A DNA stretch of 64,000 nt from Oryzias latipes (lineage: Eukaryota > Chordata > Actinopteri > Beloniformes > Adrianichthyidae). The first letter of the stretch is position 1. Each line of letters opens with the position of its first letter. The notes under the pieces are model-generated. The model had not been told where the DNA came from and made no database searches. It saw only the letters and a list, made by a program, of their open reading frames with translations. The DNA is taken from assembly GCF_002234675.1 (NCBI RefSeq), contig NC_019867.2:3986001-4050000 (forward strand), written 5' to 3'. The position numbers were made by a program, and so were the translations under genes. Positions 1 through 64,000 of this stretch are shown piece by piece.

Positions 1-478
1 CGTGAGCATAAGGCCATTTTTAAAGCCCTTGTCATGCAGGCCTCATCCTGATGGCTGAGCAGAATAGTGACAGTAAGCCGTGGGCTGCTGGGCGTGGAGT
101 CCGTGCAGCTGCACTATGGAGATACAACATATAGCTGATCTATTCTTAGCTCTGTGTCAACACGGTTCCTCTGTTTTAGTAAAAGGGATGGAAAAGTAGG
201 AGATTAGAACTCATTTAGAAAAGTAACAAGCTATTAATCTTTATTGGTTACCGTATTTCACAACCCGTTTGGTGTAAACGTTTATTAAATAACTAAAATG
301 ATTCATCATAAATGTTAAGTGGTTTAGCACAAAAGCCTTCCCTGACACTAAAACTGGGAGGGGGGGGGAAAAAAGCACGTGTATTGGGTGGGGTCTGAAC
401 TAATCCACTAACCAATAAAAATCAAGAATTCTTGCATAAATCTAAATATATTAAAGCCGTCTGGATTTCCGAGCGCTG

Positions 479-590
479 ATTGGTTGAGGGGTTTCAGGAC
501 AGCCAATCGTTTAAATGACAGGCACCCAGCTGTACGCTAAGTCCCGCCCTCCGCTTCAACAAATCCCGGAAATGCTCTCTTAAAGAGACA
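479..590 (+). promoter_or_regulatory. ATOSB: Candidate TATA-less promoter of ATOSB
   Basis: This short stretch holds an inverted CCAAT box (ATTGG, 479-483), a direct CCAAT box in AGCCAATCG (501-509), a GC box (CCCGCCCT, 543-550) and an ETS-type CCGGAA (566-571), in otherwise AT-rich DNA. No TATA box is evident. The arrangement is typical of a housekeeping-type vertebrate promoter. It lies just before a purine-rich leader that ends in a good splice donor, so it most likely starts the ATOSB transcript. The assignment is inference because the first coding exon is about 16 kb away. Confidence 0.6.
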
Positions 591-926
591 GACGAGGAAT
601 TTCCAGAGGAGATTGCAACAACGAAAACAGCTGCGAGCTCACAAAAAAAGACGAAATAAGGCTGGAAAAAAAGAGAGGAGGACGGAGGTGTTGTGTGGCG
701 AGGCGGCAGAGCTCAAACTAACATTATTTGAGGACTTTCACGGCTAATGTGGTCAACGATTTCTGGCCTTGAGGTCGATTTTACGCTTCGGGAACGTTAG
801 CTACCTAGAAACCGACAACGTAGCAGTCAACACGGCAGGGCGATAACAAAAAAAAAAAAAAAAGGCACCGGACGGACACACGTCAGTGATCACCTGGAAC
901 TGCGTCCGAGACTCCCTTTCTGAGAG
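590..926 (+). other. ATOSB: Candidate non-coding first exon (5' UTR) of ATOSB
   Basis: The stretch is GC-richer than its surroundings and contains stop codons in all frames. It ends at 926 in the strong splice donor GAGAG|GTGAGT. With the promoter motifs just upstream it reads as a leader exon. The transcription start cannot be fixed from sequence, so the left edge is approximate. The only plus-strand gene downstream that could use it is ATOSB. A transcript would be needed to prove the join. Confidence 0.5.
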
Positions 927-2380
927 GTGAGTCACTTCAAATCCACTGATGTGTCTTTGTTGTCTATTTATTTAATTGCGACTGGATGTGTTTAAACAAA
1001 TAAATGTACATACGTCCCTTTAAAGAGCAGGTGGGAGCTATTTTTACGCTTTACCTGTAATCATGCTGCATTTTCTATTTTCTGCTTGTGGGTTGAGACA
1101 AAAATGTCTGGAATGAAGGTTGATCCAGCTGATAAAATGACAGCTACCCTGCAGGATTTAGGGGGCGTTCCCAGGCTTTGTCTGCCTTTTATTTGCCACT
1201 TTTCTTTATGTGTGCAAGCCCAGCCTAGCAAAATAATGTATATACATATTTTTAAATAAAAATGATAGCTCAGTAGTGGTTACTGCAATGCATGTGTAAA
1301 ATATAATAGTTGTGAGAATGAGGGATCATCCAACCGTGGGGCATATCCTGGATTATGAATTGGATCCAGTGGTGCATTGATGATGAGAACAGTAAATCTT
1401 GCAGGACAGCACTGTGTGCAGTGGGTGTATTGTTCCCTTGGATTGCACTTGGGAGTTAAATTGCATCATGCAGTAAAAGAGGCCAAACTGATGTTGGTGC
1501 AAAACCCTTGTGGCAAACATGTGTAAAATCAATTTCATTGGGTTGTAATGCCTCATTTGCATGATAAATCTCGTCATGCACATGCCGAGGCATCAGCCTG
1601 GCAGCACATCTGCACGTGGGTATCCTGCAGCTGCCTGGCATATCTGTTTCTGCACATGCATATGTATCTGCTGAGCTGCTGGAGCTCTACCCCCACCTCT
1701 CTGTCTGGGAGAAAGCAAGTGGGCTTTGTCCTCAGCTGAGTGTGACGTCATGCAGATCTTTGGTGTAACCAACCCTGAAGGCGATGGACATGTTGTTCGG
1801 CAAACCTTGGCCCGGGCTTGTCCCGTGCACAAATGCACTACGACTTAGCTCCCCCAAAGGGTGAAGCCCTGACATGTGTTTGATGAATGCCCTCTATTTA
1901 TATTAGAAATGAAAGATATGTACCTGGAACTGGAAGATTAGGAGCTCAAATGCTGCAGTGGGGATTGGTGGACACTTGTAGCACAGACATTAAATGTTCT
2001 GCTAGCTTGATTCCACGTTGACCTGTATTTCATGTTTCTGTTTTGTAAGCATGTCACATAAAATACGTTTTTGTCGAGTCTAATTTTTATCAAAACTGGA
2101 GGCTTTTAGAGTCTTATATCTGTTAAGTTAGATGCTAATGGTGTCACAGTTTCTTTGAAGATGCCCTTTGACTCATACTACCTGCAGTGCAGTAACACTT
2201 TACAGTTTTACTCATGCAGAGGTCATCTGATAATCTGACAGGGTGAATTAATGGACCGTGGACCCTTTTGTCCTCAGCTTGTTCTCCGTTTCACCTTTTT
2301 GGCAAATCAAGTGGCTAGTTTTTCATTGGAGGCTTCTTGTATGTGCTTGTAATAAAATAAAATAAAATAAAAACACATTT

Positions 2381-2384
<4 letters not shown>
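927..2384 (+). other. Intron-like DNA, no gene seen
   Basis: AT-rich sequence after the leader-exon donor, with only short spurious ORFs. A small AAAAT-type run at about 2351-2371 leads into the TG microsatellite. I see no conserved coding segment. Confidence 0.5.
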
Positions 2385-6789
<4,405 letters not shown>

Positions 6790-6799
6790 AATCTTATTT

Positions 6800-7150
6800 A
6801 TCTTCTGCCGTTTTATCCATTTTGGGGTCACGGGGCTGCTGGAGCCTATCCCAGCCACTTGTGGGTGAAGGCTGGGGACACCCTAGACAGTTCGCCACTC
6901 TGTCGCAGGGCCACAATCACAATCACAAACCCATTCACACTCACACTAGGGACAATTTGAATATGAAGCATGTTTTTGGACTGTGGGAGGAAGCCGGAGT
7001 CCCCGGAGAAAACCCACGGGAAGAACATGCTAACTCCACACAGAAATTGATGTCCCCCATTGATGTTCTGTTTCATGTCCCCCAGCCGGGTCTTGAACCG
7101 GGGGCCTTCTTGCTGTGAGGCAAGAGCGCTAACCACTGCGCCAGCAAAAC
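6800..7150 (+). repeat. Fish-wide interspersed repeat, copy 1
   Basis: The order of phrases is one seen repeatedly in fish genomes: 'GGGGTCACGGGGCTGCTGG', 'GGAGCCTATCCCAGCC', 'CATTCACACTCACACTAGGG', 'TTTTTGGACTGTGGGAGG', 'GGAGAAAACCCACGGG', and a 3' end with 'TGAGGCAAGAGCGCTAACC'. I recognise the repeat but will not name its family. Degenerate reverse-strand copies lie near 29,130-29,310 and 48,640-48,930. The ORFs across it are not genes. Confidence 0.75.
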
Positions 7151-7190
7151 TTTCCCATTTCGGGTCATCTTAAAAAAAAAGAAAATATTT

Positions 7191-7788
7191 AAAGATCCAC
7201 TCCAATGAAAATAGTGTTTTGGTGTTTTTAAAATTATTTTGTAGCATTTTTTCATGATGAGAGACAAGTAATAAGAAAATTAGGCCTGAAATCACATTTC
7301 TGAGTATTTATTTATTCAAATCATTGTGAATCAGGAGCAGACAAAAAGTAGCTGTTTGAAAAAGCTTGTAGTTGTGACGTAGAAGCTACAGTCAGCCGGC
7401 CAAAAGCACCCTGCTCTGCTCTATTCTGATGCATCTACCTGCAGGAGACTAAACGTCTTTGTTTTCCTCATCTGAACTGGCATCTGGAACAAAACTGTAC
7501 AGCTGGATAGCTCCAATATTGCTCAACATGTTTGCTGCACCGGTGATGTTAGTTTGGGGGTGTAAGATAGCAGGAGTGCGTGTAAACAGCTCAGTTATGG
7601 GTGACGGGAAAGGGAGGCGGTGTTGCTCTCAACTCGGAGGTGTATTTCTAATGAACTCCTGCCGCTGTGCAGTAACTATGTCCTGTAAAATGACACACGT
7701 TTTTTGATTTGGCCTAAAAATGGCTCAATCATACATAAAAGACGACTGGGAACGTTTTGAAAATAGCTGAAAAGATGATGGGAGTTTG
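7191..7788 (+). repeat. Nonautonomous interspersed repeat family R, copy 1
   Basis: Starts with a diverged terminal motif (GATCCACTCCAATGAAAAT). It runs through the shared internal phrases 'TTGTGAATCAGGAGCAGACAAA', split here as TTGTGAATCAGG and AGCAGACAAAAA, and 'CTCTATTCTGATGCATC'. It aligns by eye with copy 3 (11,991-12,611) over its whole length and with the reverse-strand copies near 10.0, 23.5 and 42.8 kb. It lies in ATOSB intron 1 and carries no intact ORF. Confidence 0.75.
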
Positions 7789-9985
7789 GCCTGAGTGCAG
7801 CCACACAGAGCAGAATCATTAAAGATGTGTTTACTGCAAGCAGTTGTGACGTTTTTATTGAGGAGACTGAGGTGAACCCTGAAGGACGTCATGCCTTCAT
7901 GAGTTTTTTTTTTTTCTCAGAAGGGAACGGTGAAGTGATGTTTTCTGTGAATGAGTAAAAACCAAAGGACGGAAATTCTCAAGAATATTCAGAAGATGTC
8001 ACAGCTGCTCCTCCCATGTGTCTTCACATGTTTCACCAGCATGCAGTCATCCTGCATTCTTGCATGCAGATGACACGCCCTCCAAAATAACCAAAACAAC
8101 TGTTTTCATGTTTTCTATGCAACAGTCAAGCAAGAAAAGCTGTAAACAAAGCCAGAGAGGACATAAACGTCCCCTTATTCAAAAACTTTATTGACAAATT
8201 AAACTTCTAAACAAACAGTGTCACACATCGAAGCCTCGGTGACTTCACTGTGTTTTCAGTTTCTCCTCAGCTGCACTCCAAGTGCCCTTAAACAGAGGAG
8301 GGTCTTCAAATAAAGTACAAAAACGCCCCCTTTTTTGGAAACCAACAGCTTCTTAAAGGAGCAGGGTACTTTAAAAAGTTTGCATGCTCAATGGCGAAGA
8401 TTTGCATGCTTGCTGCTTTGTCAGATGATCAACAGAGTTTGCTGTCAGATCAAACAGTGAGGCTCGTTTCTCAACAGGAATCCGGTCTCCTTTCAATCCC
8501 CACCCATCACTCTATCTGACTAAACGTCTTGGTTCCTCCTTCAGCTTCTGCCACCTCCCTCCCCTCTGTCCCTTAGCCCCACATCTCTATATTTGGAGGT
8601 ACGCAGCTTGAAGACGTGTCTTGTTTTTCTCTGCTTGCTCACACAGAGCTCCCTGCACCCACGGAAAAGTTTGGATGGAAATCATTCATTGTTTGCCAAC
8701 AGTTTATAGACTGCAGGTGGTTGCAGATAACTTTAAATCCTCTGAACATAAGTTACACATTTCCAGATCACATGCGTCTAAATCCTTTTATTTATTTTCT
8801 GGAAATGTCTAACTTCAATGTTGCTCTGACAGCCACAATGACAGAGTAACTGCTATCTTTACACAAATGTTTATAAAGTAAAGGAAAAGTGCTCAAAGTG
8901 AGCAGCCGTGTTTGCCTTTTGTCTTCTGCGTTAGAAACTGAGCAGGAAGCAGATGTCGATCAGGAGTCCCAGCAAGACGATTGCACACAGTGACGGAAAT
9001 ATGAGAAGACTTTGGGTTTGTCCTGCATGTCTGGACCAGCACCCCTCTGATAGGGAGTAAGCCCTCACGCTCCCAACGAAGATAACGCAACATGAGGGGA
9101 GGTGTGTTCAATTCAGACTGATGCACCGACAAATATATTTCATTTAAAGTTGGGCTGTTTCCACCCACTGTCTGAGTTAGGTGTAAGTGTTGGCACCTTC
9201 TTGCTCAGTGTACATAAGCCACGCCGCTCTGAAATAGTTATTGCATTGTCGACGTGCCGTCCCTTATTAGCTCACAGACGCCAAAACGCTCGCACACGCA
9301 GCTTATACTGGACTGATAAACTGTCTGACATGCACTTCATGCTCCATCTGGGCTCCAGCTGCTGTGTTCCTGCTATAGCTATAGGCAGCGCGTTCATATC
9401 ATGCTACACACTCGTCAAGGTTGTGGCTGATGAAAGAGACTGCAAAGCAATGAGGAGTTTTTATCTTTGAGGGCGTTTTCTCTTTCTGTGCTTCTCAGTG
9501 TTGCACCTGGTGGAACTGCAGGGTTTGTTCAGATCCTTAAGATGTTTTAACAAATAATCATTTGTTCTCCAAAATATTAATTATAAAATAACTAAGGTGT
9601 CATATATTACAATGAGATTATGTCTAAGCTAGTACTTATATTAATCTGCAGTAGTTTCTATTTTCCATAAAGTTAAAAAAGTTATTTTACTTGTTTAAAT
9701 TTTTACAATTGATTCTGTAGGTTCTATTGTCTTGATGCTGTCCTTGACCACATTTTTTTTTATATATTTTTTTTTCTCCCCCATTTAATTTTCCTTGAAC
9801 TTCGGACTTCCTCTGTCTACGAATGTTGCTTCATGAAATGTTGCTTCATGAAAGATTGTAGGTATTTGGCTGAAAAAGTACTTCAGTGTAGTAAAACTTG
9901 TCGAGAACCTCTGCTTTCACTGCAAAAACTAAACATTATAAAAGTAAAAAAAGACCTTTTGAATCACGAAAAAGTGTTGTATTTA
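7789..9985 (+). other. Intron-like DNA of ATOSB, no gene seen
   Basis: No supported exon, RNA gene or clear mobile element. A small direct repeat (ATGTTGCTTCATGAA twice, near 9823-9853) is visible. ORFs of up to about 120 codons occur on both strands, but none has a recognisable protein pattern. Confidence 0.35.
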
Positions 9986-9989
9986 TATT

Positions 9990-10551
9990 TTCTTTGAAAA
10001 TAATCTTTTTTTCAAAGTGTTCCCTGTAATCTTTTAACTCTGATTATGCTGTTTTTAGCCAATATAAAAAGAAACTTGTCGTTTTTTGGACAGTTTCTAC
10101 AGGAGGACATTAGAAATTCACCTCTAAGTTGTGGGCGGAACGGTTGGGTGGAGTAAGCCCACCTCCATTTCCCATCATCCATCTGTTCACAACGCTTTCA
10201 TGCTCGCTTACAGACCCTCACAACGCCAACAGAACTGGTGCAACAAATAATATCAGAGTTATCCAGCTTTACAGTCTTGAGCCACGTGCCAGCTCGGATG
10301 AGGAGAATGAAGGTGAACGTGGATTTAGTCGTCTGCAGGTGTTTGCATCGGACTGGACCAAAGCAGGGAGCATGTGGCCCACCGATTGTACCACCTACAT
10401 CACTGCTACAGGCTTTTTCAATCGGCAGTTTTTCGTCTGCTCCTGATTCACAACAACTTAACAATTTGTTACCCTAATTTTCTTTAGATAGATTATAAGA
10501 AAAATGCTACATGAACATGTTAACAACACAATTTTTATCAGAGTGGGTCTT
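9990..10551 (-). repeat. Nonautonomous repeat family R, copy 2 (reverse)
   Basis: Reverse-strand member of family R. It ends on the right with 'ATCAGAGTGGGTCTT', the complement of the family terminal motif AAGACCCACTCYGAT, and holds 'GCTCCTGATTCACAA' near 10,440. On the plus strand a degraded reading frame around 10,236-10,310 has a phrase RVIQLYSLEPRASSDEE. It matches the phrase in copy 4 (RAIQMYIFEPDSSSEDE), so the ancestor of the family probably encoded protein there. Confidence 0.7.
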
Positions 10552-10804
10552 CAAGAAAGATGGCAAAATAATCTTTGAGAAAAAATATACTTAAATAAGA
10601 ATTCTTTGTATTTACTGATGGTTAGTGCTTATTTACTAATGTGGTAAGAATTTTAGCCGTATTTCTGAGGGCCTGTCTTTGCAGCGTTGGCAGTTGTGGA
10701 CAGCCAACAAAGACAAACTTTTGAAGAAAGTCCTCTTTTGCCTTGCACTTTTGCAGAACAGGCCGAGCTCGAGAAGAGGCGAGCTTTAGGCTTTCGCTTC
10801 ATCC

Positions 10805-11479
10805 TCCAACCAATCCGGACTTCAGGCTCTATATTTGCCCCCCCCCCACCCCCACCCCACCCCCCTCCCTCCACTTCCTTCTCTAGCCAATCAGCCGGCA
10901 GCAGAACCCCCCACTTCTGTATGCTTTCACTGCTGAGCGAGCAAAGCATGCCTGAGTATCAGCTGAGAGGAAAGCAACAGAAAACAAATCAAGGAAGAGG
11001 CGCAGCTCAGACAGAAGTTGAAAGAGAAAACAGATGAGGAAAAGGTGAAGGAGAGGAGATCATGGAGAAGGCTTGACAGCGTGAGAAGAAGCTGTTTAGG
11101 ACACTTTGGAGGATTCATGTGAGGGGAGAGGAAAGGGAGACCTGCTTGAAGAGAAAGAAGAGGGGAGGGTTCAGGGTGAGACAAATGGGGGGCTGGGAGT
11201 TGTTGATGGGTTTTTGACTTGTGCATGTGCATGGATGTGGGTGGAGGGAGGTAGGCAGGAAGAAAACATACTAAGAGAGAGCACTAGTTGTTGGACATCC
11301 TGGCAGAACAAACGGAGAGGCACGACAACTTTGACTCTTCCTTTTCTCGCCGCGACCTGTTGAGGAGGAAGGAAACGGCAGAAACAAAAACACGACGGCA
11401 TCACCCATCCAGCCGCCACAAGAAACCGGGGAGAGGGTGACGGTGAGACGGTTTGACAGGCCGCATCTTTTCCGACGGG
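10805..11479 (+). promoter_or_regulatory. ATOSB: Candidate alternative promoter and first exon of ATOSB
   Basis: Two CCAAT boxes (10,810-10,814 and 10,887-10,891), a TATA-like CTATATTT near 10,828 and a C-rich tract precede a purine-rich leader. The leader ends at 11,479 in an excellent donor (GACGGG|GTGAGT). The downstream part (about 11,330-11,479) is CpG-rich. This looks like a second non-coding first exon for the plus-strand gene downstream. No translation is implied. The exact transcription start is unknown, and the join to ATOSB is inference. Confidence 0.45.
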
Positions 11480-11990
11480 GTGAGTGCGACAAGTTCTCCT
11501 GCGCCCAAGTCAAGTGTTTGAACGCTGCTCCTGCTGATCGCTGTCAGGCTGTCAGCTGAGCTCAGATGACTCGATGTCTCCTAAAATGGCCACATGAAAG
11601 GGAGACAGTCAGGCAGACAGGCAAACACACAGATGGAGAGAGACAGAAGGGGGGGGGGGGGCCCTATGTCAAACAGCATTCTCAGCAACTATGTCCCAGC
11701 TTAGTTTAGACTGCCATGACTCCCCTCCCTGAGACCCGTGTTTGGTGCTGCAGAGACTTTTCTTCTCTCTTGTCACTGTGTATTTCTCTACAAACTTCCT
11801 GTCCCACATCTGCTCTGTCCTGCTGTGGAGCATCAGTGGTGGAAACAAATCAGCAGCAGGTTGCAGAAGAGCGCAGCAACTTTTCTCAGTCTGAAAACAT
11901 TGTCGGTACATCAACCTTTTGGGTTTTTTTTGAGATCTCCTGAAACTTGATGGGAACATCCAGGCAAACTGATGCTGTCATGTCCTTCTT

Positions 11991-12611
11991 ATAGACCCAC
12001 TCCGATGAAAATAGTGTTTTGGCTGCTTTTAACATGTTCTCGTAGCATTTCTCTCATGATCAAGGACAAATGTTAAGAGAATTAGGATTTAAATTGCATT
12101 TCTGGGTAATTCTTTATTCACATACTTGTGAATCAGGAGCAGACAAAAAATACTGTAAGAAAAAGCTAGTAGCAGTGACTTAGCTGCTACAGTGGGCAGT
12201 CTACAGCTACCTGCTCCACTCTATTCTGATGCATCCACTTGTAGACAAATGGATCCATGAGCATCTTTGTTTTCCTCGACTGAGCTGGAATCTGGATCCA
12301 AACTGTACTTCTGTATCACTCTAATATTGCTCGCCATTTGTGTTGCAACGCTAACGTGAAGTTGGGGGTATGAGGGGCTGTAAGGTAGCGGGAGAGAGCG
12401 TAAACATGGGGCTGATTGGAAATGAGGACAGGCTAACTCTGAGCCAACAGATAACTTTAAGGTTGAATTTCTTGATGGACTTCTTCCGCTCTACAGAAAC
12501 CATGTCCCAGAAAACAAAATAATAAAAAAAAGGTGTTTACTAAAAATGGCATAATCATAATTAAGACTACTGGGAACAGCATAGATCAAAATATGATTGC
12601 AGTGGGACTTG
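11991..12611 (+). repeat. Nonautonomous repeat family R, copy 3
   Basis: The best-preserved member. The left end reads AGACCCACTCCGATGAAAAT and the right end GATTGCAGTGGGACTT, an imperfect terminal inverted repeat pair. Internal phrases are shared with copy 1, including the TTTATTCA...GAATCAGGAGCAGAC block and TCTATTCTGATGCATCCA. It lies in ATOSB intron 1. Confidence 0.75.
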
Positions 12612-13273
12612 AGGGACATCAATGACGGGGGGAGCAGCTGGGCTACCAGAAACCAGAGCTTTCACAAAAGACTCATTGAAGATGACAACTTCAGCCACAG
12701 CGTGGAAATAAATCGTTCCAGTCTCACAACGAAGACATTTTTTCCTAAGAAGGTGGAGGATGTCTTTATTATTAAAACAATATTTCCACATTTAATAATG
12801 ATTGGTCTCTTTACAGCTCATTTCCAACCATAAAGCACTGATTCAAACCCTTGCATGTCATGAAATGAGTTCTCCAGAGGGAAAATTGCAGCATCCTAGT
12901 GTGTAAAACTAAAGTGGATAAAATGCGTCATAAAAAAAAAACCCATCTCTGAATTTGTGGTCATTCCAGGTTAAATCCAGACATCTGTAAACACAGCAGC
13001 TGTGCTCCTCCCAGATACAGTTTCTTTAAGGTGGACTGGAAAAAAAAAAAGTGTTTTGCAATCGTTATTTTTTATTGCTAAAACAGAAGGGAGTGTTCTT
13101 TCTTACGCTCCACATGTGTTTTCGTGCACACATGCACGTGGTGATGACTTAACGCAGAAATATATATTTTTTTAAATAAATCTATCACCTCTTGAGCTGC
13201 TTTCCAGCACATCTTTTCTGCTTCTTTTAGCTGCCGCTCAGGTTACTAACAAGCTCCTTCATCTCAGAGGCTT
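12612..13273 (+). other. Intron-like DNA, no gene seen
   Basis: AT-rich sequence with poly-A runs and no supported feature. Confidence 0.35.
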
Positions 13274-13472
13274 TTAAAAAGGAACTAAAGGGATTCGAGT
13301 TGCCTGCGCCTTCTTCCCCGACACCTCCATCCTCGTGAAGACGAACTGAAAGCCCTCGGGCCTCAGGAGATGCTCGATCATCTGACCCAAGATCGCCGGC
13401 CTTTGACCCCGTGACCAGGCTCGGCCTTGGTTGTCTACAATAGTGCTTATGTGCAGACACTCATCCATTCTG
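13274..13472 (-). CDS. Unrecognised terminal-exon-like ORF in ATOSB intron 1
   Basis: On the minus strand a pyrimidine-rich tract ending TGTTTTTCAG| is followed at 13,472 by an open frame of about 66 codons that stops at 13,274-13,276. The piece is GC-richer than its surroundings and reads like a compact protein: it begins RMDECLHISTIV, has GRAWSRGQRPAILGQMI in the middle and ends QATRIPLVPF. I do not recognise the family. It could be the last coding exon of an unknown minus-strand gene, a processed fragment inserted in the intron, or chance. No partner exon was found upstream on that strand. Confidence 0.25.
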
Positions 13473-15700
13473 CTGAAAAACATGTTTCAACAAAAAATCT
13501 CCAGCTGAATGTCTTCCCTCAAAGGCTGCTATCTAAATTTGAACAATATTAAGTAGTTTTACATGAATTGCAAACCTAATATCATTTATTATCCATATTT
13601 ACTTAATAATTTTCTCTTTTTTTCTGACTGTATTTGAGTCCATTTTTCTCGGTCTGCAGTTTTTTTTATTATATAAAGGTTCTCAAATACAATATTTTGT
13701 TTTGCTCTTGCATGCCAGATCTTTATCTTGGATTTTTCTTTTTACAGATGCTGAGTCTTTTGCATGGTTTATTGTTCCTTTAGCTATGCACATTGTCTGG
13801 TTACCTCATTTACACATGCAAATGATCAAAACCATGTAAAACAGGATCTTGAGGGATTATTGCTTTCACTCAACCAAAACTACTTTGGAGACGTCTGGAA
13901 AGTGTTGCTCTTATCGATGCAAAGTGCTTCCAGTTGTTGTTCACGTTTGGCTTACATAGGCTGCCGTAGCCTCAGGGCTACATAAACTTGAGGGAGCTCA
14001 AGCCTCACCTTCATCAGAGTTGTGTATTTTTAATTTCTCCTCTGTTTACTTTTTCTTTTCATGTCAAAAAATAGTCATATCTCACTTTGGTTACTTGCTT
14101 TTAATGTTCTAACTGCAAACAAAAGAGGCAATCCTGATAACAAAATGTGACATTTTTATGCAGACGTTTACAGTTTTATCACTTTGCTTGTGACTTTCAC
14201 AATCAAAGGATGTGCAGGTCGTGGAGATTTGACCCATATTACATTCTAAAAGCTCAGACGAACTGAGAATAGGACGTTCTGATGGAGAGAAGGGAAAACA
14301 CGTTAAGACAGATGCATTTGTGGAGTTCTCAGCTCTGATTTGGGGCGAAGCCAGAGCGTTTCCTCTGCTGGTAACTGGATCGAGCTTCTCAAAAGGCTGA
14401 GCAGCCTCCGTTGGTTCAAAATAAGGTCACGGGGCAGATGGGACCTCAAACAGAACATTGGGGTGTTCGAAGTGGCACAGGCTTCAACTATAAATACTCC
14501 GGCTGACTTTTCTTCCTCCCTTCTTCTCAGCGTTGATAGAATTTGCATTTGTCGTCCGCGCTTCCTCTTTTCTGTTGTTTTATTAGACAGTAACAAGCCT
14601 TGCCTGCTTTGTTTTCTTTCCTTTTACTCTTTTGAGCGCATTGAGATTTAACTGACCCCGGCAGCACAACCCTGTAGAGCTTTGGAAAATTGCATTTCTT
14701 TGTGTTTTCTGTGAACATTTCTTTATTTCTGGAGGTGCTTTGTTTTGAAGCTGGTAGAAGCACCTGTGTTTGTGTGAAATCTGCACAGTTTGGGTTTTCC
14801 CAAAGGGGGTGTTATGTGACTGGAGACCATATGCTTCCTGACTAATTACAGGTGACCCTGGCTTCGGTACCGATTCTCAGTCTGCGGCAGTGATAAAAAC
14901 ACAGAACAGGAAGACATTTGATCTTTAGTGACTCGATGAATATGTAAGATAAAGAGACTTGAAGTGAGGAAGCTCAGATTCTTCTTCATTCTTTTGCCAA
15001 GCTCCAGTTGCAGTTCATGTAAGAGCGCTGAGGGTCTTTAGACTTAATTTTAGAGGAAAGTTTACAGTGTTTTTTTTTCTATTTTGATGCTCATTCTTCT
15101 TTGTTGATCTGCAGGATGATCTCATCACGCCAGTGCAGGTTTTTGTGAATGAAACCAGAATGTTTTAAGACAATTTATCAAAAAAAAAAAAACTGGATCT
15201 AATGAGGTTTTTAGTCCGATTAAGTGTCTGTAGTCAACAAATCAAGTCCTCTCATCTTCCATTTTGACCTTCAAACTCTCACACATTTGTTTTTGTGTAT
15301 ATAATTGCTATTATGAACATTATTGCAGACTCTGCTCCTCTTTTTCCCAGCACCCCATCAACCCTCCCAAACACTTTTTGCAGCTCTGCTTCCTTTCACC
15401 CCCTCCTTCTTTGCGGACAAGTACAAAGGCGTCGTTATCCTTGGCCTGCTGGTTGCCACGGTGACAGCTCAATGTAACCCCCCCCCCCCCCCCCCTCAAA
15501 ACATTCCAAAATTCAAGTAGGTAGTAAGAACAGCCTACTTCTTTAGACTTTAGCATTATGGGGTGTCAACTCGGCTCCATGGGGGATCATTCATGCGTGA
15601 TGACCGGAGGAATCTGGAAATTTGCAGCCTGTTTCTAAGAGCATTTAAATAATCGCAGTGATGTCTCAGAATTGAAACCTCTTGATTTGTTGTTCTGCTT
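13473..15700 (+). other. Intron-like DNA of ATOSB, no gene seen
   Basis: AT-rich stretch with short ORFs on both strands and no recognisable protein. It contains an uninterrupted run of about 18 C (15,478-15,495), a likely polymorphic or mis-assembled site. Confidence 0.35.
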
Positions 15701-15705
15701 CTGCA

Positions 15706-15894
15706 GGGGCTCCGGTTGGAATGACCCAGCCATGATGCCACAGCCATGCCCCACCTGTCGCCCAGGTGTTCCCGGACGGAGAGCCTGGCCATCCGCCAGT
15801 CTTAGAGGGAGTGCCAACAGAATCGTCAGTCATCTGGACTCAGAGATATTCCCTCCCCAGAGCCTCCCGCAGTACTGACGCTGCGCCCCTGCTG
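15706..15894 (+). other. ATOSB: Possible untranslated internal exon of ATOSB
   Basis: A GC-rich island bounded by a good acceptor (CTGCTTCTGCAG|GGGCTCC) and a possible donor (CCCTGCTG|GTCAGT). It contains several upstream ATGs followed by stops, so it would be 5' UTR rather than coding. It lies about 700 bp before the first coding exon. The call rests only on composition and splice-site appearance. Confidence 0.25.
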
Positions 15895-16239
15895 GTCAGT
15901 TGTAGATGTTTTGACAAAAATAATAGAGCAATGACTTGTGGGGTCAGATCAGGATTAAAATGTTTAAATTTAAGAAAAAATAAAAAAAATTATAAAAAGT
16001 ACATTTAAAACTTGAATAAAAAAAATCTATAAACCTAAAAGTATTACCACATGAAAAAGAAAGTTGCTGTTTTGTATTTTCACATGTTTTTTTTCTTTCT
16101 TTTTTTTTCATTTTTCTCACTTTTCGCTTTTAATCCTCAATTGACAGTTTCAATTCAGAATTTTTTCTACTGGTGCTGAGCCTAATTTTACGTGGGGGTG
16201 GGGCTTCAAATCCCATTGCCTATGTCATTTCCGCTCCTC

Positions 16240-16307
16240 TGTGTCATCCCTCTTCTGAGTGAGAGCGTTATTGCTCCTGTAATCCACCTCAGAAGAGGGA
16301 TGACGCA
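16240..16307. other. Long hairpin: 17-bp perfect stem, 28-nt loop
   Basis: GTCATCCCTCTTCTGAG (16,243-16,259) is repeated as its exact reverse complement at 16,288-16,304. One outer G-U pair and three more pairs extend the stem to about 21 bp. The size resembles a microRNA precursor, but the end of a palindromic MITE is equally possible. It lies in ATOSB intron DNA, about 290 bp before the coding exon. Confidence 0.5.
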
Positions 16308-16726
16308 GGCTTCTGCAAAAGTCTGCAAGAACTAGTGTCCATCAATATACAGTGCTATAAAAAAAGAATAATAGTGAGCATGTGTCCGAACTCCGAATGG
16401 GGTTGAAATCCAAAGGACTGGATAGTCCTGCACTATGTATTCTTTTAGGGGTTAAGGAGGAGTTGGGGAATTCTGACATGGCCTCAGTTCATGTTCATAT
16501 TTTGGTTGGTTACCGTGGTTTCGTACTGTATTCTGCATTCTGCAAGAAAAGAAGAGAGGATGTCCTAATGTCCTTATTCTGTTTCCTTCAGCAGGTGTGT
16601 GATCCAGCTTCTAGACTCGCATGCATTGATGACAAACTTCTCCCCATCTTCATCCACCTCCTGTCAGCTGTGAGGATCTTTAAAGCAGAGTTTCCCCCCC
16701 ATAGAGAGGACTGCAAAAGGGACACC

Positions 16727-19700
16727 ATGCGGCACATCCACGTGGAGCTGGCCCACAAAAAGGCCCCACTAGAGCTTCCAGCCCAGGAGGGGGACCTGCC
16801 ACCGACCGCAGCCCCAACAAACGGCCTTGACCCCGGGGTCCGAGCTGGGGCACTCAGGCATTTTGGTCAGGAGGAGTTGCGCTTACAAAAGGTCTACCAG
16901 CTCTCCATTTTTTCGCAGATGGGGGGGTTTTCTACCTCTGCGGGATCGTACAGCGATTCCCAACAGAGGCAGCAGAGAAAGCGGGGTGTGGAAGAGACAC
17001 AGTTGACTCACAAGCACTCCCACCTGGACGACTCCACGGACGGTCCGGTGCTGCAGGGAGGGGTGTTGTGTGGCTCAGCTCCAGCTCTCGGCATTGGGAT
17101 GGGGCTAGCAACTGAGCCAGGGGAGCCCGGGTCCCCGTATTCTTACATGCAGTTGGAGTCTGAGGGGGGGCTGTCTCCCAGATCTCCACCTCTCTCCCCA
17201 AGCCACACCCCTTCCCGGCGCTCGTCTCACTGCAATCGCGAACGTCCAGTTGCCGATGCGTTTGCCCCACTCTCTCCTAAATCGCCCCCCATGGGTGACC
17301 CCCATGGCCATATCTGTGATCAGGGCCATTCCTTCACAAGCTCAGTCAGAGTTGAGACTACCAACGGGAGCCGCACACCCACCCACCCAATAGGAAGTCC
17401 CGCACATGATGGCTACACTACTGGCTCGTCTGGAGGCCAGCCGACCCCCCACCTATACGAAATGCCCACATACGAGTCTCCAAACCCTGCCAGCCCCACC
17501 AGTCCTCCGGGTCCTTTCTCCCCCCCACACCACACAGAGCTGCAGGAACCAGGGGTGGCCACCGAATGGGATGCTGGACTTGAATCTTCCCCACCTGAGC
17601 GAAGTGCCACCCACACGGCCACCTCCAACGGTCTGGCCTCCTGGGAGAAGACGCCCTGCAGTAACGGGCACCGCCTTTTCTCTGGAGGCCACGTCGCGGC
17701 AAAGAAGAGACTGCTCTCGCCGAGCGAGACAAACGACTCGTTATCGGAGGACGAGGGCCCCTCCACGTCAAAGAGGAGCAGGCTGTCGCTGCTAACGTCA
17801 GGACCGGGCCCGGCGTCGTGCCGCAGCACTGATGCTAAAGCCGCACCGTACTGGAACCACCTGCTGCCGACGGCACGGGAAATGCCTAAGGTCAGAAAAT
17901 CTAACATCTTTTTCTTCTCATTATGCTTCCAGACAGGAGATGTAAAATAACAAAAGTTAATCTACTTCATGAAAAAAAAGGGGTTAATATTGGATTCTCC
18001 TCAAGTTTAGACAAAAATTTAGAGTTTATCACCAAACTAGAAACGGCAGCATCTTCAACAGGTTTCTACTGTTCTATTCCATCCCAAAAAAGGGAGCTTG
18101 AAAAGCAGAAAATGAAGTGTTTTCCTAATGAAAGTTGCTTGTCAGTAGATTCAGATTAGTAAAAAAAGAACCCTGGGACTTCTGAAGTCAGGTCTGAGGC
18201 CATCTGTGTGACAGCTGAAGCTCAGCTGAATTTGGCTCATGTGACAGAAAAACGATCCTCAATTAAAGCGTTTTAGTGGCTCACCCAAAGTCCGGTCCTG
18301 AACCCATCTGACAGGCTGGGATGAGACCTCAACTGGAGGTTCATTTACTATTCATGCAAAACTTTAAAATGGTTTCAAGTGAAAATTCTCCAAACATAAA
18401 TGAGAATTTGAAATTTGGTTTCTCTGAGGCCTGTGATGCAAAATGATCAAGAAAATATACAGAAAAGTGTAACAAAAAAATTTTTTTTGTCTTGGATTTT
18501 CTTAAATGAATAATAACACTAGATGAGCATGTTATTCAAATCTCACTCTCTTTAATTCAATATAACGTCAAAAGGAAAGAAAACAAACATTCCTGCCTTT
18601 CGTGTTTGCATCAGATTTATTTAATTAGGACCCTTTTTCTGCTAGTCAGGGTTTGAATGTTGAATAATTTAGTCTGACCGGTTAAATTAAATCACCAACA
18701 TTTCAAACAAAACTCACTTGTGTCTGTTTTTACTGATCATTTTGTTACTAATTTGATAATTTTACAAGTCTTGTTGTCTGGATATTATTCTGAAGACGAT
18801 AATTTTCTACTATGCAGTTGTTCAGATTATGGATATAAATTGCCCTGAAAAAAACAAACGAAAAAAAATAAAAAATTAAGCCTACATAACTGTAACAGTG
18901 ATAGAATAATTAAATCAAATAAAGTTTACATGCGTCATCCATGAGTTGTAGAATTATCTAAATTTATGTATAAAATTAATTTTATTTGCAATTATTATTT
19001 TACCTGTTTAAACCCCGAAGAGCCCAAAAACAAATGTTTTGGGCTTTTGAAATTAATGTAAAAGTTAATTGGGTAGCATGAATTAACAGCGGCTAAATGA
19101 AAATCACAATATTTTTTTTTAAATAAATAAAAAACATAAAAAAGAAAAATCTGGCCAAAATCGACCCCATTTATTTCATGGTTCAGGATATTTTAGAGTG
19201 AATTGGTGCCAAAGTCGACTTCATTGACAGTCGGAGCAGAGTTCACTGAGAAGTATAAAGCTTTTTGACAAAGAAAACTTTGTAGAGTAGACCAACAGCA
19301 GTGAGAACGCTGTCGAAGTCATGTTGGTCAAACATCTGCTGGCCTTGGATTTGCAGCCAAGGCCGAGGCGTAAATCAGCTCATAGGACATCAAGAGCGTG
19401 AATGGACGGCTCACTTTCACACCGTGCTGGAACAGGCACAGCAGCTCCAGAACAAAACTCATTGAGGGGGGGGTCCATTGTTCCCGACAGGGGTGTGCTC
19501 TGAGGCATGGAAACGTTGGGATGTATACAAACAAACGTTTGGACAGACATTATGCTTAAACTGGTTCTGGAAGTGAATTGGTAGTTTCTGAGCATTAGAG
19601 GACCAGAAAAGCTTTTAGTGCGACTTTCAGGCAGAGGGGGGGGGTCGCTGGCATTACAGGTCAGTGCATGCGAGAGGGATGGTAGATAAGCAGATGAAAA

Positions 19701-22700
19701 AGCTGAAAGGCAGAAAAATGAGCCAGGAGGAAGAAGCAAGCAGGAACTGTCGTGGATGATAATTGAGTAAAGGTTAGGAGTCAAAATGCCGCTTGTTGAT
19801 TTAAGACTCTGTGAAGATGAGCTGACAAGCTGACGAAGATCTCAAAGCTCTACAGAGAGCTGCCGTTGTACAGATATGTCAGCCGTGAGCAAAAGCTTTG
19901 GGGTTTTTTTGAGTTCGACAAGTGATCGCTGGGTAACCTTTACGATGAATGGAGGCCCGGAAATGGGAAATGTTTTTGTGGGCCAAACTACATCTAGTGG
20001 CCAGCCTTCTGTAAGTAAAATTCATCTAAGTTACACCACAAAAGTGTACTTTTCTGCCACAGAAATATAAAGTTATGTTTTTATCTTAAGCTGCTCATAA
20101 AATGTGTTATCATAGGGTTATCGGCTGAAAACAAATGATTATTTTGTCTGTCATGGTTTTATTTCAGACCGCCACAGACTGCAGCAGACCCAGGAGACGC
20201 CTCAAGAACGGGCTTCGGCTGAAGAGGTGAGTTATCGGGCACACGACCACACGTCCAACAAAATCAGAAAGTATTTTTCTGCCCATTTATGCTAAAGCTC
20301 ATGGAAATTTAGACAAAACCATCATTTCAGCGGGGAGCTTCTTTTTTCTTCTCTGGTGGAAAAAAAGAGCTCTGAGCATTTCACTGAAATCTGAACCAAT
20401 CGTTACATTGTCCATCAAACTGATACTTTTTGTAGAGAAATGTAATTAAAACTATTACTTTTAATAAAAGATCAATAAATCCTTATTTACACATAAAAAA
20501 TGAATTGGCACATAATTTCTTTCTCAAAATTTGTAAAGAAAAACATTGAACAAGTGATATTAGTTTGTCTACCAGTACTCTATAAACTCTAAAAAGGATA
20601 AGAGGTAAATTCAGCAATTAAACATTTCCAAATATGATTTTTAGGACATAAAAATCTGAAATCCTTATTATTTGATTACTTTTGCTTTTCCTCTGCAATA
20701 TTTCCTTTTCACCGAAGACCGAAGTCAAAGTCTTGTGATTGGAATTAGTCCTGGAACTCCTATAGTGTTCCTATAGTGACGCATCATAACAAATACACCC
20801 CCCCAAAAGAAAGCTGTAAAATCGTTAAAACTGAACAAACCTGGCAGAAAAAAATGACAATTCGTGAAAAATCAATTCAATCAGCTACTGTAAGCTGTTG
20901 ATTTGATGTAAAAATCGTGGACGCTCCTCTGGTTTGGTGAGGACGGAGGAAAGCCTTTTCCCTTAAGATTTTTGAAAATAAACTTTCTCTTAAGTACGGT
21001 AAATTACAAAAAAAAAAAAAGTTTTGAAGGATTTAAAACTATATAGTTATCAGAGGTCCACATCCTTTTAAAAAGAAGAAAAAATTTAAAAAAATTATAA
21101 AAAATTATTTTTATATTAGATAAGTACAAATTTTAACGATTGTTTTTTTTAATTAAATTGCTGAGTTCCTGTTTCTGTTTAACACACTGCAGAAAACTGT
21201 CAATGCACTCAAGAGATAAAAAAAAAGTTTACTTAAGGTTCTTAGAAAAATGTTTTTTATTTAATTTTTTAAATAACTGTAACATTTGTTACCTTTAAAT
21301 TTTTTTAAACAGAGAAAATGAAATGATAAACTTTTGAGGATTTAAAGCCTCCCGGTAAAAAAACTGAATTTATCAAACAGCACAGTAAAACTGAGATGGG
21401 ATCTTTTTTCTACAGAGTGAAATGTTTTTTGTGTTTGAGGAGGATTTTCAGGTTTGTTGGTTATGAAGGACTCTGTGTTTTGTGGACCACAAACCATCCC
21501 CCTGTGTTTCATATACAGCCGGCAGCTACGCAGCGGAAGGCAGACCGACACCGGTCGCTCCCGACGCTCCAGTTGGCCCTCGTCTTCCATCAGCAGGTCA
21601 CTTCTAGGCAACTTTGAGGTAACTTCTTAGTGCATATCCAAATCCTAAAGAAATGTAAGCACAAAGAGAAAATTTGAGGAGGCGGCAGGTGGCCTTAACT
21701 TTTTCTGGTGAGATCATGAGAGGAAATAGTTTAGATTGGTCCCAAAAGTTTCATCGTCATTTTTTTCTGTGAACCTGTAATGTTTTATCTATAGTTTGTG
21801 TTGTTGTGGGAATTTGTTTGTAAATTAAAATACACTAAGTTTCATTACAACAATGGAAAGTTTTAATTGCAATGAGAATGATAATTTTGGCAAAGCAAAG
21901 TTTGTGTTTTTATTTGAGTTCTGAAAAAAATTCTCCATCTTTTGATCTTCCAATGAGAAGGGCAGGAAGCAGGAAGAAGATCTCATTCAGATCAGTGTGA
22001 TGAAGCTGCTGTGTCTCTCAAAATAAAATATAAAACAGCGTTCATTTTCAGGGACGGCATGCTAACTGCACAGAAAAAGCCCCAGAGAAGATAAATGTAT
22101 GGCATAAAAACATGCATTTTACAGCAGAGCTTTAAAAAATTGTAATTGTAATAAATGTTTCATGTTTTTGCTTTGTAAGTGTTTTGTTACAAAAAGTTTT
22201 CAGTTTTTTTCGCCAATGCAGTGGCTGTTTGATCAGATTGTTCTGGTTCTTACTCTCGCCAAGACTTTCATTGGGTTTAATTAAAAAAAAACCAAGGTCA
22301 CCAGGGTGTTGAAATCAACCATTGTGTTTTCTTCTAATGACTGCTTGTGGACATGGGGGCTGGGGGTGAAGGGGTTGGCAAAACTCTGCAGCAACAAAAC
22401 CCAGAGGGGGGACTTCTGTGAAAGGTGTCCTCCTGGATTACTTCATAATCTGATAGGGTTCCATACCGCAGCCAAATGGTGGAGGGGTTTGACTTTGGGA
22501 GCGTCAGAAAACAGTTTGATCTGGCCGCTCTGTTTAAGTGAAGAAAAGATGGAGCGTGAGATTGAGCAACGTGTCCAGGTTCCTGCAGTAATGAGGAGAG
22601 AGCTGAGTTTATTCCTGACTGAGTCAGCTGTTAAATACTTGCGAGGACGAGGTCAGCAGGGAGAAATGAGTTTTCTGGTCCTTGAAAATGATGTGCAAAG

Positions 22701-25575
22701 GTTTATTTTAGCTTTAAAACCAAGGAGTTTCTCTGAAAGTCAAAGGATTTTTCTAATGAGCCTAATTCTTAAAAAGATGCTCACTTTTTTTTCTGAACGG
22801 CAGGAGTCCATGTTGAAGGGACGCTTTTCTCCTGCTGGGCAGATTGAAGGTTTCACGGCGGAGATCGGTGCCAGTGGCTCGTACTGCCCGCAGCACGTCA
22901 CCCTGCCCGTACAGGTTACCTACTACGACATCTCGGAGCACAGCGCCCCCTCGCCCTTCCTGGTCAGTCTGTGTTTTTGGGTCTTCACTTGTGCCTGAAT
23001 TCCCCTCACTACTCCCTAACCCTTAAAAGACTATGTAGTGCTCTCATTACTATTTTGTTTCCTTTTTGTTAATTGCCAAATATGACGTCATCCATTTGCA
23101 GATGATTCAAATGCAACGTATTCAGGTGCATATTCGCTAGTTTAGTTACCATAGACGCACACTACTTTATTGCATAGACTTTTGGAAATTTCCAGGGCAC
23201 TGAATTTTGGAATTGTAGGTTTGGACACCCCAGCAAGATGGCAGGTACCCTAAATAGTACTTTACATAGTGAGCATTGAGTGAATACTGAAGTAAGTGTT
23301 CAGATGAGACTGACAACATGAGCCACAGAAATGGAAGACTGATGCTCTCAGAGTTGCTTCAGATCCAAATCAAATCTGTTCCCTACAAGATTTGACTAAA
23401 ATAATCAAAATCTGCCTGTGTGTGATATGTTCTAGGACACAAGCAGCTTTACTCTTTAAATACCTATACAGATCATCGTTTGATCCGTTCTCCAAAGTGT
23501 TCCCAGTGATCTTGAACTATGATTATTCAGTTTTTAGATAAAATAAAATAAAAACATGTTTTCTTTTCTAGGACATAGTTTCTGCAGAGCGACAGGACTT
23601 ACTACTTACTACTTAGCAGTCGGCTCTCCCACTGACTTGCAGCCCCTCACACCCCAACCTAACCGTATTGGTGCAAAAGAAAAAATGACGAGCAATTTTA
23701 GAGCTATCCAGATGTACATTTTTGAGCCAGATTCCAGCTCAGAAGACGAAAAAAAGCAAGACATACATGATCTAGTCGTCTGGAAGTGGATGCATCAGAA
23801 TGGAGCAGAGCAGGGAGCTTGTGCCCCACCCAACATATTTTCTACATCACATACACAATCTTTTTACAACTTTTTTTGTGTTTGCTGTTGATTCACTACA
23901 ATTTTGCATCAATAAAGCTTAATTTTCTTCATATATGTCCTCTATCATCAAAAAAATGCCACAAGAACATGTAAAAAAATACAATTTTCATCTGAGTGGG
24001 TTTTAAAATGAACTCAAAACAGCTTTTTTTCTGCATTTGCTTCTTGGAATTACCTGTACAACAAGCTTGTCTTTTGTTAAGATAATGTATTATCTCCAAA
24101 TAAACTCCCAGAAACACTTTTGAGTTTGAATGATTTTGACCATTTTATTTCCTTTTGCTTAATTGATAAGTCAATTAAGCAGGCTGTCAAAGGAAGAACG
24201 GAAACAACTTTTCTGTTACTGAAAGGTGAAAGTTCATAGTAGCTCAAAAACCCGGTATCAGGATATTTCTAATTTCTTTTTTGTTTTTCCTGAGAATGTT
24301 TTCTAAGAGTCATCACATCTGTTTCCTCTCAGGGGGTGATATCCCTGGAGCCTCTTGGAAAGAAAGGATACAGCATACCCAAAGCAGGGACCATTCAAGT
24401 GGTGAGTTAGTCCTAATTCTCCTCTCTTGACTTAAAAAAAACCAAAACATTTTTTTCCCCTTTTTTGTGTGGATTCATTTGTATTTTCTAAGTGACATAC
24501 CAAGTGTTAGTTCTGTTTAACAACAACAGCAAAAAGTTATTTGATCTTTTTTTAGATAAGTCTTGCAAATTTTCTCCAGCTGCTGTGATTTATATTTCTA
24601 ACAGCTGTTGGAAAAACCAGATTAAATAGTATTTAAGGGGTAATTCTGACACCTATTTGTGAAGAAAAGACTGGCTCATACAAATGTTTATCCACCTAGA
24701 CTCTACACTTAGCTGCCAAGAGAATAAATATTTGATGAAAAACAGTTCCTCGGATCCTTTGACATTATCTTAAGTGTTTATTCTTGAAGAAACTTGGCCA
24801 GTTCATCTTGTTAGGAAAGGAAATCTGTTAAGGATAATGCTGAAAAAAAGTTACTCAAGAGGGCTGGATCAGTTTTAGTGGCTGAAGAAGAAGCCAAGCT
24901 CAAAGTTAAAAATGGAAGGAAAGGTTTCCCACCCACAACTATTTTAGGATCTCTGCGATTGATGAAGCTGCGATGATTTATGACTCAGAAGGTCTTTTCT
25001 ACCAGCTGCTGTTAAATATTTTGAGGCACAGATAACTGCAGTCTGTTTTGCTGCAGATGTGATGACCACAATAAAGTTGAGGCATATCGGCTTCGCTTTT
25101 TGAAAGATATTGAGGTTGTTTTCTCTTGTCCATCTCCACAGACCTTATTTAATCCAAACAAAACTGTGGTGAAGATGTTCCTGGTGACTTACAACTTTAG
25201 CGATATGCCCGTCAATCACATTACCTTCCTGCGCCATCGCATCTTCCTGGTGCCAGTGGAGGAGAGCGCCGAGACGACTCCATCGGGCGGAGTTCAAGAC
25301 AGGAAGAAGATTCTCTGCTACCTGATACATCTTAGGTATAGTTTATTTATACATTTAGCTGTTTAGGATTTTATTTTGGCTGGATTTTTATTGTCTTTTT
25401 TTTCTACATTTTCTCCTGCAGATTCCAGAGCTCCAAATCTGGGAAGATCTATTTGCACAATGATATCCGGCTGCTATTCTCCCGTAAATCCATCGAAGTG
25501 GACACAGGGATCCCGTATGAGCTGAAATCTTTCACCGAGGTGCCAAAAAACCCTGAATATTCTCCCCGCGAGTGA
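16727..25575 (+). CDS. ATOSB: ATOSB (FAM214B), Atos homolog B
   Basis: Seven coding exons: 16727-17890, 20168-20226, 21519-21618, 22804-22962, 24333-24401, 25142-25335 and 25422-25575. All have GT/AG borders and continuous phase and give 632 residues plus stop. The start is the ATG of MRHIHVELAHK, which matches the MRH start of vertebrate ATOSB. The exon's acceptor is at about 16,591-16,594, and no in-frame ATG lies between. The first exon encodes a long Pro/Ser-rich disordered segment (residues 1-388) with a basic KKRLLSPSE...SKRSRLS stretch and the conserved DAKAAPYWNHLLP. Then follow the DUF4210-type core (LLGNFE, GFTAEIGASGSYCPQHVTLP, about 435-495) and the C-terminal 'chromosome segregation' domain (QSSKSGKIYLHNDIRLLFS, about 572-630). 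Atos proteins are reported as transcriptional regulators in the nucleus; the exact role of ATOSB in fish is not known to me. The DFSDMP-like NFSDMPVNH phrase favours B over A. Confidence 0.93.
18160..20167 (+). other. ATOSB intron after the large first coding exon, nothing else seen
   Basis: AT-rich intron sequence. A minus-strand ORF of about 134 codons near 19.4-19.8 kb has no protein-like pattern and no splice context, so it is not called. Confidence 0.4.
23465..24003 (-). repeat. Nonautonomous repeat family R, copy 4 (reverse)
   Basis: Lies in the ATOSB intron between the exons ending at 22,962 and starting at 24,333. The right end is TTTTCATCTGAGTGGGTTTT, matching the terminal motif of the family. 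The plus strand carries a 65-codon remnant with RAIQMYIFEPDSSSEDE (about 23,696-23,746), homologous to the remnant in copy 2. The family has decayed coding potential and no intact gene here. Confidence 0.7.
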
Positions 25576-26632
25576 CTCCTCTTTCCCCTGGCTTGACCTT
25601 TGGTCTCCAATGCCAACGCCGCCCTTCTTGTAATTTCTAAAGAGGAGGGCAGGAAGTGGACTGCAACTGTGGTGGACACAAACCTTGATGAGACTTGAGG
25701 AGGCGTGCCACAAGCACACAGACACATACAGAACCGGTCTTTGGGAAAGTCCCCCTTTTTAATGCGTTTAGTCTGTGCCGCAACCTGGAGGTTCCTTTGT
25801 CATCTGCTCGCTGGGGCTGACTAGCCTCATCAAAAAGAAGGACTTTTTCCAACACCATCATCTGTACAAGGAAGGAAATGCACAAACACCGACACCCACG
25901 TACACAGACTGACAAAACTCACGCACATCGCACGCAGCAAGTGGCGGAGCAGGAACACTTGTGGTGGTTACTCTTTTAGCGCAGTGTTAACTTGCATGCC
26001 TTGTGACTTAAACACCGGATTTTTTCCTCTAGTGCCGTAAAAGCACATTGTCCTTCATTCTGCCTGCAGCCTCAGCGGACCAAAAATATTCTGCCCCTGC
26101 AAAAAAAAAAAAAAGATGTCTGAGGAGCGACCCCAGAGTTTCGTTCAGGAGAGAAAATCAGAGGCTCAAACGCCGGCGAGAGCTGGGGGTTTGAACAAAA
26201 TCAGCTGCTGTTGTAATTGAAGACCATGCAGACACAATCTGACCAAACTCAGGACATCTGGAGTGGAAACAAACTCTCCTTTTACTGTTTCTGCCATCAC
26301 AGAACAGATCACTGTGTAAAAAAAAAAAGGAAAAACAATCCATTTCAGTAAATATAGCCAGACTGAGGGACACTGTGCTCTTTTCTTTTCTTTTTAGACT
26401 CTGTTCAGGAACGCTGACACTGAAGCAGATATTTAGGTGGGGGGAAAAGACAAACTGTAGTATTTTTAATTTATGATTTTTGCAAATGTCTTAATGAGCA
26501 ATATGCTGCACAAAGTAGAGTGTTTCTTGGACAAGCTTTCTTTGGAGAGGCAGAACAAAAGAAAGCAACAATTGTGGGGGGGTGGGGGGTGTAATGTGTG
26601 TCTTGGGGGAAATTCTATGTATATTTAAAAAA

Positions 26633-26638
26633 AATAAA
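26633..26638 (+). promoter_or_regulatory. ATOSB: ATOSB polyadenylation signal
   Basis: Canonical AATAAA about 1.06 kb after the ATOSB stop codon, followed by TGGAAATTCTGG. It is the first canonical signal downstream of the stop and predicts a transcript end near 26,655. The stretch 25,576-26,632 is therefore 3' UTR. Confidence 0.75.
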
Positions 26639-26659
26639 CTCTGCAACTGGAAATTCTGG

Positions 26660-28401
26660 CTTCAACTCGATCGATTTCAAGCTTTTTTGTGTCTAGTTCT
26701 AATATTTTCCCCAAAAAACTTTATTTAAACCTCACAAAACAAAATACAGAAACACGTTGTGCACCCTGACCTTTTCAAAATAAAAGATGAGACTGACAGT
26801 TGCAGGAACATTGGCTCTCGTCTTGAATGGTCCATTTATAGAGTCAACGTTAACCTTTCTATCCAACAGCCACACCTCAACTTGAGCACATTTGGACCTT
26901 AACTATAAGATAAAATAATTACGATCAAAAAAAAATTAACACAGGTGGTGGTTTTAATTTTAAAATTAATCCAGGTTGGGAGCCAGAGTGTAAAAATCTG
27001 AGTTTCTTAGACATGTTCAGTGTTGGAATTACTTTTGTTTTCAAGTTGGCCTCAAACAGGAAGTCACAACACTATAGGTTAATACGTGTGGAGGGATTTC
27101 TGTCTTGGCTTTGACTGTATCGTTTTTTCACTCATGTCACCTAAATTGGAGTCACTGTTACAGACAGAGGTGGATTAATTCAAAGATTGGTACATTCCTC
27201 ATCATTTATCTCTATTTTTTTTAGTACTACTCAGCAACTGACTAATATAAATGTTTAAAAAACTCAAAGAAAATTCCAAATCCAGTTTCTGATTACATTA
27301 TTTATGATATTTGAGGATGTTTTGGAATCAAACATTGTTCATAATGAACAGAATTGTTCTTTCCAGCTTTTTTTTGTTTTGTTCTTATGGCGACAGAGCT
27401 GATGATGACCATTTGAAATGATGCAGTAAAAATATGAAAGCCGCTCGGTCTTCATCTTTAATAATTTACTAATCAGCAGGAAACCTGCAGCTGCAGTGAA
27501 TATTCAATGTCTTTTCACATGCGTAACATTTTGGTCTCTGCAGGTTTTTACAGTTATCCAGAAAAAGACACCTGTTATTTTAAATGTATGACTGCAGTTT
27601 TACCTTTAATTTGTCAAATTTAAAACACAAACGATCAGTGAAAGGATGTTTTTATGTTCAATAAGTGTGAGACATCTTCATCAAATCATGGTGGGATTTA
27701 CTGTAATGAGCCCCAAAGGGAGAAACCAAAACATTTCCATTCATGAGGTTAAAATAAATATCAGAAGTTTAACTTTCTAAATCCTTTTCAGATGACTTCT
27801 TTTATTGAAACTTTTCAAGAAAAGGGACTGAATTTCCCACTTCTCCCACGTTTTTTTCTGACTCCTGCAGGCAGGACCAAGTATTACAATGAATAGTAAA
27901 ACATGACTTTTGAAATGACAGCCGAGTTTCCCAGAGTTCCTTTAGGTTGTGATCAGTTTACATTCGTTTTTACTATTAAACTAATGTCAGTGATGATTTT
28001 TTACAATCATATACATGACACAGTTTAATGAAATTGCAACTTTTTAGCTTTATTAATTTTTTTACACGTTATCATATTTATTTTGTAAATACAATTTTGT
28101 TTTTCCATCAATGAAGCATTCTAAATAATAATATCTTTGGATTGTAAACAGCCTGAGACTTAAAAAAGTATTTAAGATAGAAAACGGTAAAACAAAAACT
28201 ATGCATCAGTTCAAAAGAAACACCAAGAGCAAAGCTTAAAAAAAGAAAAATTTTTGATCACATCATTTTCAGGTAGATGCTGAGTTTTCTTTGGTGTCAC
28301 TGCTGGAGATGATGAGATCCCTGATTTTCTGATCACTAACAAGAAGCTTCACTGTAAAGTATCACTGCCTCCTGATAAGGTGATTAAATTGCCGCTCCAA
28401 C
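26660..28401. other. Intergenic region between convergent ATOSB and NAALADL1
   Basis: About 1.7 kb of AT-rich DNA with no ORF worth calling. The part next to 28,401 is NAALADL1 3' UTR. A reverse-strand AATAAA (TTTATT at 28,049-28,054) is the nearest plausible polyadenylation signal for that gene, which would put about 350 bp of UTR there. Confidence 0.5.
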
Positions 28402-31400
28402 TCAGATGACTTCAGCCAGCATGCTGGCAGCGCCGTCAATGGCTTGGCTCAACACTGACAGGTGGTAATGGACTTTCTCCCAGTCTCTGGGCTCTCCTGA
28501 TGACTGAACGCGAGCGAACGCATCTGCCAGACCGGGGAAAGTGGGTTTTCCAGCACTGCTTGAAGCCCAGATAACATGTCTGTGTGACACAAAGGTACAG
28601 CAGGATTCAGTGAGGGGAGGAGAGGGGCAGCTTCACAAGAAATAAGCAAAAGGCTGCCAACGCATGCTGATCAAAGATTGAATCCATTTAGATATGAACA
28701 GTTAAACACAATAAATTTAATGTCGGTTTTGATGTTTTGTTTTGAGTCGCTAAGATTTCATTTAACCTTTGTGCTATCCTAGGCACTTTAACGTTGGGAG
28801 TTGGGTCATCTAGACCCACTAGACAGTGCTCTGAACCTTTTTTCTTCAGTGATTTGTGATCTTCACTGGTGTCCATGGATTACATGAAATCCTTCCACGT
28901 TTATCCACCTTTGTCATGGTAGGGAGAACACGTCAATGTAAGGGTGGGGTCATCTAAGATAGCACAAGGGTTAATACATTTTCAGTCTGAAAAACATAGG
29001 AGTTTCTGATTTTCTGACGTAACATTTTGATTTCTGGGAACAAAGTCACATATTAATACTTAATCTATTCTTTCATTTTTAAATTCCGAGTGTCTTAGAA
29101 TTTTGGTTACAGTCCACAAATTCAAATTTTGATTGAAATTTTTGCACGGTGACCTCACAGCTAGAAGGCCCCGGTTTGAATCCCGGCTGGGAGCTTTCTG
29201 TGTGGGGTTTGCATGCTCTCGCTGTGCATGTGTGTGGCTTGGCCCAACAGTAGCCAGGACAGGCTCCGGCAACCCAGTGACCTCGAAAGGGGTGTAGCGG
29301 TTTGAGAAAATGGACAGATGAAAATAAATTCAGAATTGAAACACTTTTCCTCAGACTTCTGGACATTTTTTTTCACCTTAAATGATTAGTATATATCTGA
29401 ATCATTACATTTTCCACAGTTTTGATTTCTATTTCATTTGGTGTCTAATAAATGGAGATGTTTAAAAATTTAATTTAAATTATTTCTGACCTCATCTGAT
29501 TTTAAATAATTCTACTAAAGAGAATTTTCAATTAACTTTATCTAAGATGTATATTTTGTCATTTTACACATTTCTTTTTACTGATCATTTATTTCTAATA
29601 TAAATGAGTGATTCGTTTTTTTGTAGGATTTGATTTTGGTGACCGTGGACTTGACTAATTACCCCTAGAGCGCTTGTGCTAACAAATAATGTTAAATAGG
29701 ATAAATGCTAAGAATAGAAAATAAGAAAAAAGTATTTCAAATTTCTGAGTCTTAAGGAAAAGGTCGTTTTTTTACTTAAAAGTGTAATTTAAATAAAGAT
29801 GAGGTTGTTTCCCCAAATTTTGCTTTTCATGAAATAATTCCTGTTTTTTTTAAACAACATTTTTTATTTTACATAATTTAGTTTTAATTCTTTGAAGCTG
29901 AAAAAACATTGTTTTCAGTCTAGAGTCAAGTTTAATGAACCTTTTTACCAAACTCTTAAAGAAAAGAAAAAAATCAGAATTTCCAATAGCACCAAAAAGC
30001 TATTTTTTCCCCAGTGGCCTCAATTTCATTTCAAGTCAATGTTAAGTAGGGGTAATAAAGGTTTTTGAATAAACATTGTTTTTATCCCCAATTTGAACCT
30101 CTTAGCACTGAAGGAATTGCATGGCAGCATTTATTTTAGCATAGACTACACAGCTCCATAATGACGCACATCACCACTTCTCACCTGAATCCATATTGAT
30201 CTGGAAAGGCGTAGGGATTTAGGAAAGCTCGGTCGAGCAACATCAGCTGATCGTTGATCCTCCGGGCCTTCAGCGGCCTTAGAAAAAGAAAAAAAAGAGG
30301 CATGTGTTTGACTTTATTTGAGAATAAACTTGTGTTTCAGCTCAAGAAAACAAGTTTAAAATCACATTTGATCACAAAATGTGTTTAAACCAAGTGAGAA
30401 CACTTACGTGTCATTGGCCAGATGTGAACTGCGAATTAGCTCTTCTAAATTCTTGGCTTCTCTACGAAAGTTCGCCACTGCCCATTTAAGTGGTTCTGGA
30501 AAAAAATACAGATAAAAGAAGACATTTAATTGAAAAGACCGATGGATGCAGGCAAAGTTAGCTTTGATTAGCATTCACCTTTGTTATTTATTAACTTCCT
30601 AATATAGTTCTCCCCTTTATTTTTGCACATTTGTTTATTTTGTTCTGAAGTAACCCTGCTTTTATTAATACCTACAGTTGTTCACCTTTTGGCAAAATGC
30701 CACAGTGAGTCCGCTTTCACTGATTTGCACAGGTGGTTTGGCAGAGATTTTTATGCCGGATGCCCTTCCTCTATTTTATTCAAGCTGATCTTAAACAATG
30801 CCAGGGCCAGAAGGAGCAAAGTGGGGATATATGGCAGGGAGAACAGGAAATGAACCTAATCTGAAGTCACTTACTTACAAAAAAAGCCCCCATTTTTTAA
30901 AATTTAGAATCAAAACATGAATACATTTTTACATTTACATTTTTTAGTCATCATTACTGCCCCTAAATATTAAAAAACCTGGATTCCAAGAAGCCTCTCC
31001 TGAAAATTGTGTTTTTAATACGATGGATCAAATGTATTCTGAAAATTAAGCTTAAAATTGTCTTTCTGAGTATGTCTTTATTCAAATCATTGTGAATCAG
31101 GAGCAGAATGAAAAAAAATGCTTATATGTGATGTTGAAAATACACAAGGCGGGTCACAAGCTCCATGCTCTGCTCCTTTCTGACGCTTTAAAAATAGATC
31201 ACAAGATGATCGGAGTGAGACTTTAAACTGTAAAAGGGCTGTGATACTTTTGAAGGACGACACTTTATGATGTGAGTTCATCTTGATCAGACGATGCCAA
31301 ACGTCCAGGTGTACTCAGACATTTTTGGAAAAGGTCCCTCTTAAAGTCTCTTTAGTCTTTTTTTTTTTTTAGTAAGGTGAGGACATGAACCTGTTCATTC

Positions 31401-34400
31401 TAAATGTGTGGAAGCGATGTTCTGAAAAAACGTTTCAGAGCTGTGTCAAAAATCCCTTTCTCTAGCAGAAAGCAGACAGACAAAGAAGAGTCTACCATAT
31501 TATTTGTGTATTTATGCTGATTCTGTTCATGTTTTTAGGGATTTTTTCTTTTGTCACAGCTGTTAGGTGGAAGGTTATCATAAAACTGATCACTCAAGAC
31601 TCAAGTGTCCTATTCATGTAATAAAGTTTAGGAAAACAAACTTTCTTCAAGTTTCTCGAGGACGTTCAATCATCAATAGCATCAGAAAATCAAATGTATC
31701 ACTAGTCCCAAAGGAAAACTGACAAAACTCCAGAGAAAATGACTCCAGATGTGTAGGGTTTGATGTCTCACCCATGGAGATTCCTTTAGTTTGAAGCTGC
31801 GCCTCATAAAGGGTCACTGCCTCTTTCAGATAATCCTCCAGACTCTCAGCATAGTCGGTGCAGTTCAGTGGCAGCAGCAGACTGTCAGCCAGTCGGATCA
31901 GGATGTTTCCGGCTGTCCTGGCTACAGCTTGATGGCTGACAAATCCTGACAGGAAGAGGAAGCACAAAACCTTTTTTGTGAGACACTTAAAAATGTTTAG
32001 AATTGTTCAAAAACTCTCTATAACATTGAAGTGTATTTATGCAAGACTTAAGACACATTTGCAGCACTTAAATGAAAAATCTTACCAGGATCTATATACT
32101 TTGAGGCATAGTCAAAAGTGTCGTATGCCGTGTGATAAGCAGGATAAATTCGAGCATTTGTTTTAGTCTGCATGAGGAAGAAAACACTTTGAATCAGTTA
32201 AATGCATTTCTGACATAAACACTGGGAAAAAAGGAAATAAGCTAAAGTAAACCTTGTTTTTTTGTCAGGAAATTAAGCCTCAACGAGCCTTTCAGGTTTA
32301 AGATCTCTGCACTAACTTGAATTTCTGTAGGATTTTTTTTATACCCTGTCATATGTGTAGGAAATATCCATGGAGGCAATTCCCAGGTAGTGAACAAAGG
32401 CAGCATAGTCACTTCCTGCTCCTGTTAGATACCCCATCCTGTTGAGGGAGACACAAAAAGAGAGACACTTTGACATTCAGCAGTAGAAAATATTTCACTA
32501 TCAATGCAGGTGGTTGGCTAAAACTAGAAGCTGGATCATGTGTCCGTACCTGGGAATGAGGCCGTGGGTCGGGCTGGTTCTGTTGGAGTACTTGATCCAG
32601 TTGTCGTACACAGACAAAGAGTCGTGTCCGGGTGCGCTGACCTGTGAAATCCAACACACTTTCATGTCACAGTGGGAACGGATTTTCTTTGATCTACCCA
32701 AGAGGCAGCAGGAAAACAGTTGAAGTGAGTCACCTGCTGGGAGGCCTGGAATATGACGTTCTGCACCGACGGCACCCCTGAGGCTCTGAGCGTGGCGTTG
32801 GCTGCAGAATTAAGACAGAACACATGGGTGAGTTTACCCTGTGCTGCAACTGTCTCAGGGAAATGAGCTGATACAAAGATGCTCTTGTGGAAATCATATC
32901 TATTCATGAGAAAATGATTTTGACTTTTTTTTGTAATTTTTGTTCCTTGCTTGAGGTGTTAGAATTACAATTTTAGGATAGTATCGCTGTTAATTGACAT
33001 TTAGGATCATGTTTTGGTGCCATAGGTTTTTAATATTTAATATATTTATTTCTGAGACCTGTTTCAATGAAATGAAAACAGACAGTATGCACACATGAGG
33101 ACAGAATGTCAGTGTGGAAAAGTTCCCCCAAAGCAGCACAGGTCTGACTCGAATCCTGCCCACTTTAACTGTTTTAAGTCCATTCTTAGAGGCCTTTAAA
33201 GTGACATCAGTTCCCTTCGATGCGCTAACATTGCACTTTTACTAGCACAGAAGAAGTCTTAAACCCAGATCCTCCTTTCGGCTCTGCCAATGTTTTAGGC
33301 ATGAATGCAACAACTGGACAACATTCCACTGGAACTTTCTAAATGCTGTATGTCAGAAATTCATCTTAACCTTCTTACCAAACGTAGCTATGTCCACATT
33401 AATGTAAGAAACTGTGCGTTCACTCAGCTTGGTAAAATAATCCTGAAAAAGGGTAAAGATAAAGATTATTTATGTCAGGGCGAGCAGACAAACAATACTT
33501 TTGCCCTTAAACAATGTCTTCCTGTCATTTCTTTAAATATTTTTAACACATTTACTTTAGCAAATATATTTTAAGCATTCTTAAAATTGAAATTCTTTAT
33601 GAACATTTTTAATGTCTTTAATATTCTCCTTAAACTGGAGGATACCTCTGTGTATTCTGCAGAACCAATCAAACCGAACTCTTCGGCCCCCCAGCTGCCA
33701 AAGATGATGGATCTGCGAGGTCTCCATTTACCTGCAACCAGACTCTGTATAAAGGACTGATCCAAAAACTGGGAGTTTTATCCCAGTGGGTGGGTTCTTA
33801 CCCTGCTTCACCATACTGCCCAGAACCCTGGTTATTTCCAGCATAACTGACGTGCCGCTGCTGGGGTCGATGGCTCCATGGACCCAACTGTCCCTGTGGT
33901 TTCCATAGATCACGTATCTGTCTGTGAAGGCAGAGCAGTCGCTAGAATAAAACCCGCTAAGAATCGACCATTTACTCGGAGTCACCGGTCTCACCTGGCT
34001 CCACGCTTCCTCTGATGATTCCCATCACATTGGAGGAGTTTTTGACAGTTTCATGGTTGTAAATGTCCAGTTTTACATCGCTGTGACAAAAAAGTGACAC
34101 ATGTGAGTGCCGGAGAAGGACTATTTTTCACTCTTTTTCTGGCTGACGAAGTACTACTATTTAAAATATATAACGTATAACTTGTTTTACAGTAACTTCT
34201 AGTGTTGATGAAAGTTTGTCCCCCTTTGGGCATCTCATTTAGTCGTTTCATTTTAAAATGTAATTTCCTCCATTTTTAGGCAAATACGAATTAAACAGAG
34301 GCTTCAAACCAGTCAGGATTTGTGTAACATTAAAATCTGCAGCTCTAAATTAAAGATTTATTTAAATACAAGAGAAAACCTGTCTGCAGATGCACACCTG

Positions 34401-37400
34401 TTGTTGAAAACGGAGTCAGTGTTAAACCCAGGCCCCCCGTTGTTGTAGGTGCAGTTAAATCCCCCCTGCCAGTCACTTGGGGCTGCATCTCCACCCAACT
34501 CACTGAAATAAACAGATAAAAAAGGAGTAAAAAGTTGTTAGGAGATGTTTTATGTATTAGTTTGAGCCACACATTTAACGAGTTAGTTTACAAACCAAAT
34601 TAGTTTGTATGCATCCTCAAATCCGATGGGCTGAACTGGAATGGGCGGGATCTCTGTGACATTTTCCCGTGGGATCCTGTAGGTGTCATCTGCAGGAAAA
34701 AAAAAAAAAAAACTCCTCTTTAAAACTGACGGCAAAGTTAGCTGTTTAAAAAAATTCCAACTGTGCTGTAAAAAAAAAGTTTACAACAAAGGACCAAAGT
34801 GTAGCCATGTATTTACAGACCAAATTACCTTTGGCAGCCAGGTAGGGTGTGAGCATGTCTCCAAAGGGAATACTGTAGGAGCCTCTCTCCACACCAGAGG
34901 GAGGCAGGTACCACGAGTGGGGATAGGTCTCACTGGTGTCTGACATGACACCGTCATTGATGTCCAGAGGGTCTGTGTACACAAGGACACCAACCACACC
35001 GTATGGGGCTCCATTGATGGCCTGGATGAAACACACAGCATTGAGGAAACCAGCGACTCTTATAGCTGCTCCAGCTCTGTAAGTCAGCTGTAAAGACAGT
35101 TTGATAACTGCACAGAAATGAGAGTGTGGGAAAACACAACAGGTCAGGTTTCTTTGGAAAAAGAAAAAAAGAAAAAATTCTAAAATTAAAGTGTTAAGAG
35201 AAAAAAAAGAATTCAAAGTCAAAGTTTTCAAGCAAGAGATCTAAAAAAAAAGTATCAAAACTTTGAAATTAAAGTCAAAAGTTTGAGAAAAAGTAAAGAA
35301 TATGAGCTTGAGGGCAAAAAATAAGTGAATATTTTGCAAACATTTGCAAAAAAAGTATAAAAGAAATAAATACTGGTATTATAGGACCGTATAGTTTCTG
35401 CTTTTCATTAAAACTTTGTATTCTCACCTGAATTAATAGTCAAACCTAAAAATTTGGTTATACAAAAGTCTATTTTTTGTTGTTTTTTCTTTAAATTTGT
35501 TTTCTAACCCGTTCATCACTATGAAGCCCATTGAGATGTCTATTGTTGTAGTATTGGGCTCTATTAATAAAATTGAATTGAATGAAATCAACCTAAAATA
35601 GTAGTCAAACCTTAACATTTGGTATTAAAAAATCTTTTTAGTTGATTGAAAATAAATAAATACAAAAATAAAGCTTTTATGTTTTTCCTGTATTTGCTGG
35701 AATATAATTCAGATTTGTGGGACCAGCTAAAAGTTTTGGACTTTTTACAATAGAAAATCAAACATGTCATCATCACCCATGGATGTTAGGCTGTTCTGTA
35801 AAAAACTTTTTCAAATGTTTGCCTTGGAAAATAAGTCTCACTTTGGCTGCTCTGCCGGCTCCACCATATCTGGTGATGGCGATGGTTCCTCTGAGGTCCA
35901 CGGTCTTGTTCAGCAGCTCATAGTCAGCAGCTTTACCCTGATGGGCGTAAACCAGTTTTCCCTGAAAGCGCAGAAAAAGACATCAATTATTTGTCAAAAA
36001 TGACTCCTCATTCCAGAGTTTTATGACTCTTCTTCCCTGAAACTGTTGAATAGAGTCCTGGTGTCATCCAGTCACTATCAGGATAATCTGATTGTCCATG
36101 GCTGTATCTTGCAGAGTTATCAGCTCTATGATAAGAACTTCAAAGGTTTCAGCCCAAAAGATAGCTTATCTCTGATCGTATGATGCAACTCCTCCTATAG
36201 CAGAACTGTCAAAACATGGATCTATTTTTGTTCATATCATCATTTTTAGTCTTTGTAAAGAAATCATTTGAATGTGATTCATCACATCATAAAAAAAACC
36301 TTCATGAATTTTGAAATGGGGTTTTAGGTATGAAGAAAACAGATCAAAAGATCAAAACAAAAAGCACATAATGAGGATCATACAAGAAATGAATTATCTA
36401 TGATTTTAATAAAACTTTGTCTCAAATTTGTATTTTACAGTTTTGTTTTCTACTAGTAAACGCCAAAATGACCTAAAACAAAAACTTTTTTTCCAGATGT
36501 TTTTCTTCAAAGCTGAGTGGATTGAGGAGACCGAGGCTGAGGTGACAGTCGTGTGATTTTTACAGCTTTGTTGGAGAAATGATGCAATAAAATAGGGAAA
36601 ACTTGTAAACTGAAGACTCCTACTGAGATTTTTGTTAAACTCCAAATAATTGGTTTGATTATTCTGGTTTTAGTAAATTGAAACCAGTTGAGGGAGGTTT
36701 TGCGTTTGTTGTGATGAGCAGTGTTTTACCCTGGGGTGTCCCGCAGGGGCGTATGCAGCGTATGGCTGAACCACATCAGGATGTCTTTGGTCGTCATAGT
36801 AGGGCTTCTCCTTTTCTCTGACCGTGTAAAGCTCTGCATCGGATGGGTCCACTAAAAACAAACAACTTATGGTTACTGATCCGTCGGTTACTATAGCAAC
36901 ATGTTGGACATCTTCATTTCAGTCTCACACACCCACAGTGACCTTATTGGGTTTTTCTGGGTCGGGGAAGGAGAGGTAGACGGCGTATTCCTGCCTCCAG
37001 GCGTCATCCAGGCCGCTGCTGGGGTCTTTCCATCTCTTCAGCATGAACTGAACCGTCTGCTCATCTCCAGGTGATGTGGCCATGTGGGGAATTTTTGTCA
37101 GTTCCCTGTGAGGAAAGACACCAATCCAGAAAGAGCTGAGTTACAGAAACATCTGTCACCAAGAGAAACAGCATTTTCAGAGCTGAAACATGGCTTTTGA
37201 TGATGAGCTGAGAAACTCTTATCCAAATAAAAAAATCAATATCTGAACTCACCGAAGGTTTTGCTCGAGCTCGGAAGTTTTCACCTCTGACAAAAACTGC
37301 TTGATGAGGTTTTCATCCACATCCTTGACCACATCTTTCATCCAGGATGGCTCAGAACTGCTGCTCTTTGAGATACCAAAGTGGCCTATAAGGATTCCTA

Positions 37401-37452
37401 TGGACAGAACCACGGCCGCACACAGAACCCCAAGTAAAGCCTGCTTTAGCAT
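28402..37452 (-). CDS. NAALADL1: NAALADL1, M28 family dipeptidase-like metallopeptidase
   Basis: Nineteen exons (minus strand): 37253-37452, 36933-37105, 36730-36851, 35842-35961, 34829-35021, 34596-34689, 34398-34502, 33995-34080, 33802-33921, 33646-33731, 33379-33442, 32734-32801, 32550-32641, 32345-32438, 32086-32167, 31772-31945, 30408-30495, 30185-30277 and 28402-28579. The phase is continuous and yields 743 residues, close to human NAALADL1 (740). A type II membrane anchor lies near residues 4-24 ([19 protein letters not shown]), followed by the PA-like, peptidase and dimerisation domains of the glutamate carboxypeptidase II family. Expected two-zinc site residues are present: H373 and D383 ([13 protein letters not shown]), E421/E422 (WGAEEFG), D450 (YINVD) and H551 (AYHTAYDTF). 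Agreement with NAALADL1 ([36 protein letters not shown]) is stronger than with PSMA or transferrin receptor. It is probably an ectoenzyme trimming peptides at the intestinal surface, by analogy with mammals. No break was seen. Confidence 0.95.
28766..28970. mobile_element. piggyBac-like MITE with TTAA target duplication
   Basis: A 205-bp segment flanked on both sides by TTAA (28,762-28,765 and 28,971-28,974). Its ends are inverted repeats: CCTTTGTGCTATCCTAG on the left, and on the right the complement of CCCTTGTGCTATCTTAG, with two mismatches in 17. TTAA duplications and C-rich termini are hallmarks of piggyBac-type elements. It has no coding capacity, so it is nonautonomous. It lies in the last intron of NAALADL1. 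Confidence 0.85.
29130..29310 (-). repeat. Fish-wide interspersed repeat, copy 2 (reverse, partial)
   Basis: Contains 'GGTTTGAATCCCGGCTGGG', 'TTTCTGTGTGGGGTTTGCATG' (split as TTTCTGTGTGG and GGTTTGCATG) and 'AGGACAGGCTCCGGC', matching in reverse the 6.8-7.15 kb repeat. GGTTTGAATCC looks like a tRNA B box, but no tRNA fold or A box was seen. It is within NAALADL1 intron 18. Confidence 0.65.
30990..31224 (+). repeat. Nonautonomous repeat family R, copy 5 (internally deleted)
   Basis: Keeps the GAATCAGGAGCAGA block and GCTCTGCTCCTTTCTGACGC, but is only about 235 bp long. It ends in GATCGGAGTGAGACTTT, the complement of AAAGTCTCACTCCGATC. That is close to the opposite-end motif of the other copies, which shows the family has terminal inverted repeats. 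It lies in NAALADL1 intron 16. Confidence 0.65.
35438..35623 (+). mobile_element. LINE-like 3' tail fragment with imperfect flanking repeats
   Basis: A short insertion ends in AATAAAATTGAATTGAATG (near 35,564-35,584), a short-tandem-repeat tail of the type seen at LINE 3' ends. The flanks repeat imperfectly: AGTCAAACCTAAAAATTTGGT at 35,438-35,458 and AGTCAAACCTTAACATTTGGT at 35,603-35,623. These are probably the target-site duplication. It is in NAALADL1 intron 4 and contains no ORF of note. Confidence 0.55.
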
Positions 37453-37574
37453 TGTCCTCCCAGCAAGTTTTTCTGGAAAAAAGAAAGGCTTCCCACCCTT
37501 TGAACTCCGTAAAAAGTGCTGGTTCCTTTTTGGGGTCCAGGCTCAGAGACAATTGTAATCCTAGTGTCTGCTTC

Positions 37575-37630
37575 CCTAGATGCAACACATATATAGGTCG
37601 TAGTAAAGATTACTCATTAATTTTTGCAGG
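37575..37630 (-). promoter_or_regulatory. NAALADL1: NAALADL1 promoter: TATA box and HNF1-like site
   Basis: On the minus strand CCTATATATGT (TATA core about 37,589-37,595) lies about 140 bp before the ATG at 37,452, so a start near 37,560 and a leader of about 110 nt are expected. Just upstream of it, ATTACTCATTAAT agrees with the HNF1 consensus at 10 of 12 defined positions. HNF1 would suit an intestinal brush-border enzyme, but that is inference. Confidence 0.5.
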
Positions 37631-39930
37631 TGGGATGGACTTTATCCCTTAGTGTTTGTGTGTGTTTTTGGTGTGTGTAATAGAGGGACAGAATGACAGA
37701 ATTTTCTTCAACATTTCATTTCTTTGCAGTTTCCAAAGTGAGTTTTCTTTTTTATCCTTTTGTGAAAGTTCGTTTTTTAAAATGAGGTTTAGTAGAAAAT
37801 ATTCACTGAGGTTACTGATGGTAGAAACTAGTTTTTGAACACACAAAAAGACAGCAGGAAAAGCAAATATACTCACAACGCAAATACGTTTTTTCTCAAA
37901 AGCTGACCCAAGTAATATGGTTTCCTTTTCATAGTTTTTTCTCAATTTCATAATTTGTTTTGCTTTTTTTAGCATGGCCTAACACAATTTAGAGATGACA
38001 TTAAAAGTAGAAGAAAATTAAAATAGGGCAATAAAACACAAGGATGTCTGATAGAGTTTATGCAGCTCTCATTTGCTCACATATTCTGTTATCAATCCAA
38101 TATAATAACCTATCTCAGTTCTGTCTGACATGCAAAGAGCTAATACAAGATATATGATGTATCTGTTCTGCCTGATTGAGTGACAGTTGTTTTCCGTGTA
38201 AACAACCCCTGCCGACAACTCCATCTTTGTTAAAAATAGTCAAAATCCTGACAATGTTGCTCTGAGAATTTGCTACTTGACCTTTCAACTAAAAATAGAG
38301 TACCGAGAGTCATCCTTTAGGCAGCCACTACATACATTTTGCACATTTTCCATGTATGACATACATGCGTGATATTTCATAAGTTTTGTGTTCATCACTC
38401 GTTGATGTGTCCAGATGTCCGTCGATGGATTGGCTGACGGGTCTTTAAGTGAATTCGGTTTTGAGCTGTTCAGAATATTTGGTCGGTTAAGAATTACACA
38501 GTTTACGCGTATTTTACGTAGTTTATATGCAATTTTTACGTAAATCTTATGCAATTTAGCCAGATTACTGAGAGATTAATGCACAAATTTGTGTCTTTCT
38601 CTTGTCGCGTATACAGCACATATAACACGTTAAAATTACGTAACTGACACATAAATCACTATTGAATTGTACATAAAAAGTGCAATAATTACACACGGTT
38701 CCACGTTGATTTACGTGTTCTTTATGTGGTTTATTCATACTTCTTTAATGCTTTTAATGTGGTTCATTCTTGATACATCTGTGAAAATTTCATTTGAAAG
38801 ACCACAACAAAGATTGCCTTGTAACGCAAAGCCCAGGATTTCCTTTGGCTCAACTCTCCTCTTTTGAAAAATTGTCTTTTATCCATTTGAGGTGGAATTG
38901 TGTTTTATTGGCTGAAAATTGTTTTTACAATCTGAATGAAGATTGAGCTTTTCTAAATGTGTGTTGTACATTCTTTGAATGTTTATCCTGTTTTAATTGC
39001 AAATAGCCTTTAACCTTTTTTTAGATCATTTTTTGTAGATTAAAGCAAAAATAATTAAATTAACAAATAAACCAAGATTATTTTTAGCTTATGTACACAA
39101 CACTATTATGTTAAAAAACAACTGTTATCAAAATGTTTTATTTTTCTTTAGGATCTAAATAATAAAAAATTTTATATATCTAGTCATGTTCTAATCAACA
39201 TGCTTTGTAAATATTACAATGTGAGTAAAAATAGTCCAACTGTATTTGTAGGAACTTTGCTTATATGGTTTGAGATTCCTACTAAAGAGAAAATTATAAT
39301 AGTAAATTCAACCTTTAGAGATTTTAAAAACATGAAAATAATCTTTTCATACTCTGCTTTTTCAAACCTGAACTTGTTTAAATGTGTTTTCTTACTCTAC
39401 CTAGCATTTTTAAATATGAAACTTAAAGAATATTTCAATGTGAGAGCGCATTCATGTTTGACAAGGCGTGTTGAGAGTGACTATTTTTCATGGAATTAGC
39501 CTGCCTAAAGCTCCAACTCATTATGGTTTAGCATGTTTACTTGAGTCGTTCATTTTTTACACAATATATCATATAATAAATCAGTTTCATGGGCTGATCT
39601 TCATTTAGAACCTCAGAAAATCTGAGTAAAGCTGCGTTTTTGTCGGACTTTGTCGGAATTAAAGTCGGACTTCTAAGCATGCTAGGAAGATCCAACATAG
39701 ATTGGTATTAAAAAAGAAAAAGATTAATTAATATTGTGGTTTTGTTGTACACCAGTGTGGTCAACCATAAATGTTGTATTTTCAGGACAACCCCGCCCTC
39801 TGGTGTTCAGGTATGATAACTACATTATGACAGGAAAAACATTTTTCTTAATGTTTTCACATTTTTATACCGTTTTCTTAGTCAACTCTTGATATGTATA
39901 GTTTGAGTTACTTATTAACTGTCAACAATT
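37631..39930. other. Intergenic region between divergent NAALADL1 and ERAP1
   Basis: About 2.3 kb of AT-rich DNA with only small ORFs. The part 38,490-38,730 is unusual for repeated TTACGT/ACGTAA words (for example TTTTACGTAG, TTTTTACGTAAATC, AATTACGTAACTG, GATTTACGTGTTC) on both strands. It may be an old palindromic repeat. No gene is supported. Confidence 0.45.
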
Positions 39931-40394
39931 GTTTTGTTGTTAGTGATGTTCGTAGAGATTTAAGCTCGTGCCGGTTTCGCAGCTGCGGATTGGTCCCATT
40001 TTTTCTCCCAGGATGCAGTTCGCCTCCTCAGTTTCTTTCACTTTTGTTTTTGTTTTTAAATGTTGAAGCTGCGCACAGAAAACGACACGGTACTGTGAAT
40101 ATTTTGATATAAACTGATGTATGTGACTGAATTGAGGAGTATAAGATAATAAAATATAAAGGCGTTGTCTGCATAAATACATTGTTGTGATGGAAGAAGT
40201 GAAAGAAGCGCGAAATCGAAAGTACAATTCTCCCAGCCTTTTGTCCCCTGAATTAGCTGAATGACCATTTATTGTATGTAAGAAAATAATTTAGCTGCAT
40301 TAAAGTGAAACCTCTAAGTGTTAAAAAATAAACGGACTTACCTGAAATATACCTTGTTGCAGGTGGATAATTCCAAGCTGCCTTCTTTGCCACC
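39930..40394 (+). promoter_or_regulatory. ERAP1: ERAP1 promoter/leader region with IRF-type motifs
   Basis: A CCAAT box in reverse (GGATTGGTCCC, about 39,986-39,996) and a GAAA-rich reverse-strand phrase (AAAAGTGAAAGAAACTG, about 40,030-40,050) lie here. So does GAAATCGAAA (40,212-40,221), an exact GAAANNGAAA interferon-response core. A splice acceptor (CTTGTTGCAG|GTGG) near 40,361-40,362 suggests that the 5' UTR is split, with the first exon inside this region. ERAP1 is interferon-inducible in mammals. Induction here is inferred from motif and position only. Confidence 0.5.
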
Positions 40395-43300
40395 ATGTTT
40401 CCTCTCCTGCTCCTACTCTTTGCTCTGCTCCCTTCATCTCATGGAGCTCAAATACCAAGTCCAGACCAACCCAAGGAGATCCCAGTAGCCACAAATGGCC
40501 AGCTGTTTCCCTGGGACCGCATGAGACTCCCCAAAACCATCTCCCCACTCCACTATGACCTGAGCCTCCACCCCAACCTCACCACCCTGGACTTCACCGG
40601 CGTCGTTCGCATAGACCTGGACGTGCACGAAGACACCAGCGTTGTGGTTCTCCATGCAAAGAAAATGTACATATCAAGCGCGCTGTTGCTCGCGCCAGCG
40701 GGCACGAGGGTCCTCCAGGTTCTGGAGTATCCTCGCTTTCATCAGCTCGCCTTGATGTCTGACGTGGTGCTGACCAAAGGCAGGAAGTATGAGGTCCAGC
40801 TGGAGTTTGCTGCAAACCTGTCTGACAGCTACCATGGGTTCTACAAGAGCAGCTACCGCACCAGCACCGGGGAGGTCCGGTAGGTCCACAAAATCCAGAT
40901 TTGGCCCAAAATAGTGTCATTTAGAGCAAAAACTGGAGTTATTGTGAGAAAGAAAAAAGAAAACTAGAGTATTTTATGCTTTACTTCTCCCAGGGTCATG
41001 GCATCAACACAGTTTGAGGCGACCTTTGCTCGTGGGGCCTTTCCCTGTTTTGATGAGCCCGCCTTCAAAGCCAACTTCACCATCCGGATTATTAGAGAGC
41101 CACGCCACATTGCCATTTCCAACATGCCCAAGGTACGCCAACACGTCTTTTCCTGATGGCTTTAACACCAATGTCGTGAAGGGGATTGAGCGAATCTGTC
41201 ATTACGTAGTCACTATATGCTAGTCATTTCTTAAAAACATTTCCCTTCTTTTTTGGCTCAGTTGCTGGACTTTTTCTCATCAGATAATCTTAAGGATTTG
41301 CATTTCTGCTCCTTTTGTGCTTCATTTTTTAACACACCCTTCTCAGGTGAGGACAGTGGAGTTACCAGGCGATCTACTGGAGGATCACTTTGACACGACG
41401 GTGAGGATGAGCACCTACCTGGTGGCCTACATCGTGTCTGACTTCCAGTCGGTGAGCAGGACCACCCAGCACGGAGTGAAGGTGAGGAGAAGACCCCAGC
41501 CGGGTCGTCGCTCTTTTTCTTCCACTGGGATGTTCCAGACACACAACTGTTTATCGTTTTGTAAAACTAATCACTGGCCATGATGCCCTTCAGATTTCCA
41601 TCTACGCTGTTCCAGAGAAGATCAACCAGACAGCCTTTGCACTGGATGCTGCTGTTAAGCTGCTGGACTTCTATGATGACTACTTCGACATTCCTTACCC
41701 ACTTCCCAAACAGGGTCAGTGGGAAGTTTCAGTTGTAGATGAGGGAGGTTTAGATTTACGGGAGGAAGACAGATCAAATGGATGAATAAGAGAGATTGTT
41801 TCAAGCATCACATGTACTCTTGTGACAATGATCTCACTCTTTGGTCGTTACAAAGTTGTGTTTATGTTCTCGGGCCCGCAGACTTGGCCGCCATCCCTGA
41901 CTTCCAGTCTGGAGCCATGGAGAACTGGGGGCTGACCACCTATCGAGAGACCGGCCTCCTCTTCGATCCGGACAGGTCCTCCGCCTCCGACAAACTGGGC
42001 ATCACCAAGGTGATCGCTCATGAGCTGGCTCACCAGGTGGGTGATCTTTCCGTGATGGTTTTGCCTGCAGTTTTTGAGTACTGGTGGTTAATATGCATTG
42101 TGGTTCTAGTGGTTTGGAAACCTGGTGACGATGGAGTGGTGGAATGACCTGTGGCTCAACGAGGGCTTTGCCAAGTTTATGGAGTTTGTCTCCCTGGACA
42201 TCACCTACCCAGAACTGCAAGTGGTGAGAGCGTGATACCCATTTCATTGAAAACCTTCTGTGATTTAGAGCTCATTTCTGATAAATGATTTATTCTGTCT
42301 TCCCCTCAGGATGACTTCTTCTTGGGAAAATGTTTCGAAGCTATGGAGGTGGACTCGCTCAGCTCCTCCCACCCAGTCTCCACCCCCGTGGAAAACCCCA
42401 CACAGATCCAGGAGATGTTCGACGATGTGTCCTATGACAAGGTCAGGCTGACTCTGCCAGAACTTGGATTGGACGCTCTGAAGGCCTCAGTGAATTAAAT
42501 GGTTTTAGCGTGTCGTCTTTTAGGGAGCCTGCATTCTGAACATGCTGCGTGACTTTCTCACTCCTGAGGCCTTTGAGATCGGCATCATCCGATACCTGAA
42601 GCGCTTCAGCTATCAGAACACTGTCAACAGCCACCTCTGGGAGAGCCTGACTGACGTGAGTGACATGGAAAACTTTATTTAGTGTCTCAAATGTGGTTCA
42701 GATCAAATGGGTTGTTATTTCTCTTCCGATTATCTTTTAATCTGTTTTTAAAGGATTCCCATTGGTCTTTCAATCACGAATATGCTGTTTTCAGCTAAAA
42801 TCAATAAACCTTTACTTTTTTTTTTAGAAATACTTTCTGCAGATCGACAGTAGTTCATTAGAAATTGAACCCCTTCTCATTGCTAAGAGTTCTCTACCTG
42901 CTCTCCCACTAGCTTACAGTCTCTCACATCACCATCCTAACATAACTGGTGAAATAAAAATTGCAAGCAATGTTTAATCCAGATACAAACAAGGCGTACA
43001 TGAATCTAGTCATCTACTAGTAGATGTATGAGAATGGAAATGCCCGCCCAACGTTTTTTTCTGTCAAATATAATCTTTTTCAAACACAATTTGAATAAAG
43101 AAATAGTCAGAAAGTGAGTTTTAAACCATAATTTTCTGATATATGTCCTCCGCCGTCACACAAAAAGCAACAAGAACACGTTAAAAACACCAAACACACC
43201 ATTTTCATCAGAGTGGGTCTTTGGTTGAAAACTACATGGATGTAAAGCAGCAGATCATTCATAACCATGTAGTAACAGCTCTGTTCAGTGTTTTTCCTCT

Positions 43301-46300
43301 GCTTTTATACTGTATTAAAAAAATGTTTATGCTTTTTCCAGCAGATGACTGCAGGTTGCTTAGTAATTAGGAATAAGAAATTTTAATAGTTCAAAGATAC
43401 AATAAATAAAAAATATAAATTTTTCTGTTATTTTCCATCTGTAGACTTTACTATAATTTTTCAAATTTATTTTGTTGATAAAACCCTTTTGGTTTTCTAT
43501 CAAACTTTTAAAGGATATGTCCTTAGTCAGTGATTAAATGATAGAAAATGTAAAAACTTTATTCTGATCCTTTTTTTATGTTTGTTTGTGAATTAAATAA
43601 CTGGCCTGCAGGTTAGTGCTGTTCTTGGTTGTAGTAATGTAGTTTTAAAAAAAATCTTTTTTGAGCATGGGTGCACTTCTTCACTGATAACATTCACAAG
43701 GCTATCTAAAAATGAAGAAATAAAAAAATCTCTAGTTTTAATCATATGCATTTTTATCTAAACAAAAATCTGTTATGATATTTAATATTTTAAATACTGA
43801 GTACGATGTTTAGATGAAGACAGAGCTGATAACCTGGCAGTGGTAAATGTTTTCTAGACTAATTAGGAACATTGAATCATTTCCCATGGTGCATCTGATG
43901 CTTTCTCATGGCATACTGGTTGTTAAACACTGTACAATCTTTGTTCTGCTGTTTAAGACTTTGCTGCATGTTCTCAGTTTGTTTAATCTACTTTTTTACT
44001 CCCATCCTGTGCTTTTTGCCTTCAGATCTGCAGCTCAGATGATTTGGACGAAGGCCGAATGAAGCACAAAGAGTTTTGCTCCAAACGCAAAGACGAGTCT
44101 GGAGCCTCTGTGAGTTTTCCTGCTTTTAAAAAGAATATCAGGTGGAAAAAAACACTCTGACCTCATGTGGCTTTGCTGATTATCAATGTTAACTATTTTT
44201 TAGCCTTCACCGTATTCTTTAAATCTGATTTAAAGTTACAATGTGAAGTTTCTCAGCGCGTTTGATGATTTTGAGCTTGAGGGATGTGGACTGATCGGCA
44301 GAAGTGGTACTCGGGTGATGAGCTGGATGTCAGGGCCATCATGGACACCTGGACGCTGCAGGAGGGCTTCCCGCTGGTCACCGTGGAGGTCAAAGGGCGG
44401 GAGGTCAGGCTGAGTCAGGAGCGCTTCCTTAGGACGGACAACCCCTCCCTCACTGAAGGGTAATTAACCCATAAGTCATTCCTAGATAAATCCCTTTTCC
44501 TTTATTCATTTACTAAAGGCAGAACAACAGCAGCCATAAAAGTAGAAACATTCTAGCCCACATAGCTGATATTTTTCCTGCATGTGTCCATTTGAACAAG
44601 ATTGGAAGAGACGTTCAGAAAAACATCAGTAAATGGACTGAAACACTGTGAGGCTGTAAACGATCAGATTTCTTTTCAATTTCATGTAAATTTGTCCACA
44701 TTCCAAAGTACCGCAGTAGGATTTCTCAACCATTGTTTTGGCGGTGTCACATAGTGCATCTGTTCACCTGCAGGATGTTTCCTCTGCTTCATTTATGGCA
44801 TTGACCTGGAATGAATTATGAGGCCATAGAATAAGTTTTGTTTTTTTGTTTTTAATAAAGGAAAGGACTTTGTTGGCCAAGGAGTATTTATTTATATTAG
44901 CGCCTCACCGTCTCCGGAGACTATGGTCAAGCCAAGAAGCTTCATATTGGATACGAGAATATCTTAAAAAAATCGGATTTCTTTTGTGTTTGTATAAACC
45001 AATAGAGACAGAGTAAAAACTATTTTATTTCCTTGTAAGGGTTTGATCAATCTGTGTGTCGGCAGGTTCTTGTGGCAGATCCCGTTGACGTACATGACCA
45101 GCGCCTCCCGCTCCGTCCACCGTTTCCTTCTGAAAACAAAATCTGGTGAATGTTTGCAGACTCTTCCTCCCAAACACGACTAGATATGTGAGCTCCCCCC
45201 CTCACCCTATGTCTCCTCCCTTTCAGACGTCCTGTACCTGCCAGAGGAGGTGGACTGGGTGAAGTTCAACGTCAACATGAGCGGCTACTACATGGTCCAC
45301 TATGGCGGTGGGGGCTGGAACTCCATCATCTCCCTGCTGCATCACAACCACACAGCCCTGAGTGGCAACGACCGGGCCAGCCTGATCCACAACGTCTTCC
45401 AGCTGGTCAGGTCCGTCTCCTGCAGGAACACACTTCCTGTTTCATCTCCTCTGGGCGGAGTCACAGTTCATCACTGAGTCTGGTCACTTGTTATGTGCAG
45501 TGTAGAGAAGGTGAGGCTGGACACGGCCCTGGAGCTGTCCCTTTACCTGTCCAGAGAGACGGAGATCATGGCGGTCTGGCAGGGCTTTGGGGAACTTGTA
45601 CCTCTCTACAAACTGATGGAGAAGCGAGACATGCCTGAGCTGGAGAACCAGATGAAGGTTTGTGGCGTGTCACAACGGGAGCATAAACAAAACTCTGTAC
45701 TTTAAAGGTTTGAGAAGAATTGAAGAGCAGAAGGAAATAGATAAAAATATCAATGTTCACTCTAGGATTTACAATCTTCAGGAATTTGTGTTCAAATTTT
45801 GCAATGTGAGTTATTTATCATCATAATATGAACAAGTAATTATAAACTGTGAAAATTATAGACAGCAAAAAAAGTTTTTTTGTAGTATTTATGGTAGTTT
45901 TTCTTCCTCTAAATCAGTGTTTTTCGATGGTCAGGTGTGCTGTGGGAAATTGCCCTCATTAACTGATCTAAAAACATTTTCCATCTCCAGGATATCAGCT
46001 CTGTGTTCATCCAAACAGGCCCTGATAAAACACTGAGTAGTTAGGAATATAAAAGATCGTAAAATATTTTTTTCTTTGTGTTTATTTGATTCTATCAAAG
46101 ACATTTTGTTAAGAATGACGGTACAGCGATTTAGCCGTTGCGTCAGCTGTTTTTGGAAAAGTCCCGCCCCTTTAACTGTCTCCACCAATCATTCTTGAAA
46201 GCTTAATCACACATCGTCAGTCTGACCAATCAGAAGTGGTTAAAGTCTTTACTTCCTTGTTCCGATTTAGCTCATAAAGTCTCTCAGTTCCAACAAGCTT

Positions 46301-49300
46301 GTCTTTAGCGGTGTAGCTTTCCGCAGAATCCGGTGTCAGACCGTGGAGAAAGTGAACAAAACAATGAAGCAAAGAAACATTTTCATCTCCCATAAACATC
46401 TCCCATGATGCATTGGGTTAAAGTGACCGCATCTTAGCGCACACTGAGTCTTCGTGTTAAACGTCTTGAAACCACAATGAACACACATCAAACAGTTTTT
46501 GAATATTTAACTTAACTTTTATTGTGTCTTTTAGAAAAAACAGCTGCAACTTTCAGCTTTTTCTGCCACAATTATCACAAAAATGCACGTGAGATAGCAG
46601 AGGGACTGTAGATCCATACAGACTATGAGTTTCTCCTTTTTTTTTTTTTTTTTGGATGCTGGTGTGCCGCGGGATTTTAGTCAAGGTTAAAGTGTGCCGT
46701 GGCTCAAAAAAGGTTGAAAAACACTGATCTAAATTTACCATCAGTTTTTCTATCTGTTCTTTTCTATAGATCATTTTGTAATCATTTTTTCATATGTTGC
46801 TGCTTCAATGTCTTTTTCTTTACATGTGCAAATTTAAAAAAAGAAAGGAAATTTCATAAATTAAGTTAACAATTTAAACAAGGAAATAATTATTTAAAAA
46901 AAATAATCTATCATTAGTTAACAGATCGTAAAGTTGTGTCTTTCTCATGCTTACAATTGAAAAAGGTTGAACTTCACTGATTGACGTCCCTGCTAGTGCA
47001 GATCAGTGGATCCCACATTGAGGGGTAAACCTGCGTCCGCTCGTCTCCTTCAGAGCTTCATCGTGGATCTGTTTCGGGGGCTGATCGATCAGCAGGAGTG
47101 GAACGACTCTGGCTCGGTGTCCCAGCGAGTGTTGAGGAGTTACCTGCTGCTGTTCGCCTGCGTCAGGAATTACAGTCCCTGTGTGACCAAAGCCACGCGG
47201 CTTTTTAACCAGTGGAGGGATTCTGATGGCACCATGAGGTCAGAGGTCACAGCACTGTGTAAAACCGTTCCGTCTTTAGTCCGAACTGACACTCTTGTCG
47301 CTTTAGCCTCCCTGTGGACATCACCATGGCCGTGTTTATGGTTGGAGCTCGCACACGGGAGGGGTGGGACTTCCTGTATGAGAAGTACCGCACGTCTCTG
47401 CAGATGTCGGTGAAGAGCCGCTTGAAGTGGGCCATGGCGGTAACAACGATGACGGACAAGCTTCAGTGGTGAGTCTCAGCAAATGAGTACATCGGATTTC
47501 AAGGTTACTGGACTGAAGCTAAACCTCTCCTCCTCTGTAGGATGATGGAGCAGAGCCTCAACGGGGAGGTGATGAAGACCCAGGACCTCCCAGATGTGAT
47601 CATCTCTGTCGCCAGGAATCCTCATGGCTTTAAACTGGCGTGGGACTTCCTCAGAACCCACTGGCACACGCTGATTCAGAAGTCAGTGAACTCATCACAC
47701 ATGAACATTTCAAACAGCAGGGATGGTCCCAAAACGGAGCAGAGTTATGGCAAATACAATAATATAACATTACTGTATATAAACGGGCATCTCGATGCTT
47801 CATTGATGTGCTTCGTTATGCGGCACAATTCTAGCCAATCATTTTACCTTTCCAGTTATTGTGGGCGGGCTCATATAAGGATGGGTGAGGCCGTGAGGGT
47901 GGGCGGAGCTTCAGTCAAAATGCTGAAGGCAGAGCACACATCTTACATCAAAACTTTCTAATTCAGCGTCCTGCTGAACAAGAGCACTTTGAAGAATTCT
48001 CAGAAAAAAGATCGTTGTCATGGTGATGAGCGGTAAAATCCGTGCTCTCTGGAAACAGATGACTGTCAGAAAGAAGGAAATCGAGCATCTGAGACACTTT
48101 CAAACGCTCTCCTGTGCGCCTGTGTCGCTGCTTTGTCACACTTAAATGTTTTTGGAAAAAGTTGGTGATGTGTTTTTCCATTTTTTGGGGAACCGATTCG
48201 AGTACCGTTTAGGCACCGGCTCTGTTTTTCAAAGTACCAGTTCAGTATCGGATAAAATCCCAACGATACCCATCCCTAATCCACATCAATGCTTTAAAAC
48301 CAAATGATACAAAATAAACTTTATTCTGAGCACATGACACATTACCAACAGTTACTTTACAATTCTGAATCATCCAGTAGTACTTTTTGTAGATTTTGTA
48401 TAAACATCAACATATTTTGGTCTTCTGAACATATTTACATTATTTTCTTTAGTCAGATAAAATAAGGATAACAATAAAAAAGGTTATTTTTGTCTGATGA
48501 AGGAAAACATATCATTGCATTTATTTAATCAAGTTCTATAAAAAAAAACCTTTACTCCTCTGTAAATAATTTAGTAATAATTAAAAAATGTGTTGCTAAA
48601 ACATAAAAGAAATCAGAAAAAATTAAGATCTTTCTGATAATTTTCTATCAGAGGCCAAAACTTTGTTCCCAAACTGAATGTCATGTGCTGGATTAGTAGC
48701 AAAATGGCTTTCATGAGTAGAATTAAAAGAGGAAAAGTTGTTTATGGTTTGCCTGATTTTCTGGTAGCAGGACACCTCGGTTAGAATCCCGCCTGGACCC
48801 TTTCTGTGTGAAGTTTGCATCTTCTTCTAGTGCACGTATCTCTGATTAGTGCCTCTAAATTAGAAAACTAGAATGGGCTCCAGCAATTATTCCTAGCCAG
48901 AATGGAACAGGATAATCAACGGATGGGCTAAACCTAAAAACCAACTCAGTGCTGCTGTTTTCTCCAAAGAGGAGGTCAAGTTTGGAGTTAAATTCAATGC
49001 ATTAACATTATTCTGTGTTTAACTGCAGGTTTGACCTGGGATCCAGCACTATATCCCACTTGGTAGCCGGAGTAACCAACCAGTACTCCACCAGAGAGAT
49101 GCTTCACGAGGTCAGAGATCATTTCAGGCCACTTTTGCTAGAGGACCTGGCAGATCTAATACTTTTGTGTGTCTGTGTTGGTGTGTTTTTTGTTTATTGC
49201 TGTGCTCTTGCGTTCAGATACGAAGCTTCTTCGACTCCCTGACAGAAGAGGCGGGTTCTCAGATGAGGTGCATCCAGCAGAGCTACGAGACCATCGAGGA

Positions 49301-49388
49301 CAACATCCGCTGGATGGACAGGAACCTTCCTCTGCTGCAGGCCTGGCTGAACAAACATGGCAGCAGAAACCACCATCAGGAGTTATGA
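40395..49388 (+). CDS. ERAP1: ERAP1-type endoplasmic reticulum aminopeptidase (M1 family)
   Basis: Eighteen exons: 40395-40879, 40994-41132, 41347-41481, 41594-41714, 41882-42036, 42110-42223, 42310-42441, 42524-42655, 44026-44109, 44302-44459, 45066-45145, 45227-45410, 45501-45657, 47054-47238, 47307-47468, 47541-47681, 49029-49110 and 49218-49388. The phase is continuous and gives 938 residues (human ERAP1 941). A hydrophobic signal ([17 protein letters not shown]) begins the protein. The M1 site is complete: GAMEN 304-308, HELAH 340-344 split from WFGNL by an intron, the third zinc ligand E363 (WLNEGF), and catalytic Y425 (VSYDKG). The spacings equal those of human ERAP1. The Cys/Lys-rich loop from exon 9 fits the ERAP linker. 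The enzyme trims peptide N-termini for MHC class I loading in the ER. ERAP1 is favoured over ERAP2/LNPEP by [20 protein letters not shown] and the C-terminal [11 protein letters not shown]. The acceptor at 44,302 has a poor pyrimidine tract. No break was seen. Confidence 0.95.
42735..43222 (-). repeat. Nonautonomous repeat family R, copy 6 (reverse)
   Basis: The right end is TTTTCATCAGAGTGGGTCTT, the complement of the family terminal motif. Internal phrases such as 'AATATGCTGTTTTCAGC', 'TTTCTGCAGATCGACAG' and 'GTCTCTCACATCACC' line up with copies 2 and 4. It lies in ERAP1 intron 8, in the same orientation as copies 2 and 4. No intact frame remains. Confidence 0.7.
45915..46726. mobile_element. 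hAT-like nonautonomous element with 8-bp duplication
   Basis: An 812-bp element has perfect 11-bp terminal inverted repeats CAGTGTTTTTC / GAAAAACACTG. The subterminal parts (GTGTGCTGTGGG on the left, TGTGCCGTGGCTC on the right) are also partly complementary. The flanks are CTCTAAAT (45,907-45,914) and ATCTAAAT (46,727-46,734), an 8-bp target duplication with one difference, as expected for hAT. No transposase frame is present. It lies in ERAP1 intron 13. Confidence 0.85.
47719..48280. repeat. Possible MITE in ERAP1 intron 16
   Basis: The segment starts with GGGATGG and ends with CCATCCCT. The right end (GTACCAGTTCAGTATCGGAT, then ATACCCATCCCT) reads like the terminus of a fish DNA transposon rich in GGTACC-type words. 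A GC-rich island (GTGGGCGGGCTCATATAAGG) lies in the middle. No target duplication is convincing, so the boundaries are tentative. Confidence 0.35.
48640..48930 (-). repeat. Fish-wide interspersed repeat, copy 3 (reverse, degenerate)
   Basis: Phrases 'GGTTAGAATCCCGCC', 'CCTTTCTGTGTGAAGTTTGC' and 'AGAATGGGCTCCAGCAATT' follow in the same reversed order as in the 29.1-29.3 kb copy. It is heavily mutated and lies in ERAP1 intron 16. Confidence 0.5.
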
Positions 49389-49822
49389 GGGGGGGTTAAG
49401 GGGTCACAGAAGCCAAAACAGAAGCAGGTCGATGATAGAATTTCTATATTTTTACTTGATGAAAAAGGTTTTACCTGATGTATTTTTTTTGAACGGGAAC
49501 TAAAGTATGAAAATTAATTTATGCCAATGGAAAGGTTTAGGGGTTTTGACAAATTTAAAAAGGAATTATTGCATAATTTAAATACATTTTAAGTGCATAC
49601 GATTGTAGCTTAATTGGATTAAAGATTTTAATTTTTTGTGATGTATTTTAGGCACAAATTTGGGACCTGGACACTTTTTCTAAGATTGATCCTGATGTGT
49701 TTCTGTGGGTTTGTGTTAACGGTAGGTTTTGCTGTGGGGGGCTATGTTCAACAGCACTGACGTCTGAATTTCTGTGATTTTTGTTTTTATTGCACTATTT
49801 TTTTAATGCTACAAAAATTGTA

Positions 49823-49828
49823 AATAAA
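49823..49828 (+). promoter_or_regulatory. ERAP1: ERAP1 polyadenylation signal
   Basis: AATAAA about 435 bp after the ERAP1 stop, inside TGTAAATAAAAA. A second AATAAA lies near 50,275. Either could end the transcript, so the 3' UTR is about 0.45-0.9 kb. Confidence 0.55.
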
Positions 49829-50299
49829 AAAAAAGACTTTATTCAAAGCAGATAATTGATATTTCTGAAATATTCAGTATCAGATCATGTTTGTGATCAG
49901 TTTATCAAAGATAAAGTTTCAAACTTGATTGAAAATATTATAATTACGTTTTAGTTTGATTTTAAATGAGATACTACCTTAAGTTGAAGTAAAAATAGTT
50001 TATCATCGCAGAAAATGATGTAAAAATGTATTATTTATAGTCATAAAGCTTTATCAAAAATGTCCTAAGTTCCCTCATGAGTTAAAAAAAGACATCAAAG
50101 ATAAACATTTTCTTTAAATTATAAAAATAAAACATTGTTTTATATTGGATTAAGGAAAAACATAAAACTATGACAGGTTTTTTTTAGGATTTATTTTTCT
50201 GTGTGTTTTCAGTTTTTAGTTTTCTAATTTTGGGTTTTTTGTTACCTGTAGGCCATAATCAACAAACCTAAAAGTAATAAAGACTTGATTGATTCAAAA

Positions 50300-52918
50300 C
50301 TGTGTGTATTATTTTTTATTAAATCAACGTTTCTCTTTTTAAATTCACTAAATGAAATTTTTAAATGTATTTGCTCCATCTTATCTGAAAGTGTGAATAA
50401 CATTTTTATATATTTGCAGATCTATATATATTGTAGAAAATGTATGTTTTAATATCTTATTCTTTATTATGTTACAGCTTTATCCTTAGTGTGAAGTGAA
50501 CTTATTTTGAACTATCCAGATTTATGGTCGTGTGACATTCCTTTTTGCTTTATGGTTGCAGCATCCTGTGAAGAAGCAGGATGTTCTTTGGGCAAACTTA
50601 GGTGTTTTTCATAGGTGCAATAAATATGCCATGGGCGATATCCGTACCATCTGGGTTGAAGATTCTTCCCCTGAAAGTGTGAAGATTCGTGTTCTCATGT
50701 GGAGGTTGGAGATGACCTTTGCTCTGGACACCGGTAAAAGGAACCTTGAGTTGTCCAGGAATGATTTACTCTGACCAGATGGGGACTCTTTTGATCATCG
50801 GACCGTGTGCGCCGGTCAAACGGGCCCCCGGGAGGTGGAGCGGATCCGAAGCTTGCAATCGTCAGCTATTGGCCAGAGGAAGCAGGCGGGCTATCAACTG
50901 ACGAATCAGAGCGACCAGGGGCGGAGATCCAGCGACCATTATCTTTCCGGAAGACGGAGATTCAAACACATCTTAAAAAGACTGGTTTTAAAGTTTTCCA
51001 TTGTTCTATGGAAAATCTACGAGTACTTCGCATGTAACTTCAAACTTGTGCGTCAGTAGATCTTTACTTGAGAATCCAGATATATCTGCATTAATGTTTT
51101 AATCTGTGCTTTAGAACTATTGTCAGGGAAATAAACTCCGTGTATTTTTAAACCGGTTGAATCCTTGTTTGTTTTACCACTCTCGACTATCGAACACGCA
51201 TGGATGGAAAGAACTGAAAAACGGACGATTTCTTTCCTACAATTTATATAGATATACCGGTATATTTGCAATATCTTTTAACTGTTTATTGGTGTTTGTT
51301 TCATATTTCCAGTTTCACTGGCATTGGAAAGCTGGTTATCAGAAAGAAGACTCCAACATCTTATTTGCTGCATGTTTTCCTTTAAATAAATAAATATACA
51401 AATATACAAAAAAAAATATACAAAAGGTCAGTTTGTACCACAACCCAAAAGTGCCTTGAATTCACTCGGCACAAACTGATCACAATTTACACACATTTCA
51501 CTGAAATCACATTTGGCCCCCATGACAATGTACAGAGCGTACTGAAAGTCAAAAAGTACATGTTAATATATAGAATACATTTCACATATTGGAATGTCAC
51601 CTATGCATAATACCATGTATTATCCCGCCCGTCTCTGTTGCTGTATGATTGTTTGTCTGCACATTCCTTGTACTTACCCCCCCCTTCTTCAATCTAAATT
51701 TAGCTTTGAGAATATTTTTTTTTAAATAATTTATACAGTGTTTAACTCCAACTGGTTCAAAGGACACATAGTAGTCAAAACTTAAGTATCCTGTAGGTCT
51801 ATGACATAAATCCAACTTACATCTGGTTTAGGCTGTCATCCTAGAACATTTAAAAATGACTTGCTTTTTAAAAATTACTTTAAGTTTTTGTTCATAAAAA
51901 ACGTATTTAAAAAAATAACGTAAAATCAAGTAAGCCTCAGTTACCATGGAAACACCAACATCTCCCTGTAAACACAGAAGATTACTGAATAGTGGGTTTT
52001 CTGTCATTATAACTGTGAAAATAGGTTTGAGTTAAATAATATGAAAGAATTTAATGCTGCAATATTTCCAGCCACTAATACAAATAGCCACTCATACAAT
52101 CTACTCCAAAATAATGTTCATCTACAGCTTCTCTCCTCAGAGATTAATGGACAAACACCTTCACATGTTTTCTGTTGCTCAAAGAGCTGCTTCCTATATT
52201 CTCAAATGGAAATGCAATCATAAAATATTAGAACAAAGAGTAAAGGAGAGAACAACAGGAAATCAGATTTCCTGTTGTTCTAAAAGCAAAACATGAAAAC
52301 TTAAAATTACAAGATTTTAAAGGATTATTAGGAATTATGTTTTAAAGAAAACTGTTGTACTTTTTGTAAAAAAAGGTATTACAAAATTGAGAGTTTGTTT
52401 GTTGAAAATGTATTTATGACTAAAAGCCTCTTCAAAGATTTTTATTTCTGACTTTCATCTAAATTTCCAGTCCCTTTTATACTAGATCAAACTATTTTTA
52501 AAAAACTGTTGATACTTTATCAGATTAAGCTTTCAATGATTTACAGATGTTGGTAAATTTACATATTAAAAAACAAATATTTTAAAATCAAACCACTTAT
52601 GAAGACATAAAATATAACTTTTTTTCTGAGTCACAAGAATTCATGAAACACAAATCCCCCAAAAACTCTTTAAATGTGTAGAAGTGATTATAAACAAGAT
52701 AAAAAGCTGGAATTTTTCTTCACATTAGTTAGTGTACATATTTGTTAGTGTGACAGTTGTCTTCATGTTCATTTTATTTAAAAATGTGTTGTTTGATACA
52801 CAGTTTTTGAAGAGGTGAAAAACAATGTAAACATTTAGACTGCATAAACTGCTGTTTAAATAAAGATTTAACACTTTGAAACATGACGAAGAGAAAAAAA
52901 CTTGACTCCACCTTTGGT
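50300..52918. other. Intergenic region with a CpG-rich patch
   Basis: Mostly AT-rich. Two parts differ. At about 50,563-50,774 there is an acceptor-like TTTGCTTTATGGTTGCAG| followed by an open frame (IRTIWVEDSSPESVKIRV, then a possible donor ACACCG|GTAAAA), which I do not recognise. At about 50,800-50,960 a CpG-rich patch holds ATTGG and GGGCGG boxes. Together they might be a promoter or exon of an unseen transcript, possibly the leader of the TRIM gene. No gene is called. Confidence 0.3.
52249..52281. repeat. Perfect 33-bp palindrome (16-bp arms, 1-nt centre)
   Basis: The arm AGAACAACAGGAAATC is followed by one A and then its exact reverse complement. It could form a cruciform in DNA or a tight hairpin in RNA. 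No element around it explains it. Confidence 0.8.
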
Positions 52919-52948
52919 GAGAATGAAGAAATGAGCGGGGGGGTGACC

Positions 52949-52957
52949 AAGATGGCG
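52949..52957 (+). promoter_or_regulatory. YY1-like site at the L1 5' end
   Basis: AAGATGGCG sits about 15 nt from the element's first base. It matches the YY1 core, which also lies at the extreme 5' end of mammalian L1 and guides start-site choice there. The functional parallel is inference. Confidence 0.5.
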
Positions 52958-53097
52958 CTCTGAACAGTCGTGTTTGGCTGAGCTCTGCAAACCTAACTGT
53001 TTTTTGTAATAATACACGGTGAGCAAAGACCTTTTCTTGATTTTTTTTTTACCTCTTTACAATTTCTTTATACTTTTTGCATAGTTCTCAAAGCAAT

Positions 53098-54066
53098 ATG
53101 AGCAAGGCCGAGAAGAGAAAGACGGAACTCAAGAAATCGCTAGCGAGTGTTGGCTCTGTTAGCAAACCTGCTAACGTTAGCCAACCTGCAAAGCCGTCTG
53201 CGTCGAGTAAGACTACTGATGCTAAAGTCAAATTAATTGACTCAATGCATGACTACATGGAGGCAGTTTCGGAACCATTCCTAATGGAAGAAGAAGACTT
53301 CCCTGCTCTTCCCTGCACACCCACTGCTTCCCCAGCTGGTAAGCTGAGAAAAGTCACAGAAACGGAGACAGAGGCTGTTCTTTCTCAACTCTCGTCACTT
53401 ACACAATTGATAAACTCGAGGTCAGACACTCTGGAAAAGTTAATTAGCGGCAACTCCAGAGAGATCTCTGAGATGAAAAAAGCTGTGCAGGAGAACTCCA
53501 TGCAAATCTCAGCTGTAAAAGGCTCCGTTGATGTCGTTTGTACTGAAATTAGTGACATGAAGAACAGAGTGATCCACGCTGAGGCACAACTGGAGAAATA
53601 TAAAACAATCGTGGAAACACAGGAAAAAAGGATCTCCCAGCTGGAAAGCTACTCCCGCCGCTGGAATCTGAAACTTCGCGGTTTGGCTGAGAAAGAAAAT
53701 CAGAACGTGCGGCAAGAAGTGATCCAGATCTGCCAGTCTGTTCTACCGGAGGCGAAAGACAAACTCCCCGATGTTGTGGATACGGTGCACAGACTCGGCC
53801 CGAAGAGACCGAACAACAACCAACCGAGAGGGATCATCATCCAGTTTACTGCGAGGATTCACCGCGATGCTGTCTGGCGCGCTGCAAAGAAATCTGGCTT
53901 CCTGAAAGAACACAACCTGAGGATGTCGGAGGATCTGTCTGCTGAGGACCGCGAACGGAGAAACCAACTGTGGCCGGCCGTGGAGAAAGCCAGGAGGGAG
54001 AACAAGCTGGCGTTCTTTGTTGGAGGACGTGCCTTTGTGAATGGTAAAGAAATCCTGCCGCCTTAA
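53098..54066 (+). CDS. L1 ORF1p, nucleic-acid chaperone
   Basis: 322 residues from the ATG at 53,098 (MSKAEKRKTELKK). The frame is open a little further upstream, but only with a TTG, so this ATG is chosen. The N-terminal third is Ser/Lys-rich, followed by a heptad-rich coiled coil (about residues 80-190, with repeated S.L..L, EISEMK and EISDMKNRV blocks). An RRM-like core follows (RRWNLKLRGLAEKENQNVR), then a basic C-terminal domain ending near KLAFFVGGRAFVNGKEI. This order is that of L1 ORF1p, which trimerises and coats element RNA. No stop or frameshift was seen. ORF2 begins 496 bp later in a different frame. Confidence 0.93.
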   Translation: MSKAEKRKTELKKSLASVGSVSKPANVSQPAKPSASSKTTDAKVKLIDSMHDYMEAVSEPFLMEEEDFPALPCTPTASPAGKLRKVTETETEAVLSQLSSLTQLINSRSDTLEKLISGNSREISEMKKAVQENSMQISAVKGSVDVVCTEISDMKNRVIHAEAQLEKYKTIVETQEKRISQLESYSRRWNLKLRGLAEKENQNVRQEVIQICQSVLPEAKDKLPDVVDTVHRLGPKRPNNNQPRGIIIQFTARIHRDAVWRAAKKSGFLKEHNLRMSEDLSAEDRERRNQLWPAVEKARRENKLAFFVGGRAFVNGKEILPP

Positions 54067-54562
54067 CGAAGGCTGCAGATGTGAAAGCTGGATCTGAACG
54101 TTTTTTGCTATTTTCCACATTTGTCAAAAATGATACTGTTGCTTATAATTTGATTTTATTTGAGCTCATAAGCTATTGCATTCAAGCTGCTACTTTTTAT
54201 TTTAATTTTTATCTTGCTTTAATTTTGTTTTTGATATAACATTATAATGTTATTTTAAGTATTACATTATACTTAAATGTGAATCAAGTAGCAACATTGT
54301 GGGTTTTATTTTTATTTATTTTTTTCTTAAAACATTTACTCTTATGAGTAAGATGGGACTAATAACGCCCATCACTTTGGTGTTATTTCATAAGGAAATA
54401 ATTATTGTTAGGGTCTTAGTTCACAGCTTTTTTTGTAATGGTTTGCAGGTTCTTATCCTCTTTCTGTTCCTAAGCGACCAAAAATCCTTAACTCAACTTC
54501 TTTTTTCTTCTTCTTTGGTCTAAATATCTTTTGTTTTTGTTCTTTTTTTCTATTTCAACTTC

Positions 54563-57500
54563 ATGTCTTTATCCATTATTTCTTTAAATGCGAGAGGTTT
54601 AAGAAACAATGTTAAACGTAAAGCCATTTTTTTATTTTGTAAGCAGTTTAATTCAGATTTTTGTTTTATCCAAGAGTCCCACTCAACTGAACAAGACAAA
54701 TCCTTCTGGAGGTCACAGTGGGGAAATGATGTGTGGATGTCACATGGTACAGAGCGAGCTGCTGGTGTCTGCATTCTCAAAAACAGATTCAATGGAAAAG
54801 TTTTGCTATCTGACAGCGATAAAGATGGTCATTACATTTTTATGATACTTGAAGTAGCCCATTCCGTCTTTATTCTAGTCAACGTGTACGGGTTCAACTC
54901 TCAAACAGAAAATAATCTTCTCTTCAATAGACTAGAAACACGTTTATTGCACTGGCTGTCTAAATACCCAAAGTCTTTTATAATATTTGGAGGGGATTTT
55001 AACACAGTTTTTGATAATTCTATGGATAGATGGCCTCCCAGGAGTCCAGACTCTAACTCTCCTATAAAGTTGTTTGCACAAAATTTAGATTTAATTGATT
55101 CTTGGAGAGACTCGCATCCAAACCAAAGAGCTTATACATGGTGTAACAAATCACAGACCAGACACTCACGCATTGATTTCTGGCTTACTTCTAAAGACTT
55201 AAAAAATGTTAAAACAGATATTCATGCCACACCGCTTTCAGACCATAAAACAATTCATCTAACCGTCCCTTTGTCGAGCTCCTCTGGCACCAAAGCTTCA
55301 TATTGGAAGTTAAACAGTACCATTCTTGAGCATCTGGAGGTGATTTCTGAAACTCATCGCTTAATAAAACTTTATTGGAACAAAGCACTAGCTGAACACT
55401 CATTCTGTAATAATTGGGAACTTTTGAAATACGAACTTGGTAAATTTTTTAGAAAATATAGCTCTGACTTAACAAAAAAAAGAAGAGCTGTTGAGACAGA
55501 TGTAATACAGAAGATTGCTCTTCTTATATCTAAGCCAACAGATGTCCTAGATGAAACGGATAAAACAGCTTTAATAGACTTACAACACAAGTTAGATGAC
55601 ATTTATAAGCGCAAAGCAGAAGGAGCGTTTATCCGATCTAGGAGAAGGTGGATTGAAGAAGGAGAGCAGAACTCTGCCTATTTTTTCAGGCTAGAGAAAC
55701 ACCAGTCCAATAGTAATTCTATTTCACAATTAAATATTAATGGGGTCATTTCTGATGATAGAAGTACCATAGCAAAATATTGTTCTGATTTTTATAGTAA
55801 ACTCTATTCTTCCAACTATTGTTCAACATCTGCCCTTACCTTTCTTAACACTGTCAATAATATTACTCCAGTGAGTGAAGCGGACAGAGTCTGTTGTGAT
55901 GATGTCATCTCTTTGAATGAGGTTACAGATGCTATAAAATATCTGAAAATAAATAAATCTCCTGGAACAGACGGCCTTACTGCCGAGTTCTATAAACAGT
56001 TTTCTGACAATTTAGCCCCATTTTTATTAAAAGTTTTTGAAGAAAGCATTAACAAGGGTGCACTCCCTCCCACGTTATCTCAGGGACTGATTACCTTGAT
56101 CCCTAAACCGAGAAAGGACCCTCTTTCCTTAGATAACTGGCGACCAATCACCTTATTGAATTGTGATTATAAGATATTGGCTTTGATTCTTGCAAATAGA
56201 ATAAAGCCAGTCTTAGATACAATTATTGATGAAAATCAGTCTGGATTTATGCAGAATCGTCATATCTCAAACAATATTAGATTAATTTTAGACATACTAG
56301 ATTACTCAGAACTCGTGCAGGATGACAGTCTCATTCTTTTTCTAGACTTTTATAAGGCCTTTGATTCTTTAGAACACAATTTTATTATTGCTGCTTTAAA
56401 TAAATTTGGTTTTGGTCAATTCTTCTGCAATGCTGTTCAAACTTTATATGTCAATAGTAATAGTTCTATAAAACTCGCCAGCGGAACTTCTCCTAGATTC
56501 TTCTTGAAACGTGGGGTAAGGCAGGGATGCCCCTTGTCAGTCTATCTGTTTCTTCTTTCTGTTCAACTCCTTAACCTACATATCAAACTCAGCCCATTAA
56601 AAGGTTTAATTGTGGCTGAGAGGGAAATATTCATAAGTCAACTAGCAGATGACACTGCTCTCTTTCTCCGAGACGCTTCACAAGTAGCTGTGGCGATTAA
56701 TATCATCCAGTCCTTTTCTAAAGCTTCAGGACTTACCCTTAATTTAAATAAATGTGAAATTCTGCCTGTTAAAAACTGTTTGCTTACATCTATCCAAGGT
56801 ATTCCTGTAAAAACATCTGTTACGTACCTTGGTATTCAAATCACTAAAGATATGCAATCCAGATGTTCTATAAATTTCTCTCCAATAATAGATAAAACCA
56901 AAAAAAACCTAAACCAATGGCTGCAAAGAGATTTGTCTTTGAAGGGCAGAGTTCTGCTTACGAAAGCAGAAGGAATCTCTCGTTTGACGTATGCAGCTCA
57001 ATCTCTACAGGTTAATAACACAGTCTGCAATACAATTAATAGAATATTATATAACTTTCTATGGAGAAATAAAACTCACTATATCAGAAAATCTGTTATT
57101 TTAAATACCTCTGATAAAGGCGGTTTAAATTGTATTGATTTTACTGCCCTTAACAATACACTCAAGGTAATCTGGATTAAGAAATATCTTAATAACCCCA
57201 CATCTATCTGGAACTTTATTCCACATTTTGTATTTTCAAAGGTAGGAGGCCTTAACTTCCTGCTGTGCTGTAACTATAGTATTCCAAAAATCCCTTTGAA
57301 ACTGTCAAATTTTCATCAACAGGTTCTCTTAGCCTGGGCTCTGATTTACAAACACAACTTTTCTCCACAGAGTTGTATTATCTGGAATAACTGTAATATT
57401 GTCTATAAAAGGAAAACTCTGTTTTTAAATAATTGGTTTAATAATGGTATAATTTTCCTCAAACAATTATTCAAAGAACCTGGATTATTATATAACTACT

Positions 57501-58288
57501 CAGATTTCACAAAGCAGTATAAAGTACCAATAACTCCCAAAGAATTTGCAGTAGTGTTTGATGCCGTCCCATCTGGGATTTGCATGTTATTCAGGGGTTT
57601 CTACAGCGCTCCTCCTCTGACTCTTCATCCTCCTGATGTGCTCAAATCTCCTCTGGGTAATTTCTGCTTCACTTCCGCTAAACAGTTGAACTCAAAAATC
57701 AGAGCTTTGTTTCAAGATAATTTAGTTTCTGTTCCATCAGCTATCTTTTATTGGGCTAATTTCACTTCTAACATTGATTGGAAAAAAGTCTGGTCTTTAC
57801 CACAAAAATACTTCTTAACAAATAAAGTCAAAGAAATCTCTTTTAAACTCCTACACAGATTTTATCCAGCAAAGCATTATTTAACTAAATTTAAGGCTGA
57901 CATAAACACCAGTTGTACTTTCTGCCAGAAACAACCTGAAACCTGCTCTCATTTATTCTGGTCTTGTGAATTTACATACAGATTTTGGAAAAACATTCAC
58001 AAATTTATCACCGATTCTATTTTTGCTGACATACAACTTTATTATAAAAACATACTTTTTGGTTTTCATAGCTTTGATGTCAAAGACCGTGATGCTTTCT
58101 TTTGTGTAAACATGGTATTATTTATCGCTAAATTTCATATACACAAAAGAAAATTTTCCAATAAAAAACCGGATTTCTTTGTGTTCAAACTGGAACTGCA
58201 GCATTATTTAAACTTAATTTCTGCTTCAAAAAATACAAAAGCTCAAAAAACAATTAGCATCTGTAAATCTTTTGGACTGCTGACATAG
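54563..58288 (+). CDS. L1 ORF2p, endonuclease and reverse transcriptase
   Basis: 1,241 residues with no internal stop, starting MSLSIISLNARGLRN. The N-terminal APE-type endonuclease (about 1-235) keeps its landmarks: N9, E38 (IQESHS), VYGFN, GGDFN, SRIDFWL and SDHK. The reverse transcriptase (about 465-760) shows SPGTDGLTAEFY, NWRPITLLNCDYKI, ENQSGF, LDFYKAFD with D595, GVRQGCPLSVYLFLL, and the catalytic dyad D696/D697. The dyad reads LADD rather than the more usual F/YADD. A C-terminal Cys/His cluster (CTFCQKQPETCSHLFWSC) matches the zinc motif of these proteins. It nicks target DNA and reverse-transcribes the element's RNA at the nick. Two residues differ from what I would expect, LADD and the V in PLSVYLF; either may be family-normal or damage. 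Confidence 0.95.
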   Translation: MSLSIISLNARGLRNNVKRKAIFLFCKQFNSDFCFIQESHSTEQDKSFWRSQWGNDVWMSHGTERAAGVCILKNRFNGKVLLSDSDKDGHYIFMILEVAHSVFILVNVYGFNSQTENNLLFNRLETRLLHWLSKYPKSFIIFGGDFNTVFDNSMDRWPPRSPDSNSPIKLFAQNLDLIDSWRDSHPNQRAYTWCNKSQTRHSRIDFWLTSKDLKNVKTDIHATPLSDHKTIHLTVPLSSSSGTKASYWKLNSTILEHLEVISETHRLIKLYWNKALAEHSFCNNWELLKYELGKFFRKYSSDLTKKRRAVETDVIQKIALLISKPTDVLDETDKTALIDLQHKLDDIYKRKAEGAFIRSRRRWIEEGEQNSAYFFRLEKHQSNSNSISQLNINGVISDDRSTIAKYCSDFYSKLYSSNYCSTSALTFLNTVNNITPVSEADRVCCDDVISLNEVTDAIKYLKINKSPGTDGLTAEFYKQFSDNLAPFLLKVFEESINKGALPPTLSQGLITLIPKPRKDPLSLDNWRPITLLNCDYKILALILANRIKPVLDTIIDENQSGFMQNRHISNNIRLILDILDYSELVQDDSLILFLDFYKAFDSLEHNFIIAALNKFGFGQFFCNAVQTLYVNSNSSIKLASGTSPRFFLKRGVRQGCPLSVYLFLLSVQLLNLHIKLSPLKGLIVAEREIFISQLADDTALFLRDASQVAVAINIIQSFSKASGLTLNLNKCEILPVKNCLLTSIQGIPVKTSVTYLGIQITKDMQSRCSINFSPIIDKTKKNLNQWLQRDLSLKGRVLLTKAEGISRLTYAAQSLQVNNTVCNTINRILYNFLWRNKTHYIRKSVILNTSDKGGLNCIDFTALNNTLKVIWIKKYLNNPTSIWNFIPHFVFSKVGGLNFLLCCNYSIPKIPLKLSNFHQQVLLAWALIYKHNFSPQSCIIWNNCNIVYKRKTLFLNNWFNNGIIFLKQLFKEPGLLYNYSDFTKQYKVPITPKEFAVVFDAVPSGICMLFRGFYSAPPLTLHPPDVLKSPLGNFCFTSAKQLNSKIRALFQDNLVSVPSAIFYWANFTSNIDWKKVWSLPQKYFLTNKVKEISFKLLHRFYPAKHYLTKFKADINTSCTFCQKQPETCSHLFWSCEFTYRFWKNIHKFITDSIFADIQLYYKNILFGFHSFDVKDRDAFFCVNMVLFIAKFHIHKRKFSNKKPDFFVFKLELQHYLNLISASKNTKAQKTISICKSFGLLT

Positions 58289-58478
58289 ATTTACTCTCGC
58301 ATTTTCTCTTTTCTCTTTATTTTTTTGTTTCTTTTTATTTTTTATTCCCTTTTGTGTTTATTATTAATAATTAGTATTTTTTAAAGAATGCAACATGTTT
58401 GTTCTGTATTCAGAATTCTATTGTACATTATATGTGCATAATTGTTGTATTTTCTTATTTTGTAAGTTGCAATTGTTC

Positions 58479-58511
58479 AATAAAAAAAAAAAAAAGTAAA
58501 AAAAAAAAAAA
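58479..58511 (+). promoter_or_regulatory. L1 polyadenylation signal and A-rich tail
   Basis: AATAAA runs directly into an A tract of about 28 nt, interrupted by GT, that ends at the second copy of the target duplication. This marks the 3' end of the insertion. Confidence 0.9.
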
Positions 58512-58535
58512 GAGAATGAAGAAATGACATCTGAG

Positions 58536-58545
58536 GAAACGGAAA
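58536..58545 (+). promoter_or_regulatory. IRF/ISRE-like core upstream of the TRIM gene
   Basis: GAAACGGAAA (followed by GT) matches GAAANNGAAA. It lies 9 bp after the L1 target duplication and about 140 bp before the TRIM ATG. Several such cores are expected by chance in 64 kb of AT-rich DNA, so position is the only support. Confidence 0.35.
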
Positions 58546-58682
58546 GTTAAATGACTTTGCTGAACTGAACTCAGACGCCACTGAAGTTCTTTAAATCTCT
58601 GCTGGAAAAAAAAGACTTGTGGAATATTTTCATCCTGAACTTCAAGACAGAAGCTGGTGAGTCTGAAAGACTTTGGTTAGAA

Positions 58683-60101
58683 ATGGCTGAGAGAGCTGCT
58701 CTTCTTGAATCTTACCTGAAGTGTCACGTTTGTTCAGAGACTTTCAATGATCCTGTAACTCTGAGCTGCAACCACAACTTCTGTTGGAGCTGCCTGCAGA
58801 AGTTCTGGGAACAAACTCAGAACAAAAACTGTCCCATCTGTAAAAGAAAAACTTCTAAAGATCATCCTGCTGTGAACCTTTGCCTGAAGGAACTTGCTGA
58901 CTCGTTTGCTGGAAGACAGAAATCTGAATCATCGGAGACAAAAACAGGAGAGCAGAAGTTCATGGAGGTCTGCAGGAAACATCCAGGAGAATCCAAACTG
59001 TTCTGTAAAGACGAGCAGAGAGCTTTTTGTCCTTTCTGTGAGTTTTTTCAGCACCAGAGTCACAAAGTGGTTCCTGTAGAAGAAGCAGTCAGAGAGCTGA
59101 AGGAGGAGCTGAAATCTGACTTAAAGTCTCTGCAGGACAAGAAGATCAAATACAAAACAATGGAGAAAACATACAATCAGATGATTCAACACTCCAAGAA
59201 GCAGCTGCTGTCCACAGAGACACAGATCAGAGCAGAGTTCAACAAGCTCCAGCAGTTCCTGAAGGAGGAAGAGGAGTCCAGACTGGCAGCTCTGAGGGAG
59301 GAAGAGGAGCAGAAGAGGAAGACTGTGATGGGAGAGATGAAGAGGATCCAGGAGCAGATGTCCTCTCTGTCAGAAAGTATCAGTGCTGTTGAAGCAGAGC
59401 TGCAGAAAGACAAGGAGACGTTCCTCAGCAGTTGGAAAGACACTCAGAGCAGAGCCAGAGCCCAGAGCTCGCTGTCAGACCCACAGCTGCTCTCAGGAGC
59501 TCTGATAGATGTGGCCAAACATGTGGGCAACCTGTCCTTCAGAGTCTGGGAGAAGATGAAGGAGAAGGTCCACTTCAGTCCGGTCCTACTGGACCCAAAC
59601 ACTGCAAGCAGATATCTTTATCTGTCTGATGATCTGACCAGTGTGAGATTTGGAGAAACTTCTCAGCAGCTTCCTAACAATCCAGAGAGAAACATGTATT
59701 TTGTTTCTGTTTTTGGCTCTGAGGGATTCAGATCAGGGAAACACAGCTGGGAGGTGGAGGTGGGAGATCATCCTCACTGGAACATTGGTGTGACTAAAGA
59801 GTCTGTTAAGAGGAAGGGAGAGAGTTCTATTTCACCAAAAGATGGAATCTGGTGTTTAGATCTTGAGAATGGAGAATACACAAACGGTGTTGGTCAGACT
59901 GTCACTGTGACCAAGAGTCTCCAGAAGATCAGAGTCCAGCTGGACTATGACAGGGGGGAGGTGTCCTTCTACAACCCTGAAGACGTGACTCACATCTACA
60001 CTTACAAAGACACTTTCACTGAGAAACTTTACCCGTATTTCAATGTTGGAGAATCTGGAGAAGCAAAAACCTCTAAACTCCAAATCTGTCCGACTGATTG
60101 A
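58683..60101 (+). CDS. Intronless TRIM E3 ubiquitin ligase (RING, B-box, coiled coil, PRY-SPRY)
   Basis: 472 residues in one exon. The ATG at 58,683 (MAERAALLESYLKCHVC) has A at -3. The upstream frame stays open but has no ATG. RING finger C14-C53 (CHVC...CNHNFCWSC...CPIC) has all eight zinc ligands. B-box C97-H127 (CRKH...FCKDEQRAFCPFC...HQSH). Glu/Lys-rich coiled coil about 135-265. Complete PRY-SPRY about 295-472 (LDPNTAS, HSWEVEV, LDYDRGEVSFYNP, YPYFNVG). The layout is closest to the fish TRIM35-like / zinc-binding protein A33-like genes; the exact orthologue cannot be set. Such proteins attach ubiquitin, and many act in antiviral signalling. Absence of introns suggests an ancient retrogene or the normal single-exon form of this fish group. 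A full-length L1 lies just upstream. Confidence 0.93.
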   Translation: MAERAALLESYLKCHVCSETFNDPVTLSCNHNFCWSCLQKFWEQTQNKNCPICKRKTSKDHPAVNLCLKELADSFAGRQKSESSETKTGEQKFMEVCRKHPGESKLFCKDEQRAFCPFCEFFQHQSHKVVPVEEAVRELKEELKSDLKSLQDKKIKYKTMEKTYNQMIQHSKKQLLSTETQIRAEFNKLQQFLKEEEESRLAALREEEEQKRKTVMGEMKRIQEQMSSLSESISAVEAELQKDKETFLSSWKDTQSRARAQSSLSDPQLLSGALIDVAKHVGNLSFRVWEKMKEKVHFSPVLLDPNTASRYLYLSDDLTSVRFGETSQQLPNNPERNMYFVSVFGSEGFRSGKHSWEVEVGDHPHWNIGVTKESVKRKGESSISPKDGIWCLDLENGEYTNGVGQTVTVTKSLQKIRVQLDYDRGEVSFYNPEDVTHIYTYKDTFTEKLYPYFNVGESGEAKTSKLQICPTD

Positions 60102-60128
60102 GATGATTTAACTCTTTGGTCATTGAAA

Positions 60129-60134
60129 AATAAA
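60129..60134 (+). promoter_or_regulatory. TRIM gene polyadenylation signal
   Basis: AATAAA 28 bp after the TRIM stop, in GAAAAATAAAAATTG. This gives a very short 3' UTR of about 50-60 nt. A later signal cannot be excluded. Confidence 0.55.
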
Positions 60135-60159
60135 AATTGATCAAACCAATGCTCTGATG

Positions 60160-60899
60160 TTCTTTTAGCAGAAAATTTGTATTTTTGTGTATAAAACCTT
60201 TAACCCTAAAATATTATTTTAAAACTCTGATTTGTTCATTTAAAAAATTTGTTCTTGTCCGTTCCACTCCCAACATTAACGTGGATTGGATTGCAGGAAA
60301 GCTGAAATCGCAAATGTTGATTCCATTTCTGTTTTTCTTTGTTCTTTAGTGTCTCAAATATTTTGTATCTGAATTTGATTTTCACTGCAGCATCTCTAAA
60401 ATGTTCAATGACAAGTTTCTGCTGTTTCTGTTCAAGTAAATGTGAATCAGCTGTTAAATCTCCTTCATGAGTCAGAAATCAGGAGCATTTCAGACAAAAA
60501 CTGTGCAGTTAATGTTTTTCTCAGGTTCAGGAAGAAGAAACGGATCAGAAGAAGGTTTTTCATGTTGGATGATGGTTTCAAATAGATTCAAGCTTCTGTG
60601 ATTTATTTGATTTCTGTCAGAATTTAAAAGGCTCAAAGTAAAAAAAATGTTTTTATTGTCTTCACATCAAAGCATAATACTACATTGATTTAAACTTTAA
60701 AAAAGTTTTAATGGTAGATATTCTTTAAGCAGCTTAACTCTTTAGGTCTTTTTGTAATTGAATTGTTGAATTTTTGAATTAACCCACCTCCATGATCAAA
60801 ATATGAAATGAATTAAATGAGGAGAGCAATAATATGATGAACACACATTTGACCTGAATTCATTTTTTTGAAATAAATACAATCAGAAAATTGTTATTT
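60160..60899. other. Intergenic, nothing seen
   Basis: AT-rich DNA between the TRIM gene and the Tc1-type element, with no supported ORF or repeat. Confidence 0.4.
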
Positions 60900-61346
60900 T
60901 ACAGTTTTTCTCCATTGGTTTGGCTCATTTCTCGAAACAGAAATACATTCTCAAAACAACATGGACAAACCTCCAAACCACTCTGCAATTGTTCACAACA
61001 GAATGGCATTTCTCATTAGTTTCATCAAATTTCAAATGTCTTAGTACAAGTCTCAATGTCTCAGTACATCTTTCAAATGATGAAGTACAAGTAGCCTTCA
61101 TTTAGCACAGATTCCATTAATAGATCTTGTTGATCTAAACTGATTGTTGATTCTCAGTCTAATGGTTGTTCGCTCCAAAATGAGTCAGCATCATTTCATT
61201 GTGTAAGTCATCACATGCACAATAGTCTGTTCAGTTGTCTAAATCAATCAAGAACATAATACCATGAATACGATATATGAATCACTTGGAACATTTGATA
61301 CATTTATTACAGCAATTGACAGTCAGGTGAAACTAGAACTTGACTA

Positions 61347-62005
61347 ACGAAGGAGGATGTCCCAGGCCAGTGAGGGGGCAATATAATTATGTGTGCTGCC
61401 ATATCTGAGAATGGTGAGGCCACTCACATCACCAGGCTTGGCCCATACAATACACAGAAAATCCTCATCTTCTTTGACCGCCTTCCCTTTGATTTGATCC
61501 CTGGAACTGAGAGAGGTCTCGTAGGGCCTCACCTACCACTATATGTTATTGTATGGGAATATGTGAATTTCCACCATGGCCCGCCCATCAGGGCCTGGTT
61601 CACTACTCATCCAAGGATGGTCATAGTTTTCCTACCACCTTACTCTCCTTTTCTCAATCCTATTGAGGAGTTTTTCTCCACTTGAAGGTGGATAGTGTAT
61701 GAACATCGAGCTCAAGATCAGAGGTCCCTGCTCCATGCCATGGATGCTGCGTGTGAGGATGTTGCAGGAGATCAGTGTAGGGGATGGTTGCCACATGTAC
61801 GCCGTTTCTTCCCTCGTTCCATCACAAGGGCGAAAATACGCTGTGATGTGGACGAGAATCTGTGGCCAGACAGACAGCAGAGTGTGGACGGCCAGCAGGG
61901 TGAGGACGCTGGCCAGGAGAGGGAGGGTGATGGGAGGGTGAGGACAGCGACCAGTGAAGAACTGTTGGTTTTGAAACTCAAGCATGTGCTTGTCTTGCCC
62001 ACTTA
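61347..62005 (+). pseudogene. Broken DDE transposase (Tc1/mariner-IS630 superfamily)
   Basis: One frame carries clear transposase sequence (MCAAISENGEATHI, LGPYNTQKILIF, FLPPYSPFLNPIEEFFS, then CEDVAGDQCRGW, RRFFPRSITRAKIRCDVDENLWP). It is cut by TGA at 61,371-61,373 (probably an old CGA) and by TGA at 61,683-61,685, where relatives have a Trp. Both halves stay in the same frame, so the second break is a nonsense mutation, not a frameshift. The second catalytic Asp of the usual WDN-FH motif reads WEYVNFH, so it is lost too. The N-terminal DNA-binding half is not recognisable upstream. The protein cannot be active. Confidence 0.85.
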
Positions 62006-62438
62006 AGCAAGATGCTCACGATCTTTGAACTTGTGCAGAAGATGGATACCAACTTGGAGCGTATTTCTGCCCGAATTGAGGCAAGACTGGTCTAAATTGC
62101 CCACTTTTCAGATCAAATCTGCCTCGAATAGCTGTACCAGCCAAGGACACAGCCGGCAGAGCAAACAACCTGCTGGCGCCGGGAAAAATCTAATTTAATC
62201 AGACCCCCCCTCTGTGCTGAGGACTTCTGTCCTTGACTCCAAGAAAACAAGATATTCGCTTCCAGAGTGTGAAGACCGCTGTTGTGTTGAAGGTTGATGC
62301 TGCCTCGCAACCCCCCCCCCTCCTGACCTCGGTGCCGCCCCCCGCTGTGAACACTGAAAACCAGTACAGTTACCATTGTCAATAAAGGACTGAACTACAA
62401 CTGAAAGGTGGACATGAGGGATATTTCAATGGTCCTCT
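62004..62438 (+). repeat. Duplicated segment, copy A (inside the Tc1-type element)
   Basis: Begins TAAGC..GATGCTCACGATC and ends TTTCAATGGTCCTCT. Nearly the same sequence starts at 62,909, immediately after the transposon. A short frame (ELVQKMDTNLERISARIEARLV, split as ELVQKMDTNLER and ISARIEARLV) ends in TAA near its left end. Near its right end it has GTCAATAAAGGACTG. Compared with copy B it lacks about 650 bp between GTGAACACTG and CAGTACAGT. Confidence 0.85.
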
Positions 62439-62908
62439 GCTATAGTGACAAAACATCTAATCATTTTGACCTGAGGTGCTTACACAATGCCAAAGGGACA
62501 AAGTATTTTGGGGGCACTGACTGTTTAGAGGAGAAGAAAATTTAGTTTTGACACATGAGTGAATTGTTTTGGGAGAGAAATGGCTTTTGCAGGTGAAACA
62601 TGGTGTTGTGCCGAACCATCCATATTACTTTGGCAAAAGCACCAAGAGTGCTGAGAACGTCCGGTCTGATCAAGACATGAGCCAAAGCAATTGAGAAGGA
62701 TCTTTGCCATTTTGGTGGCACTCACTCTTCACATGGGAAAGGAATTTAGTTTTGAAGCACGAGTGAACAGTTTTGAAAGATATATTAGGTTTTGCAAGTG
62801 AGTTTTTGTGTTGTGCTAAACTGTAATACTGTTTTGCCAAATGACCTTAGAGTTTTGAGAATGTAATTTCTGTTTCAAGAAATGAGCCAAACCAAAGGAG
62901 AAAAACTG

Positions 62909-63979
62909 TAAGCGGGATGCTCACGATCTTTGAACTTGTGCAGAAGATGGATACCAACTTGGAGCGTATTTCTGCCCGAATTGAGGCAAGACTGGTCTAA
63001 ATTGCCCACTTTTCGGATCAAATCTGCCTCGAATAGCTGTACCAGCCAAGGACACAGCCGGCAGAGCGAACAACCTGCTGGCGCCGGGAAAAATCTAATT
63101 TAATCAGCCCCCCCCTCTGTGCTCAGGACTTCTGTCCTTGGCTCCAAGAAAACAAGATATTCGCTTCCAGAGTGTGAAGACCGCTGTTGTGTTCAAAGTT
63201 CATGTCCCCCCCCGACCTCGGTGCCTGCCCCCCCCCGCTGTGAACACTGCCTGAGAGGCGCCGATCCGTGGCTGCCCTCGGAGTGTATCGCTGAGGGCCC
63301 CCCCCTAACTACCTCCCTCGTGTACTGTGTGTCGTGTGAATATGTGCTTCTGTGTTTAGACGGTGTAGTTTTTTTCTTGTATCTACACATTGTAACAACA
63401 GTGTTGAGGTATGACTTTTTTTCTGTCACCAATGACCCAGACCCTCCCCATTGGTAACCCATCTACACCCATCCTAGTAAGGCAGCACATTTATTGCTGC
63501 AGCCTCAGCCAACTCTGAACTGTATATGTGTATCTGTTGTATGTCTGATCTTGTTCAGGTTGTACTGGAACTAATTTCGTATGTCGGTGTAAAGCTGTGC
63601 ATATGACAGTAAATGAATTCTGATTCTGATTCTGATTATTTACAGCACTGTAGGCTGCACATCATTGTCATAGTTTTTGGTTTGTGTTTAAATTATAAAG
63701 TATATTATGCTGTAAACATTTTCTTTTTATTCTGATATATGAAAGTTACTTTATGTGTGTGAATGATAATGGTTAGACTTTCCTCTGCAGTATGAGTGCA
63801 ATGTTTGCTGTTACTGTAAACCTAAGAGGCTTCCATTACCCTAAAATCCTTTTTCTTTTTTTCAGTTTTATACAAAATTGTATTCTGTTAGCTATACAAA
63901 AACAGTACAGTGACCATTGTCAATAAAGGACTGAGCTACAACTGAAAGATGGACATGAGGGATATTTCAATGGTCCTCT
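62909..63979 (+). repeat. Duplicated segment, copy B (longer form)
   Basis: Matches copy A from its first base (TAAGC..GATGCTCACG) to about 63,249 and again from about 63,897 to 63,979 (CAGTACAGTGACCATTGTC, then AATAAAGGACTGAGC). The extra middle holds GC-rich sequence and a LINE-like tail at about 63,588-63,640. Its left edge coincides with the TA target site of the transposon. Confidence 0.85.
63588..63640 (+). mobile_element. LINE-like 3' tail with (TTCTGA)n
   Basis: GACAGTAAATGAATTCTGA is followed by repeats of TTCTGA, a tandem short-repeat tail typical of non-L1 LINE 3' ends in fish. The upstream part (about 63,250-63,590) probably belongs to the same fragment. No reverse transcriptase frame is present. 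Confidence 0.5.
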
Positions 63980-64000
63980 TACCATCTGAAAAACATTGCC

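Follow-up and report, generated by a model that had tools for sequence, protein, structure and literature searches.

Human LINE-1 (ORF2p structures 8sxt and 9k6g; ORF1p structure 2ykp) encodes two open reading frames (ORFs) with an APE-type endonuclease, a reverse transcriptase (RT), and a C-terminal zinc-binding region, and its copies end in an A tail and are flanked by target duplications. Among teleosts, Swimmer-1 is named as an L1 lineage in passages of PMC4746887 and PMC8550402, the title of a 1998 paper presents it as a low-copy teleost LINE similar to mammalian L1, and a medaka Swimmer-1 sequence is cited in PMC4746887. According to a passage of PMC8550402, medaka also carries a copy of the L1-Tx1 family at chr3:2856757-2860916.

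In the present study, a 64,000-bp stretch of the medaka genome (contig C9:3986001-4050000, hereafter the window) was found to contain a 5577-bp element (52935-58511) between identical 16-bp duplications. It occupies a previously empty site and possesses the 16-bp duplication, an A tail, undamaged ORFs, and few private changes. With a probability of about 0.93, it is a LINE-1 of the autonomous type and of full length, from a medaka family that is small and young, and target-primed reverse transcription placed it just upstream of one TRIM gene in a tandem cluster. The medaka family provides a native fish L1 for further work.

All the features listed above for human LINE-1 are also present in the medaka element, which differs in its distant sequence (the match to human LINE-1 ORF2p gives 331 bits over ORF2 residues 3-884), its 5' UTR of ~160 bp, its 496-bp spacer between the ORFs, and the LADD of its RT motif C. 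The target site looks atypical as well: on the nicked strand it would read TTCTC/ACC, which is not A/T-rich, whereas the targets of mammalian L1 are of the A/T-rich type. The likeness to Swimmer-1, described as a teleost LINE of low copy number that resembles mammalian L1, follows the title and passages cited above.

The L1-Tx1 copy on chr3 comes from the same species and the same broad L1 group and has an EN-RT-type ORF2; we located an L1 ORF2 at about C3:2856986-2860696, inside the interval given in the passage of PMC8550402. However, it shares 26% amino-acid identity with the window L1 over ORF2, and no DNA match between the two was found at E 1e-5, so the chr3 copy represents another family. 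Assignment of the window L1 to the Tx1 group as a target-specific member was rejected, because the target duplications differ between copies and do not point to one fixed target. No relatives of the element were found among the searched collections of other genome contigs and viral contigs.

Structure and coding capacity of the element

The duplicated 16-mer GAGAATGAAGAAATGA is located at 52919-52934 (5' copy) and 58512-58527 (3' copy), on the plus strand like all parts of the element. These two exact copies are its sole matches in the window at up to two mismatches, while 100 shuffles gave a mean of 0.15 such matches and none of them (0/100) reached two. Directly after the 5' copy lie two bases, GC (52935-52936), which fall outside the 5' end of the family. 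None of the six remaining full-length copies has them, and they resemble additional bases gained at the junction. The 5' UTR (52937-53097) starts with GGGGGGGTGACCAAGATGGCG. The same start, a G run followed by TGACCAAGATGGCG, was found in all seven full-length copies examined, with variation in the length of the G run (four to seven G), and the 5' end of the window copy is therefore complete. At the other end, a 3' UTR (58289-58480) is followed by an A-rich tail of the form T A14 GT A14 (58481-58511), into which an AATAAA motif (58479-58484) extends. Searching with blastn revealed no further copies of the element in the window, except for 41 bp of the 3' UTR that match the tail in reverse orientation, and neither RNA families at gathering score nor tRNAs were detected in the window.

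ORF1 (53098-54066; 322 codons) and ORF2 (54563-58288; 1241 codons) are both open from ATG to stop, and the spacer between them (54067-54562, as delimited by the two ORFs) has a GC content of 28%. The ORF2 product matched Exo_endo_phos, RVT_1 (residues 513-760), and zf-RVT in Pfam, all above their cut-offs, which correspond to an endonuclease, an RT, and a zinc-binding C-terminal region. Its best PDB match was human LINE-1 ORF2p (E 1.1e-97), with R2 behind (E 1.1e-26), a ranking that holds among solved structures. By Pfam and these structures, the element has the APE-type endonuclease and the RT closest to L1 ORF2p that characterize the L1 clade. An ORF1p of the L1 type comprises a coiled coil, an RRM, and a C-terminal domain. 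The ORF1 product is a putative protein of this kind, with a weak match to LINE-1 ORF1p (PDB 2ykp; E 9.3e-06; residues 157-298); in Pfam, no L1 ORF1 family was recovered at E 1e-3, and coiled-coil families alone appeared, below their cut-offs.

The usual RT motif C is FADD. In the medaka ORF2 this motif reads LADD, and the human match has F in the first position. Eighteen of the 21 motif words of ORF2, including those with LADD and RQGCPLSV, are common to all six open ORF2 copies, and the other three, which are longer, vary among copies. Taken together, the structure agrees with the original prediction, which had described a perfect 16-bp target duplication, a complete 5' end, two ORFs open from start to stop, and endonuclease and RT landmarks. 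By analogy with L1 biology, an RNA starting at the G run of the 5' UTR would be translated into ORF1p and ORF2p, which would assemble, and ORF2p would then nick the target and copy the RNA there.

A YY1-like motif at the 5' end

A YY1-like motif, CAAGATGGCG (52948-52957), starts at the 12th base of the 5' UTR counted from the first G. The motif was found in 7/7 full-length copies examined, starting 9-12 bases from the first G according to the length of the G run. Among 20000 dinucleotide-shuffled versions of the 5' UTR, 3 contained it on either strand, a frequency that applies to a motif picked after being seen. According to a passage of PMC11602158, mouse Tf monomers have a YY1 site and the YY1 site of human L1 lies at nt 9-20; the reverse complement of CAAGATGGCG matches the mouse Tf monomer site at 10 of 12 positions, and the predicted medaka motif stands at the 5' end, where the human site sits. 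Among the matches listed from the open-access literature, no titles or abstract openings mentioned YY1 in L1 of fish or other non-mammals.

The likeness to the mammalian sites raises the idea that a YY1-directed start at the G run might be an ancestral vertebrate L1 feature and not a mammalian invention, which we regard as tentative and rather unlikely. The variation in G-run length (4-7) would be consistent with a start site that shifts slightly. If the YY1 motif were functional and inherited, a key feature of the L1 promoter would predate the split of fish and mammals.

Relation to other copies of the family

The original prediction proposed a search of the genome for near-identical copies. 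This search listed at least 48 family matches, the window copy included, with 40 of 408 candidates scored, and 17 of the 47 other listed matches were compared with the window copy. Seven of the matches listed are full length and include both ends of the element. The window, C6, C7, and C12 copies have two open ORFs of 322 and 1241 codons, as is thus the case for three of the six full-length copies besides the window copy. The C22 copy has ORFs of 310 and 1241 codons, the C16 copy is 5'-truncated with an open ORF2, and ORF2 is broken in the C14, C2, and C10 copies. This medaka L1 family is small and includes several full-length copies without damage; the window copy is not exceptional within it and is an ordinary young LINE-1.

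For ORF2, comparison of the window copy with the other five copies whose ORF2 is open gave dN/dS values of 0.12-0.24, indicating that the lineage evolved under constraint. The close pair of C7 and C12 copies gave a value of 0.71 (3 synonymous and 8 nonsynonymous codons), in line with changes that arose once the copies had been inserted. Target duplications of 10-17 bp, whose sequences differ by site, were recognized in 13 of 18 copies, and by the same criterion none was recognized in the C2, C10, C16, C8, and C14b copies. The family thus shows the A tail and the variable-length target duplications at dispersed sites that are characteristic of the L1 clade (13/18 copies, and the empty site described below). 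The 3' tails of the C7 and C18 copies contain 22 and 13 bases, respectively, that separate two A tracts ahead of the target duplication and resemble short 3' transductions, which would stem from other source loci.

Over 5546 bp, the window copy carries 8 private substitutions, comprising four non-coding changes, three synonymous changes, and one Leu to Ile change at ORF2 codon 1006. No private indels were found beyond the two 5'-junction bases. By its sequence the copy is intact, as had been proposed. Judging from its sequence, it may still be able to retrotranspose.

The window copy could nevertheless be young and open but dead in practice, because its promoter is silent, the host silences it, or a missense change disables it, and this explanation has an appreciable chance of being correct, somewhat short of even. 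It would fit the finding that the 8 private variants are carried by 0/17 other copies (6-17 copies cover each site), as well as the one private amino-acid change and unusual features of the whole family, for instance LADD where FADD is usual. However, the replacement of Leu by Ile is a conservative change located beyond the C-terminal end of the RT match (513-760), and the LADD and RQGCPLSV words are those of every open ORF2 copy.

The original prediction also suggested that the window copy might be a source element. It belongs to the four copies in which two full-length open ORFs were found, and the copy at C10:14255744 is 99.5% identical to it over 1321 bp, yet its role as the source of recent copies in this genome is very unlikely and the suggestion was rejected. 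None of the 17 other copies shares any of the 8 private substitutions, a test that is blind to daughters made before those changes arose. Likewise, the proposal that 3'-transduced flank might have been carried to other loci found no support among the 48 listed matches: outside the TRIM cluster, the flank 16-mer occurs at two places, and it adjoins none of the listed L1 matches there. The closest relative among the copies compared is the one on C14; its ORF2 is broken, and it has the appearance of a sibling of the window copy.

Insertion site, age and neighborhood

Across the genome (734,051,031 bases in 25 contigs), the 16-mer GAGAATGAAGAAATGA occurs ten times, with eight occurrences in C9:4.04-4.15 Mb (including the pair in the window), one on C12, and one on C20. 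At the six other C9 places, the joined flanks of the window element align gap-free through the junction, with 97.8-98.8% identity over 670-1302 aligned bases; a TRIM frame follows at five of them, and the sixth runs into an assembly gap. Because six TRIM paralogues keep a single 16-mer with uninterrupted flanks, the site is shown to have been empty before the insertion. Two pairs of these loci are identical over the compared stretch and a 16,467-bp repeat surrounds a 1000-N gap, so at least four of the six empty sites are distinct. In the simplest reading of these alignments, the insertion would postdate the duplication of the TRIM cluster.

The TRIM gene in the window (58683-60101, plus strand) is a single open frame of 472 aa with RING, B-box, and PRY-SPRY domains, as identified from the ORF list and Pfam. 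The L1 is in sense orientation to it, and 155 bp separate the insertion from the TRIM start codon further downstream. The leader of the empty-site paralogues is 155-157 bp long and nearly identical. The six paralogous TRIM frames are 95.3-98.9% identical. One TRIM paralogue frame, at C9:4133832, closes after 51 codons, and the other six checked, including that of the window, are open over 471-472 codons. We also observed base-identical 5857-bp stretches at C9:4062994-4068850 and 16,467 bp onward, flanking the 1000-N gap (4078053-4079052), which represent either a tandem duplication of very recent origin or an artefactual duplication in the assembly.

In a tree of nine copies of the element, the terminal branch of the window copy is 0.0017, and the window copy pairs with the C14 copy (support 92/91, below the 95/80 mark). 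In a tree of the flank (1.76 kb, comprising an upstream part and the leader), the terminal branch of the window locus is 0.0051, and its fork with the nearest paralogues has support of 80/80. Both terminal branches (0.17% for the element, 0.51% for the near flank) are upper bounds on the age of the insertion. The flanks are mosaic: the nearest paralogues are 4064177/4080644 upstream and 4094335 and 4152351 downstream, and across 3261 sites of the downstream flank, 41 differ for the latter and 73 for the paralogues that are nearest upstream. Over longer stretches upstream (4-8 kb), identity to the paralogues is 95.9-97.8%. The flank bound is therefore rough and may be about twice as large.

The genome analyzed here is evidently that of the Hd-rR strain. 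According to passages of PMC5705604, the Hd-rR and HNI strains differ by 2.455% SNPs and split about 18 million years ago, which gives a divergence of ~1.2% per lineage (half of 2.455%). On this scale, the age bounds correspond to roughly 2.5 (element) and 7.5 (flank) million years. Since both bounds lie below half the Hd-rR/HNI divergence, we expect HNI to lack the insertion, and at least one insertion of the family is probably younger than the split of these two Japanese medaka lineages. The same paper counts 407 regions in Hd-rR and 806 in HNI with a 1-10 kb insertion near the transcription start. With the window element, the possible strain specificity of an L1 that precedes an immune-type gene can be put to the test.

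The open ORFs limit neutral decay since insertion to at most ~0.47% (P = 0.05, assuming 0.1 indels per substitution), and this limit becomes 0.34-1.74% for assumed values of 0.15 to 0 indels per substitution. The identity of the target duplications was rejected as a clock because it is too weak, the 16-bp duplication being still identical in about half of cases at 2% decay per copy. That the window copy is old and owes its intact look to host-gene conservation or gene conversion is highly improbable: conversion would be plausible in a duplicated cluster with mosaic-looking flanks, but the six cluster paralogues holding the site lack the element, the copy most closely related to it lies on a different contig, and little change is seen in the non-coding parts as well, since 4 of the 8 private changes are non-coding. 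A recent insertion of this LINE-1, as originally predicted, is supported by the rough upper bounds, the six empty sites, and the comparison with 17 other copies.

Some other features were found elsewhere in the window. Exons of an M1 aminopeptidase resembling ERAP are present at 40371-47961 on the plus strand (Peptidase_M1_N above its cut-off, ERAP1_C below). A 529-aa open frame at 16361-17950 on the plus strand, with no Pfam match at E 1e-3, is probably a host exon. Finally, a TG dinucleotide repeat of ~104 units is located at 2385-2593.
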